Of a stretch of DNA of 64,000 nt, positions 1 through 64,000 are shown one piece after another. How positions within the stretch are numbered: position 1 is the first letter of the stretch; each line of letters starts with the position of its first letter. The DNA lies in assembly GCA_032622095.1 (NCBI GenBank), contig CP136064.1, forward strand, positions 5,387,512-5,451,511. The letters are read 5' to 3'. The translations under genes and the position numbers were made by a program. Below the pieces are notes generated by a model that was not told the DNA's origin, searched no databases, and worked only from the letters and a program-made list of their open reading frames with translations. The DNA comes from Siphonodentalium dalli (Eukaryota; Mollusca; Scaphopoda; Gadilida; Siphonodentaliidae).

Positions 1-815
1 TGTAATTACTACACCAGGGTGTACACAGTATAGAAGGTGGGGAATGTCATTACCACATACCTGAACCATTGACAGTACCACCCTTACTCCATGTGTTATA
101 CTGTTATTAATTAATGTAATTACTACACCAGGGTGTACACAGTATAGAAGGTGGGGAATGTCATTACCACATACCTGAACCATTGACAGTACCACCCTTA
201 CTCCACCTGTTATACTGTTATTAATTAATGTAATTACTACACCAGGGTGTACACAGTATAGAAGGTGGGGAATGTCATTACCACATACCTGAACCATTGA
301 CAGTACCACCCTTACTCCACCTGTTATACTGTTATTAATTAATGTAATTACTACACCAGGGTGTACACAGTATAGAAGGTGGGGAATGTCATTACCACAT
401 ACCTGAACTATTGACAGTACCACCCTTACTCCACGTGTTATACTGTTATTAATTAATGTAATTACTACACCAGGGTGTACACAGTATAGAAGGTGGGGAA
501 TGTCATTACCACATACCTGAACCATTGACAGTACCACCCTTACTCCACGTGTTATACTGTTATTAATTAATGTAATTACTACACCAGGGTGTACACAGTA
601 TAGAAGGTGGGGAATGTCATTACCACATACCTGAACTATTGACAGTACCACCCTTACTCCACCTGTTATACTGTTATTAATTAATGTAATTACTACACCA
701 GGGTGTACACAGTATAGAAGGTGGGGAATGTCATTACCACATACCTGAACTATTGACAGTACCACCCTTACTCCACGTGTTATACTGTTATTAATTAATG
801 TAATTACTACACCAT
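1..815. repeat. 114-bp tandem satellite, left edge
   Basis: Units start at 1, 115, 229, 343, 457, 571 and 685, with a partial eighth at 799, so the period is exactly 114 bp. Copies differ by a few substitutions (for example atgtgt, acctgt or acgtgt near the unit end). Each unit contains ttattaattaatg and the inverted pair ggtgtacac. The array begins at base 1 and so probably continues to the left of the window. Confidence 0.97.
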
Positions 816-1046
816 GTAAATGTAATTACTATGTAAATGCATTGGCCTAATAAATTATATATTATTTTCTATAATTGTTAAAGAATGTAAGAAATAATTA
901 TAAAAAAGATAAAAATTGTTAAAGAATGTAAGAAAAAATGATAAATTGATAAAGAATGTAAGAAAAAATTATCAAAAATTGTTGTAGAATGTAAGAAAAA
1001 ATTATAATAAATGATAAACTCCACGTGTCATATTGTTATTAATTAA
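816..1046. repeat. AT-rich insert splitting the 114-bp satellite
   Basis: Between the main array and an outlying satellite copy lies AT-rich DNA. It opens with tgcattggcctaa and carries four imperfect copies of gttaaagaatgtaagaaa. Both motifs are the interior of the TTAA-bounded elements found elsewhere in this window (for example 3140-3240), so this is probably a fragment of one. The last 30 bases are already degraded satellite sequence. Confidence 0.6.
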
Positions 1047-1151
1047 TGTAATTACTACACCAGGGTGTACACAGTATAGAAGGTGGGGAATGTCATTACA
1101 ACATACCTGAACCATTGACAGTACCACCCTTACTCCATGTGTTATACTGTT
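1047..1151. repeat. Outlying 114-bp satellite copy
   Basis: A single near-identical unit of the satellite resumes after the AT-rich insert and ends at gttatactgttt. From 1152 to 1389 the sequence becomes less AT-rich and apparently unique, and I recognise nothing in it. Confidence 0.9.
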
Positions 1152-1389
1152 TACCACCATGTCTCACTCTCGGTGAGATGCGAGGTTCGTGTCGACCTTT
1201 AATCGGCATGTTCCGCCCCTCCGTTCTCTTCTCGGGAATCGTGTATCGTGGGATGCCTTTAAAGAACCAGGCACCTGAACGTTTCCAGAGCTGAAGGAAA
1301 ATTATAAATATTTAATTGTGCAAACATCTAAATGGTTGGTTGATTTTTAGCAACACTTCAGGTGTTAGTTCATATCATCACATAGTCAG

Positions 1390-1611
1390 CAAGCCTTGAA
1401 ATAGTGTGTCTGTCATTTGCAGAATGAGGTCCCCAGAGGGTGAATTTAGTGATGCTACCCTGCATAGCAGGCTAGCATCACCAAATTCACCCTCTGGGAA
1501 CCTCATTCTGCTGTGTAAGCAGAATGAGGTCCCCAGAGGGTGAATTTGCGGGTGAATTTGGTGATGCTAGCCCACTATGCGGAAATGACAGACACACTAT
1601 TTCAAGGCTTG
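1390..1611. mobile_element. Fold-back MITE, family A (8-bp TSD)
   Basis: The termini are CAAGCCTTGAAATAGTGTGT and its reverse complement. Inside are inverted arms carrying GCAGAATGAGGTCCCCAGAG. The 8-bp sequence atagtcag is repeated exactly at 1382-1389 and 1612-1619, a target-site duplication. The length of the duplication and a terminal CA suggest a hAT-like non-autonomous element. There is no coding capacity. The interior has an extra internal arm relative to the 151-bp copy at 5731. Confidence 0.88.
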
Positions 1612-1698
1612 ATAGTCAGCTTGTAACATGTTGACTGCCAACTCCCATTCAATTACATGCAAACAGTACGAGATAACTCATAGTCAGCAGTCAACGTG

Positions 1699-1910
1699 TT
1701 AACCCTTTCATGACGGGAGCTGCGCTGGTGCAGCATTAAAAATCTTGTGCCAGTGCATTCTCTTATATATAAGTGTGAGTCTCCCATAGGGAGCCTCACA
1801 TATATAAGAGAATACACTTGCTTATAAAGTCAAGATAAATATAGTTAGGCCAATGCATTTTCTTATATATGTGAGGCTCCCTATGGAAGACTCGCATATA
1901 CATAAATAGA
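1699..1910. mobile_element. TTAA element, family B4
   Basis: The element begins TTAACCCTTTCATGACGGGA and carries two imperfect hairpins of the tatataagagaatgc type. Related copies with the same start lie at 39078 and 50158, and the matching right end is at 9345-9425. The right end here is degraded, so its limit is approximate. Confidence 0.6.
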
Positions 1911-1919
1911 ATGAATTAA

Positions 1920-2440
1920 TTGGTACAGTTTTCACAAAATCTCCGGATTGGAATTTGAATCAGTTTCGCCAATGTTTCATGTTGGCCTATGTGCCTTACA
2001 AACTTAGTCATGCCCCCCCCCCACCTGTTGGTGGAGGAAAGACCACACAGATGGTTAATTACCTTATGAAATGAGGCCATACCGGTCCGTAATATAAAAC
2101 AACAAACCATTGTTTATCTGGTATGTGTCTCATATATAATTACTTACATGGGTGCGTGTGAACTGGGATATATATATAGAATAGGTGATCAGTCTTCAAT
2201 TTTGTTATTTCTATGTCACAGTATGTCGTGAACGTGTTCTTCCTGTCTGTATAACGTGACACGTGTTTACTGTTATGCTGATTTGGCCGTGTCAATGGAG
2301 CTATGTACACATCTCACAGAACAACACATTTCGGGTTTCACGCGATGCGAGTTATTTTAGGAAATTGTAGTAGAAGGAAGATTATATGCTATTCCCACAA
2401 TATAACACAAAAGCTGTAGTCGGCAACTGGCAATATGATT
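1920..2440. other. No recognisable feature
   Basis: AT-rich intervening sequence with a C run near 2012 and a short tatata tract near 2170. Short open frames here show no recognisable domain. I see no RNA gene or repeat. Confidence 0.5.
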
Positions 2441-2570
2441 AATAAAGATACTTTCCAGTGAAGATGAGGCCTAAGCAGAATGAGGTCCCCAGAGGGTGAG
2501 ATTAGTGATGTTAGCACGCTGTGGTGGTAGTCTCAATAAATTCACTCTCAGAGGAACTCATTCTGCAAAC
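2441..2570. mobile_element. Fragment of family A MITE (right half)
   Basis: It starts in the internal segment (agatgaggcctaagcagaat) and runs through one palindromic arm pair to ttctgc near 2566. The outer terminal repeats are missing and the second arm is diverged, so this is an old fragment of the long form seen at 11967 and 17920. Confidence 0.75.
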
Positions 2571-2641
2571 TATATTCTCAGATCTGATGTTAGGTTCACT
2601 TCAATTCACACAGCCCATATAATGAAAGCCCGAGGGGGATA

Positions 2642-2847
2642 TTAACCCTTTCAGTGCCAAGTCCGATTTTTGTATCAACCCAAATTTCCTTGATCATTTT
2701 TCAAATTTATTGATTATAATAATGTGATACATTTATGGAAAGAGCTCTTAATCACTAAACATCACATTATTATAATCAATAAATTTGAAAAATGATCAAG
2801 GAAATATGGGTTGATACAAAAATCGGACTTGGCACTGAAAGGGTTGA
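2642..2847. mobile_element. TTAA element, family B2 with cassette P
   Basis: The ends are TTAACCCTTTCAGTGCCAAG and the reverse complement, ending gggttga (last TTAA mutated). The interior is a long palindrome with arms containing cttgatcatttttcaaattt. The same termini elsewhere (3768, 24302, 43024, 49336) enclose a different inner hairpin. The ends and the TTAA target resemble piggyBac-type non-autonomous elements. No protein is encoded. Confidence 0.85.
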
Positions 2848-3057
2848 TAGACACCATCTTGTTTTTTCTATAAACTCGAGACGCCTCAGGCATATTTACG
2901 GCAAATTTTGACATAAGAAAAAGAATATCCATCGAATATAATGTTCTACGAAATTGAAAAACATAGTATCGTGCACTAAAACATGCATCATTAATGAGAT
3001 GAAAGGCACATAAATAACTATTTTCCATTTATTACAACTCTTGAATCTGTCGAGTCA

Positions 3058-3457
3058 TTAACCCTTTACCCAACAGAAGGGCCCTGTGCCAATGCATTCT
3101 CTTATATATGCGAGTCGACCATAGGTCGCCTCGCATATATAAGAGAATGCATTGGCTTAACACATTAAAAATTATAAAATTGTTAAAGAATGTAAGAAAA
3201 AATGGTAAAAAGTGTTAAAAAAAGATTTTTTTTAGGCCAATGCATTCTCTTATATATGCGAGGCGACCTATGGTCGACTCGCATATATAAGAGAATGCAT
3301 TGGCACAGGGCATAACTGTAACTATCACAATGTGGTCAAGGAGCCGGTTCCAATGATATCCATATTTGTATGGTTTTATTGAGACAGACCCAAGATATTT
3401 TAGGCTGTTGAAGCTTTATTTGGGCGGTTTTGGCCGGTTTGTTGGGTAAAGGGTTAA
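3058..3457 (-). mobile_element. TTAA element, family B1, copy 1
   Basis: It is bounded by TTAA at 3058-3061 and 3454-3457 with terminal repeats TTAACCCTTTACCCAACA. Inside are two copies of a roughly 68-bp near-perfect hairpin (arms gccaatgcattctcttatat) separated by an AT-rich spacer. One side also carries an approximately 150-bp subterminal arm with ccggccaaa motifs. The orientation is opposite to the copy at 6077. Target site and termini suggest a piggyBac-like MITE. Confidence 0.92.
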
Positions 3458-3767
3458 CTTAGTGCATAGACATTCTACATCCATCGTGTGTCACGGTGAC
3501 ATTACACGATTTATCATACTGAGTCCATGCCTCCATATCTCTACACCAGAACCAGCACTCTTGTGTGCCGTGCCAAATAAAAATGCAGGCTGGAATATAA
3601 GTGCAGGGTGGAAAATTCTGAAAATTTTAATAATAGTGCAGGACGGAACAAAAATGCAGTATGCAAGCACGTATCAATTCATACATAAGGGACAATAATT
3701 GTTAAATTACCTAAATTTTAGTAATTAAAATATGATGTTTATTGTACACCTGCTAAATTCAAACTTC

Positions 3768-4002
3768 TTAACCCTTTGAGTGTCAGGGGCCAATCTCATC
3801 GGCCCTAAACCTACAAAAATAAGTCTGTTAAAGAATATAAGAATAAATTATTAAAATTGTAAAAAAAAAAAAAAAATGTTAGGCCAATGCATTCTCTTAT
3901 ATATGCGAGGCGACCTATGGTTGACTCGCATATATAAGAGAATGCATTGGCACAGGGTATATGGGTTGATACAAAAATCGGACCTGGCACTCAAAGGGTT
4001 GC
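3768..4002. mobile_element. TTAA element, family B2 with hairpin cassette H
   Basis: The left end TTAACCCTTTGAGTGTCAGG and the right end ggacctggcactcaaagggtt define family B2. The interior holds one copy of the 68-bp H hairpin shared with family B1, preceded by a gttaaagaatataagaa spacer. The right-hand TTAA is altered. Confidence 0.82.
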
Positions 4003-4252
4003 CAGCATATCACACTCATCATGTGCATAACTTTTCAACAGTGAATATACTGGTTGTATTTTACATCTCCTATCCTCTTATAGTGCCATGTCCAGGGAAG
4101 ATACCATCCCGGACATACTGATGGATCGGGTGCAGTGTAGCATAATGGAGTATGGTTTCATACTTTGCTAAATTGCCAGGCAGCGGATTAGAATAGTATA
4201 ATGCTGATACACTATTCTGTTGTTGTGGATGATAAGAATGTTACATGACTCT

Positions 4253-4341
4253 TAGCTGTCGGTTACGGTGTCAAGTGAGGTTCCGCGAGATTAATATCAG
4301 GCTATGTGCACTTTGACTCACATGACACCGTATCCGACAGT
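4253..4341. repeat. Inverted repeat
   Basis: The arm gctgtcggttacggtgtcaa near 4255 is matched in reverse complement by tgacaccgtatccgacag near 4323, with about 35 bases between the arms. It may be an old fold-back element or a local palindrome. I found no second copy in the window. Confidence 0.7.
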
Positions 4342-4568
4342 GAATTATCCCGTAACTTATAATCAGTTCCTTCTTAGGCCATGATGGTCTATTATTAGTT
4401 ATCTTCGGCAACATCGGGGGTATGGAGAATTAATACCTGCATGTCAATTGTGAACCCGCAGGCTGTGCCGGAGATAACGATTTTGTCCCCACAATAATAG
4501 CCAATGCAGCCTCAATTTAAGTGTGGTTTCGTATGTTATCACATTAATTCAAACCAATAATATACATT

Positions 4569-4708
4569 TATTGCATGGTTTCGAGGTTGACATGAAGATT
4601 TATCAACCCGAGGAAGTTAATATTCACAGAGGCTGCAGGCCGAGGTGAATATTAACTTCCAAGGGTTGGTAAATCCTCATGTCAACCTCGAAACAATGCA
4701 ATAAGTGT
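4569..4708. mobile_element. Fold-back element, about 140 bp
   Basis: Arms of about 60 bp (ttgcatggtttcgaggttga against its near-exact reverse complement) meet at a short centre with ctgcag. The shape is that of a MITE or fold-back element. No clear target duplication is visible, and this is the only copy seen here. Confidence 0.75.
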
Positions 4709-5730
4709 TTTATTATATGATCTGCCAATGTTATGAAGCCCATTAGGCCCGAAATACCTTAGTGACCCATGATATATGTACATGGATCCATCAAATGCAC
4801 AACAATGTGATTCAAGAAGTCAAAATAAACAGGATTACATTTCCTATTAATAACTCATGACGTCGCGTGATCTTGTTATTAACCCATCTGTCCTATTTAT
4901 AGGACAAACATGTAGATATAATGATTTATCAACTCATTTTCCATATCATTTAGTATGGGACTTTGAGTAGAAAGTTTGTGATCATATAATAAGAATAATT
5001 AAGTAGCCGACCTATGGATCCGGCAATAGGTAACGGTGTGCTAGAGCTAAAGCAATGTTACGATTGGTGGAAACTGCCAGTTGAAGCGGGGGGGGGTCGG
5101 TCGAAAGTAAAAACATATCACGCTGAAAATGGCCTTAGTTACCCTTGGACTACACAAAAAAAAAAAAGAATGGAGAAAAAAAAAATTGGAATTTATTTTT
5201 GCAAATGTTTTCCATTTTTAGGTGCCACGCCCACTAAAATGAAAACAGAAATAATGAGTTTCAAAGCAAATAAAACCAATAACTTATACCTATTATGTTC
5301 TTAAGTGGCCACTGAAGACATAGCAAAACTCAAATTTCTTGTATCGGTGAAAAAAATGACAAAAAGTGGCTTTTAAAAAAAAGGTCTGGCCGCAGGGGAC
5401 CCACCCCGCCCTAGGCCCTATATGTTGCAATTTTTTTCCGACCCCTGGTTGAAGGGTCATTCTATTACCCTCGATATTTATCATGCTCATATACCTCTGT
5501 TTCGAGCACGTCCTCTTAAACCCCCACTGTCAAGGGTGACGGGGGACATGGTGATTTGAACATGGCATCGCAGTCAATCAGATTGCTAGTTACATCCGGA
5601 TGTGCAGACAACCTGTTTTAACTCACCTCTCTATATTCACTGCATATTTTGCATAACCATAAAGGCTGTTTCTGGCTGTTAATCGTGTCGATGCCACATT
5701 TGGAGCACACAGCCTAAAAAACAAATCAGA
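4709..5730. other. No recognisable feature
   Basis: About 1 kb of AT-rich DNA with short homopolymers (poly-A near 5155-5185, poly-G near 5090). The open frames are under 100 codons with no recognisable motifs. The short palindrome tcctatttatagga lies near 4888. Confidence 0.5.
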
Positions 5731-5881
5731 CAAGCCTTGAAATAGTGTGTCTGTCATTTGCAGAATGAGGTCCCCAGAGGGTGAATTTAGTGATGCTACC
5801 CCGCATAGCGGGCTAGCATCACCAAATTCACCCTCTGGGAACCTCATTCTGCAAATGACAGACACCCTATTTCAAGGCTTG
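5731..5881. mobile_element. Fold-back MITE, family A, 151 bp
   Basis: This is a compact, near-perfect palindrome and a good reference copy of the short form. It starts CAAGCCTTGAAATAGTGTGT and ends with the reverse complement, pivoting on cccgcatagcggg. The flanks aaatcaga and gaatcaga agree at 7 of 8 positions, consistent with an 8-bp target duplication. Confidence 0.9.
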
Positions 5882-6076
5882 GAATCAGATAGTAGGTATA
5901 GAATCACATTCAAATACATATCTAAAGTGTTAAGCCCTTATCATTTAACCATACTGACATCAATCAAAAACTGAATATATTGAATATCCATATCTATCCA
6001 AAATGTGAAGATCATTTGGAAAATTTTAGAAGTTATCTTATCAACATAATCTAATCATCTGTGTAAATAAAAAAAC

Positions 6077-6475
6077 TTAACCCTTTACCCAACAAACCGG
6101 CCAAAACCGGCCAAATAAAGCTTCAACAGCCTAAAATATCTTCGGTCTGTCTCAATAACACCATACAAATATGGATATCATTGGAACCGGTTCATTGACC
6201 ACATTGTGATAGTTACAGTTAGCCCTGTGCCAATGCATTCTCTTATATATGCGAGTCGACCATAGGTCGCCTCGCATATATAAGAGAATGCATTGGCCTA
6301 AACAAAATCTTTTTTTAACACTTTTTACCATTTTTTCTTACATTCTTTAACAATTTTATAATTTTTAATGTGTTAAGCCAATGCATTCTGTTATATATGC
6401 GAGGCGACCTATGGTCGACTCGCATATATAAGAGAATGCATTGGCACAGGGCTGTTGTGTTGGGTAAAGGGTTAA
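6077..6475 (+). mobile_element. TTAA element, family B1, copy 2
   Basis: TTAA at 6077 and 6472 bounds terminal repeats TTAACCCTTTACCCAACA. The long subterminal arm (ccggccaaa, gatatcattggaaccgg) is on the left. Two H hairpins flank an AT-rich spacer. It closely matches the copies at 14223, 15375, 53742 and 58956. Confidence 0.93.
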
Positions 6476-6570
6476 TGTCAATCCAGATTTTGTGTTTCAT
6501 GATTTTCAGTGGTATGCTACAAGGGTCGTGTCAGAGTGATGTGTGCTTTATACATCGATTGAAGGTGATT

Positions 6571-6660
6571 CAGGGTTCGCGCTGCCACTTGCCAAATTTG
6601 TCAATGGAAAAATAATTCACATTTGGCAAAAATTATTTTGATTTGGCAGTCACTTTTTTA
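6571..6660 (+). mobile_element. Left end of a hAT-like element (fragment)
   Basis: CAGGGTTCGCGCTGCCACTT followed by gccaaatttg matches the termini of the 3.2 kb insertion at 45080-48309, including repeated (t)ttggca motifs. I cannot find a matching right end nearby, so it is probably a truncated copy. Confidence 0.55.
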
Positions 6661-6930
6661 ATTCCTCAAGAAAGTTGAAAAAATAGTGGTCAATCAATAC
6701 CATTAATTTCATGAATCTTCAAGTTCAAGGTTGCATAAAATGATACTATCAGGTATAGAATTTGGAAAATTCTAAGGCAAATTCTTAATTTTATAGCATT
6801 CCATGGAGTATGATAAATGGATTTTGATTTTGTTGCACTCCATGGAGTATGGATGCAATTTGGTCTGCCATTTTGTGTGCGACACGAAAGCATTCCAAAG
6901 AGAACAAGAGGTGTGCACTCGAGTGCTAGC

Positions 6931-7515
6931 ATACCCCCACCGTGGCAAATTCAACCCGCATTATCTGTAAACTCAACCAAAAAGATTTTTAATTTTAAAG
7001 AAAAATTCGGACTAATAATATCGATATGGTGTCACAAGAAGCTTGTACAGAAAAAATTATTCAAATCGGTTCATATTTGTTAAAGTTATTAAGTCAGACA
7101 GAATTTTCTAAGTCAAAATAAGTCAAAAATGAGGTGTAATATTACGAAAAACAGTCTGAGCCAATCCCTAGCCGCATCATGTAGAGAGGGTATTGTGAGA
7201 AGCATGTATACCAAAAATTATTGAAATCGGTTCATATTTGTTAAAGAGTTATTAAGTCGGACAGAATTTTCTAAGTCAAAATAAGTCGAAAAAGAGGCGT
7301 AACTTGAAAAACAAAAGTCGGACCAAACCGTAATTAGCATCATGCGGAGAGACCGTCCTAAGGAGATTGCATACAAAAAATTATTGAAATCGGTTCATAG
7401 TTGTTCGAGTTATGAGGTCGGACGGACGGACGGACGGCTAAACGGACGGAGAAAGAGTGACGGACGGACGCAGTCAATCCAGTATACCCCCCATTTTCTT
7501 CGAAAGTGGGGGTAT
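6931..7515. repeat. Diffuse repeat M bounded by ATACCCCCAC
   Basis: Inverted termini atacccccac (6931-6940) and gtgggggtat (7506-7515) bound a segment. It holds three diverged internal repeats around aaatcggttcat, then a (GGAC)n tract at 7421-7470. Related sequence recurs at 24760-25328, 34231-34545, 35284-35595, 43850-45079 and 57110-57240. It encodes no recognised protein. The class is unknown, but it resembles abundant repeats in mollusc genomes (inference). Confidence 0.6.
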
Positions 7516-8099
7516 AAAAATGTCAGAACAATTTGCAGCCATATTCCATGGAATTCAACAAAATTGGCATCCATCCCTTACATTTACACTCAAATGGTCC
7601 ATTAAACAAGCATTTAGAGCAAATTTTGAATGATAATCGAGTAGCGAGTTGCAAGATGCTTCCATACAATATAAAACAAGTTGGATCCAGTGTGCGATGT
7701 CACATGATGTGATTTCAACCAACTAACATTCTGCACGAATGCATGATTGTATGAGAGTAAATATTCAACATAACATTCTCAAACTAACAAGGAATAAATT
7801 TCACAATTCTAACCTTTCGGCAATCATCACAGAAAGTAGGAGAAGCACCAAGAAGTCCGAATTCATCGCCGCACAATATACACTGCGTTGTCCCATTCCC
7901 GATCGAATTCTTCTTCATATTCTCAACCTTTTCAACCAACCTCCTGAAAAAATATAACAAGAGATAGACTGTTATCCAGCGCATAACATTCAACCTCCTG
8001 AAAAATTATAACAAGAAATGGAATGTCATCCGGAGCAAACCCCTCAACCGACTGAAAACAAATCTAAGGACTATGAGTGTGTCTCTTGGAATAGCAGAG
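7516..8099. other. No recognisable feature
   Basis: AT-rich, apparently unique DNA. There is a short local duplication of acctcctgaaaaa(t)atataacaag around 7940 and 7991. No domain is recognisable in the small open frames. Confidence 0.45.
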
Positions 8100-8369
8100 G
8101 ATAAAGTGTGTCTGACTATTTGAAGAATGTGGTCCCCAGAGGGTGAATTTAGTGATGCTACCCCACGCACGCAGAGGGAACCTCATTCTGATTTAGGCCT
8201 CAAATGATATGGCATATTTAGGATCATTGAAGCAATGATAATTTGAGATTATAGATATTTCCAAGATGAGGTCTAAGCAGAATGAGGTCCCCAGAGAGTG
8301 AACTTGGTGATGCTAGCCCACTGTGCGGGATAGCGTCACTAAATTCACCCTCTGGGGACCTCATATTTT
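8100..8369. mobile_element. Degraded long-form family A MITE
   Basis: Two diverged fold-back arms (8125-8193 and 8278-8367) are separated by the internal segment that ends agatgaggtctaagcagaat. This is the layout of the long form at 17920. The outer terminal repeats are largely lost, so no target duplication can be read. Confidence 0.72.
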
Positions 8370-8625
8370 GAGGCATGATGTCTACAAAAACAACTATTTC
8401 CACTAATACAGTCAGTCTATAGTCCAATGACATGAATCTATCCAGGTAATTTTGCCATTTACCTGTGGTAAAGTTCTTCAGCATCTGCACATTGTTGCTC
8501 AAATGACAGCCATTTATTAGCATTGAAACCCGATGCGGAAGTACGCCCGGAATGGTATCATCCCTGGACTCGCTGGACAGAGTACTATGAGGAGCAGAGT
8601 TGTGAAATTCAACCAGTACGCTGTC

Positions 8626-8999
8626 TTAAAGATATGCTATGTACTTGTTCGGGTGCGTAAAACTGATAAGTTAGTATTCAGGCACTATGCCAACTGGAGG
8701 AATGTAACATTCTACTAACATCGCCGAAAATCTGAAGCTGAACGACCCTACCACTCTATAGAAAATATCGTCTGAACTACGCTCAATTGTAAATATTTAC
8801 TACTCGATTCAGGATGCAACTATCTGCGATAAGCTAATGAAAACTATTTCCCCATCGAGAGTCACTGCAATTAATTAATATATAAGAATGACAGTGTGTG
8901 TTGTCAATTGGATATCAATTAGTAAAAATTACTACTTTGAACAAGATTATTCTCTATTTCTATTCGATCACCCTGCTGGAGTGTTTCACATCACTTTAA
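8626..8999 (+). mobile_element. TTAA element, family K, copy 1
   Basis: The segment between TTAA at 8626 and 8996 starts TTAAAGATATGCTATGTACT and ends gtttcacatcactttaa. Four further copies share the same ends: 49737-50080 and 59401-59731 inverted, 55319-55750 and 58577-58959 direct. The consistent TTAA boundaries suggest a TTAA-targeting non-autonomous element. It has only very short terminal inverted repeats (TTAAAG). Confidence 0.75.
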
Positions 9000-9344
9000 G
9001 ATTCTCAGAGCACTGATTGTTGCATCGATGGCCAAGTCATGACGCTCTCAGTACAGAGAGTGGGGATGGGAATTCTTGACTGTTCATTTGATACTCTACA
9101 TTCCTGGTCAGATCTAAATAATCGGCCTTCTTGATTACTTACCCGATCCGTTCCTGTTCGACCAGATCTATATAATCGGCTTTCTCGATTACGTGCATGA
9201 TCCGTTCCTGTTCTTCCATACTCAGACCATCATTCTTATTGTACGATTTAACTCGATGAGTGTGTACGGACCAGCCTGTACCCAACCTGAAAAGACAGAG
9301 AAAAAAAAATTAAAAATTCAACAGCACAGTAGTTCATCACATGA

Positions 9345-9427
9345 GTGTCTCGCATATATAAGAGAATGCATTGGCATAGGATCGTTAATGACGCACCAGC
9401 ACTGCTCCCGTCACGAAAGGGTTAAAT
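9345..9427. mobile_element. Right end of a B4-type TTAA element
   Basis: Half of an H-type hairpin (tcgcatatataagagaatgc) is followed by tgctcccgtcacgaaagggttaa, the reverse complement of the B4 start. No left half is present. The stretch 9000-9344 before it shows a local duplication (gatccgttcctgttc near 9145 and 9199) but nothing else I recognise. Confidence 0.6.
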
Positions 9428-9759
9428 ACTAATTGATGAGTAGTATCCTTATTGGACCTTTTATATAAATACTCATTGATGACACCTCTATGGAGCCCCA
9501 GACTGAAAGAATGTTGCACTGATGACTGTCGTCTGCTTTGATCTTTGTGAGGCTCCATACGGGAGTGTTATATAAAGGAATACTTTCTATACTAAATACT
9601 CATTGACGAGTAGTTCCTTTTGGAAATGTTCAGATAACAATTAAGTTCAACAAACGAGGCCATTTTTATTACCGGAACACCCCTCTAAATGAATAATAGA
9701 CCATTAATGTTTACTTTTATAACTTGGTGGGAGAATCCATTTAGCATATAAAGGGTTAA
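9424..9759. mobile_element. TTAA element, family B5 (relative of the 68-bp satellite)
   Basis: The span between TTAA at 9424 and 9756 contains two versions of tactcattgatgagtagt, then ggaaatgttcagataa, which is the content of the 68-bp satellite monomer at 25-35 kb. It also contains the atgacacctctatggagccc segment that forms the 128-bp tandem repeat at 61364. It ends catataaagggttaa. Confidence 0.65.
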
Positions 9760-10052
9760 ACCTTGTCTGGGTACAGACTCCATCACTGAACATGTAATCA
9801 ATTTATTGATTTTTAATAAATCTGCATGTTGTCATACGGAATCAACCCGGGCTCCTTTGGGATAAACAGCCGGCCTTTCTTTGAATTACTCCCATTTATG
9901 GAGATTGAACCAGAGCCATAGTTAAAGTTCTATTTAAGTGGGATGTGATACTGTATTCTTTATTGATCATAGGCTTGGTATAATAATCTTGGTTTCCAAT
10001 GAATGATCTATTCTGTGATGTAACAAAATGTGTGGTATCTATTAAATTTTAA
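9756..10052 (+). mobile_element. TTAA element, family Q, copy 1
   Basis: The segment lies between TTAA sites and starts TTAAACCTTGTCTGGGTACA. An inverted relative lies at 49027-49332 with the same limits. It shares its left TTAA with the B5 element and its right TTAA with the next element. It holds no coding sequence. Confidence 0.65.
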
Positions 10053-10253
10053 CCCTTTAAATTTACCCATCCAGGGTGGAATGCCAACCATTGAACTTAT
10101 TATCTGAACATTTCCCACCAATGAATATGAATCATTCTGATCTTGTATTATATGCTTTTTTCATCTGAACACTCCTCCAAATGAATAATAGACTATTCCA
10201 AAGTATACTTTTATAACTGAATGGGAGAAAGCATTTAGTTCAGAAAAGGTTAA
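10049..10253. mobile_element. TTAA element, family B6
   Basis: It begins TTAACCCTTTAAATTTACCC and ends gttcagaaaaggttaa. The interior includes gaacatttcccacc and cctccaaatgaataatagac, shared with 9650-9757 and 36993-37080. It is a further member of the TTAACCCTTT group with its own subterminal sequence. Confidence 0.6.
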
Positions 10254-11004
10254 TTTAATATTATCAAATACTTCCTGGCGTGGATCATGACTTTAAGCTT
10301 CAATTGATCAATTTAGTTAACTGTACTTAAGTGCAGTCTGTATGGTCTTCATAACACGTGCAGTCTGAATGGTGTTCCAAACACCAATGAGTTGACAGCA
10401 TCAAATGATAAGTGGGTTATAGAGGTCATGTTTTATGCACATACAAGGACATCGTTAACTCTGATTTTGTTATCAGGGTGTATACAAGGCCAAACTTTTT
10501 TATTTTCTGCTTTACGGATCTGCCAACTGGATTCTCCATGGAACTAACGAAAAATATTAAAATCGTTTATATCCGATGACTTTGATCCTGAGAAATTATA
10601 GTGCTCTTCATGATCGAAGATCAACATAATAACGGGTATCATATCATAGACTTCAAGGTTACATCTTAGATAACAATGGCAAACTAATGAGCATTTTAGT
10701 GACTTTTGTGAGCCGATATCAGAACAAACATTGAATTAATTACCTGGGAGAAATTCCATAAATGTAAGCGACGCAAATCAAAATTGCTCACAAAGTCACT
10801 TTAATCCTGGAATTTTAAGTTGGGACCTTCACCCACAGTGAAGTACATTATTAAGGAACAGGTAATAACTAAGTAAGATATTACCTGCTCTGTTTTTTCA
10901 ATGTTCAACCACAGCATGAATACTGCTGTCCCATATGGCACCCATTGCAAATAGGCATTACAACAAAAATTGAAATTGGTTCAACACTGAGCTGTCAGAT
11001 ACAT
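10254..11004. other. No recognisable feature
   Basis: About 750 bp of AT-rich sequence. A weak inverted pair (ttttagtgacttttgtgagc near 10691, gctcacaaagtcact near 10786) hints at an old palindrome. I see no coding domain. Confidence 0.45.
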
Positions 11005-11286
11005 CTTTAATATCTACAAACACCCAGTCAGCCCCACAAACATGCTAAGCATTCTCAAATGGCCTACTCTCATCAGAAGAAGAGATTTCTCCTCATTCAT
11101 TCCCTCCACAAAATCTGAGACCACCAACTTTTCCGCCCTGTCGACCAACCAAAATACCTCAGCACTTCCTTCTATCCTCGATCAATTTCACTTTGGAATA
11201 GTATCCCAACCGACACTGCCCATATCCAGGACGCATCATTGTTTAAGGAAGCCCTCCACAATTATTTCTATGAACCTGGTACAGGC
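11005..11286 (+). pseudogene. Decayed LINE ORF2 C-terminus
   Basis: In the frame of 11042 the translation reads NMLSILKWPTLIRRR, the conserved leucine/tryptophan block that follows the reverse transcriptase in CR1/L2/Jockey-type non-LTR retrotransposons. About 50 bp later the homology continues in another frame as FYPRSISLWNSIPTD and then LFKEALHNYF, the usual RT-C-terminal 'FPR-WN-LP ... FK-L' block. A stop (tga, 11116-11118) and a frameshift between about 11090 and 11110 show it is dead. It is short because 5' truncation is typical of LINE insertion. The downstream A-rich stretch (11365-11395) may be its 3' tail. Motif recognition is direct from translation. The clade is not resolved. Confidence 0.8.
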
Positions 11287-11472
11287 AAGCAGGACTCCTC
11301 CACAAAACCAACACCAGCCCAATCACCATTGTGCCAAACGAATGGTACCTAATTTTAATGCTCTTATTTTAATAATAAAAAAATTAAAACAAATTCTATT
11401 ACCAGTATAAACATCTTTTATTCATGTGCCCCCTGATAGTCCTCAGTTCATTGTGGGTATGGGTAAACTGTA

Positions 11473-11929
11473 GCTGATGGGGTCATTGTCACAAGGCATC
11501 AATCACATTCGTAGCCAGCTTATTAAATCGATCACCAATGTAGTCAGCTTTTCGATGGCGATCACATTTGTAGCCAGCTTTTCATGCGAGCCTCAATGAA
11601 CAAGATTAGGTTAATGAGTTGATGGCATGAAAACCAACTTGAATTTTTATTTGAAATTAATTCATCTAATAATCTGAGGTTTCCGACCAATTTCTTTATC
11701 TAGATTGCTCGAATTATATTCCAATATAAGTTGATAAACGAAGTCAGTTTTTGAGCATGACGTCGAAGTCATAGTCACGAACTCGATGACGTCATATTTT
11801 GCACCATATAGAGTATGGAATTAGAAAAGCTGGCTACGAATGTGACCGCCGGAGAAAATCTGGCTACATTTGTGATTAAAAAGCTGGCTACGAATGTGAC
11901 CGGAGCCTTGTGACAATGACCCCATCAGC
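11473..11929. mobile_element. Mutator-like MITE, family F (9-bp TSD)
   Basis: The termini GCTGATGGGGTCATTGTCAC and the reverse complement enclose repeated agctggctacgaatgtgac motifs near both ends. The 9-bp sequence taaactgta occurs at 11464-11472 and 11930-11938. A 9-bp duplication is usual for Mutator-like elements, so the class is inferred from that alone. TGACGTCA occurs inside at 11787-11794. A truncated left end of the same family lies at 24150. Confidence 0.8.
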
Positions 11930-11966
11930 TAAACTGTATATGTAGATGGCTCAGTCGGCTGATGAG

Positions 11967-12732
11967 CAAGCCTGAGTATAGTGTGCCTGTCATTTGCAGA
12001 ATGAGGTCCACAGAGGGTGAATTTAGTGATGCTATAACGTAATGTGGGCTAGCGTCACCAAATTTACCCACTGGGGACCTCATTCTGCATGGCCTCATCT
12101 GCTATGGGAGACATAGACTTTAATTGAAGTTCCCAAATGGTGAATATTGTGATGTACACCCATTGGGAACCTCAATTATGCAATGTGTCGTCTGCCAATT
12201 TGGGGATATAGAGAAACTAAACTAAACTAAAAAGGAAATAGAATCTATGTGAAGAAGTTTCTATATAAATTTGACAATAAAGAAACTTTCCAGAGAAGGT
12301 GAGGCCTCAGCAGAATGAGGTCCCCAGAGTGTGAATTTATTGATGCTAGCCCGCTATGCGGGATAGCGTCACTAATTTCACCCTCTGGGGACCTCATTCT
12401 GCAAATGACATGCACACTAAACTCAGACTTGCTCCACAAAATCCGAACGAACCATGTAAACATCACTGACTCTGCTCCTCTAACAAGTTCCCAAATGGTG
12501 AATATTGTGATGTACACCCATTGGGAACCTCAATTATGCAATGTGTCGTCTGCCAATTTGGGGATATGGCAAAACTAAACTATAAAGGAAACAGAATCTA
12601 TGTGAAGAAATTTCTGTATAATTTGATAATAAAGAAACTTTCCGGAGAAGATGAGGCCCAAGCAGAATGAGGTCCCCAATACCCTCTGGGGACCTCATTC
12701 TGCAAATGACAGGCACACTGAACTCAGGCTTG
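11967..12732. mobile_element. Expanded long-form family A MITE (8-bp TSD)
   Basis: The 8-bp flank ctgatgag is identical at 11959-11966 and 12733-12740. The termini are CAAGCCTGAGTATAGTGTGC and a matching inverted end. The 766-bp body contains three fold-back units rather than two. The internal segment beginning agttcccaaatggtgaatat occurs twice (about 12131 and 12488), so the element has an internal partial duplication. It is non-coding. Confidence 0.9.
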
Positions 12733-12740
12733 CTGATGAG

Positions 12741-13634
12741 CTACAGGCTGATAAAGTTTCGATCATTTCATCAGGAGACATCGCGGGATTTACATGTCAT
12801 GGGAGCCCTTCAGCTTCGGTTTTCATTTCCTGATTCGAGTTAACTCAGGAAATTGTCCCTGTTAGCTGGAAATAGTAATTGGTTTTCTGTTGACAGCTCA
12901 TCATACTAACAACCTGCTCTCAACCACCAGGCACCATCAGGGAAGTCAATAACATTACTCAACGACCTTCACCCCACTCTATCGACCATGAATAACTCTT
13001 ATCGGGGGACCTGCTATATGGTAACGGCTTCATTCAGGTTATTAACATGACAGTCTGAGAGTGTAAAGTGATAAGTGATCCTTCACGCATTATATCATGT
13101 TAGATTAATGTGGATAGGCTCACATTCCCCTATCATCAAAAGGTTGTGTGCTTGTATTGGGGGGGGGGAGGGGTTGGTGTGTATTTGTGGGGGGGGGGGG
13201 GTATTTGTGTGCATGTGGGGGAGTGATTATGATCTGGGGGGGGGGGGGGGTTAGTAAAACAATGTTCAAGACCTTATACTAGCGCGTGGGGTTTTAAAGA
13301 GATGGAAAATCAGTTGTTTTTTTATTTTCAAGCCGTTTTTTTTACTGAAGACGCCTGAATGACATGTATGACAATTTAAAAGGTATTTTAAATACAAATG
13401 AACTTTGTCTATGACCCATGAAAAACTAAGAGGAGCCATTATTCCTCATTTGCCCACAGGCGAACAGTGTAATGTCCAAAATATAAATAGTAACATTTCT
13501 TGTCCCACATTTGGAATGAGAATCACCACATGGAAGACATTATTGTGTCGGATTCTGTCTTTACTGTCCAATTATTTCATATGCTGATAGCCTCGCTAGT
13601 TTAGAGGGAGAACAATAATTATTTTTAGTATATA
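12741..13634. other. Mostly unique DNA with G-run microsatellite
   Basis: I see no gene. At 13158-13252 there are four runs of 8 to 13 G on the plus strand, separated by tgtgt-rich spacers, so the strand is strongly G-biased and could form a G-quadruplex. The rest is AT-rich without recognisable repeats. Confidence 0.6.
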
Positions 13635-14004
13635 CTAGCTGATGTGTCCGACTTTGACCCGGCTATTTAGGGATATCTTTGTGATCGCCTCCATCTGGGC
13701 AGAATATACAGCTATTGAGAAAACTATGGACAATGAGGGATTGATCAAATAATTCAAAGTGACAACATTGATTTTTTTTTTAATACTGAGCAAACAATGT
13801 TGAAAAGTATTAGGAGAAAGAAAAAAACTATTGTTTGATTGGTCCAGAAACATGCCTATATGAGCATATATGAGGTTAAGGTCAAGGACATGGTCGCACA
13901 TGAAATTGGACCCGCCCATATTGTTCCCAGGATCAAAGTAGAACTACATACCAAATTTGAGTCGGATTGGTCGAGCAGTTTTTCGAGTCTATAACACACA
14001 TACA
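13635..14004 (+). repeat. Possible non-LTR 3' region
   Basis: It opens tactagctgatgtgtccgac then gacccggc, and ends aatttgagtcggattggtcg followed by acacacatacatac. Repeats with an 'actagctgacccggc' start and a 'catacatac' tail are common in invertebrates and are often attributed to RTE-like LINEs or their derivatives. That is general knowledge applied to a weak match. Confidence 0.35.
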
Positions 14005-14162
14005 TACAGTAATGCCCTAAATAATCGACTCCTTAACAACAGCAGAATTATGGGTAATTTTTCAGGATTTAGTCGGAAATATGGCTTGTTGCTCACTGAG
14101 AGCTTTCCGATGAATGGCAACTGAGAGCTTTCAGATAAATGGCAACAAGCCATATTTCCGGG
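14005..14162. mobile_element. TA palindromic MITE, family C, truncated
   Basis: The left end TACAGTAATGCCCTAAATAA and left arm are intact. The right arm stops at ccatatttccg, so the terminal third is missing. A duplicated tgagagctttc(c/a)gat lies at the centre. It is inserted in the acatac tail of the preceding repeat. Confidence 0.82.
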
Positions 14163-14222
14163 CGTACAAAAATGCTTGATTTTATAATACATCCCCTCCC
14201 AACCCTATTTTTAGTCCCCTCC

Positions 14223-14611
14223 TTAACCCTTTACCCAACAAACCGGCCAAAACAAGCTTCAACAGCCTAAAATATCTTGGGAATGTCTCAATAGAACCAT
14301 ACAAATATGGATATCATTGGAACCGGCTCCTTGACCACATTGTGATAGTTACAGTTATACCCTGTGCCAATGCATTCTCTTATATATGCGAGTCGACCAT
14401 AGGTCACCTCGCATATATAAGAGAATGCATTGGCCTAAAAAAAATATTTTTTAACACTTTTTACCATTTTTTCTTACATTCTTTAACAATTTTATAATTT
14501 TTAATGTGTTAAGCCAATGCATTCTCTTATATATGCGAGGCGACCTATGGTCGACTCGCATATATAAGAGAATGCATTGGCACAGGGCCAATCTGTTGGG
14601 TAAAGGGTTAA
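14223..14611 (+). mobile_element. TTAA element, family B1, copy 3
   Basis: TTAA at 14223 and 14608, termini TTAACCCTTTACCCAACA, two H hairpins and an AT-rich spacer. The left subterminal region lacks about 9 bases (aaaccgg repeat) compared with the copy at 6077. Confidence 0.92.
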
Positions 14612-15098
14612 TTCTTTTTTTATTTGGATATTTTTTTCATGCCTTAACCATCAAATTACATTTGAATGACCCATTAACCAGTCTTTTTGATCAAATTCGA
14701 CATCTAAATCACCTTGTATTATATAAGATAGGATACTGCTTTAATATCTAGAACTGTCCATTTTCTTAGGAAGAATAAAATAAAAAAAAAAAAAATCTAG
14801 CAATTTATTTATATTGGTCTAAAGTAGGTTTTGTATGTTGTTGTTGTAACTTGAGTGTCTGGAATGTCTGGAACACTCAATACATCTTTAAGTCATAACC
14901 GAAGAAAACAAACAAATCGCGGGCCAAGAGGCGAAAATATTGTTCATCATATTATGAGTTGTCAATGAAAACAAATGGGTCGCGTCTGACAAGCGAGAAT
15001 ATTGTTCATCATATCGTGAGACGGCACGTGCGATACCAGACGGATTCTCCTGGCTGGTATTATATGAGAATGATAATAGTGTCGGCATCGATTAACGC
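14612..15098. other. No recognisable feature
   Basis: AT-rich DNA. The phrase aatattgttcatcatat occurs twice (about 14936 and 14998), a short local duplication. No gene is seen. Confidence 0.5.
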
Positions 15099-15225
15099 AC
15101 GCCGGAAATGGCAGTCATTCAAGCACAAATTATGTAATCTATCCCCTCCATTAAGTCGCTCCGTAATTGAAAAGACATTATTGACCTGTGGATCATCTGT
15201 TCATTCGATTGGATATTAACGGACA
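15099..15225. repeat. Dispersed repeat R, copy 1
   Basis: About 125 bp, including tccattaagtcgct and gtaattgaaaagacattatt, is repeated at 18375-18495 with scattered differences. The second copy directly follows the target duplication of a family A MITE. The nature of the repeat is unknown. Confidence 0.75.
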
Positions 15226-15374
15226 CAAATTTAATTTGTTGGTTTATGAACTGGCAACAACTTTTTTTACAGTTATTCACCAAAATAAAACCATTTTTTT
15301 GCCCATGATATCCAGTTTGTATAAAACTTCTCACCAACACATTCTATCAGTCATAAAAACATGGAGAAATGAGA

Positions 15375-15771
15375 TTAACCCTTTACCCAACAAACCGGCC
15401 AAAACCAGCCAAATAAAGCTTCAACAGCCTAAAATATCTTCGGTCTGTCTCAATAGAACCATACAAATATGGATATCATTGGAATCGGCTCTTTGACCAC
15501 ATTGTGATAGTTACAGTTATGCCCTGTGCCAATGCATTCTCTTATATATGCGAGTCGACCATAGGTCGCCTCGCATATATAAGAGAATGCATTGGCCTAA
15601 AAAACACTTTTTAACACTTTTTACCATTTTTTCTTACATTCTTTATCAATTTTATAATTTTTAATGTGTTAAGCCAATGCATTCTCTTATATATGCGAGG
15701 CGACCTATGGTCGACTCGCATATATAAGAGAATCCATTGGCACAGGGCCCTTCTGTTGGGTAAAGGGTTAA
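15375..15771 (+). mobile_element. TTAA element, family B1, copy 4
   Basis: TTAA at 15375 and 15768, termini TTAACCCTTTACCCAACA, and two H hairpins. It differs from the copy at 6077 mainly by single substitutions and spacer length. Confidence 0.93.
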
Positions 15772-15831
15772 TTTAGATATTAATGTGTTGGTTTGATTTA
15801 TTATGTTATGATATTAGTGTCGGCACCGTTT

Positions 15832-16479
15832 AACACAGGGACCAGCCATGAGGGAGACTTGGGAGACAGGGACCAGCCATGAGGGAGACTTGGGAGACAG
15901 GGACCAGCCATGAGGGCGACTTGGGAGACAGGGACCAGCCATGAGGGAGACTTGGGAGACAGGGACCAGCCATGAGGGAGACTTGGGAGACAGGGACCAG
16001 CCATGAGGGAGACTTGGGAGACAGGGACCAGCCATGAGGGAGACTTGGGAGACAGGGACCAGCCATGAGGGAGACTTGGGAGACAGGGACCAGCCATGAG
16101 GGAGACTTGGGAGACAGGGACCAGCCATGAGGGAGACAGGGACCAGCCATGAGGGAGACTTGGGAGACAGGGACCAGCCATGAGGGAGACTTGGGAGATA
16201 GGGACCAGCCATGAGGGAGACTTGGGAGACAGGGACCAGCCATGAGGGAGACTTGGGAGACAGGGACCAGCCATGAGGGCGACTTGGGAGACAGGGACCA
16301 GCCATGAGGGAGACTTGGGAGACAGGGACCAGCCATGAGGGCGACTTGGGAGACAGGGACCAGCCATGAGGGCGACTTGGGAGACAGGAACCAGCCATGA
16401 GGGAGACTTGGGAGACAGGGACCAGCCATGAGGGAGACTTGGGAGACAGGGACCAGCCATGAGGGAGACTTGGGAGACA
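15832..16479. repeat. 31-bp minisatellite, locus 1
   Basis: About 21 head-to-tail copies of a 31-bp unit (cagggaccagccatgaggga plus gacttgggaga), with agggag and agggcg variants and one unit shortened near 16130. Because 31 is not a multiple of 3, every minus-strand frame reads through and yields the same repeating peptide. The long open frames here are therefore artefacts. Related arrays lie at 35719 and, inverted, at 50283. Confidence 0.97.
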
Positions 16480-16554
16480 TCTTCTTCTTAAAATGTGTCA
16501 CTTCTCCGTATTTTTGTCACGGGTGAAGTGACATCTATCTCATATACCAGTATG

Positions 16555-16860
16555 ATTGATTGATTGATTGATTGGGGTTTATTGTCACTTTAGCCACTAA
16601 GGCCATATCACGACATTGCCAGTTTTAGTGGTGGAGGAAATCCGCACACTTGCGACTAATCTAACAGTGATTTCAATGGCTGATAAACTCGTCAACCATG
16701 TGCGGCAAACCACCGACCATCGGCGAGTAACTGGCAATTCCACCAGATAACGATTTCGAGTTACAAAGTCCACAATGGATTTGAACCCTTATCGCCAGCG
16801 CTGGAGGGCGAAACGGCTTGGAGTGGTACCCCTAACCGATTGAGCCACCGAGGCCCCCTG
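16555..16860 (-). mobile_element. tRNA-derived SINE with 14-bp TSD
   Basis: The 14-bp sequence catataccagtatg is exactly repeated at 16541-16554 and 16861-16874. On the minus strand the insert begins gggggcctcggtggctcaat. An A box (tggctcaatcgg, 16836-16847) and a B box (ggttcaaatcc, 16777-16787) are correctly spaced for a tRNA-like RNA polymerase III promoter. A body of about 200 bp follows, ending in (caat)n at 16555-16577. The short-repeat tail suggests mobilisation by a LINE that recognises such tails. The central part may be one of the metazoan conserved SINE domains, but I cannot confirm that without alignment. Confidence 0.92.
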
Positions 16861-16985
16861 CATATACCAGTATGCATGTGTCCCAACATCATATTTAAAG
16901 TATATTTACTGATTATAATGGTGTTCTTACTCGCTATAATGGTTCTAAATATGGGCTCTTGTGTTGCATGATACTTATTGAATCA

Positions 16986-17241
16986 TACAGTAATGCCCTA
17001 AATAATCGACTCCTTAACCACAGCAGAATTATGGGCAATTTTTCAGGATTTAGTTGGAAATATGGCCTGTTGCCATTCATCGGAAAGCTCTCACTCAGTG
17101 GCTTGTTGCCATTCATCGGAAATCTCTCACTTAGTGAGAGCTTTCCGATGAATGGCAACAAGCCATATTTCCGACTAAATTCTAAAAAATTACCAATAAT
17201 TATTCTGTGGTTAAGAAGTCGATAATTAGGGCATTACTGTA
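16986..17241. mobile_element. TA palindromic MITE, family C, copy 2
   Basis: The ends TACAGTAATGCCCTAAATAA and the reverse complement lie within a TA duplication. The left arm carries a second partial copy of ttgccattcatcggaaa, making this copy about 40 bp longer than the others. CAGT termini with a TA target are typical of Tc1/mariner-like MITEs (inference). Confidence 0.92.
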
Positions 17242-17385
17242 GAATGGTGATGTTGGGGTGTATATGGAGCTTCAGACATTGTTATGGTACTTCTCCTTGA
17301 CAACAGTCCACTTCTCTGGGTTCTCCCTAATAACCAAACAAGGACAAGTGACTTCTCCCAATTTGAAACCTCTAGGCTAGTCCAT

Positions 17386-17905
17386 GTGTACCGGTCTAGA
17401 CAGAAATGACTTCCAGTCTAGTTAGAAGCGACTTCTCCCAATTTGAAACCTCCAGGCTGGTCCCTGTGTACCAGTCTAGATAGAAGTGACTTCTCCCAAT
17501 TTAAAACATCTGGGCTGGTCCCTGTGTACCGGTCTAGATAGATGTGACTTCTCTCTATTTGAAACCTCTAGGCTGGTCCCTGTGTACTGGTCTAGACAGA
17601 AATTATTTCTCCCTATTGGAAACCTCTGGGCTGGTCCCTGTGTACCAGTCTAGATAGAAATGATTTCTCCTAATTTGAAACCTGTAGGCTGGTCCCTGTG
17701 CACCAGTCTAGATAGAAATGACTTCTCCCTATTTGAAACCTCTGGGCTGGTCCCTGTGTACCAGTCTAGATAGAAATGATTTCTCCCTATTTGAAACATG
17801 TAGGCTGGTCCCTGTGTACCAGTCTAGATAGAAATGATTTCTCCCTATTTGAAACCTATTTGAAACATGTAGGCTGGTCCCTGTGTACCGGTCTGGGCTG
17901 GTCCC
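17386..17905. repeat. 58-bp minisatellite
   Basis: The ggctggtccctgtgtacc anchor recurs every 58 bp (17455, 17513, 17571, 17629 and on) for about nine diverged units, each with gtctagatagaaatgacttc. The unit contains the reverse complement of the ggaccagcc core of the 31-bp array, suggesting a shared origin in inverted orientation. Confidence 0.93.
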
Positions 17906-17919
17906 TGGATCAACACAAG

Positions 17920-18367
17920 CAAGCCTGCAAATAGCGTGTCTGTCATTTGCAGAATGAGGTCCCCAGAGGGTGAATTTAGTGACGCTATCCCGCATAGCGG
18001 GCTAGCATCACTAAATTCACCCTCTGGGGACCTCATTCTGCTTAGGCCCTCAACTGCTGCGGTAGATCAAGGATCAGAATGAAGTTCCCCAGTTGAAGTT
18101 GGTGCGCGCTGATGATCACCCATTGGGCACCTCAATTATGGATTTTACCTTCTGCAAATTAGGGGATATAGAAACTGCCAGACAGGAAAAGATAACTAAA
18201 ACAATGTTAATTTGATACTATATACTTCCCAGAAGATGAGGCCTAAGCAGAATGAGGTCCCAGGAGGTGAATTTGGTGATGCTAGCCCGCTCTGCGGGAT
18301 AGCATCACTAAATTCACCTTCTGGGGACCTCATTCAGCAAATGACAGGCACGCTATTTGCAGACTTG
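17920..18367. mobile_element. Long-form family A MITE (8-bp TSD)
   Basis: This is a reference long copy of 448 bp. Termini CAAGCCTGCAAATAGCGTGT and the inverse are flanked by exact aacacaag at 17912-17919 and 18368-18375. Each end is a palindrome, and the middle of about 200 bp carries cacccattgggcacctca. It is non-coding. Confidence 0.93.
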
Positions 18368-18374
18368 AACACAA

Positions 18375-18495
18375 GCCGGAGATGGTCGTCATTCAAGCAG
18401 AATTTACGTAATCCATCCTCTCCATTAAGTCGCTTCGTAATTGAAAAGACATTATTGACCCGTGGAGCTTTTGTTGATTCAATTGGATGTTACAG
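18375..18495. repeat. Dispersed repeat R, copy 2
   Basis: Matches 15099-15225 (gccggagatgg, tccattaagtcgct, gtaattgaaaagacattatt). Confidence 0.75.
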
Positions 18496-18530
18496 AGAAA
18501 TAGTTTTAAACTCCGGAAATAAGACTATTT

Positions 18531-18670
18531 CATTCGTGGTATAACGCAGACATGATCTGTCGATATATAATTACAGGATTAACCTTCATATAGTGATATC
18601 TTAAAATAGCTTGGGCTAAAAATATAGAAGATATTACCAGGCAAATGAATTAATGCTAATTAAGAAATAA
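18531..18670. repeat. Dispersed repeat G, diverged copy
   Basis: It contains weak matches (tataacgcagacatgatct, catatagtgatatc, agaagatat) to a repeat better preserved at 20338-20595, 21415-21665 and 23885-24145. Confidence 0.5.
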
Positions 18671-18774
18671 CTCTCGTTTCGTTTAAGGTTATGCAGTAAT
18701 GACCGAACAGATTGAAAAAAATTCTTTAACGTGCTTACGCATGCTATAGTAAATTTTTCTCACAATCTTTAATC

Positions 18775-19152
18775 CGACATACAGGCTCATAACCATAACC
18801 CAATAAGACATCCAGGCTCATATCCATAACCTAATCTGTTAACCAGATTCATCGACAACCAGGCTCATAACCATATCCTAATGAGATATCCAGATTCATA
18901 ACCATATCCTAATGAGATATCCAGATTCATAACCATATCCTAATGAGATATCCAGATTCATAACCATATCCTAATGAGATATCCAGATTCATAACCATAT
19001 CCTAATGATATCCAGATTCATAACCATATCCTAATGAGATATCCAGATTCATAACCATATCCTAATGAGATATCAAGATTCATAACCATATCCTAATGAG
19101 ATATCCAGATTCATAACCATATCCCAATCAGACAACAAGACTCATAACCCAT
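18775..19152. repeat. 31-bp minisatellite of unrelated sequence
   Basis: About eleven copies of a 31-bp unit (aaccatatcctaatgagata plus tccagattcat). Outer units are diverged and inner units nearly identical. The length equals that of the ggaccagcc minisatellite, but the sequences are unrelated. Confidence 0.95.
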
Positions 19153-20230
19153 TCCAAAATGTATATATATGTGTGCGTAGAGCCCGAAGCCACCGTCGCA
19201 CGCTGCCGCCGCCAGCCATATTGGCCACAAGTCGTCGCCAGCCATATTATCTCTAACGCCAGCCACATGAAAAAACTCCGCTGCCGGCATTGTAAAATGG
19301 CTGACTCGTGTGCATGGGCTTATATGTCAAGCACAACTGTACTGTTAATCAACTTAATCGCAAAGAACTAAACCGCATTGCATAATATTGCCATACTCCC
19401 ATGGACACGGCATAGTTATATATATATGTTATCAGAACACCCGGGCCTCTCAATGTGGAATAGACTATTCCAATGCATGGGTAAAACTCAGTCTCAGACA
19501 TCACTGGCATTTGTCAATATATGCACATAACGTGCAGGAGAGAATAGAAAATAGTTTGAAATATTATATCATTACTATCGGATTCATCATTCAATGATGC
19601 ATACATATATCTCAAGATGCCAGTGAATGGCAGTGATGATAGCAGTCTGAAGTCGACAGAAGTCCCAAATGTAACTTATATACCAATTAGATGGGAAACT
19701 ACATAGTACATTCCTGCCAACTGGGGATTAGGAAAATTTCGGAAACGAAAATACGCTGAATTATATAAATCTCAGGCGGCTGAGCCGCCATATTTCATCA
19801 GCCACAAATGTCGCGACTGAGCCGACTTAGCTAGCTAACCAGCCATGAAATTGGTTGAGCCAGCCGCGAAAACTATTTGTCGTGGCTTCCGGGTCTATGT
19901 GTGAGGCTCAAAATTGAGAAAAAGAGTGCAAAAGTAGTAAATTACACACTAGAACCATAAATTTCAATGATTGAAATATATATACGCATTTCATTATGTG
20001 TTTCTCGGATATTTAGCAGCGAACCAGTTAAGTTTCGATTTAATTTTTATCTTTGCACATGTTAGCATGTGTCTTGTTGATTTATCTAGGTTCTTATGCA
20101 CTGAGGGTTAGCAGTACGGTTATTGGCAAGGCAGTCCAACCCGAAGGAATTATGATGCAACATCGAAATTACATTTTAAATCGTAAGAAGTATCGAAAAT
20201 CAATGGCTCCCATCTAGAGATCACCCTGAA
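19153..20230. other. No recognisable gene
   Basis: A locally GC-rich patch near 19180-19300 has repeated cgccagccatatt. Another near 19770-19870 has ctgagccgcc and agccgcg motifs. The remainder is AT-rich. I recognise no coding domain or RNA. Confidence 0.5.
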
Positions 20231-20337
20231 GAACCATATGAAATTTGGTGATGATCGGATGAGAGATGTGACCTGTAGGGAATTTTTTTGCCGACGGGTG
20301 GATGGACGCACAGATGGATGCCAACCCATGCCAATAT
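20230..20337. repeat. Diffuse repeat with 'aaatttggtgatgatcgg'
   Basis: The phrase catatgaaatttggtgatga followed by a ggatggacgcacagatgg tract resembles the tail of the M-type repeats. The open frame crossing it (20238-20687) runs through non-coding repeats and is not a gene. Confidence 0.45.
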
Positions 20338-20595
20338 CCCCAACACTTCATAAGACATTAAAAGCCCTTGTGATGATGATCATCCACACCAAATTTAGAT
20401 CAACAAACAAGGAAAATGCAATAAGACAAGACTATCCATTTCATGTTATAACGCTGACACGATCTCTCGTTACCCAAGTCAATCCTCATATAGTGATACC
20501 TAAAAATAACCATGGCTATATACGGAAGATATCATTACGAGGCAGACAATCTCTCCTAGCAAGAAGTAAATGTCATGTATGTCACATGTACTATA
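20338..20595. repeat. Dispersed repeat G, copy 2
   Basis: Shared with 21415-21665 and 23885-24145 (cacttcataagacattaaaa, atccatttcatgttataac, aaaaataaccatggctatat, agaagtaaatgtcatgta). It has no terminal repeats that I can see and no conserved reading frame. Confidence 0.78.
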
Positions 20596-20923
20596 TCAAA
20601 CTCCATGCAGGGTTTACCTCCCTTGAGTTAAGTGCCGACTTTGGGAGTCATAAATCAAGTGTTAGCAAATATGGGAACCTTTTTTAACTGTTCAAAATGA
20701 CCTTTTTTTGGCTATTCAACTTTACTTTGGTATGTACATTTCAAGTCTCTTTTCAAATTTCTGTAAACTGCTCCTGGATCATGCATCACAACTTTTACCA
20801 TGATGGACGAGGAAACCAGAACCTATACAAATTGGGCACCAAAACCATAAAACATCCAATTCCTTTAATATGTCTTACAGCTACTCTCCTCTTCCATCAC
20901 GATACACATATGCACCTATTTTA

Positions 20924-21146
20924 TACAGTAATGCCCTAATTAATCGACTCCCTTACCACAGCAGAATTATGGGTAACTTTAATTTTCAGGATTTAGTCGG
21001 AAATATGGCTTGTTGCCATTCATCGGAAAGCTCTCCCCGAGAGCTTTCCGATGAATGGCAACAACCCATATTTCCGACTAAATCCTGAAATGTTACCCAT
21101 AATTCTGCTGTGGTTAAAGGAGTCAATTAATTAGAGCATTACTGTA
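20924..21146. mobile_element. TA palindromic MITE, family C, copy 3
   Basis: TACAGTAATGCCCTAATTAA and its inverse enclose arms with tatggcttgttgccattcat. The MITE is flanked not just by TA but by about 38 bp of direct repeat (cttccatcacgatacacata plus tgcacctatttta) at about 20890 and 21151. Confidence 0.92.
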
Positions 21147-21414
21147 CTTTCCTCTTCCATCATGATACACATATGCACCTATTTTATACATATCACGTGA
21201 AATATTTTATGTATGATGACAGAATAATCAGCCATTTTACTGTCCTGTATTCATTTGTTGACTTTTAGATAGCCGAGAGTTCCCTCTCGGTTACCAGTCG
21301 ACCCTTCATTCTAGTATTTTCCTGCTATTCCAGGGGGTGGGCCTTTGTGGTTTTTGCACACATCCAGCTTGGAGTTATTAGATCTGACATATCCTTTGCC
21401 TTGTCTGGCATAAA

Positions 21415-21665
21415 CTTTAAAACAAAGAAGGAAAATACAATAAGACTATCCATTACCCTGCATGGAGCCCCACACATATATAATAAGACTATCCATTTCA
21501 TGTAATAACCCGGACATGATCTCTCGTTATGAGAATTAATCCTCATGTGATACCTAAAAATAGCCATGGCTATATATGGAAGATATAATTAGGAGGCAGA
21601 CAATCTCTCCTGCATAGGAAGTAAATGCCATCTATCTCATGTAATAGTATATAGATAATGCATGA
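21415..21665. repeat. Dispersed repeat G, copy 3
   Basis: Matches 20395-20595 and contains a small internal duplication of ataagactatccatt (21438 and 21482). Stretches 21190-21414 and 21715-21999 show nothing I recognise. Confidence 0.72.
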
Positions 21666-21674
21666 CTGTGCGTG

Positions 21675-21714
21675 GTATAGTCACTAAATTCACCCTCTGG
21701 GGACCTCATTCTGA
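21675..21714. mobile_element. Fragment of family A MITE
   Basis: About 40 bp (cactaaattcaccctctggg to cctcattctg) is a lone right arm. Confidence 0.7.
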
Positions 21715-21999
21715 ATATGTATAACACACAATCTATAGGCCTGGAGTCAACCATCATAGTGCCATAGTATGCAGTCAAATTGTTCATATTTGATGCTCAA
21801 AATTGAATATTATGAAAAGAGGGCATTTGTTTGGTTAAAGGATTGCTATCCTGATGAAACAACAAAACACTATCGGAAAGCCACCCCTATTGTGATCACA
21901 ATGATCCAAGTCCCATAACAATCGCGTAATAAATAAGCCTAGAAATAAATAAATAATACCACCACCGGTTGTCGGCTATCTCCGTCGCAAATCCTCATA

Positions 22000-22075
22000 T
22001 GACGTCAAATGAGTAAACTAATTAAAAACACGGAGTCGGAGTCGGAGTTAATTGTGTCTACCTATATGACGTCAT
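22000..22075. promoter_or_regulatory. Two perfect CRE-like palindromes
   Basis: TGACGTCA occurs at 22000-22007 and 22068-22075, each inside the similar context tatgacgtca(a/t)atgag, 68 bp apart. CREB/ATF proteins bind this octamer. It lies about 340 bp upstream of the THAP-like remnant. Function is speculative, and the pair could be a small duplication. Confidence 0.35.
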
Positions 22076-22302
22076 ATGAGTGGCGATGGAAAATGCGGAA
22101 TCGAGCGCGTGAGTGTAATGGAATTACTGTGGGGCATGGCATGTCAATAACATTGTGTACACGTGGTGAATTTTCAACGCCTGGTGAGTTATCTTCACTT
22201 GTGATTTGTCATAAGTGCTGCTTGGAAAATTATTGTTTTGACAAGAAACATAGAAGGCCGATTGAGCGGGGTAGATAACACTTTCGTGTAAAAAATAAAG
22301 CT

Positions 22303-22309
22303 TATAAAA
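22303..22309 (+). promoter_or_regulatory. Possible TATA box before the THAP remnant
   Basis: TATAAAA lies 112 bp before the first THAP methionine (22415) in otherwise unremarkable sequence. It is plausible as a core promoter, but the motif is common in AT-rich DNA. Confidence 0.25.
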
Positions 22310-22414
22310 ACACGAGCCGACATGTGAACTCTATTCGGGTGCGTGATCACGGTGTTGTTTTAATTTTCCATATATATGCCCCGATTGTCCCGTATTTACA
22401 ATTCATTCGTGACA

Positions 22415-22813
22415 ATGCCAAATAAATGCAGTGTTTTCGGCTGTGGCCGGTATAGTGACTCTCAATTAGGTATAATTCTGCATTCATTTCCAAACGACGT
22501 TCGTTTATGTGACATTTGGTGGGATTTCTGTGGGAAACCCGTTACTCAAAATCAGAAACTATTGAAGTAGTTGCCAACGAAATAGTCCTGAATTTGTTCC
22601 GTCCACTTCGAAAAAATGTGTTTTGAGCACAACGCGAATACACTTGGCCCGAACAGTGGCTACCGACGACAACTCAGAGGAAATGCAACCCCCACGTTAA
22701 ACAAATGGACCACCGACGAGAATGCCATCCCAAGAAAAACGTCAACTCCCGTAAAGAATATAAATTTTCCGGAGCTTCCAGTCGTGAGTATATCCAATCG
22801 AACCTATCGCTAA
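22415..22813 (+). pseudogene. Decayed THAP zinc-finger coding region
   Basis: One frame spells a complete THAP DNA-binding fold. Numbering from M1 at 22415, it has C5 and C10 (MPNKCSVFGC), H23-x-F-P26, a tryptophan pair at 35-36, C61 and H64 (ICSVHF) and an A-T-P-T-L box at 91-95 where THAP proteins have AVPTF. That is the C-x4-C ... C-x2-H zinc module at normal length. Three stops interrupt it at codons 52, 57 and 59 (22568-22591), all between the tryptophans and the second zinc pair. The frame then stays open to 22813. AATAAA follows at 22833. THAP domains occur in host regulators and at the N-terminus of P-element-type transposases. No transposase body is visible downstream, so the source is undecided. 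The stops could instead mark a mis-predicted intron, but no splice pair fits the collinear spacing. Confidence 0.75.
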
Positions 22814-22832
22814 AAAGCCAATACATATACCA

Positions 22833-22979
22833 AATAAAGAGCGTTTCATTTGACGACTCAGTCATGGTTACGAATACATACCATTGCAGTTAAAGTGGGG
22901 AGTATATTGATGAATAATTTAGTAAAGTATTCACGATGACAACTCGAGTCCCCATTTTCCTTCACTATGACTCAATAAA
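22833..22979 (+). terminator. Two AATAAA signals in a repeated context
   Basis: AATAAA at 22833 and 22974 is each followed by gagcgtt(t/c)cat, so the two signals lie in copies of the same short sequence. They would serve as polyadenylation signals for a transcript of the THAP remnant. This is inferred only from motif and position. Confidence 0.3.
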
Positions 22980-23396
22980 GAGCGTTCCATGTTAATTATC
23001 GTATATTATTTCGGTTTTACGGTCAGTTGTCTATATAAACATGTGCTCGTGTTTCTCTTTTTTTCGTTACCGAATACACTCGTTACCGGAATAGTCAAAT
23101 TATATTATATATTCATATAAAGATTGCATATATGCGAAGACTTGCACAGTTAATACTAATAGACAATTATCATATCGTAAACATTCCAATGTCCAGATCC
23201 TACGTAAAATGCGGCATGGCTTTATAATAACAACACATCGCGATACATATAATAATAACACGCTAAAGAGTGAGAACACGATGTATTTGCAGTGTTCTCC
23301 CATTATGCGACAAACGTCAAAAGCCGCGATGGAATTCATGATCGCTTTGCGCGTGCAAATTTATGATATCGTTGAATATCTATGCGTTGTCAATGA

Positions 23397-23480
23397 GTTA
23401 CCACGTGGTCGATCATGTGACTATGCTTCTGTTTACACGTGACAATCATGTGATGTGGCCGATGATCACGTGACTCGTCT
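23397..23480. promoter_or_regulatory. Cluster of CACGTG / CATGTG boxes
   Basis: Within about 80 bp there are ccacgtgg, atcatgtgac, acacgtgac, atcatgtgat and atcacgtgac. These resemble E-box sites for bHLH-ZIP factors. The density is notable, but no gene is visible on either side. Confidence 0.35.
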
Positions 23481-23884
23481 ACAACACAAAATCTTCGGCT
23501 ATCTTCGGAATTTTTTTTAATCGTTATAAAAATAACGATTAGCGGCCGAATATTAGATTACATGCGCATAATGGACATTTGATGTATATATTATCGGTAT
23601 ATTGAAAGAAAATACTCAATTTTTTTCAGGATCATATTCCTTTAATAGCTCAACTTTACATGTAGAACGAGTCATTTAGGGGTCATTCAGCTGCCATGTT
23701 GGATTTCCAAATTCAATTCATCATTCTATTTATAGCTAATCACAAAAATTTAACTTTCGCAAAGTTGAGCTACAGTGGACACATTCATTTTTTAACCATG
23801 GGTGTTGGCATACCCTTGCAGTGTCAATTAGACTGAAATTAAATTTTAAATAAACACATCTAAGAACTCTTAAAGGTGAAAATG
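23481..23884. other. No recognisable gene; small perfect hairpin
   Basis: The stem aatcgttat/ataacgatt (about 23519-23540) has a four-base A loop. The rest is AT-rich. The preceding 22980-23396 also shows nothing recognisable apart from a tatataaac near 23031. Confidence 0.4.
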
Positions 23885-24149
23885 CTAATATCCCAAACAC
23901 TTCATGAGACATTAAAAGACCTTGTGATGGTATCATCCACACAAAATTTACATCAACAAAAAAGCAAAATGCAATGAATAAGACAAGAGTATCCATTTCA
24001 TGTTATAACACTAGCTTACATGATCACTCATTACGAGAGTTAATCCTCATATAGCGATACCTAAAAATAACCATGGCTAAATACGGAAGGTACAATTATG
24101 AGACGGCACACAATCTCTCCTAAGCAAGAAGTAAATGTCATGTACTATA
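23885..24149. repeat. Dispersed repeat G, copy 4
   Basis: Matches copy 2 from cacttcatgagacattaaaa to aagtaaatgtcatgtact and ends exactly where the truncated family F terminus begins. Confidence 0.78.
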
Positions 24150-24190
24150 GCTATGGGGGCCATTGTCACAAGGCATCGATCACGTAGATG
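24150..24190 (+). mobile_element. Truncated left end of family F
   Basis: The sequence gctatgggggccattgtcac plus aaggcatcgatcac matches the terminus at 11473. The remainder of the element is absent. Confidence 0.65.
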
Positions 24191-24301
24191 AATGAAAAAC
24201 AACTTATACATTTATAAGGGAGGAAATAAATTAAATATTAGTTAAACATTTCTATACCTACTAGTAATGTCATGAAATTGCTTGAGTTATATTCCTATAA
24301 C

Positions 24302-24544
24302 TTAACTCTTTGAGTGCCAGGGGCCGATATTATCGGCCCTAAACCTACACAATAAGTCTGTTAAAGAATATAATAAAATATATTAAAATTGTAAAACAAA
24401 AACAAAAAACAAAAAAATTCTTAAGCCAATGCATTCTCTTATATATGCGAGGCGACCTATGGTCGACTCGCATATATAAGAGAATGCATTGGCACAGGGT
24501 ATATGGGTTTATACAAAAATCGGACCTGGCACTCAAAGGGTTAA
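24302..24544 (+). mobile_element. TTAA element, family B2 with hairpin H
   Basis: TTAA at 24302 and 24541. The ends are ttaactctttgagtgccagg and cctggcactcaaagggttaa. There is one H hairpin near the right side and a spacer with ttaaagaatataataaaat. Same layout as 3768-4002. Confidence 0.88.
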
Positions 24545-24659
24545 TAAAAGAACCCAGTTTTGGAGCATGGCATCACCATTTTAGTCGTGTGTTCAAGCGA
24601 TGACCTCAAAACAATATTGTTTCTTAAAAAGAGAGAATTTGATACTTGTTTTTAATCAC

Positions 24660-24956
24660 TTTAAGATATATAAAAGGTTGTCGACCACATAGTTCCCTGA
24701 AATGGTGGCTAACTCCAAAAGGCTAACTCCAAGGTGGCTAACTCCGAGATTGGCAGTGTTATTGAAATCGGTTAATATTTGTTTGAGTTATTGCACTTAC
24801 GACAAAAAAATGGCAAAAGTTCGTTAAACTAAGGGGCATAACTCAAGTAAGAAAAATAGGATGAAACTGTGACAACCAACTCATAAACAAACAATTATTG
24901 AAATCGGTTAATATTTGTTCGAGTTATTGCGCTCATGACAAAGAAACTGGTTTAAT
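24660..24956. repeat. Diffuse repeat M, upstream of the satellite
   Basis: It contains twice the phrase attgaaatcggttaatatttg (24762 and 24898) and ggggcataactcaag, like the M repeat at 6931. It leads straight into the first satellite units. Confidence 0.55.
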
Positions 24957-25082
24957 AAGTTTAACCCTTTCTATACTAAAGCATTATTGATGAGTAGTTA
25001 TCCCATAGGAAATGTTCAGGTAATAAGTTTAACCCTTTCTATACTAAAGCATTATTGATGAGTAGTTATCCCATAGGAAATG
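24957..25082. repeat. Two leading units of the 68-bp satellite
   Basis: Two units (taagtttaaccctttctata and on) are separated from the main array by an M repeat at 25083-25328. Confidence 0.9.
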
Positions 25083-25328
25083 TCAAAATAAGTCGAAAAT
25101 GAAGTGTAATGTTAGGAAAAACAGTCCGAGCCAACCCTGAGCCGCATCATGTGGAGAGGGTGTTGTGAGAAGCATGTATACCGAAAATTATTTAAATCGG
25201 TTCATATTTGTTAAAGTTATTAAGTCGGACAGAATTTTCTAAGTCAAAATAAGTCGAAAAGTAAGACGTAACTTAAAAAAAGAAAGTCGGACCGCACCGC
25301 AATTAGCATCATGCAGAGAGGCGGTCAG
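25083..25328. repeat. M repeat inside the satellite
   Basis: Closely matches 7090-7350 (gaagtgtaatgttaggaaaa, tatttaaatcggttcatatt, aagtcggacagaattttcta). It interrupts the satellite after its second unit. Confidence 0.75.
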
Positions 25329-28300
25329 GAAAATGTTCAGATAATAAGTTTAACCCTTTCTATACTAAAGCATCATTGATGAGTAGTTATCCTTTAGGAA
25401 TGTTCAGATAATAAGTTTAACCCTTTCTATACTAAAGCATCATTGATGAGTAGTTATCCCATAGGAAATGTTCAGATAATAAGTTTAACCCTTTCTATAC
25501 TAAAGTATCATTGATGAGTCGTTATCCTTAAGGAAATGTTCAGGTAATAAGTTTAACCCTTTCTATACTAAAGTATCATTGATGAGTCGTTATCCCATAT
25601 GAAATGTTCAGATAATAAGTTTAACACTTTCTATACTAAAGCATCATTGATGAGTAGTTATCCCATATGAAATGTTCAGATAATAAGTTTAACCTTTTCA
25701 ATACTAAAGCATCATTGATGGGTAGTTAACCCATAGGAAATGTTCAGGTAATAAGTTTAACCCTTTCTATACTAAAGTATCATTGATGAGTAGTTATCCT
25801 TAAGGAAATGTTCAGATAATTAGTTAACCCTTTCTACATTAAAGCACCATTGATGAGTAGTTATCCCATAGGAAATGTTCAGGTAATAAGTTTAACCCTT
25901 TCTATACTAAAGTATCATTGATGAGTAGTTATCCTTAAGGAAATGTTCAGATAATTAGTTAACCCTTTCTACATTAAAGCACCATTGATGAGTAGTTATC
26001 CCATAGGAAATGTTCAGATAATAAGTTTAACCCTTTCTATACTAAAGCATCATTGATGAGTAGTTATCCCATAGGAAATGTTCAGATAATAAGTTTAACC
26101 CTTTCTATACTAAAGCATCATTGATGAGTAGTTATCCCATAGGAAATGTTCAGATAATAAGTTTAACCCTTTCTATACTAAAGTATCATTGATGAGTCGT
26201 TATCCTTAAGGAAATGTTCAGGTAATAAGTTAAACCCTTTCTATACTAAAGTATCATTGATGAGTCGTTATCCTTAAGGAAATGTTCAGATAATAAGTTT
26301 AACCCTTTCTATACTGAAGCACCATTGATGAGTAGTTATCCCATAGGAAATGTTCAGGTAATAAGTTTAACCCTTTCTATACTAAAGTATCATTGATGAG
26401 TAGTTATCCTTAATGAAATGTTCAGATAATTAGTTAACCCTTTCTACATTAAAGCACCATTGATGAGTAGTTATCCCATAGGAAATGTTCAGATAATAAG
26501 TTTAACCCTTTCTATACTAAAGCATCATTGATGAGTAGTTAACCCATAGGAAATGTTCAGATAATAAGTTTAACACTTTCTATACTAAAGCATCATTGAT
26601 GAGTAGTTATCCCATATGAAATGTTCAGATAATAAGTTTAACCCTTTCTATACTAAAGCATCATTGATGAGTCGTTATCCCATAGGAAATGTTCAGGTAA
26701 TAAGTTTAACCCTTTCTATACTAAAGTATCATTGATGAGTAGTTATCCTTAAGGAAATGTTCAGATAATTAGTTAACCCTTTCTACATTAAAGCACCATT
26801 GATGAGTAGTTATCCCATAGGAAATGTTCAGATAATAAGTTTAACCCTTTCCATACTAAAGCATCATTGATGAGTAGTTAACCCATAGGAAATGTTCACA
26901 TAATAAGTTTAACCCTTTCCATACTAAAGCATCATTGATGAGTAGTTATCCTTAAGGAAAAGTTCAGATAATAAGTTTAACCCTTTCTATACTAAAGCAT
27001 CATTGATGAGTAGTTATCCCATAGGAAATGTTCAGATAATAAGTTTAACCCTTTCTATACTAAAGAAATATTGATGAGTAGTTATCCTTAAGGAAATGTT
27101 CAGATAATACGTTTAACCCTTTTTATACTAAAGCATCATTGATGAGTAGTTATCCCATAGGAAATGTTCAGATAATAAGTTTAACCCTTTCTATACTAAA
27201 GCATCATTGATGAGTAGTTATCCCATAGGAAATGTTCAGATAATAAGTTTAACCCTTTCTATACTGAAGCATCATTGATGAGTAGTTATCCCATAGGAAA
27301 TGTTCAGATAATAAGTTTAACCCTTTCTATACTAAAGCATCATTGATGAGTAGTTATCCCATAGGAAATGTTCAGATAATAAGTTTAACCCTTTCTATAC
27401 TAAAGCATCATTGATGAGTAGTTATCCCATAGGAAATGTTCAGATAATAAGTTTAACCCATTCTATACTAAAGCATCATTGATGAGTAGTTAACCCATAG
27501 GAAATGTTCACATAATAAGTTTAACCCTTTCCATACTAAAGCATCATTGATGAGTAGTTATCCTTAAGGAAATGTTCAGATAATAAGTTTAACCCTTTCT
27601 ATACTAAAGCATCATTGATGAGTAGTTATCCCATAGGAAATGTTCAGGTAATAAGTTTAACCCTTTCTATACTAAAGTATCATTGATGAGTAGTTATCCT
27701 TAAGGAAATGTTCAGATAATTAGTTAACCCTTTCTACATTAAAGCACCATTGATGAGTAGTTATCCCATAGGAAATGTTCAGATAATAAGTTTAACCCTT
27801 TCCATACTAAAGCATCATTGATGAGTAGTTAACCCATAGGAAATGTTCACATAATAAGTTTAACCCTTTCCATACTAAAGCATCATTGATGAGTAGTTAT
27901 CCTTAAGGAAATGTTCAGATAATAAGTTTAACCCTTTCTATACTAAAGCATCATTGATGAGTAGTTATCCCATAGGAAATGTTCAGATAATAAGTTTAAC
28001 CCTTTCTATACTAAAGTATCATTGATGAGTCGTTATCCTTAAGGAAATGTTCAGGTAATAAGTTTAACCCTTTCTATACTAAAGTATCATTGATGAGTCG
28101 TTATCCCATATGAAATGTTCAGATAATAAGTTTAACACTTTCTATACTAAAGCATCATTGATGAGTAGTTATCCCATATGAAATGTTCAGATAATAAGTT
28201 TAACCTTTTCAATACTAAAGCATCATTGATGGGTAGTTAACCCATAGGAAATGTTCAGGTAATAAGTTTAACCCTTTCTATACTAAAGTATCATTGATGA

Positions 28301-31300
28301 GTAGTTATCCTTAAGGAAATGTTCAGATAATTAGTTAACCCTTTCTACATTAAAGCACCATTGATGAGTAGTTATCCCATAGGAAATGTTCAGGTAATAA
28401 GTTTAACCCTTTCTATACTAAAGTATCATTGATGAGTAGTTATCCTTAAGGAAATGTTCAGATAATTAGTTAACCCTTTCTACATTAAAGCACCATTGAT
28501 GAGTAGTTATCCCATAGGAAATGTTCAGATAATAAGTTTAACCCTTTCTATACTAAAGCATCATTGATGAGTAGTTATCCCATAGGAAATGTTCAGATAA
28601 TAAGTTTAACCCTTTCTATACTAAAGCATCATTGATGAGTAGTTATCCCATAGGAAATGTTCAGATAATAAGTTTAACCCTTTCTATACTAAAGTATCAT
28701 TGATGAGTCGTTATCCTTAAGGAAATGTTCAGGTAATAAGTTAAACCCTTTCTATACTAAAGTATCATTGATGAGTCGTTATCCTTAAGGAAATGTTCAG
28801 ATAATAAGTTTAACCCTTTCTATACTGAAGCACCATTGATGAGTAGTTATCCCATAGGAAATGTTCAGGTAATAAGTTTAACCCTTTCTATACTAAAGTA
28901 TCATTGATGAGTAGTTATCCTTAATGAAATGTTCAGATAATTAGTTAACCCTTTCTACATTAAAGCACCATTGATGAGTAGTTATCCCATAGGAAATGTT
29001 CAGATAATAAGTTTAACCCTTTCTATACTAAAGCATCATTGATGAGTAGTTAACCCATAGGAAATGTTCAGATAATAAGTTTAACACTTTCTATACTAAA
29101 GCATCATTGATGAGTAGTTATCCCATATGAAATGTTCAGATAATAAGTTTAACCCTTTCTATACTAAAGCATCATTGATGAGTCGTTATCCCATAGGAAA
29201 TGTTCAGGTAATAAGTTTAACCCTTTCTATACTAAAGTATCATTGATGAGTAGTTATCCTTAAGGAAATGTTCAGATAATTAGTTAACCCTTTCTACATT
29301 AAAGCACCATTGATGAGTAGTTATCCCATAGGAAATGTTCAGATAATAAGTTTAACCCTTTCCATACTAAAGCATCATTGATGAGTAGTTAACCCATAGG
29401 AAATGTTCACATAATAAGTTTAACCCTTTCCATACTAAAGCATCATTGATGAGTAGTTATCCTTAAGGAAAAGTTCAGATAATAAGTTTAACCCTTTCTA
29501 TACTAAAGCATCATTGATGAGTAGTTATCCCATAGGAAATGTTCAGATAATAAGTTTAACCCTTTCTATACTAAAGAAATATTGATGAGTAGTTATCCTT
29601 AAGGAAATGTTCAGATAATACGTTTAACCCTTTTTATACTAAAGCATCATTGATGAGTAGTTATCCCATAGGAAATGTTCAGATAATAAGTTTAACCCTT
29701 TCTATACTAAAGCATCATTGATGAGTAGTTATCCCATAGGAAATGTTCAGATAATAAGTTTAACCCTTTCTATACTAAAGCATCATTGATGAGTAGTTAA
29801 CCCATAGGAAATGTTCACATAATAAGTTTAACCCTTTCCATACTAAAGCATCATTGATGAGTAGTTATCCTTAAGGAAATGTTCAGATAATAAGTTTAAC
29901 CCTTTCTATACTAAAGCATCATTGATGAGTAGTTATCCCATAGGAAATGTTCAGATAATAAGTTTAACCCTTTCTATACTAAAGTATCATTGATGAGTCG
30001 TTATCCTTAAGGAAATGTTCAGGTAATAAGTTTAACCCTTTCTATACTAAAGTATCATTGATGAGTCGTTATCCCATATGAAATGTTCAGATAATAAGTT
30101 TAACACTTTCTATACTAAAGCATCATTGATGAGTAGTTATCCCATATGAAATGTTCAGATAATAAGTTTAACCTTTTCAATACTAAAGCATCATTGATGG
30201 GTAGTTAACCCATAGGAAATGTTCAGGTAATAAGTTTAACCCTTTCTATACTAAAGTATCATTGATGAGTAGTTATCCTTAAGGAAATGTTCAGATAATT
30301 AGTTAACCCTTTCTACATTAAAGCACCATTGATGAGTAGTTATCCCATAGGAAATGTTCAGGTAATAAGTTTAACCCTTTCTATACTAAAGTATCATTGA
30401 TGAGTAGTTATCCTTAAGGAAATGTTCAGATAATTAGTTAACCCTTTCTACATTAAAGCACCATTGATGAGTAGTTATCCCATAGGAAATGTTCAGATAA
30501 TAAGTTTAACCCTTTCTATACTAAAGCATCATTGATGAGTAGTTATCCCATAGGAAATGTTCAGATAATAAGTTTAACCCTTTCTATACTAAAGCATCAT
30601 TGATGAGTAGTTATCCCATAGGAAATGTTCAGATAATAAGTTTAACCCTTTCTATACTAAAGTATCATTGATGAGTCGTTATCCTTAAGGAAATGTTCAG
30701 GTAATAAGTTAAACCCTTTCTATACTAAAGTATCATTGATGAGTCGTTATCCTTAAGGAAATGTTCAGATAATAAGTTTAACCCTTTCTATACTGAAGCA
30801 CCATTGATGAGTAGTTATCCCATAGGAAATGTTCAGGTAATAAGTTTAACCCTTTCTATACTAAAGTATCATTGATGAGTAGTTATCCTTAATGAAATGT
30901 TCAGATAATTAGTTAACCCTTTCTACATTAAAGCACCATTGATGAGTAGTTATCCCATAGGAAATGTTCAGATAATAAGTTTAACCCTTTCTATACTAAA
31001 GCATCATTGATGAGTAGTTAACCCATAGGAAATGTTCAGATAATAAGTTTAACACTTTCTATACTAAAGCATCATTGATGAGTAGTTATCCCATATGAAA
31101 TGTTCAGATAATAAGTTTAACCCTTTCTATACTAAAGCATCATTGATGAGTCGTTATCCCATAGGAAATGTTCAGGTAATAAGTTTAACCCTTTCTATAC
31201 TAAAGTATCATTGATGAGTAGTTATCCTTAAGGAAATGTTCAGATAATTAGTTAACCCTTTCTACATTAAAGCACCATTGATGAGTAGTTATCCCATAGG

Positions 31301-34230
31301 AAATGTTCAGATAATAAGTTTAACCCTTTCCATACTAAAGCATCATTGATGAGTAGTTAACCCATAGGAAATGTTCACATAATAAGTTTAACCCTTTCCA
31401 TACTAAAGCATCATTGATGAGTAGTTATCCTTAAGGAAAAGTTCAGATAATAAGTTTAACCCTTTCTATACTAAAGCATCATTGATGAGTAGTTATCCCA
31501 TAGGAAATGTTCAGATAATAAGTTTAACCCTTTCTATACTAAAGAAATATTGATGAGTAGTTATCCTTAAGGAAATGTTCAGATAATACGGTTAACCCTT
31601 TTTATACTAAAGCATCATTGATGAGTAGTTATCCCATAGGAAATGTTCAGATAATAAGTTTAACCCTTTCTATACTAAAGCATCATTGATGAGTAGTTAT
31701 CCCATAGGAAATGTTCAGATAATAAGTTTAACCCTTTCTATACTGAAGCATCATTGATGAGTAGTTATCCCATAGGAAATGTTCAGATAATAAGTTTAAC
31801 CCTTTCTATACTAAAGCATCATTGATGAGTAGTTATCCCATAGGAAATGTTCAGATAATAAGTTTAACCCTTTCTATACTAAAGCATCATTGATGAGTAG
31901 TTATCCCATAGGAAATGTTCAGATAATAAGTTTAACCCATTCTATACTAAACATCATTGATGAGTAGTTATCCCATAGGAAATGTTCAGATAATAAGTTT
32001 AACCCTTTCTATACTAAAGCATCATTGATGAGTAGTTATCCCATAGGAAATGTTCAGGTAATAAGTTTAACCCTTTCTATACTAAAGTATCATTGATGAG
32101 TAGTTATCCTTAAGGAAATGTTCAGATAATTAGTTAACCCTTTCTACATTAAAGCACCATTGATGAGTAGTTATCCCATAGGAAATGTTCAGATAATAAG
32201 TTTAACCCTTTCCATACTAAAGCATCATTGATGAGTAGTTAACCCATAGGAAATGTTCACATAATAAGTTTAACCCTTTCCATACTAAAGCATCATTGAT
32301 GAGTAGTTATCCTTAAGGAAATGTTCAGATAATAAGTTTAACCCTTTCTATACTAAAGCATCATTGATGAGTAGTTATCCCATAGGAAATGTTCAGGTAA
32401 TAAGTTTAACCCTTTCTATACTAAAGTATCATTGATGAGTAGTTATCCTTAAGGAAATGTTCAGATAATTAGTTAACCCTTTCTACATTAAAGCACCATT
32501 GATGAGTAGTTATCCCATAGGAAATGTTCAGATAATAAGTTTAACCCTTTCCATACTAAAGCATCATTGATGAGTAGTTAACCCATAGGAAATGTTCACA
32601 TAATAAGTTTAACCCTTTCCATACTAAAGCATCATTGATGAGTAGTTATCCTTAAGGAAATGTTCAGATAATAAGTTTAACCCTTTCTATACTAAAGCAT
32701 CATTGATGAGTAGTTATCCCATAGGAAATGTTCAGATAATAAGTTTAACCCTTTCTATACTAAAGAAATATTGATGAGTAGTTATCCTTAAGGAAATGTT
32801 CAGATAATACGTTTAACCCTTTCTATACTAAAGCATCATTGATGAGTAGTTATCCCATAGGAAATGTTCAGATAATAAGTTTAACCCTTTCTATACTAAA
32901 GCATCATTGATGAGTAGTTATCCCATAGGAAATGTTCAGATAATAAGTTTAACCCTTTCTATACTGAAGCATCATTGATGAGTAGTTATCCCATAGGAAA
33001 TGTTCAGATAATAAGTTTAACCCTTTCTATACTAAAGCATCATTGATGAGTAGTTATCCCATAGGAAATGTTCAGATAATAAGTTTAACCCTTTCTATAC
33101 TAAAGCATCATTGATGAGTAGTTATCCTATAGGAAATGTTCAGATAATAAGTTTAACCCTTTCTATACTGAAGCATCATTGATGAGTAGTTATCCTTAAG
33201 GAAATATTGAGATAAAATGTTTAAACCTTTCTATACTAAAGCATCATTGATGAGTAGTTATCCCATAGTACATGTTCAGATAATAAGTTTAGCCCACTCA
33301 ATACTAAAGCATGATTCATAAGTAGTTATCCAATAGGAAATGTTCAGATAATAAGTTTAACCCTTTCTATACTAAAGCATTATTGATGGGTAGTTATCCC
33401 ATAGGAAATGTTCATATAATAATTTGAACCTTTTCAATACTAAAGCATCATTGATGAGTAGTTATCCTTTAGGAAATGTTCAGATAATAAGTTTAACCCT
33501 TTCTATACTAAAGCATCATTGATGAGTAGTTCCTTTAGGAAATGTTCAGATAATAAGTTTAACCCTTTCTATACTAAAGTATCATTGATGAGTAGTTATC
33601 CTTAAGGAAATGTTCAGATAATTAGTTAACCCTTTCTACATTAAAGCACCATTGATGAGTAGTTATCCCATAGGAAATGTTCAGATAATAAGTTTAACCC
33701 TTTCCATACTAAAGCATCATTGATGAGTAGTTAACCCATAGGAAATGTTCACATAATAAGTTTAACCCTTTCCATACTAAAGCATCATTGATGAGTAGTT
33801 ATCCTATAGGAAATGTTCAGATAATAAGTTTAACCCTTTCTATACTGAAGCATCATTGATGAGTAGTTATCCTTAAGGAAATATTGAGATAAAATGTTTA
33901 AACCTTTCTATACTAAAGCATCATTGATGAGTAGTTATCCCATAGTACATGTTCAGATAATAAGTTTAGCCCACTCAATACTAAAGCATGATTCATAAGT
34001 AGTTATCCAATAGGAAATGTTCACATAATAAGTTTAACCCTTTCTATACTAAAGCATTATTGATGGGTAGTTATCCCATAGGAAATGTTCATATAATAAT
34101 TTGAACCTTTTCAATACTAAAGCATCATTGATGAGTAGTTATCCTTTAGGAAATGTTCAGATAATAAGTTTAACCCTTTCTATACTAAAGCATCATTGAT
34201 GAGTAGTTCCTTTAGGAAATGTTCAGATAA
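25329..34230. repeat. Main 68-bp satellite array, about 130 units
   Basis: The consensus unit runs ttaaccctttctatactaaa, gcatcattgatgagtagtta, tcccataggaaatgttcaga, taataagt and is 68 bp. A 67-bp variant has ataattagttaaccc and tctacattaaagcacc. Other marked variants (agtcgttatccttaagg, taaagaaatattg, gggtagttaaccc) recur in fixed order, giving higher-order repeats of 2511 and 1968 bp. Each unit contains the TTAACCCTTTC terminus of family B5, so the satellite seems to come from a TTAA element end. It has no coding potential. Confidence 0.98.
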
Positions 34231-34545
34231 TAAGTTCAATAAAAGGTCAGCCGACCACAGTGTCCCCCGAAAATGTGGCAAGTCGATGCCGCTTTGTTAA
34301 AGAAATTTAAAAAAATGTTGAAGTCGAAAAGGGTTAATAACTCCGTCAAAAAATATTTTTCCCCTCATCTATATACATGTTGCACATATCTTCAATATAT
34401 GGGCAACAATATTCTGAAGTTTCAAATCTCTGGGATGAAATCTGTAGGAGGAGATGATTACACCATGAAGGTACTCAAAAGTGTGACGGACGGACGGACG
34501 AACGGACAGTGCGACAGACGGATGAACGGACGGACGGAGCCCATT
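34231..34545. repeat. Non-satellite spacer with GGAC tract, copy 1
   Basis: It starts caataaaaggtcagccgacc, includes gaagtttcaaatctctggga and ends in gacggacggacggacgaacg. It is almost identical to 35284-35595, and both are bordered by satellite on the left. The open frame across it is not conserved and is probably not coding. Confidence 0.85.
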
Positions 34546-35283
34546 TCTATATTAAAGCACCATTGATGAGTAGTTATCCCATAGGAAATGTTCAGATAAT
34601 AAGTTTAACCCTTTCCATACTAAAGCATCATTGATGAGTAGTTAACCCATAGGAAATGTTCAGATAATAAGTTTAACCCTTTCCATACTAAAGCATCATT
34701 GATGAGTAGTTATCCTTAAGGAAATGTTCAGATAATAAGTTTAACCCTTTCTATACTAAAGCATGATTCATGAGTAGTTATCCCATAGGAAATGTTCATA
34801 TAATAATTTGAACCCTTTCCATACTAAAGCATCATTGATGAGTAGTTATTCCATAGGAAATGTTCAGATAATAAGTTTAACCTTTTCAATACTAAAGCAT
34901 CATTGATGAGTAGTTATCCTTTAGGAAATGTTCAGATAATAAGTTTAACCCTTTCTATACTAAAGCATCATTGATGAGTAGTTATTCCATAGGAAATGTT
35001 CAGATAATAAGTTTAACCTTTTCAATACTAAAGCATCATTGATGAGTAGTTATCCTTTAGGAAATGTTCAGATAATAAGTTTAACCCTTTCTATACTAAA
35101 GCATCATTGATGAGTAGTTATTCCATAGGAAATGTTCATATAATAAGTTTAACCTTTTCAATACTAAAGCATCATTGATGAGTAGTTATCCTTTAGGAAA
35201 TGTTCAGATAATAAGTTTAACCCTTTCTATACTAAAGCATCATTGATGAGTAGTTCCTTTAGGAAATGTTCAGATAATAAGTT
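34546..35283. repeat. 68-bp satellite, distal block
   Basis: About eleven further units. They alternate a ttattccatagg and a ttatcctttagg type with a period of two units, unlike the main array. Confidence 0.95.
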
Positions 35284-35595
35284 CAATAAAAGGTCAGCTG
35301 ACCACAGTGTCCCCCAAAAATGTGGCAAGCCGATGCCGCTTTGTTAAAGAAATTAAAAAAAATGTTGAAGTCGAAAAGGGTTAATAACTCCGTCAAAAAA
35401 TATTTTTCCCCTCATCTATATACATGATGCACATCTTCAATATATGGGCAACAATATTCTGAAGTTTCAAATCTCTGGGATGAAATCTGTAGGAGGAGAT
35501 GATTACACCATGAAGGTACTCAAAAGTGTGACGGACGGACGAACGGACAGTGCGACAGACGGATGAACGGACGGACGGAGCCCATTTCTATAGTC
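35284..35595. repeat. Non-satellite spacer with GGAC tract, copy 2
   Basis: Near-copy of 34231-34545 with small deletions (one GGAC unit fewer). It marks the right end of the satellite domain. A duplicated tatagtcccccaaaaataaa follows at 35590-35630. Confidence 0.85.
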
Positions 35596-35718
35596 CCCCA
35601 AAAATAAATATTATAGTCCCCCAAAAATAAATTTTTCGGGGACAATAAATATCCATTTAGTATAAACATGGTTAAGATGAACAATAGGTTGCTGGCAAAG
35701 AAGCCCTGTGGTGCCAAA

Positions 35719-36029
35719 CAGGGACCAGCCTTGAGGGCGACTTGGAAGACAGGGACCAGCCTTGAGGGCGACTTGGAAGACAGGGACCAGCCTTGAGGGC
35801 GACTTGGAAGACAGGGACCAGCCTTGAGGGCGACTTGGAAGACAGGGACCAGCCTTGAGGGCGACTTGGAAGACAGGGACCAGCCTTGAGGGCGACTTGA
35901 GAGACAGGGACCAGCCTTGAGGGCGACTTGGAAGACAGGGACCAGCCTTGAGGGTGACTTGGAAGACAGGGACCAGCCTTGAGGGCGACTTGGAAGACAG
36001 GGACCAGCCTTGAGGGCGACTTGGAAGAA
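35719..36029. repeat. 31-bp minisatellite, locus 2
   Basis: About ten units of cagggaccagccttgagggc plus gacttggaaga. The unit is a variant of that at locus 1 (ccttga for ccatga, ggaaga for gggaga). It is followed by a B1 element inserted between array and core. Confidence 0.96.
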
Positions 36030-36032
36030 GAC

Positions 36033-36383
36033 TTAACCCTTTACCCAACAAACCGGCCAAAACAAGCTTCAACAGCCTAAAATATCTTCGGTCTGTCTCA
36101 ATAGAACCATACAAATATGGATATCATTGGAACCGGCTCCTTGACCACATTGTGATAGTTAAAGTTATGCCCTGTGCCAATGCATTCTCTTATATATGCA
36201 AGTCGACAATAGGTCGCCTCGCATATATAAGAGAATGCATTGGCCTTACATTCTTTAACAATTTTATAATTTTTAATGTGTTAAGCCAATGCATTCTCTT
36301 ATATATGCGAGGCGACCTATGGTCGACTCGCATATATAAGAGAATGCATTGGCACAGGGCCGTTCTGTTGGGTAAAGGGTTAA
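36033..36383 (+). mobile_element. TTAA element, family B1, copy 5
   Basis: TTAA at 36033 and 36380, termini TTAACCCTTTACCCAACA, and two H hairpins. The poly-T part of the inner spacer is shortened. It lies inside repeat complex E. Confidence 0.92.
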
Positions 36384-36700
36384 AAGGTGCCACTTCTCCC
36401 TATTTTTGACCCAGGGAGAAGTGACTTCTCTCTCATTTACCAGTGTGTATATGACAAACAGCATATTTAAAGTATATTTACTTATTATAACGGTGTAACT
36501 ACTCATTATAAATAGTTTTATAAATTGGCTTTTGCATTGTATAATTCTTATTGCATTATAGAGGGAGATGTTGGGGTGCAAATTTAATTTCAGACATTAT
36601 GAATTCTCCTTGATAAAAGTCCACTTCTCCCCGATAAGCAAATAGGGAGAAGTGACTTCTCTTGACACTTCTAGGCTGGTCCCTAGTTCCAAATTTAAAC
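36384..36700. repeat. Core of repeat complex E, copy 2
   Basis: Matches the interrupted core at 16480-17385 but without the SINE and TA MITE, so it serves as the empty-site version of both insertions. It ends at ctaggctggtccctag, a single 58-bp-like unit instead of the long array. Confidence 0.8.
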
Positions 36701-36825
36701 ATGCACAGTTGGGAATCCAAATTTAAAGTAAACAAATGAGAAAAACTCTAAAAGGGAAAATCCATATATTTTATTTTGTGTTTGTTTTTTAAATATTTTC
36801 CTTAGCACACTGAACATCTTCAACC

Positions 36826-36975
36826 GAGGAAAACCAGCGGGACAACCCACCTAAAACCAGCGGGACAACCCACCCAAAACCAGCGGGACAACCCACCTAA
36901 AACCAGCGGGACAACCCACCTAAAACCAGCGGGACAACCCACCTAAAACCAGCGGGACAACCCACCTAAAAGGTT
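36826..36975. repeat. 23-bp tandem repeat
   Basis: About six nearly identical copies of aaaccagcgggacaacccac plus cta. Confidence 0.95.
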
Positions 36976-36992
36976 ATGCAAACACTCACTGG

Positions 36993-37080
36993 TAACCCTA
37001 TCTATACTAAATGGATTCTCCTACCCAGTTATAAAAGTATGGTCTATTATTCATTTGGAGGGGTGTTCGGTTAATAAATA
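36993..37080. mobile_element. Fragment of TTAACCCTTT-type element
   Basis: It begins taaccctatctatactaaat and has ggagg(g)gtgttcggttaata. It matches parts of B5 and B6 elements at 9.6-10.2 kb in inverted order. Confidence 0.5.
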
Positions 37081-37219
37081 GAGGATATCTAGTGTTTTTG
37101 AGTGGATACCGAAAAATATGTCATGAGTGAGCGAGACAAATGTTTATTTTCGCGAGCGGCTTGTCTCGGTCACGAATGACATATTTTTCAGTATGCACTC
37201 AAAAAACACTAGATATTCT
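37081..37219. mobile_element. Fold-back element, about 140 bp
   Basis: Inverted arms of about 60 bp (atatctagtgtttttgagtg against cactcaaaaaacactagata, then gaaaaatatgtcat) meet at a centre with tttattttcgcg. No clear target duplication. The region 37220-37700 after it shows only C and T runs. Confidence 0.75.
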
Positions 37220-37704
37220 TTTTATTATACGCATTTCCAAAGAAATTCACCATTTACGACGTTAAATGATCTCACAATCGTCTTCAATCGATGCATCATT
37301 TTTGAAGCCATCAGCTGATCGCTGCCTGTTCACGCAATGCTACTTCACCATCCGCAGAATATAAAAATATAGTTCCCGTATTCTTCCCTTAACCCCCCCC
37401 CCCCATAAATATGTCGAATTTCAACATAAAATAGATTTTTTATTATAAATGTATTATCAGGGAATATAATATAAATTAGAATATCACAATGGGTTCTTTC
37501 ACTTTGTCCTTCTTCAACAGTACAAACCGGAAACAGTATTGGTACACGCAAGTGAATCGGTCGCACGCGCGAGCTAGTGTGAAAGTATATTATTCTATAT
37601 CCCCTTCTGGGTGATATCGATGTTTATCTAAACGCGTTTTTTTCTATAATTCACTGTTGAGCGTATAATAAAAGCAGACGACAGACAGAAAAAAGATAAT
37701 ACAA

Positions 37705-37827
37705 GAGCAGAATGATTTATATTCATTGGTGGGAAATGTTCACATAATAAGTTTAACAAATAACATATTATCTGAACATTTCGTAAGGGAACAACACATC
37801 AATGACTATTTAGTATAGACAAGGTTA
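37705..37827. mobile_element. B5-type fragment, satellite relative
   Basis: It contains ggaaatgttcacataataag and its inverted partner cttattatct-like gaacatttcgtaaggg, then the inverted satellite end tttagtatagacaaggttaa. Single-copy relatives of the satellite unit in inverted pairs support a MITE origin for the satellite. Confidence 0.6.
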
Positions 37828-38019
37828 AATCGGTGTGATAATATCTGATTTTTCCATGTTACATTATTTAGATAGTAAATCAATATCTATAATTAACATA
37901 GCATTTTATCAATGATAAAACAAAATTATATTGCGAAACAATTCACACAAAAGGTAACTTGAATCGTTGATCTGGGAAAGTCTGTCAGTTACATTCAGAG
38001 GTCAGTGGTTTTTACATGT

Positions 38020-38563
38020 AATGCATCTACATCTACTTGGTACTCCATCGCCCTCAATGTGCTGAGGATTATGTGGAGGCGCATGAGATTTAAAAACATA
38101 AAAGCATATTTTTTTGGTTATTTTGATAATTTATTAAGATATACTGGAGCTTCATACTATTTAGAAGCTGTTTGTTTGTTTACAGGTGGGAACATGTGTT
38201 TTGTGAGTTCGGATTTGAAACTGTCCGTGTTGTGGCAGTTTAAGAATATGTCACGGGGGAGTTTGTTCCAATTTATGATTGTGCGTGGAAAAAAAAAGAG
38301 CTTCGAGATAGTTTCTGTCAGCTTTAGCAGTACGGAGGAACTTGTGGCCCCTAGTAGGCACAAATGGTAGGGAGATGTCTACATCTTGATGGCGGATTTT
38401 GTATAGCATGACTAGAGAGGAGAATATTCTTCTTTGTTGGAGGGTTTGCCAATTCAGTGTGTGGAGCAGATCAGTTATGCTGTCTCTGTCGTCGCTACCA
38501 TAGTTGTATCTATTTAGAGTGTAGCGTGCAGCCCGTCTCTGTACAATTTCTAATGGAGTGATT
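38020..38563 (-). pseudogene. LINE ORF2 3' fragment (CR1/L2-like)
   Basis: Minus-strand translation from about 38560 gives PLEIVQRRAARYTLNRY, then SITDLLHTLNWQTLQQRR and VMLYKI, the canonical segment following the reverse transcriptase in CR1/L2/Jockey-type LINEs. The homology then continues in another frame as FFFPRTIINWNKLP and TDSFKSEL (38157-38287). The frame change falls on a nine-base A/T run at 38289-38297, so one homopolymer indel explains it. Upstream of 38563 the match stops abruptly, consistent with 5' truncation. The 3' part (38020-38150) holds tagatgtagatgcattacat, typical of a LINE 3' end. The fragment is dead. A sequencing error at the run would make it open but still truncated. 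Confidence 0.88.
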
Positions 38564-38702
38564 TAGAGATGAAACTAGAGGTGTGACTATCCCAATGGGA
38601 CTAAAAATAATAAGCGCATAATCTGAACAAGATCATTGCTAGGACAAGAAATACAACCGTGGTAATTCCAACCAAGGGCCATAACTCTGGTAAAAATTGG
38701 CA

Positions 38703-38842
38703 GGGACGATACTTACTTTGCTCTGAGAGCCAGCTGCCGGTCGTTCGGACACACCCATTTATCCATGTTACCGGGACGATACTTACTTTGCTCTGAGAGC
38801 CAGCTGCCGGTCGTTCGGACACACCCATTTATCCATATTGCT
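38703..38842. repeat. 70-bp direct duplication
   Basis: gggacgatacttactttgct through acacccatttatccat occurs twice, 70 bp apart and nearly identical. It is a recent local tandem duplication of unrecognised sequence. Confidence 0.93.
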
Positions 38843-39077
38843 CGCCGTTCCAAATTCTCCCATTTGAGAGTTTTATTTACATCTTGTCATCACTCAGACA
38901 ATCATTATCATTCTACAGTGAGAATTACTAGCGCTCATCTGAAAGAAGAAATACAATAAATTAATCATCAACTTTCAATTTAAGGAATACTGTAAGTTTA
39001 TTGTTTATCGGTGGGCCTACCTCCCACAAAAATCACCCGAATTACCATTTTCAAAACTTAACAGGTCTGGTTGTCAC

Positions 39078-39402
39078 TTAATCCTTTCAGGACGGGAGCT
39101 GCACTGGTGCAGCATTAAAGATCCTGTGCCAGTGCATTCTCTTATATATGCGAGTCCCCCAGGGAACCTCAGATATATAAGAGAATGCACTGGGTTACAA
39201 TTTCAAGATAGATATTGTTCGGCCAATGAATTCTCTTATATATGCGAGGCTCCCTATGGAAGCGATGATACGAGAACGATATGATTCATATTCATTGGAG
39301 GGAAATGATGAGATAATAAGTTTATCCTTGTTAAACTTATTATTAACTGAACATTTCCTATGGGAACTACTCATCAATGAGTATTTAGTATAGAAAGGGG
39401 TC
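39078..39402. mobile_element. Composite B4/B5 TTAA element
   Basis: It starts TTAATCCTTTCAGGACGGGA (B4), passes through a degraded H hairpin, then an inverted pair of satellite-like ends (gataataagttta / taaacttattatt), and ends atttagtatagaaagggg. This is a junction between two element types. Confidence 0.6.
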
Positions 39403-39888
39403 AATTGCTTATTACACTTTTAGTACACACTTATTGCTATCTTTCGGTTTATTACATGACTTCAGTCTGTGTGGTAATTTCACCCAAATGCACTTGAGCT
39501 ATACCGATAGCATTTGTGACATGCAAACTCGTATTATGTTGAATAGATGTCTAATTAACATGGAAACCGAACAGAAACAATTATTTGATAAAGAATATCG
39601 AATGCTGGTGTGTTATAAGCATTCATGTGAAGGAGGTGAGATTGATCGCACTCTTTTGTTATAACGCATAATGTTACATCTCGATCCTGACGGTTATTAT
39701 CGTAACAATGTACCGCAACAAACTTCTGAAATAACGTTTACCAAATTCACACTCTGTACAGTTCTGTCTCATTCAGATGTACGTTCTCTGAGAATCTTAC
39801 ATTAAAATAATGACCAGTTTTATATAGCGATTGACCAATTATTTGCTATAACATGCTTTTAAACATTATACAGTTATCGCCCGCGATT
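39403..39888. other. No recognisable feature
   Basis: A 76-codon open frame at 39434-39664 has no motif that I recognise. It could be chance. No repeats are seen. Confidence 0.4.
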
Positions 39889-40002
39889 GAGTGAGACACG
39901 GGGATTTGTCGCCTGCTCGAGACCTGGAATGTCACCCGAGGGCCGCCAGGCCCGAGGGTGACATTCCAGGTCGAGAGCGGCGACAAATCCCCGTGTCTCA
40001 CG
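39889..40002. mobile_element. GC-rich fold-back element
   Basis: Arms of about 50 bp (gtgagacacggggatttgtc against its reverse complement, then tggaatgtcacc) pivot on ggccgccaggcc. It stands out from AT-rich flanks by base composition. No second copy is seen. Confidence 0.8.
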
Positions 40003-41090
40003 AAAACAAGGGTGATATCTGTTTTGTTATCTGACAAAGGAGTACACACGAACCTCCTTAATAGCAGCCATAAATGCGCGCATATATTCTTTAATCCAGT
40101 TCGAAAAGTTAATTTTATGTTGGAATCATCGCTATTTAGAAAATAAAACATTCATAATCTGGATCAATTAACAGACCCGTCATTTGCGCAGATATTCTCC
40201 GGTCAGTTTGCTGGTTGCATTGTGGAAATCGGTTCACGGAAAGAGGAGTAATGCAATTTCGAAGTTGAGTAGCCATGCAGCGAAATTTATACGGTTTCGT
40301 TTCAAATGAGCGTGAAGACGCTGGCAGACGTGTTAATTTCCAGAATGCTAAAATGTGGAACTAACACGTTGTAGTAGTGCAAAAAGAAATTGACATCTGT
40401 CACAGATCGTTACGCAACATACGGGTATTCTCTGAAGTCTGAGGAATGTATTGAAGAAAAAAAATAATCAATTGATAAACAGCAAAGAGTGGCTATTTGA
40501 TCTAGTACATAAACGTAGTTGTAACGTATGTTCATAGTATGTGCAATTGTCTGAAGCATACCAATTGCATAATAAGGTTTATCTATTTGTCCCACGGTCT
40601 TTATTATTGATATAAAAAGGTTCAATATGAATATTACACTTTATAACAGATATGTGTCTGTGATAACACCATTTATACATAGCGTGCTTTAATTGCAAAT
40701 AAAACACACAATTATGCAAATTAGCAAACACCACAGTTCGCGATTGTTATGAAACAGTGGGGTTTATAAAAACAGTGTTTTTCGAAATTATCAGAGAATC
40801 TCTGCGCGGTGAGTTCTTCGTAGTTCTATGTTTACTGGTAACAGCTGAGCGGTCAATAACTGAGGCAATGTTACCCTCGAGAGTAATATGGTGATTTACG
40901 GCCCGCCATGTGACACACTCTCAGCCAATCAGAAGAGAGGAAAATGGGATGAAATGGGATGAAGGATAACAATATAAAATATTACCCCAATCATTTGTAC
41001 AAGCCAACCAATGAACCGGCTGCAGCCATTGCAGGCGCTGCTCTAGTTTGATCAGAACATGCTCCGAAACTCATCAGTATGACAAGCTGA
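40003..41090. other. No recognisable feature
   Basis: About 1.1 kb of apparently unique, AT-rich DNA. I see no coding domain, RNA gene or repeat structure. Confidence 0.5.
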
Positions 41091-41099
41091 CTGGTGCTC

Positions 41100-41335
41100 A
41101 TTTAACGCAAGAGTGATGCGAAGCCGACACAGTACGAGTGACCTTGCTCAAGGGTCATAACTTGGCACGGGATTTGAAACAGTGAGCAATCCGATAATTG
41201 CACGTCGCTCAAAGCGGGCCAAGCCACTGCTGTGTGACGACTCACAATAGACCAGTGATGCACTGCGAACCCATATCGTTGTGTTTACAGCGAATACAAG
41301 TCCGACACGCTAACCTCTGGACCATGGAGCTGCAC
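41100..41335 (-). mobile_element. Degraded tRNA-derived SINE
   Basis: On the minus strand, tccagaggttagcgtgtcgg (A-box region, 41305-41326) is followed about 45 bases later by gggttcgcagtgca (B-box region, 41259-41272). This is the spacing of a tRNA-like promoter. It is diverged from tRNA consensus in the B box, and I see no target duplication, so it is an old copy or chance. Confidence 0.5.
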
Positions 41336-41394
41336 TTTACAATTATAAGTGTTCATGTCCTGATCGTGGTGCATAAAACAATCATTATGCCGAG

Positions 41395-41635
41395 TACAAT
41401 TCATGTTTACTATCAGGTGAGTTAGCAAAAATGACAAATATTTTGTGAGAAGAGACACTATTTGCCCACCAAGAAGTTTACAAGTTAACAAATTACATAA
41501 CAACTTTGTCTAGACGTACTGATTTTATCCATCAATGTTAATGATCTCAGAGCGTGTATTCTGAAAACATAACAAGAAATCAATACGCCAGTGTAAGGTT
41601 TTCGAACCTTGTTAGGAACTACATCACTTCAGCAG
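41395..41635. repeat. Direct duplication of about 240 bp, left copy
   Basis: Matches 42255-42490 (tttgtctagacgtactgatt, atgatctcagagcgtgtatt, ataacaagaaatcaata), displaced by about 861 bp, with around 10 to 15 percent difference by eye. Confidence 0.85.
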
Positions 41636-42254
41636 TGTGGGATTGATCAACATTATTGGTTGCTTAACAAAGGACTAACAAAGTACATGTACTCTCTCTC
41701 TTAAATTGTTAATAACTCAGTTAAACAGTCTGGCAGACACAAGAGATTTGATCCTGAGAAAAACAAAAGCCATGTATTTTAATTGTTCCCCGAAAATTGG
41801 ACTATTATAATCAGCATATCCATCCATGCATGCATCCATCCGCTTGATAACTTCAGCAAGATTCAACGAAATTTCTTGATATTAGGTACGCGGTTCACAA
41901 TTAAGAAGATGCAGGCCAAGTTCGATTTTGGTCACAGTATCAACTGAGTTATGCCCCTTTTTCAACTAAAATATTGCTGTCTTCAGGTTGTCCACAATTG
42001 GTAACTTGAGCAAAATGATGTTGATGTTGTTGACCCATTAGTCAACTCGATTATGCATTTTATCTTTTGCAAATATTATGGGATATGGAAACTTAAGAGG
42101 ACTGCCTCAGAGCACAGTATACAGTATAATCAACACAGCCCAATGCTTATTATACGGTCCTTAAGAGCACCTTAGAGCACCGTATATTATAATTTTCAGA
42201 CGTCCTCTTGAGAATCTTACATAATAGGTGCGGATCATAGACCATAAATCATGA
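41636..42254. other. Sequence between the two duplicate copies
   Basis: AT-rich with no gene seen. A local repeat of agagcac near 42108, 42164 and 42176 flanks gtatatta-like motifs. Confidence 0.4.
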
Positions 42255-42490
42255 GTTCAATCTGAGCTTACTATCAAGTGAATTAATAAAAATGCTAAAT
42301 ATTTCGTGAGATGAGACATTATTTGTCCACTAGGAACTTTACAATTTACAAATTACATAACAATTTTGTCTAGACGTACTGATTTTATGCGTCAATGTTA
42401 ATGATCTCAGAGCGTGTATTCTGAAAACATAACAAGAAATCAATATGCCAGTGTAAGGTTTACAAACTTCGTTAGGACGACATCACTTCC
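42255..42490. repeat. Direct duplication of about 240 bp, right copy
   Basis: Partner of 41395-41635. Confidence 0.85.
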
Positions 42491-42537
42491 GTAAAGGCCT
42501 AACAAAAATATCCCTGTTCATATTAACAGGAGAAATT

Positions 42538-42966
42538 CAAGTCTGAGTTTAGTGTACCTGTCATTTGCAGAACGAGGTCCCCAGAGGGTGCATTTAGTGA
42601 CGATATCCTGCATAGTGGGCTAGCATCACCAAATTCACCCTCTAGGGACCTCGTTCTGCATGGCCTAATCTAGACTCAGACTGAGGTTCCCAAACCAATT
42701 GGGAACCTCGATTATCCAATGTACCATCTGCCAATTTGGTGATATAGAGAAACTAAACTAAAAAAGAAATAGAATTTATGTGAAGAAGTTTCTATAGAAA
42801 TTTGATAATAAAGAAACTTTCCAGAGAAGATGAGGCCTAAGCAGAATGAGGTCCTCAGAGGGTGAATTTAGTGATGCTGGCCCGCTATGCGGGATAGCAT
42901 CAATAAATTCACCATCTGGGGACCTCAAGCATTCTGCAAATGACAGGCACACTAAACTCAGGCTTG
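42538..42966. mobile_element. Long-form family A MITE
   Basis: Termini caagtctgagtttagtgtac and actaaactcaggcttg, two fold-back ends and the standard middle (ccaattgggaacctcgatta). No matching 8-bp flanks are visible, so one edge may be rearranged. Confidence 0.88.
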
Positions 42967-43023
42967 ACTGGGCTTGGAGCAATTTACCACAATATGTAGG
43001 ATTATTACCTTTTCATTAGTCCC

Positions 43024-43471
43024 TTAACCCTTTCAGTGCCAGGGCCCGATCTCATCGGCCCTAATTTACAGTATGTTGAGTTAAATTAAAAAAAAAAAAA
43101 TTTTGTTTTTGGGTTGAATTTGTTTTGGGTATGCTTAAGCATGCTATAGCGAATTTAAAAACAAACTGGATAAAACCTTAGGGGCATGTTATAACTCAAA
43201 ACTATCACCAAGTATTCATAGTAATAATTTTGATGCCCATGAAAAACGTAAGATTCCCTGGCACTAAACCTACAAAATAAGTCTGTTAAAGAATTTAAGA
43301 AAAAATTATTAAAATTGTAAAAAATAATAACAAATGAAGAAAAATTGTTAGGCCAATGCATTCTCTTATATATGCGAGGCGACCTATGGTCGACTCGCAT
43401 ATATAAGAGAATGCATTGGCACAAGGTATATGGGTTGATACAAAAATCGGACCTGGCACTAAAAGGGTTAA
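43024..43471 (+). mobile_element. TTAA element, family B2 with hairpin H, long
   Basis: TTAA at 43024 and 43468. Left end ttaaccctttcagtgccagg, right end cctggcactaaaagggttaa. The interior includes about 170 bp (gcttaagcatgctatagcga to tgggcatcaaaa in inverse) also present in the copy at 49336, then one H hairpin. From 43472 to 43849 I see nothing. Confidence 0.88.
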
Positions 43472-43849
43472 AATCTCTTTGAAAAGCCAACGACAATCCT
43501 AACAGATGTACATTATATTTTATTTCTGCAATGATGCGGCATTCCCAACTAACGTAATAAACTGTTTCCATATATGGAGTGCATTCCTGGCGTAGTAAAT
43601 GTTTGTGAGAATCGTAGTATTTAGAAATAGTTATAAATACAACAAGATGCGAAAGAATAATCAGTCACGAATATCGTTGACTGATAGAAACTTGAAGATG
43701 ATGCCTCCTTTTTGCGATGAGTAAAATGAATTATTGATATACCAACAATAGTTGAGTTTGACAATGCGTGAGAAAATTGTCAACACGTCATTGACCTCTG
43801 ATCAGTGAAGTGAGCCCAGTGCCTCACAAATTAAATATAAGTTAGAGAT

Positions 43850-45071
43850 CATCTTTCTGAATGTGTGACTGTCCCATAGGACTTAGGATGTGCACATGGG
43901 CTACAAAGAAATGTAGCCATATTAAAATGAGATGACTCTTTCGACAAATTATGTACATTGCTCATCATTTCTAAGTCGAAAAAGGGATAGAGTTCATAAC
44001 TGCAGATGTACAGGTTCAGATGATGGTCAATAATTGTGCCACGTTTAACAAGAGCATCACTAGGGCGTGGCAAAATACGCCCTTTAGCCATTTTGAATTG
44101 TACTACCGCAAAATAAAATAATAATTTTAGCTTACAAAGAATATCTGATATACCCATAATTTCAATGCCAAAATGCGGTCATATTCTAAGATTGAAAAAT
44201 GTGTGTATAATTCATGTGAAAATAATTGGACAGAACCTATATTCGAACTTGGTCTGTAGTTTTAGCTGGGAAACAGACATACCAGCTTCGGTTCAGATAA
44301 AATAATCAAATCTGGTGTTATCAGTCGGAAACCAAAAATGTTTAAAGGACGGTCAAATTCTAAGTCGAAAAAAGGGCAGTAACTCATTTAAAAATAATTG
44401 GACAGAACCCATATTCGAAATTGGCCTGTATTTTTAGCTGGGAAATTGACATACCAACTTTGGTTCAGATCAAATAATCCAAACTGGAGTTATTGGTCGG
44501 AAACCAAAAATGTTAACGGATGGACGACTAGACAGACAGATGGATGGACGGACAGACTGATTACATAATACAACCTTTTTTCAAAAGGGCGTATAAAAAC
44601 ATTGACCAATAAATGAAGTACCACAAGTTCAGACAAAATTACAAGGTTGAACAGGTTGAAAAAAAATTCTAAGTTGAAAAGGAGATTATCTACACTAAAA
44701 AAAAAAGACAGACTTCATAAATGCAGGTGCCCATGGTACTAAATATCTGTGCCAAGTTTTAAAAAATTGACTGAAAAATTAAGGAATACAAACTAAGACA
44801 ATGCTGCATCCATGGACAGAGACGGATAAACTTACACAGCTAGGTTCCCATATTACTAAATATCTGTGCAAAGTTTTTTTTAAATTGACCAATAAATGTA
44901 GGAATAAAAGCTCGGACAAAATTATACTGTCGAAAAAGGGGGATAACTCCACAAAAATAGGTCCCCATGCTGGTTGATGTCTGTGCCACGAAAAATGATT
45001 TAAAAAAAGACTGAGAAAAACTCCGGACAAATTGGCGCCCACGGACGGACAGACCATGGACGGACAGACCA
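43850..45071. repeat. Diffuse repeat M, large copy, left part
   Basis: Repeating phrases such as ataactcatttaaaaataat, ggacagaacc(t/c)atattcgaa, ctgggaaa and gacggacagac recur with a loose period of about 180 bp. The sequence is cut at 45079 by the hAT-like insertion and resumes at 48318. No recognisable protein. Confidence 0.65.
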
Positions 45072-45419
45072 CGGATGGGCAGGGTTGGCACTGCACGAAA
45101 TTTTCTCTAGCCAAAATTTTGCCAAATGAAATGATTTTTAGGCAAATTAAAAAAATATTTGCCAAATATAATTGCACGTATAATTGGGGAAATTATCATG
45201 CTTTTATTTGTGTTATATACTGTAAAAAATAACCACAGACACTGGTAAAGTGAGCTATTAAAAAGCAAGTTAGTACTGTATTATTAATAAATATCAAAGT
45301 AGCAATAAATATCTAACTGACACCTGCCTGGTAATTACGTTTAATGTTGCTACACAGTCATCAAGCATACATATTATTTTGCCTTGTATTACTGCTGAAA
45401 TCAACGAGCCATAAATTAA

Positions 45420-46553
45420 TCCGTCGTCATTCACATTCGTGCTAGATCGTGGCCATTTGGATCATCTTTTCTCAGCGAAGTTGACTCATATACTCACCTT
45501 GGAATTCTTCTGTCCAAATCCCATTTCAATAATAATTTTGTCGATGCCATATGTACAAAATTAAGGGGTACATATTTCGGCCTCTCCGATGTTGGCCTAT
45601 ACCCTGGTGGTATCTCGCCTCAAAGCTCATACAAACTTTACAGAACAATAGTTATTCCTTCAGGGCTATATGGCAGCGAACTTCTCTGGAACCTTAACGC
45701 AACTCAAAAAGAGAAGCTTGAGAAGGCCCATAGAGTTTGCATCAAGCATATGCAAGGCTTTCCGACGAGGACCCGTACAGTTATCGCACAAGGCTGTCTG
45801 GGCTGTTCCTCGCTAGAATCGTGGATTGATCGTCGGAAACTCTCAATATTTGGCGCTTTCTGTAGGCCAAATTACGAGAAAACATCAAAACAATTATTCT
45901 TAAGACGCCTATATGATTTTATTTCAGGTCTTTCAACTGATGAAACATCTTTTATTTGTGACATATGGTGCATTCTATGTAAATATAATATCGAACATCA
46001 CCTTATTGAATATGCTATTTCCAATAAATTTCCATCGGTCGTGGCGTGGAAACGTTTGGTGCGATCAGCTGTACAGGAGTTAGATGAACTCGACTGGAAT
46101 AATCATATCGCCAGCGACTCCTATTTAGCAGCTTTCCGTACCATTCATCCCACGCTGCGAACGATCGGTATATGGAAACTGTGCTCACAATTTCCAAAGG
46201 AAAAATTTGTATTCCTCCTGATTGGTCGCATAATCGCACATACAGCTTTCGGAGAAACTGACACATGCAAACACTGTTTAGCGACCTACCCATGTGTAGT
46301 ACAACATATCTTGTTAGATTGCCCATCATTGCTACATATTCGGAATGACATGTGGTATCACGTCATTGACCAACATGGCATTGAATGTTTCCTTTACCTA
46401 GACCAATTACCCCGTTTGCAGCTACTGTCTGCCCTTCTGGGATCGCCACATAGAGATCTCGCTCTGCTCTCAGATAACCACCTTAATTTATCTCGGTTGC
46501 TCGTTAGGACAACAGCATTTATGTGGAAACAGTTTCATTTTGATGATGGTTAA
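45420..46553 (+). pseudogene. LINE ORF2 C-terminal fragment, open
   Basis: An uninterrupted frame of 377 codons starts just after a stop at 45417. It opens with SYTHLGILL (residues about 23-31), the 'HLG' block after the reverse transcriptase palm. It continues through VIPSGLYGSELL and LEKAHRVCIKHMQGFP, as in RT C-terminal regions of Jockey/I/R1-type non-LTR elements. Near the end is C-x2-C-x9-H-x4-C (first Cys about residue 283, from CKHCLATYPC), the usual C-terminal zinc motif. Catalytic RT and endonuclease domains are missing, so the copy is 5' truncated. Lack of stops suggests recent insertion. The frame ends at taa 46551-46553. The 3' region may reach the aataaagatatatata near 47742. It sits inside the hAT-like element. 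The methionine at 45750 is not a real start. Confidence 0.9.
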
Positions 46554-46864
46554 CTAAAGTGATCAGCGCTCTTTCGGAATATAATGGCGTTATCTTTTTC
46601 TTTTTTTTCTTCTATTAATACATTTACAGTTAGTTGGTAAATTATCTCAGTCACAGCTTTGGTCAATTCAGTACCATGCACCGTTCCGCCAAACATGTAT
46701 AGTTATATATACTTCAAATTACCCATATCTTCCTGCATGTGTAGGCTGTTTAACAGTTTACGTACGATACATTTTACATAACCTGACTTCAACGGACATC
46801 CATGTATCTTAGTATTCTTCCGGATACATGATGGCACAAGCCATACCCATATCTACACGTATGT

Positions 46865-46872
46865 GTGTGTGC

Positions 46873-46914
<42 letters not shown>

Positions 46915-47100
46915 ATGTGTATGTATATGTATGTATATGTATGTATATGTATGTATATGTATATATGTATGTATGTGTATGTATATATACATGTGTATGT
47001 GTATGTATATGTATATGTATGTGTGTATGTATGCGTATAGTCCGTATATGTATATGTATGCATGCATGCGTATGTGTGTATGCATATGTATGTGTATATA
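46865..47100. repeat. (TA/TG/TATG)n microsatellite
   Basis: Compound tatata, gtgtgtatg and tatgtatg tract. Overlapping open frames on both strands encode only Tyr/Ile/Val/Cys or His/Thr/Tyr low-complexity peptides and are artefacts. Confidence 0.95.
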
Positions 47101-47339
47101 AATACCATACAACTTTTGCAATTATTCAAACCTTGGAGATATCTCGCTTGCACTTAAGATAACCCTTTTAATTAACATATTGTATAACCGTTTTAAACAC
47201 AATTTAAAGTCCCGCTTCAGCTCGACGTGAATTATTTCATACTCCTTATTTCCTCATAATGTCCCACATAATATGCTTTGGTGTAGTTAATTCCATGTAC
47301 ATGCACATATACACTGCATATAAAGGTGCATGACGTTAC

Positions 47340-47600
47340 ATAATGTATTCATATATATGCGTGGATGTGTGTGTGAGGGTGGGTGTGTGTGTGTGAGGGT
47401 GTGCACGTGCGTGTGAGAGGGTGGAGAGGGTGCGTTCGTGTGTGTTTGTGTGTGTGTGAGGGTGTGTGAGGGTGTGTATGTGTTTGTGTGTGTGTGAAAG
47501 TGTCTATATATGTATAAGTCGATGTATGTGTATATGCATGAAGTGCATATGCAAGTGCGTGATCGAGCGTGTACTCGTGTACTCGTATGTTCGTATCTGT
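47340..47600. repeat. (GT)n-rich microsatellite
   Basis: gtgtgtgtgagggtg-type repeats over about 180 bp, fading into degraded gtatat repeats. The minus-strand open frame across it is low-complexity. Confidence 0.9.
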
Positions 47601-48309
47601 CTCTTTTGGCAGTCAAATTATATAACCATGTATATTGTATAGCCAAATTTTGATGTATTTTTGTTCTCAACTTATTTGTAATGATTTTTTTTTTTTCTTC
47701 TTTGTTTTGTTTATATATATGCTCTTCATTGTATGGAGGAATAAAGATATATATAAATATGTGATATATAATCTCGCCATTAAAATGCATAATTACAGTG
47801 ATTAAATGTGTCCATAATCCAAATGAACAAAGGGAGGATTAACTGTCAGAACAACTTAAAAATTACCTTTTGCGGTATCTATATTGAGATCATGTTACAA
47901 AGTACTTACAACAGCCTCAATGAAAAATTTACACAACATCGTTTTTTTCCCAACTCACATTTTAACCACGGTCGATTAGCGGTTTGATGAAAGTTTGATT
48001 TATATGGCAGAAAGATGGGATTACCGGTTTGTGAAAATTAATAGCAGGTTATATATAACTGTTGACATAACACTGCTGACTGCGCTACATGTAAATTAGT
48101 AGATTTCTTGTTTTGGTTTCCGATTGTATTGTCTGTAATTCGGCACACGTAACGAATAACCCACATTCGATGATGTTTTATGACTAGATAGTTCATATCC
48201 CATAAGTAAAAACTCACTAGCCAAAATTTTTGACAAATGAAAATAGTTTTTGCAAAATTAAAATAGTTTTTGCCATTGGCAAATTTGGCAAGCAGCAGTG
48301 CGACCCCTG

Positions 48310-48370
48310 TGGATGGGCAGACAGCTAAGCTGATTCCAGTATACCCCAATAATCTATAAAAGATGGCGGC
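48310..48370. repeat. Right part of the split M repeat
   Basis: Starting tggatgggcagacagctaag and containing ccagtatacccc, it completes the repeat interrupted at 45079. Stretch 48371-48577 shows nothing I recognise. Confidence 0.65.
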
Positions 48371-48577
48371 TGTCTTCGAAAAGGATTTTTACTAGTCTGG
48401 CAGCCGAGGCAGACCTGCGTGTTTTGGCGTATAATTTTTGTTCTCTGTGGTTTCTGTTAGTCGAGACACCCCACAACAGTAATCAATCAGCTGGACTTCT
48501 GTCAGCCTTGAGGAAAAACATTTATTAGCCCCGAAAAAAATGACCTAAAAATAAATATCGAAAAACATGTTTTTCTC

Positions 48578-48944
48578 TTAACCCTTTACCCAACAGAAGG
48601 GCCCTGTGCCAATGCATTCTCTTATATAAGAGAATGCATTGGCTTAACACATTAAAAATTATAAAATTGTTAAAGAATGTAAGAAAAAATGGTAAAAAGT
48701 GTTAAAAAAAGATTTTGTTTAGGCCAATGCATTCTCTTATATATGCGAGGCGACCTATGGTCGACTCGCATATATAAGAGAATGCATTGGCACAGGGCAT
48801 AACTGTAACCATCACAATGTGGTCAAGGAGCCGGTTCCAATGATATCCATATTTGTATGGTTCTATTGAGACAGACCGAAGATATTTTAAGCTGTTGAAG
48901 CTCTATTTGGCCGGTTTTGGCCGGTTTGTTGGGTAAAGGGTTAA
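48578..48944 (-). mobile_element. TTAA element, family B1, copy 6
   Basis: TTAA at 48578 and 48941, orientation reversed. One of the two H hairpins has collapsed: its central 40 bp (loop-side arms) are deleted, leaving tctcttatataagaga, a perfect mini-hairpin. The second hairpin is intact. Confidence 0.92.
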
Positions 48945-49026
48945 ATCACTAGTTTGCTGTTGAAAACATACTACAAAATTACAGGGTTTATAATTCAGCC
49001 TGATGATGACATTCCATTTCAAAGGG

Positions 49027-49332
49027 TTAATATTTAGATACCACACATTTTGCTGCATAATAGAATAGATAATTCATTGGAAACCGAGATTGTTTTACCA
49101 ATCCTCTGATCTATAAAAGAATACAGTAGACATCCCACTTAAACAGAAATACGGCTATTAAACTCCGGATTAATCTCCATAAACCTCGAGTAATTCAAAG
49201 AAAGGCGGGCTGGGCTGTTTATCCCAGAGGAGCCGGGGTTGATTCCGTATGACAACATGCAGATTTATTAAAAATCAATAAATTGATTACATGTTCGGTT
49301 ATAGAGTACTACTGCACCCAGACCAGGTTTAA
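49027..49332 (-). mobile_element. TTAA element, family Q, copy 2
   Basis: Inverted relative of 9756-10052 (gaataattcaaagaaaggc-like, ggttgattccgtatgacaac, aaaatcaataaattgattac). TTAA at both limits. Confidence 0.7.
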
Positions 49333-49335
49333 CCC

Positions 49336-49740
49336 TTAACCCTTTCAGTGCCAAGTCCAATTTTTGTATCAACCCATATACCCTGTGCCAATGCATTCTC
49401 TTATATATGCGAGTCGACCATAGGTTTCCCCGCATATATAAGAGAATGCATTGGCCTAACAATTTTTCATCATTTGTTATTATTTTTTACAATTTTTTAC
49501 AATTTTAATAATTTTTTCTTATATTCTTTAACAGACTTATTTTGTAGGTTGAGTGCCAGGGAATCTTACGTTTTTCATGGGCATCAAAATTATTACTATG
49601 AATACTTATAACATGCCCCTAAGGTTTTATCCAGTTTGTTTTTAAATTCGCTATAGCATGCTTAACCATACCCAAACAAAATTTATACCCTAAAATTTTT
49701 TAGGGCCGATTTTACAGACCCCTGGCACTGAAAGGGTTAA
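49336..49740 (-). mobile_element. TTAA element, family B2, inverted
   Basis: TTAA at 49336 and 49737, ends ttaaccctttcagtgccaag and cctggcactgaaagggttaa. One H hairpin sits near the left, and a long interior is shared with 43024-43471. Its right TTAA is also the first TTAA of the next element. Confidence 0.88.
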
Positions 49741-50080
49741 AGTGATGTGAAACACTCCGGTAGGGTGATAAAATACAAATGGAGAATAATCTTGCACAAA
49801 GTAGTATTTTTTACAAATATTATATCCAAATTGACAACACACCGTCATTCTTATAGATTAATTAAATGCAGTGACTCTCGATGGCAAAATCGTTTTCGTT
49901 AGTTTATCGCCGATAGATTCGTCCCGAATCGAGCAGTAAATATTTACATTTGAGCATAGGTCAGATTTGCTTCAGAATTTTGGTGATGTTAGTAGAATGG
50001 TACATTTTTCCAGTTGGCATAGCGCCTGAATACTAACTTATCAGTTTCACGCACCCAAACAAGTACATTTATGTCTTTAA
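49737..50080 (-). mobile_element. TTAA element, family K, copy 2
   Basis: Inverted copy: ttaaagtgatgtgaaacact at the left, aagtacatttatgtctttaa at the right. Confidence 0.78.
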
Positions 50081-50157
50081 TATGCTGAATGAATTCTCCC
50101 ACCAAGTGATATCTTTATTTTCAGCATATCAGGAAAGGTCTATCACAGAATGCTCTT

Positions 50158-50250
50158 TAACCATTTTGTGACGGGAACTGCGCTGGTGCAGCATTAAAGA
50201 TCAAGTGTACCAGTGCATTCTCTTATATATGCGATTCTCCCTATATAAGA
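50158..50250 (+). mobile_element. Truncated B4 element
   Basis: ttaaccattttgtgacggga and gtgcagcattaaagatc match the B4 start. After half a hairpin it passes into the minisatellite complex near 50250. Confidence 0.6.
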
Positions 50251-50282
50251 GAAGTTGCACATTTTAGGGAGAAGATGTATCC

Positions 50283-50898
50283 CATGTCGCCCTCTAGACT
50301 GGTCCCTGTCTCCCAAGTCCCCCTCTAGACTAGTCCCTGTCTCCCAAGTCACCGTCTAGGCTGGTCCCTGTCTCCCAAGTCGCCCTCTAGACTGGTCCCT
50401 GTCTCCCAAGTCGCCCTCTAGGCTGGTCCCTGTCTCCCAAGTCACAGTCTAGGCTGGTCCCTGTCTCCCAAGTCGCCCTCTAGACTGGTCCCTGTCTCCC
50501 AAGTCACTGTCTAGACTGGTCCCCGTCTCCCAAGTCACTGTCTAGGCTGGTCCCTGTCTCCCAAGTCACCGTCTAGGCTGGTCCCTGTCTCCCAAGTCAC
50601 TGTCTAGACTGGTCCCTGTCTCCCAAGTCACTGTCTAGGCTGGTCCCTTTTTCCGAAGTCACCCTCTAGGCTGGTCCCTGTCTCCCAAGTCACTGTCTAG
50701 ACTGGTCCCTATCTCCCAAGTCACTGTCTAGGCTGGTCCCTGTCTCCCAAGTCACCCTCTAGGCTGGTCCCTGTCTCCCAAGTCACTGTCTAGACTGGTC
50801 CCTGTCTCCCAAGTCACTGTCTAGGCTGGTCCCTGTCTCCCAAGTCACCGTCTAGGCTGGTCCCTGTCTCCCAAGTCACCGTCTAGGATGGTCCCTGA
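50283..50898. repeat. 31-bp minisatellite, locus 3 (inverted)
   Basis: About 20 units of ctggtccctgtctcccaagt plus cacygtctagr, the reverse complement of the locus 1 unit. Variants alternate between gccctc, accgtc and actgtc, and between aggct and agact. Stretch 50899-51120 has no feature. Confidence 0.96.
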
Positions 50899-51120
50899 TA
50901 GCTTTCTTACTGTTAAATTTTTAGGCTGGATAATGGATTCCATGTCTTTTTTAAAGCCGGATTCCGGATTGTAAGGGGTAGGTGGAATGATGACGGCCTT
51001 AGTTCAGAGCTCAATTCAGTTCCAGTATAATCAACTTCCTGCACTTGAAGTAATTCCGAGTCTTGACGAAAGCTTTACTGTCCCGCCTGTTATTGTCAGC
51101 TTTACTGTACCGTCTGTTAT

Positions 51121-51334
51121 TGTAATGCTCTAAATAATCGACTTCTTAACCACAGCAGAATTATGGGTAACTTTTCGGGATTTAGTCGGAAATATGTCTT
51201 GTTGCCATTCATTGGAAAGCACTTGCCGAGAGCTTTCCGATGAATGGCAACAAGCCATATTTCCGACTAAATCCTAAAAAGTTACCCATAAATCAGCTGT
51301 AGTTAAGGGGTCGATTACTTAGGTCATTACTGTA
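51121..51334. mobile_element. TA palindromic MITE, family C, copy 4
   Basis: Full fold-back structure from gtaatgctctaaataatcga to ggtcattactgta. The left-most TACA is lost. The centre reads gcacttgccgagagc. Confidence 0.88.
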
Positions 51335-51873
51335 ATAACCTGAATTATCGTGAGACTTTCTAATTCATTATATAATGCCATTATTCCCATCTAATGTCAT
51401 TTAAAATACTCCGTACTTGCTGAATTGGAAGCACTGGCGACAGAGATATAACAATAGTTATCCATTCGCGAGAGGTCGTGTTTCTCGGTACCATTCTACC
51501 AGAGATATGAACACTGGGGTAATGATTAATTCATGACTGTCATGTTTTCATAGAAAATTAATATGCTGTGGGAATTTTTACTGAATATCAGAGTGGTGTC
51601 GGGTCATTTTCAATACATGTCTTGGGTATAGGCAGAGGAATTAATGGTTGAATCGAGTGCTCTTGACTTAAATGTACTCAATCCGATCAGACGCTCCTAA
51701 ATTACTAATTCTTTGGTTTCGGGGGTAAAAAATATTTGATTCTAGTCGAGGAACCCACCCATTTAAGCTCAGAGTGATCAGGTATCGATTTTTGAAGTTT
51801 GTTATTTCTCGACATGTCAATAATATGTGGCCCAGAAACACGTGGTCAAGCGGATGGTCTTGCGGATGAAGAT
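51335..51873. other. No recognisable feature
   Basis: AT-rich unique-looking DNA with no repeats or domains that I can identify. Confidence 0.45.
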
Positions 51874-51940
51874 GGATAACTCTAAACTCAAGTTGTTATT
51901 ATTACCACTTGATTTTAGAGTTATCCCATCTTCATCTGCA
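51874..51940. repeat. Short inverted repeat joined to a half MITE
   Basis: The arm gcggatgaagatggataact is inverted at agttatcccatcttcatctg, with about 25 bp between. The right arm ends exactly where the half MITE begins. Confidence 0.7.
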
Positions 51941-52049
51941 GTGAGAGCTTTCCGATGAATGGCAACAAGCCATATTTCCGACTAAATCCTGAAAAATTAC
52001 CCATAATTCTGCTGTGGTTAAAGAGTCGATTATTTAGGGCATTACTGTA
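51941..52049. mobile_element. Half of a family C MITE
   Basis: Only the right arm (gagagctttccgatgaatgg to gggcattactgta) is present. Confidence 0.85.
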
Positions 52050-52084
52050 ATTATTTTAATTGTTTATGACTCGAGTCATATGAA

Positions 52085-52192
52085 CAAGCCTTGAAATAGT
52101 GTGTCTGTCATTTGCAGAATGAGGTACCCAGAGGGTGAATTTAGTGATGCTACCCCGCATAGCAAATGACAGACACACTATTTCAAGGCTTG
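52085..52192. mobile_element. Minimal family A MITE, 108 bp (8-bp TSD)
   Basis: Both 30-bp outer termini are intact and catatgaa is duplicated at 52077-52084 and 52193-52200. One inner arm is deleted at cgcatagcaaatgaca. It is the shortest copy with a clean duplication. Confidence 0.92.
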
Positions 52193-52200
52193 CATATGAA

Positions 52201-52712
52201 TGGGAGGATAACAGTAATGCTCACGACAATGTCACCAAGTCAAAAAATAGTATCAAGCACTGTTTGACTTTAGATGCAAAATCATGGCGTATCCTTGGAT
52301 ACCTCCACTTGCGACGTAATCGCAGTTGTCTGTACGTAAAAATCGTGGCTGGAAAGTTCACAGGGTAGTCAATCACATGCTTTACAAACAACCTACGATA
52401 TCATCATGTACAACGACATCACAATCATGTGAACAAACTATCCATGATCTCGTTGGGCCCGATTCCTCCACTTACGATTGTATCGTGGTCATCTGAATGT
52501 TCACTTAAAGGGAGACTGCACGCCAATTTGACTAAATTCCCGGTAATATAACAACGATATAATATCGATAATATATTGAGAAATAATTAATTTGAGTCAA
52601 AGATGTCTGCTGTAAAAATTAACAGATTATCTTAAAATCAAATTTAATAATTAAAACAATTATACATTTTATAGGGGTACTGTACTCTAAATCCGACCAT
52701 TTATAGGACAAT
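52201..52712. other. No recognisable feature
   Basis: AT-rich DNA without recognised genes or repeats. Confidence 0.45.
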
Positions 52713-52720
52713 CATGGATC

Positions 52721-52931
52721 CAAGCCTTGAAATAGTGTGCCTGTCATTTGCAGAATGAGGTCCCCAGAGGGTGAATTTAGTGATGCTACCCAGCATAGCT
52801 TACACCTCAGCAGAATGAGGTTCCCAGAGGGTGAATTTGGTGATGCAAGCCCACTATGCGGGGTAGCATCACTAAATTCACCCTCTGGGGACCCCATTCT
52901 GCAAATGACAGGCACACTATTTCAAGGCTTG
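52721..52931. mobile_element. Family A MITE, 211 bp (8-bp TSD)
   Basis: catggatc is exactly duplicated at 52713-52720 and 52932-52939. Two inner units are present, the first with a deleted arm. Confidence 0.93.
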
Positions 52932-52978
52932 CATGGATCAGTGCAAAATACATTACAGTTTGCTCTATGATTTTATGC

Positions 52979-53078
52979 AAAAAAGATGGTAATTATAATG
53001 AAAATAAATTTATGACTGGAGTAATGTTATATACGACTGGAGTTATAAATTCATTTTCATTATAATCACCATGTTTTT
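52979..53078. repeat. Inverted repeat
   Basis: gatggtaattataatgaaaa and ttttcattataatcaccat are inverted, with two atacgactgg/tatgactgg motifs between. Possibly an old fold-back element. Confidence 0.75.
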
Positions 53079-53239
53079 GCAAGTTACGAATTTCCATGTA
53101 CAAGATGAAATCAACTTAATTGACGGATAGAGGATTGGTCAATGTGTGGTATATATCGTGGGCATAAACTCAAGCCACTCTCTGACTATACAATAAAATT
53201 AATGAGTATCTGGGACTATTATGCATATAATACGTGGTA

Positions 53240-53429
53240 TACAGTAATGCTCTAAGTAATCGACTTCTTAACCACAGCAGAATTATGGGTAGTCCTAGAA
53301 GGAAATATGGCTTGTTGCCTCCGAGAGCTTTCCAATGAATGGCAACAAGCCATATTTCCGACTAAATCCTGAAAAGTTACCCATAATTCTGATGTGGTTA
53401 AGAAGTCGATTACTTAGAGCATTACTGTA
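53240..53429. mobile_element. TA palindromic MITE, family C, copy 6
   Basis: TACAGTAATGCTCTAAGTAA and its inverse. The left arm is partly deleted (gggtagtcctagaaggaaat). Flanked by a longer direct repeat of about 70 bp (aagccactc(t/a)ctgactata to gggactatta) at about 53172 and 53481. Confidence 0.9.
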
Positions 53430-53741
53430 CATCATGTAAAAAAAAATATTTTATGTTGACTCAATATTTTATGTAAACTCAAGCCACTCACTGACTATAT
53501 AATAAAATTAATGAGTATCTGGGACTATTATTCATATAATATAACATTTATTTGATACATTTGCCTGAAAACTGAACAAAATAGCTCTATGATAAATCAT
53601 TCTATTTATGCATTCTGCCTTATCTGCCATCTGTAACATTACTTCGTACTCAGCACAGTCAAATAATGGAAATCTGGTTACTTTAATCGAACGAGGCAGA
53701 GAATATAGAAACCAACAACAACATTTGAGTAGTGTACCACT

Positions 53742-54141
53742 TTAACCCTTTACCCAACAAACCGGCCAAAACCGGCCAAATAAAGCTTCAACAGCCTAAA
53801 ATATCTTCGGTCTGTCTCAATAAAACCATACAAATATGGATATCATTGGAACCGGCTCCTTGACCACATTGTGATAGTTACAGTTATGCCCTGTGCCAAT
53901 GCATTCTCTTATATATGCGAGTCGACCATAGGTCGCCTCACATATATAAGAGAATGCATTGGCCTAAAAAAAATCTTTTTTTAACACTTTTTACCATTTT
54001 TTCTTACATTCTTTAACAATTTTATCATTTTTAATGTGTTAAGCCAATGCATTCTTTTATATATGCGAGGCGACCTATGGTCGACTCGCATATATAAGAG
54101 AATGCATTCGCACAGGGCCCTTCTGTTGGGTAAAGGGTTAA
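53742..54141 (+). mobile_element. TTAA element, family B1, copy 7
   Basis: TTAA at 53742 and 54138. Full layout with two H hairpins. One hairpin base pair is broken (cattcgcacaggg). Confidence 0.93.
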
Positions 54142-54250
54142 TCAAGACCAGTTAGACATAACAGTAATTTAGTGGTCTTATGTTAGCCATATAACAGTGT
54201 ATACTGGTTCTGCCAACCGAAATCATATGGATATTAGTTTTTCAACAGTA

Positions 54251-54429
54251 TACAGTAATGCTCTAAATAATCGACTCCTTAACCACAGCAGAATTATGGG
54301 TGATGTTTCAGGATTTCGTCAGAAATATGGATTGTTGCCATTCATCGGAAAGCTCTCAGGACTAAATCCTGAAAAATTACCCATAATTCTGCTGTGGTTA
54401 AGGAGTCGATTATTTGGAGCATTACTGTA
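54251..54429. mobile_element. TA palindromic MITE, family C, copy 7
   Basis: TACAGTAATGCTCTAAATAA to the inverse end. The right arm lacks the central ccgatgaatggcaacaag segment, so the palindrome is asymmetric. Stretch 54430-54819 has no recognised feature. Confidence 0.88.
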
Positions 54430-54827
54430 ATCAGTTAATAAAGCTATACTGCCAAACACCTTCCAATTTACCCCAATCACATGACCTTCAATTTATCATG
54501 TGACACGCAATGCCAGATGAAGATTACAGACCGCGGCTCGTGATAAAGCAATCTTTTGTCACCAAGAAAAGAAGACATTTATCATGAGTCGGGAGTTAAG
54601 AGTAAGTATTCCCACGCATTGTAATCTGAAATCTTGAGTTATCTGATCATCAAACGGTGGCCCTCGCTGAATCAATAGTCCAGACGCTAATTACAAAGGG
54701 AGAGAACGAGGAATAAATAACTGTGCATGAAGTATTAAAGGATACCGAAGAACAACATGTTGCTAAAGATATTAGAAGTTTTGTGTGGTAACATAAGGTA
54801 ACGTTGTCTGACATTCACGGCTTGGAG

Positions 54828-55236
54828 CAAGCCTGAGTTTAGTGTGCCTATCATTTGCAGAAGCGGTCTAGCATCACTAAATTCACCCTCTGGGGACCTC
54901 ATTCTGCATGGCCTCATCTGTTATGGGAGACAGAGACTCAGATTGAAATGGTGAACATTGTGATGTACACCCATTGGGAACCTCGATTATACAATGTGTC
55001 GTCTGCCAATTTGTGGAATAGAGAAATTAAACTAAAAAAGAAATAGAATCTATTCGAAGAAGTTTCTATAGAAATTTGATAATAAAGTAACTTTCCAGTG
55101 AAGATGAGGCCCAAGCAGAATGAGGTCCCCAGAGGGTGAATTTAGTGATGCAAGCCTGCTATGCGGGATAGCGTCACTACATTCACCCTCTGGGGACCTC
55201 ATTCTGCAAATGACAAGCCCACTAAACTCAGACTTG
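54828..55236. mobile_element. Long-form family A MITE (8-bp TSD)
   Basis: gcttggag is exactly duplicated at 54820-54827 and 55237-55244. The first fold-back unit has lost its left arm (tttgcagaagcggtctagca). The second is intact. Confidence 0.92.
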
Positions 55237-55318
55237 GCTTGGAGTAAATGTTGTTTAAAACAAATATATTTAAATATATCGCAAAAAAAGTATAAAAGTC
55301 TGAAAAAACATCCCCAAT

Positions 55319-55750
55319 TTATTAGACATATTATGGACTTGTTCAGGTGCGTTAAACTGTTAAGTTAGTATTCAGGCAGTATGCCAACTGGAGGAATCTA
55401 CTACATCGCCGAAAATCTCAAGCAAATCGACCGTACCACCCAATAGAAAACATCACCTGAACTACAATGTATGCTCAATTGTAAATATTTACTTCTTGAA
55501 TTGGGACGCAACTATCAGCGATAAAATAACGAAAACGATTTCGCCATAAAGAGTCACTGAATTTAATTTATATATAATAATGGCAGTGTATATGTTGTCA
55601 GTTTGTATTTAAGATTTGAAAAAGTAACTACTTTGAGCAAGATTATTCTCCATTTCTATTGGATCAGCCTACCGGAGTGTTTAACATCACTTTAAGATTA
55701 TTCTCCATTTCTATTGGATCAGCCTACCGGAGTGTTTAACATCACTTTAA
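55319..55750 (+). mobile_element. TTAA element, family K, copy 3
   Basis: It begins ttagacatattatggacttg (TTAA mutated to TTAG) and ends catcactttaa. The last 54 bp are tandemly duplicated (55644-55697 and 55698-55750). Confidence 0.78.
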
Positions 55751-55920
55751 TTGTTCCATAGTTTTACTTAGTCACCAACAATAAACCCAGTATATAAAGT
55801 GTACAACGCAGAAGATAAACTCACCTTGTTTTTCTCACTTAAAGTTCTATTACAATGTATCAAAGGCCACCCCGACATGAAAGTAGTCGATATAATAAAG
55901 CATGCTTAACTGCATGACCT

Positions 55921-56375
55921 TTAACCCTTTACCCAACAAAACGGCCAAAAACGCCCAAATAAAGCTTCAACAGCCTAAAATACCTTCGGTCTAGCTGTCT
56001 CAATAACACCATACAAATATGGATATCATTGGAACCGGTTCATTGACCAAATTGTGATGGTTACAGTTATGCCCTGTGCCAATGCATTATCTTATATATG
56101 CGAGTCGACCATAGGTCGCCTCGCATATATAAGAGAATGCATTGGCCTAAAAACACTTTTTACCATTTTTTCTTACATTCTTTAACAATTTTATAATTTT
56201 TTCTTACATTTTTTAACAATTTTTATAATATTTTTCTACATTCTTTGACAATTTTATCATTTTTAATATGTGTTAAGCCAATGCATTCTCTTATATATGC
56301 GAGGTGACCTATGGTCGACTCGCATATATAAGAGAATGCATTGGCACAGGGCCGTTCTGTTGGGTAAAGGGTTAA
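55921..56375 (+). mobile_element. TTAA element, family B1, copy 8
   Basis: TTAA at 55921 and 56372. The inner spacer holds three copies of ttcttacattctttaaca-like sequence, making this the longest B1 copy. It is flanked by a repeat of gcatgacctttaa at 55911 and 56401. Confidence 0.92.
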
Positions 56376-56391
56376 GTGGGATATGATGTGT

Positions 56392-56600
56392 CGATAAACT
56401 GCATGACCTTTAAAGTATAAAAGATTCAAGGTTAGACAAGGATTCCGACACTTTTTCACAAGGCGAAACTAAAATCCTCCCACGAGAAGATCACGCCGAT
56501 TCAATCCACTATCGATGTGTAGTCGCAATGTGGAATCATTTTCCAATATGACATTTAGCTAATTGATTCCAGTAAGACTGAGGTACTTTGGTGCAAATTC
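56392..56600. repeat. Segment J, copy 1
   Basis: aagtataaaagattcaaggt through ccagtaagactgaggtactt recurs at 58220, 60414 and 61064. This is the left-most of four copies. Confidence 0.85.
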
Positions 56601-56652
56601 AGTGAAAGGGAAAAGCTACATTAACAAATGGAAGCTCACAAATATTACCCGC

Positions 56653-57067
56653 TATAAAATCCAGTCGTAAGTCGGGATTTTTTTACCCTGTGCCAATGCA
56701 TTCTCTTAGGTCGCCTCGCATATATAAGAGATTGCATTGGCCTAACAATTTTTTACAATTTTAATAATGTTTTCTTGTATTCTTTAACAATTTTATAATT
56801 TCACCCATACAGAGCCCCAGACAAACATGAGCAGACGACACTCTTCTATATGCTTCTATATATATGTGGGGCTCCCTGCAGGGTAATGGATGTTTTTTAT
56901 TTTATGTCCTAAAAATTGTAAGAAACATTTATTTAAAAAACATGATAAAAAATTGTTAGGCCAATGCATTCTCTTATATATGCGAGGGGACCTATGGTCG
57001 ACTCGCATATATAAGAGAATGCATTGGCACAGGGTAAAAAAATCCCGACTTACGACTGGATTTTATA
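56653..57067. mobile_element. Palindrome-ended element with two cassettes
   Basis: Outer inverted repeats tataaaatccagtcgtaagt plus cgggattttttt enclose H-type hairpins at both sides (the left one partly deleted). Between them is a segment with gagccccaga and tggggctccct also seen in the 128-bp repeat. Direct tcacaaatatta at 56636 and 57075 may be a 12-bp target duplication. Confidence 0.7.
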
Positions 57068-57109
57068 TGGCAGGTCACAAATATTAAACAGATATAATCA
57101 GAGAGGTGG

Positions 57110-57245
57110 GACTAAAGTGCATTAAGCTCAGACAAAATTATGCATGTTGCGAACAAATTTCAACGTCAAAAAAGGGAGATAACTTCACTAAAAAAAATTA
57201 AACAGATCTCATAATTCCAGGTTTACATGATACTAGATATCATTA
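57110..57245. repeat. Diffuse repeat M fragment
   Basis: gggagataacttcactaaaa and ccaggtttacatgatactag resemble 44640-44960. From 57246 to 57445 there is nothing recognised. Confidence 0.45.
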
Positions 57246-57445
57246 GGGTGTTCCCATAGCTACGCTCTGAACGTCAAAGCGATAGTGAGTCTAATTAACG
57301 TTTATTTGTGTTAAAATTACGCAATAAAATTTCTGGTCTCTGTTAACAGTAACCACTATTATTCGTTAGCTAAATAATCATATGTTTTTAGATCAGAAAA
57401 TATTCGAAATATAATCAATAATCAATAATAAACGACAGAAGCATT

Positions 57446-57523
57446 ACCGGACAGGGGTCTTCGTTTCCGGACAGGGGTCTTCGTTTCCGGACAGGGGTCT
57501 TCGTTTCCGAACAGGGGTCTTCG
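57446..57523. repeat. 20-bp tandem repeat, four copies
   Basis: ccggacaggggtcttcgttt repeats with period 20 (anchors at 57451, 57471, 57491). Confidence 0.95.
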
Positions 57524-57589
57524 ATTCATATCTAATATTTTATACCCCGGTTACTATATAACAGATGTTTACAAAGAGATAGACCATCT

Positions 57590-57723
57590 TTAACCCTTTC
57601 AGTGCCAAGTCCGATTTTTGTATCAACCCATATTTCCTTGATCATTTTTCAAATTTATTGATTATAATAATGTGATACATTGATGGAAAGAGGCTCTAAG
57701 AGACTTGGCACTGAAAGGGTTAA
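57590..57723. mobile_element. Half-size B2 element with cassette P
   Basis: TTAA at both ends and B2 termini. The interior has one arm of the cttgatcatttttcaaattt palindrome and then stops, so the second arm is deleted relative to 2642-2847. Confidence 0.85.
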
Positions 57724-57915
57724 TATTCAATGCCGAAGAAAAGAAGAGACCTTATATTCCTCTAATACGATAAATTCTATGATTAAATATTGTTTATATA
57801 TCAAGCTATTTTGATCACATGATGTGACAAAAGCCATTAATTATTAGGTTGGATCTGTAATACTGAAGATTACATGTACATGTCACTTTAAGGCCTCCAA
57901 TAAACAAGTTAAACT

Positions 57916-58132
57916 TACAGTAATGCCCTAAATAACCGACCCCTTAACCACAGCAGAATTATGGGTAACTTTTCAGGATTTAGTCGGAAATATGGCTTGT
58001 TGCCATTCATCGGAAAGCTCTTGGTGAGAACTTTCCGATGAATGGCAGCAAGCCATATTTCCGACTAAATCCTGAAAAGTTACCCATAATTATGCTATGG
58101 TTAAAGAGTCGATTACTTAGGGAATTACTGTA
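57916..58132. mobile_element. TA palindromic MITE, family C, copy 8
   Basis: TACAGTAATGCCCTAAATAA to ggaattactgta. Near-complete arms. Confidence 0.92.
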
Positions 58133-58199
58133 CCTTGATATTTTCAATTAATACACGAATACAATGCAGAGTGCAAAGGCTAAGAGTCAAACATAAAGG

Positions 58200-58580
58200 A
58201 AGTGAGCATAATAATCAAACCTTTAAAGTATAAAAGATTCAAGATCAGAGAAAGATTCCAACACTTTTTCATAAGGCGAAACTAAAATCCTCCCACGAGA
58301 AGCATGGCATATCATATCAACTCAATCCACTATCGATGTGTAGTCGCGGTGTGGCGTCAGTTCCCATATGACATTTAGTTTATTGATTCCAGTAAGACTG
58401 AGGTACTTTAGTAAGTAAGGTGACAAACTATAAACTATAACTTTTTGCAATGTTATACTTGGTTGGTCCAAGAATATCAACCAAATTTATATTCAGTAAT
58501 AATACCTTAAAACTTAAACCACATTTCACAGTTAATAATTTGAAAAATTTAATACTTTATACTGATGAGCAATTACTTAA
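58200..58580. repeat. Segment J, copy 2
   Basis: Matches copy 1 and extends to aatactttatactgatgagc. Its right end is occupied by the K-B1-K insertion chain. Confidence 0.85.
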
Positions 58581-58959
58581 AGACATATTATGTACTTGTT
58601 CAGGTGCGTGAAACTGATAAGTTAGTATTCACTATTCAGGCGCTATGCAAACTGGAAGAATATAACATTCTACAAACATCGCCGAAAATATGAAACAAAT
58701 CGACCGTACCACTCCATGGAAAACATCGTCTGAACTATGCTCAATTGTAAATATTTACTACTCGATTCGGGACGCATATATCGGCGATAAACGAACGAAA
58801 ACAATTTCGCCATCGAGAGTCACTGCATTGAATTAATATATAAGAATGACGGTGTGTGTTGTCAATTTGGTTATAATAGTTTTAAAAATAACTACCTTGA
58901 ACAAGATTATTCTCCATTTCTATTTGATCACCCGACTGGAGTGTTTCACATCACTTTAA
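58577..58959 (+). mobile_element. TTAA element, family K, copy 4
   Basis: TTAAAGACATATTATGTACT to catcactttaa. Its right TTAA is the left TTAA of the next B1 element. Confidence 0.82.
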
Positions 58960-59344
58960 CCCTTTACCCAACAAACCGGCCAAAAACGCCCAAATAAAGC
59001 TTCAACAGCCTAAAATATCTTCGGTCTGACTCAATAAAACCATACAAATATGGATATCATTGGAACCGGCTCAATGACCACATTGTGATGGTTATAGTTA
59101 TGCCCTGTGCCAATGCATTCTCTTATATATGCGAGTCGACCATAGGTCGCCTCGCATATATAAGAGAATGCATTGGTCTAAAAAATTCTTTTTTTATCAT
59201 TTTTTCTTACATTCTTTAACAATTTTATCATTTTTAATGTGTTAAGCCAATGCATTCTCTTATATATGCGAGGCGACCTATGGTCGACTCGCATATATAA
59301 GAGAATGCATTGGCACAGGGCCCTTCTGTTGGGTAAAGGGTTAA
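58956..59344 (+). mobile_element. TTAA element, family B1, copy 9
   Basis: TTAA at 58956 and 59341. Standard two-hairpin layout with a shortened spacer. Confidence 0.93.
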
Positions 59345-59400
59345 ACCACATTTCTCAGTTAATAATTTGAAAAATTTAATACTTACTGATGAGCAATTAC

Positions 59401-59731
59401 TTAAAGTGATGTGAAACACTCCAGTCGGGTGATCAAATAGAAATGGAGAAAATCTTGTTCAAAGTAGTAATTTTTATACTAAATATTATATCCAAATAGA
59501 CAGCACACATGGTCATTATTAAATCATATATTAACTAAATGCAGTGACTCTCGATGGCGGAATCCTATTCAAGTAGTAAATATTTACAATTGAGTGTTGT
59601 TCAGATGATGTTTTCTATGGAGTGGTACGGTCGATTTTCTTCAGATTTTCTGCGATGTTAGTAGAATCTTACATCCCTCCAGTTGACATAGCGCCCTCAT
59701 GCAACCGAACAAGTACTTAATATGTCTTTAA
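59401..59731 (-). mobile_element. TTAA element, family K, copy 5
   Basis: Inverted copy bounded by TTAA at 59401 and 59728. The 60 bp before it (aaccacatttctcagttaat to gagcaattac) repeats the flank of copy 4. Confidence 0.8.
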
Positions 59732-59816
59732 ATCCCATTTATTCATTAACCTTTAGGACGTTGAATTTTTAGCTGAAGATAAGTACAAATATATGGATAA
59801 TTTTCTCTGACTGGAG

Positions 59817-60192
59817 CAAGTCTGCAAATAGCGTGACTGTCATTTGCAGAATGAGGTCCCCAGAAGGTGAATTTAGTGACGCTATCCCGCAAAGTGGGCT
59901 AGCATCACTAAATTCACCCTCTGGGGAGGGACCTCATTCTGCTTAGGCCACCAACTGCTATGGTAAACCTAGGATCAGAATGAAGTTCCCAGTTGAAGTT
60001 GGTGATCTTCACCCATTGGGCACCTCGATTATGAATTTTATCTTTTGCAAATTAGGGGATATAGAAACTTCCCAGAAGGGAAAAAGTAACTAAAACCAAT
60101 GTTAATTTGATACGATAGATACTTCCCAGAAGATGAGGCCTAAGCAGAATGAGGTCTCCAGAGGGTGAATTTGGTGATGCTAGCCCACTGTG
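59817..60192. mobile_element. Family A MITE missing its right end (TSD kept)
   Basis: gactggag at 59809-59816 and 60193-60200 flanks an element that starts normally (caagtctgcaaatagcgtga). It stops in mid-arm at gctagcccactgtg, lacking the last arm and right terminus. The paralogous segment near 60826 has a single gcctggag and no insert, so it shows the empty site. Confidence 0.85.
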
Positions 60193-60765
60193 GACTGGAG
60201 TAGTCTTATTGTAGCTGAACGTACATTCCAACAAATAAAGGATTGACCATAATTCCAATGAATACTTTTAGAATTGAATCAATAATAACAGGGCTAAGCA
60301 CTATTTGATCAACTTGAAATATTTAACACATAATTTAATGAGTTGAACAATAGCTGTTAAAGAACCAAATATAAAAGAATTCAATATAATGAAGCACGAG
60401 AACTGACCTTTAGGATACAAAAGATTCAAGGTTTAATAGAGAAAGATTCCGTTACTTTTTCACAAAGCAAAACATCAATGTGCGCACCTAATCAATCCAC
60501 TATCAAGTATCGATTACGCGGTGTGGCATCATTTCCAATATGACATTTTGTTTATTGATTCCAGTTAGACTGAGGTACTTTAGTAAGTAAGGTGACAAAC
60601 TATAAACATTTTGCAATGTTATACTTGGTCGGTCAATGAATATCAAACCAAATTCATATTCAGTGATAAAAACTCAAAACTGAAACCACTTTTCTTAGTT
60701 AACTCATTAAAAATTTATTACTTATTGATGAGCAATTATCCTGTTTATTCACTTGTAGGGATGTT
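60193..60765. repeat. Segment J, copy 3 (long form)
   Basis: It contains ccaacaaataaaggattgac, gctaagcactatttgatcaa, then the J core. It aligns with copy 4 at an offset of 650 bp. Confidence 0.88.
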
Positions 60766-61350
60766 CTGCCTTTAAGCCATTAAACTTATTAGCTGAAGAT
60801 ATGTGCAAATATAGAGATAAATTCTCTGCCTGGAGTTGTCTTATAGTAGCTAAACATCCCAACAAATAAAGGATGGACCATCATTCCGATGAATACTTTA
60901 GGAACTGAATCATAGAATCCATACAATAATAACAAGGCTAAGCACTATTTGATCAACTTGAAATAGTTAACACATAATTGAATGAGTTGAACAATAGCTG
61001 TTAAATATAAAGAACCAAATATAAAAGAATTCAATATAATGAAGCACGATAACTGACCTTTAGGATATAAAAGATTCAAGGTTTAATCAAGAAATATTCC
61101 GTTACTTTTTCACAAAGCGAAACTAAAATCCTCCCTTGAGAAGCATCGTGTATTGAACCAACTCAATCTATCGATGTGTAGTCGCGGTGTGGCGTCATTT
61201 TCCCATATGACATTTAGTTTATTGATTCCAGTAAGACTGAGGTACCTCAATAAGTAAGGTTATCAACTATAAACTTTGTACACGGCTTATATAATACTTG
61301 GTGGATCTGGGAATATTAACCAAATTTATATCCAAAAATAAAGACTCTGA
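60766..61350. repeat. Segment J, copy 4 (long form)
   Basis: Same order as copy 3, without the family A insertion. Differences are scattered substitutions and small indels. Confidence 0.88.
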
Positions 61351-61363
61351 CATAACAGAACAA

Positions 61364-61791
61364 GGAAACCCTTTCTATACTAAATACTCATTGATGACAC
61401 CTCTATGGAGCCCCAGACTGAGAGAAAGATGCACTGATGATTGTCTTCTGCTTGAGTAATTGTGAGGCTCCATACAGGAGTGTTATATAAAGGAAACCCT
61501 TTCTATACTAAATACTCATTGATGACACCTCTATGGCGCCCCAGACTGAGAGAACGATGCACTGATGATTGTCTTCTGCTTGAGTAATTGTGAGGCTCCA
61601 TACAGGAGTGTTATATAAAGGAAACCCTTTCTATACTAAATACTCATTGATGACACCTCTATGGCACCCCAGACAGAGAGAACGATGCACTGATGATTGT
61701 CTTCTGCTTGAGTAATTGTGAGGCTCCATACAGGAGTGTTATATAAAGGAAACCCTTTCTCAGATACTAAATACTCATTGATGACACCTCT
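61364..61791. repeat. 128-bp tandem repeat
   Basis: Unit starts at 61364, 61492, 61620 and 61748 give a period of exactly 128 bp, 3.3 copies. The unit begins ggaaaccctttctatactaa, the same motif as the 68-bp satellite and B5 termini, and includes ctccatacaggagtgttata. A single diverged copy lies at about 9455-9590. Confidence 0.96.
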
Positions 61792-63204
61792 ATGATTTCG
61801 GAACGGACTTAGTAAACATTTTCCAAACAATTGATTCCTTCTGTGTTATCAAGCTAGTACGATAAGTCAAAAAATAAACACTCAAAAAATAAACACTCAA
61901 TAACAGTAAATATGACATGTTTACATAGCTCCACATGTCAAAACCACTTTAGAAACAGGACCCGTTAACCAACAAACCATTTAACTTATGGATGGTTGAT
62001 TGTATACCTGTATATATGTGGGATGGCCCATGTTTTTGTCGGCTATCACGATAACAATTTGTATGCCTGGGAACTTTGAACACAATTCCAACCGATGTAC
62101 CATATCAATACACAACTGTTATATACTCTACATAATATTAAAGAGCGTCCACCATGTCATATGTATAGGTTTGTAATTTAATTACTTACTAACAACAGCC
62201 CTATATATCAATTATCATGACAAGTGTAGGATGGACATGTTGTCGTGTGATGTGTGGATGCTTGCTGCATGTTTGTCCTTTGGACTGGGCTGCTTTTTGC
62301 ATGAGGATTTGTTTATCTATTATTTAATTTTAATACGGAATTATGGTTGCCGATGATCAAACAACGGGACCTCCCTTGATCAAGTAAACAAAATAACCTG
62401 TCACGATAGTGTGTGGATAATTCGATAATAAAAAAATTTCAGTGTTGGTATTTTTTAATAAGTATATAAATATTATGGTTTACATATGCATATACATGTT
62501 AAGCGCAATTATCTTACAAAGACGGGGGATCCGGACTGGGAAACTCGTGGTTAATAAATGTACAGTAACGACATGGAGACCTCACGGGTACTAAATTTAC
62601 AGAAATGACCAGGGGGCCTCGCTTTTTTGATTATTTCTTTTTCACATAACTTTGATCATACAATGATTAAATTAAATATTATTATGAAATATAAATCATA
62701 ACACGAAATTTGTATGTGTTCTCTGGGTTTCTGCTATCTTTTATTTTCCTACTCTTTATGACTATATCAGAAACTGCCTATACAGCAGAGTGCTCTACCT
62801 ATCATTAGCTTATGTCAGCTTCCGGTGGGTAAGACATGGTACCTCTAATTGTGGACTCTTCTGCTATAGGGCATCCCCCCTTTACTCACATAATGTGGGT
62901 CACACAAAGCTACGATATATGGAACCCATAGCGAGATGTTCTGCGATAGAGGGTTCTTTTGGCCCTGTAGACTGTTTGACGTATTTATTTTACATCCTAA
63001 TTTTGATATTTTCACCATTATCACCTTATTTGACAAGCTCTTAAACTTTTGTTTAACGTTTTATTTCACAAAAATACCCAGCACAGAACTCGTATACATT
63101 ATGTGATAACCCAACCTAAAAATTGTTAACTTATAATTCAGTGGGAGTGTCGTGCGCCTTACTGGATGGGTCATCAAGGCGGGAACTTAAATATTGCCAA
63201 ATGA
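61792..63204. other. Apparently unique DNA, no gene recognised
   Basis: About 1.4 kb without repeats shared elsewhere in the window. Open frames up to 84 codons (62790-63044) show no known motif. A duplicated aaaaaataaacactcaa is at 61868 and 61883. Confidence 0.5.
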
Positions 63205-64000
63205 ATGAATATATATTTGTGATGCATAACATTTACACAAAATTGAGTATTCACGATATTATTTATAAACAAACCCCCCCCCTTATGATCGCCCTACCAC
63301 CACGTGAACGCGCCTCGTTGTTATAATCATTAATTATACGGTCGACACAGCCATTTTGGTACCCATTTACGATATATTATACAAATGTATAACAATCCTT
63401 AATGGTGTTATTTATATACACAACTCCCCCTTATGATTTCCATACCACCACGTGAACGCGCCCTGTTGTTGTAATCATTAATTTCGCAGTGGACACAGAC
63501 AACCTGGTACCCATTTACGATAATCATACAATTTTTTTTAAACACTCCTTAATTGTGTGGTGCCAATCACGCACTTCTCAAGGAACAACGCTCTTTAAAT
63601 GAGCTACATCAACCTAAGGGAATGGCCAAAAGTCGGAATCATTTCACTAAAATTAATCTTGGAATTATTATATAATATACACATCCCAACAGTACTAGTA
63701 CAGTAGATCGCGACCTTAATCACGACAGTTCAGTCGTGATGCATAACATTTACACAAAATATGTTTTAAAGATATTATTTATAAATGGAACTTCCCGCTT
63801 ATGATTTCCATACCATCACGTGAACGCGCCTCGTTGTTGTAATAATTAATTTCGCGATGTACATAGCCATGTGGTACCCATTTACGATATATTTTTTACA
63901 AATTTATGGACACTCGTTAATGGGTTGGTTCAATCATGCACATGCTCAAATAACACGCTCTTTAAAAAGAGCTTAAACTAACTTAAGGGAATGGCCGCAA
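63205..64000. repeat. CACGTG-containing repeat at right edge
   Basis: Three copies carry cacgtgaacgcgcc (63301, 63449, 63817) followed by gttgt(t/a)taat(c/a)attaat and ggtacccatttacga. Copies 2 and 3 are 368 bp apart. Copy 1 is 148 bp before copy 2 and lacks the section with ctctttaaa(t/a)(g/a)agct and aagggaatggcc. The array reaches the window end and probably continues. Confidence 0.88.

Follow-up and report, generated by a model that had tools for sequence, protein, structure and literature searches.

The closest described systems are those in which tandem repeats are tied to a transposon. In Xenopus, Xstir tandem repeats ride on the MITE Xmix (T2) (Hikosaka and Kawahara 2004, as described in PMC12628747, PMC6004289, PMC9659126), and a table in one of these sources gives their origin as TIR (PMC9659126). 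The element analyzed here resembles Xstir/Xmix in being a TTAA-target MITE and in that MITE, tandem array and composites coexist; single MITEs, composites (L074, L059) and arrays without MITE interior are all present. However, the T2 ends carry AGGRR (PMC6004289) and are assigned to Kolobok, whereas the ends of this MITE read CCCTTT. Identity with Xstir/Xmix (T2, Kolobok) itself, which requires TTAA together with AGGRR ends, was considered and rejected, the ends found being TTAACCCTTT. Xstir, as described, is an amplified internal segment forming one repeat family, whereas here several unit designs derive from one end. In Drosophila virilis, the terminal-region repeats of a transposon (Tetris / TIR-220) likewise grow to kb-size satellite arrays, although Tetris, unlike this MITE, is of the foldback type, has its 220-bp repeats within the TIRs and forms arrays in beta-heterochromatin (PMC4079207). 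The Acropora CMITE is similar in being piggyBac-type, with TTAA, mostly CCCTTT ends and tandem arrays; however, its arrays consist of full-sized MITEs and those described here of one end (PMC2872659). Some Helitron arrays also multiply one end and keep the other single, having several 5′ ends but one 3′ end (Xiong et al., as described in PMC12628747); Helitrons, however, are rolling-circle transposons, for which another mechanism is proposed. Transposon-derived satellites are already known (Xstir, Tetris); the additions made here are several designs from one end, the contrast between the A and B ends, and a distal bias.

In the window, the 64-kb stretch of DNA analyzed, the initial annotation placed a 68-bp array at 25329..34230. 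TRF identified this array but extended it to 35283 (68 bp x 146 at 25331-35283, ~10 kb), interrupted by a 310-bp non-repeat stretch. Two outer A-end units of 68 bp lie at 24953..25083 (+; TRF, 100%), followed by the main array at 25331..34236 (+) with 131 fuzzy TIR matches, a trapped copy of the array's right flank at 34236..34545 (+), a second stretch of array at 34546..35283 (+) with 11 TIR matches, and the second copy of the right-flank segment at the array edge (35284..35590, +). The inner edge of the main array is AATAAGTTCAA, followed by non-MITE sequence. At the trapped-flank junction (34236..34545) the short homology TTTCTA(TA) is common to flank and unit, and the secondary duplication in the window was joined there. 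That every 68-bp unit contains TTAACCCTTTCTATACTAAA was too strong a statement, with 72 exact copies in 25331-35283 against 141 unit anchors; 68 fall within 25329..34230. The array holds 43 distinct monomers in structured order and includes three copies of a ~2.05-kb block of about 30 monomers (as matched, 25399-27472, 27910-29970 and 29878-31951, all +), the latter two sharing about 90 bp. The block copies are 99.6-99.95% identical in pairwise comparison (ungapped shift scan of the array). The window array is thus a satellite in the sense of a long, homogenized head-to-tail array, 10 kb in length, and it expanded recently through these ~2-kb blocks. At up to 3 mismatches the 20-mer probe gave 150 matches in the 64-kb window and none in 100 shuffles. 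One further terminus, at 35656..35675 (-), is B-like and degraded, with 3 mismatches (0 matches in shuffles at <=3 mismatches), and may represent the distant end of the array-carrying element.

The element itself is 230-285 bp long and has two kinds of end. The A end consists of a TTAACCC terminus, a short palindrome and then a long-stemmed hairpin, and the B end has the same terminus with another subterminal sequence. TTAA-CCCTTTCTATACTAAA is present at both ends, and these ends carry the CC[C/T]T motif and a TIR of about 12-19 bp that define piggyBac-type MITE termini (definition taken from PMC2872659, as given there). Judged by its ends, the element is a putative non-autonomous TTAA DNA transposon, a piggyBac-type MITE. 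The 20-mer occurs genome-wide in 8,116 + 8,051 exact copies, compared with 0 for the reversed control. Full elements with these ends, the absence of which the initial annotation had named as evidence against its reading, do exist: 17 elements carry both A and B ends, with TTAA on both sides in five (L062, L067, L072, L073, L074), TTAA with one altered base on one side in seven, and more alterations in five. Fifteen of the A ends (L059-L073) were chosen by an exact 41-mer, so that their left TTAA and TACTC state were preset by the search. When the flanks of the 17 elements were joined, nothing among the locus sequences compared matched across the join as an empty site would, and so we infer the mobility of array-bearing elements. 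Among 30 inspected of 128 PF13843 matches, none carries the MITE ends as its own; L017 and L028 were considered as autonomous partners and rejected, the MITE ends close by being read as separate insertions. Single A ends are predicted to fold strongly as DNA (z -4.2, -6.3, -7.6), whereas an array dimer is not (z -0.65).

The central proposal of the initial annotation, that a TTAA element gave rise to the satellite at one of its ends, has good support, since elements with such ends exist and 13 of 29 testable array segments continue into the element. On the inner side, these 13 segments enter MITE interior with scores of 25.5-111; on the outer side, MITE interior was found in none of the 29 (top score 14.5). 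The remaining 16 lack MITE interior on the inner side, including the window's five. A minus-strand 'segment' near 60446 in the window, counted among the 16, is a chance pair and not an array. The clearest case of A-end repetition inside a MITE is L074, a MITE bounded by TTAA left and right, whose A end comprises 29 units of about 45 bp and whose B end is single. Many arrays are situated within elements, and in six of these (L074, L040, L045, L049, L052, L059) one recognizable B end was seen beyond the array. Common units begin at the TTAA terminus and extend inward to one of a few points: 45-bp units stop immediately short of GGAAATG, and 65-68-bp units reach the hairpin apex. The 45-bp design was found at L044, L046, L059 and L074-L078, and other designs measure 49/50 bp (L043), 65 bp (L068), 66 bp (L040, L045), 67/68 bp and 128 bp, in a TIR-based search biased toward units containing the TIR. 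The array loci are unevenly sampled: the initial 8 Mb of C1 supplies most of them, and some are local duplicates, judged by flanks in common or by nearly identical sequences (L005/L008, L006/L007, L039/L042, L040/L045, L047/L048).

Of the two ends, A alone was seen in arrays. No B end was in tandem among the 100 listed (all on C1) of 1,147 exact copies, and a 26-base B subterminal probe gave 18 matches in the sequences searched, none with a same-strand neighbor within 140 bp. A 12-base B probe (43 matches, 0 tandem) was dropped as a control, because by a rough estimate many matches are expected by chance at 2 mismatches. The B end, which shares the terminus of the A end, serves as a natural negative control for tandemization. 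The beginnings of satellites are usually hidden, since the intermediate stages disappear. In the present genome, single ends, two-unit and 29-unit elements, element-attached arrays, free long arrays and the B-end control are all preserved, so that the triggers of tandemization and the sites of array growth could be tested by counting within this one genome and through excision-repair assays.

Array loci lie toward the ends of chromosomes, whereas single A ends show no such placement, as judged from sequence position alone. Distal positions were taken by 14 of 20 loci with 68-bp dimer arrays, compared with 13 of 55 single A ends (Mann-Whitney, 1.2e-5), and by 14 of 16 loci with the 45-bp junction among the matches listed, compared with the same 13/55 (3.4e-6). 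After merging within 1 Mb the Mann-Whitney values were 1.1e-5 for the 68-bp dimers and 3.2e-5 for the 45-bp junction (among the matches listed). Two other position tests agree: among the matches listed, 14/16 array loci were distal vs 11/62 others, and 9/11 vs 6/37 when merged (C1-C3).

Very probably, then, the satellite is the A end of a TTAA MITE, piggyBac-type by its ends, amplified in tandem, with an origin and spread as follows. The first duplication would have arisen when microhomology-type joining or template switching linked the terminus to an internal point, preferentially the hairpin apex. Some duplicated elements may have spread by transposition, later growth would have occurred by unequal exchange, chiefly in distal, presumably recombination-rich regions, and certain arrays, the window's among them, would have lost most of their element. 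The reverse order, in which a transposase captured a pre-existing 68-bp satellite that seeded the dispersed ends, is quite improbable: at the array junction the terminus abuts half of a hairpin whose missing half is present in MITEs, the 55 copies of the TACTC...TTCAAC end are scattered (nearest pair 88,695 bp apart), the 45-bp and 68-bp designs both fall within one MITE end, and MITE interior adjoins arrays on the inner side only. It would account for the 79 copies of the 68-bp-type end whose apex is MITE-like, dispersed over all nine contigs, of which 19 have an exact terminus after the T expected if array-derived (a raw count without baseline), and for single ends forming no single clade. 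These 79 dispersed or innermost ends (GCATC...TTCAAC) could also have been seeded by array-bearing elements. Dispersed copies nested within the satellite diversity had been named in advance as evidence against an origin from the element; the monomer/end tree answers this in part only, being poorly resolved (4 of 130 inner branches starred) and placing the single ends in clusters, not in one group (12 changes vs a shuffled mean of 17.2). As a test of nesting the unit tree was set aside, its columns being too few to settle the matter. It is highly improbable that the arrays are an assembly artefact. Tandem arrays are difficult to assemble, and those described here are known from assembled sequence, not raw reads; however, exact 68-bp dimers are present on 8 of 9 contigs, and the window array has its 43 monomers in structured order and a duplication of flanking DNA.

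With the A end as the source, the number of origins can be weighed. That one dimer arose once, every period being a later deletion or addition, is somewhat unlikely. An identical 45-bp junction at loci with unlike flanks (L044, L059, L074), a GC/TA state that amounts to one change on the unit tree (21/142 rows unscored) and the L046(-) array, which mixes 45- and 68-bp units, agree with a single event, but the 45-bp junction is unlike the 68-bp junction, core type I underlies the 45-bp (L059, L074), the 65-bp (L068) and one 68-bp design (L049), and core type II underlies the GC-type 68-bp arrays L006, L007 and L050 (typing ambiguous for L040, L045 and L046; type II probe typed from L050). In a core tree of 20 rows, 3 of 17 inner branches were starred and the 68-bp L046 and L050 grouped; array cores were too few for this tree to be used in counting origins. 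Nested self-insertion, by which one copy entered a TTAA at another's hairpin apex and recombination then left tandem A ends, is unlikely. Several array junctions start exactly at TTAA, and the apex of the single-copy A end L005 contains AAGTTTAAC, yet no remainder of an outer element was seen past the B end of L074, and TTAACAA follows 27 B ends (a raw count without baseline). For the 45-bp design, L005 alone among 18 single ends has TTAA near that place, and the insertion would yield CCCATTAACC, whereas CCCTTATTAACC is observed. We tentatively propose, at less than even confidence, that the A end is a recurrent satellite nursery, in which the TTAA terminus and hairpin apex would be preferred breakpoints, tandemization would be repeated, arrays would be carried by the element, and growth into satellites would follow only after distal landing.

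The window also contains dispersed copies of the element. Single-copy ends had been annotated at 9424-9759, 37705-37827 and 39270-39402; these are real, but of two kinds rather than one, A ends being located at 9577, 37828(-) and 39403(-) and B ends at 9759(-), 10253(-) and 36992. The A end at 9577 and B end at 9759(-) delimit a dispersed MITE remnant (9577..9759, +), and a dispersed B end lies at 10234..10253 (-). At 36992..37828 (-), the B end at 36992 (+) is separated by other DNA from a single A end with subterminal hairpin at 37722-37828 (-; fold z -6.34), and another such A end occupies 39290..39403 (-; fold z -4.18). Nothing marks the window as the birthplace of the satellite: across the genome, the 44-mer that spans the 68-bp junction recurs in 1,920 exact copies, and among the genome's arrays that of the window is one large distal member. 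The 45-bp junction occurs at 189 places. The second derived array reported, a 128-bp repeat at 61364, was recovered by TRF at 61362-61794 (+; 3.4 copies). By eye (L041 vs L053), its unit is a hybrid in which about 43 bp of A end are combined with about 85 bp from another type of element that shares the TIR.

The A and B ends, the two different ends of the TTAA element (classed from its ends as a piggyBac-type MITE), have a common terminus, TTAACCCTTTCTATACTAAA. Inward of this terminus the A end continues with TACTCATTGATGAGTAGTTCCCTTAGGAAATGTTCAGATAATAAGTTCAAC followed by a loop and the other arm of the hairpin, and the B end with GGATTCTCCCA...AGTTATAAAAGTATAC. Short elements bearing both ends were found at L001, L005 and L008, the last two with common flanks, and a script located the B end in six of 11 single A ends among loci L059-L073 (L062, L063, L065, L067, L072 and L073). 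From the innermost A terminus to the B terminus, 12 of 17 two-ended elements measure 233-284 bp and five 183-206 bp. TTAA is present on both sides in 5/17 elements, differs by one base on one side in 7/17 and carries more changes in 5/17, the left TTAA of L059-L073 being imposed by the search pattern. Three copies of the single A end each fold into a hairpin (z = -4.18, -6.34 and -7.61), but the array dimer does not (z = -0.65, with 50 of 200 shuffles as good). Thus, the 65-68-bp unit spans the element between the terminus and the apex of the hairpin and includes a single arm of the stem.

Arrays were also observed within elements. At L074 (C3:267.15 Mb), flanking DNA and TTAA are followed by 28 units of ~45 bp, a 29th unit extending via GGAAATG into the MITE interior, a single B end and TTAA. 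This design recurs at L059, where there are two units, different flanks and a right TTAA changed to TTAC. Among 35 same-strand groups of matches to the terminal 20-mer (TIR) in the window and fetched loci, six end at the sequence edge on the inner side, toward the element, and 29 were scored. MITE interior was detected on the inner side of 13 of the 29 segments testable there (scores 25.5-111), and on the outer side in 0 of 29 testable (top score 14.5). The counts do not represent independent events, because some segments are local duplicates or parts of the same array, and one, on the minus strand of the window near 60446, is a chance pair. At L076, one of the six groups cut at the inner side, the hairpin is visible by eye. 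The window array falls among the 16 segments with no MITE interior at the inner side; a degraded B-like terminus lies at 35656-35675, ~370 bp past the array.

In the window, TRF places 68-bp units at 24953-25083 and 25331-35283. Cutting the array at 141 anchors gave 140 segments, of which 120 measure 68 bp, 17 measure 67 bp and the remaining three have other lengths; they comprise 43 distinct monomers whose order recurs. The initial annotation had placed the 20-mer in every unit; its repetition is borne out (150 matches in the window at up to three mismatches, 0 in shuffled sequence), but "every" is too strong, as 25331-35283 holds 72 exact copies. The 2.23-Gb genome (nine contigs; window at C4:5387512-5451511) contains 16,167 exact copies. 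Three ~2.05-kb blocks of the array are 99.6-99.95% identical, and the right flank was duplicated together with part of the array. At the new junction of this duplication, in TTTCTATA, flank and unit have 6-8 bases in common, the number varying with the donor monomer; this points to short-homology tandem duplication at this locus. The first unit duplication might have followed the same short-homology route. Several junctions start exactly at TTAA, which would be equally consistent with an end that a transposase had processed.

Units differ in their junctions: CCCTTA/TTAACC in the 45-bp design, AATAAGA/TTAACC at 49/50 bp (L043) and 68 bp (L049), AATAAG/TTAACC at 65-67 bp and AATAAGT/TTAACC at 66-68 bp; a hybrid unit measures 128 bp. 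Genome-wide, an exact 34-mer of the 45-bp junction has 189 copies, an exact 44-mer of the 68-bp junction 1,920 and the exact B end 1,147. Among 100 listed matches of these 1,147, all on C1, no B end was in tandem, the spacing being about 2 kb or more. Across the window and fetched loci, none of 18 matches to a 26-base B probe had a same-strand neighbour within 140 bp; in the same sequence, the TIR gave 596 matches and 501 such pairs. As the terminus of both ends is identical, the TIR alone fails to explain tandemisation. Of two variants of the MITE interior, core type I was found at L059, L074 (45 bp), L068 and L049 and core type II at L006, L007, L050 (GC-type 68 bp) and L052, with L040, L045 and L046 ambiguous; the probes were chosen by eye, that for type II from L050 itself. 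The presence of both types under different designs suggests that arrays had more than one origin. Beside the 128-bp array, a ~3.0-kb tandem repeat (window about 61791-64000, and L058) starts a few bases from the array end; its L058 copies, from 2309, 5317 and 8323, are 99.9-100% identical to the window.

Across the whole family, the MITE is favoured as the earlier form, because a hairpin that is intact in MITEs is split at the array junction; within the 68-bp subfamily, either single ends or arrays may be the older. Exact GCATC...TTCAAC ends, of 68-bp type with a MITE-like apex, number 79 and are dispersed; the exact TTTAACCC terminus lies upstream in 19 of them. In the unit tree, a single change accounts for the GC/TA state, with 21 of 142 rows left unscored; however, of the tree's 130 inner branches 99 are open, and the TACTC state had been a selection criterion for most of its 18 single ends. 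MITE-borne tandem repeats have been described for Xstir of Xenopus (PMC12628747, PMC6004289, PMC9659126), Tetris TIR-220 (PMC4079207) and coral CMITE arrays (PMC2872659). Among the titles listed for open-licence papers on piggyBac/MITE satellite arrays, chiton satellites and subtelomeric TIR satellites, none concerned several unit designs derived from one end.

Chromosomal position was compared between two complete lists, one of exact 68-bp dimers (39 in all, occupying 20 loci, window included) and one of 55 TACTC...TTCAAC ends, the dispersed A-end type, termed single by list label and not by the sequence of each place. Distal positions (outer 15% per side) were occupied by 14 of 20 dimer loci versus 13 of 55 single ends (Fisher 3.7e-4, Mann-Whitney 1.2e-5), or 14/19 versus 12/51 after 1-Mb merging. 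Loci of 45-bp type, among the matches listed (as far as C3), were distal in 14/16 cases (merged 10/12). The 68-bp-type ends with MITE-like apex were intermediate (26/69 loci, merged 24/62), differing from TACTC ends (0.009) and from dimers (0.005), and single TACTC ends showed no departure from uniform placement (KS 0.29). Because exact dimers mark recently homogenised arrays, the distal bias may reflect where arrays become homogenised no less than where they arise. At C1:252792191-252793887, four 68-bp-type ends are spaced by 412, 412 and 820 bp, perhaps reflecting a larger unit that includes the A end.

Further repeats accompany these sequences. Two more short elements with TTAA-type inverted ends lie at window 24302-24544 (TTAACTCTTTGAGTGCCAGG) and 36032-36383 (TTAACCCTTTACCCAACA), the second type occurring also within the A-end elements L046, L050 and L071. 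A ~33-bp palindrome, GCCAATGCATTCTCTTATATATGCGAGGCGACC, and its variants (24425-24493, 36174-36343 and 39113-39192) are often located within TTAA elements. Nine piggyBac transposase loci (L018, L019, L022-L025, L028, L029 and L031) have one common end, TTAACCCTTTATCTGCTATACGCGAC, with one base different in L022, and several carry open frames of >600 aa. A 31-bp minisatellite family (ACAGGGACCAGCC...GACTTGG) occupies 15835-16479, 35718-36028 and, on the other strand, 50276-50897. Finally, a 114-bp satellite at 1-814, beginning at the window's first base, has units matching at 98%.
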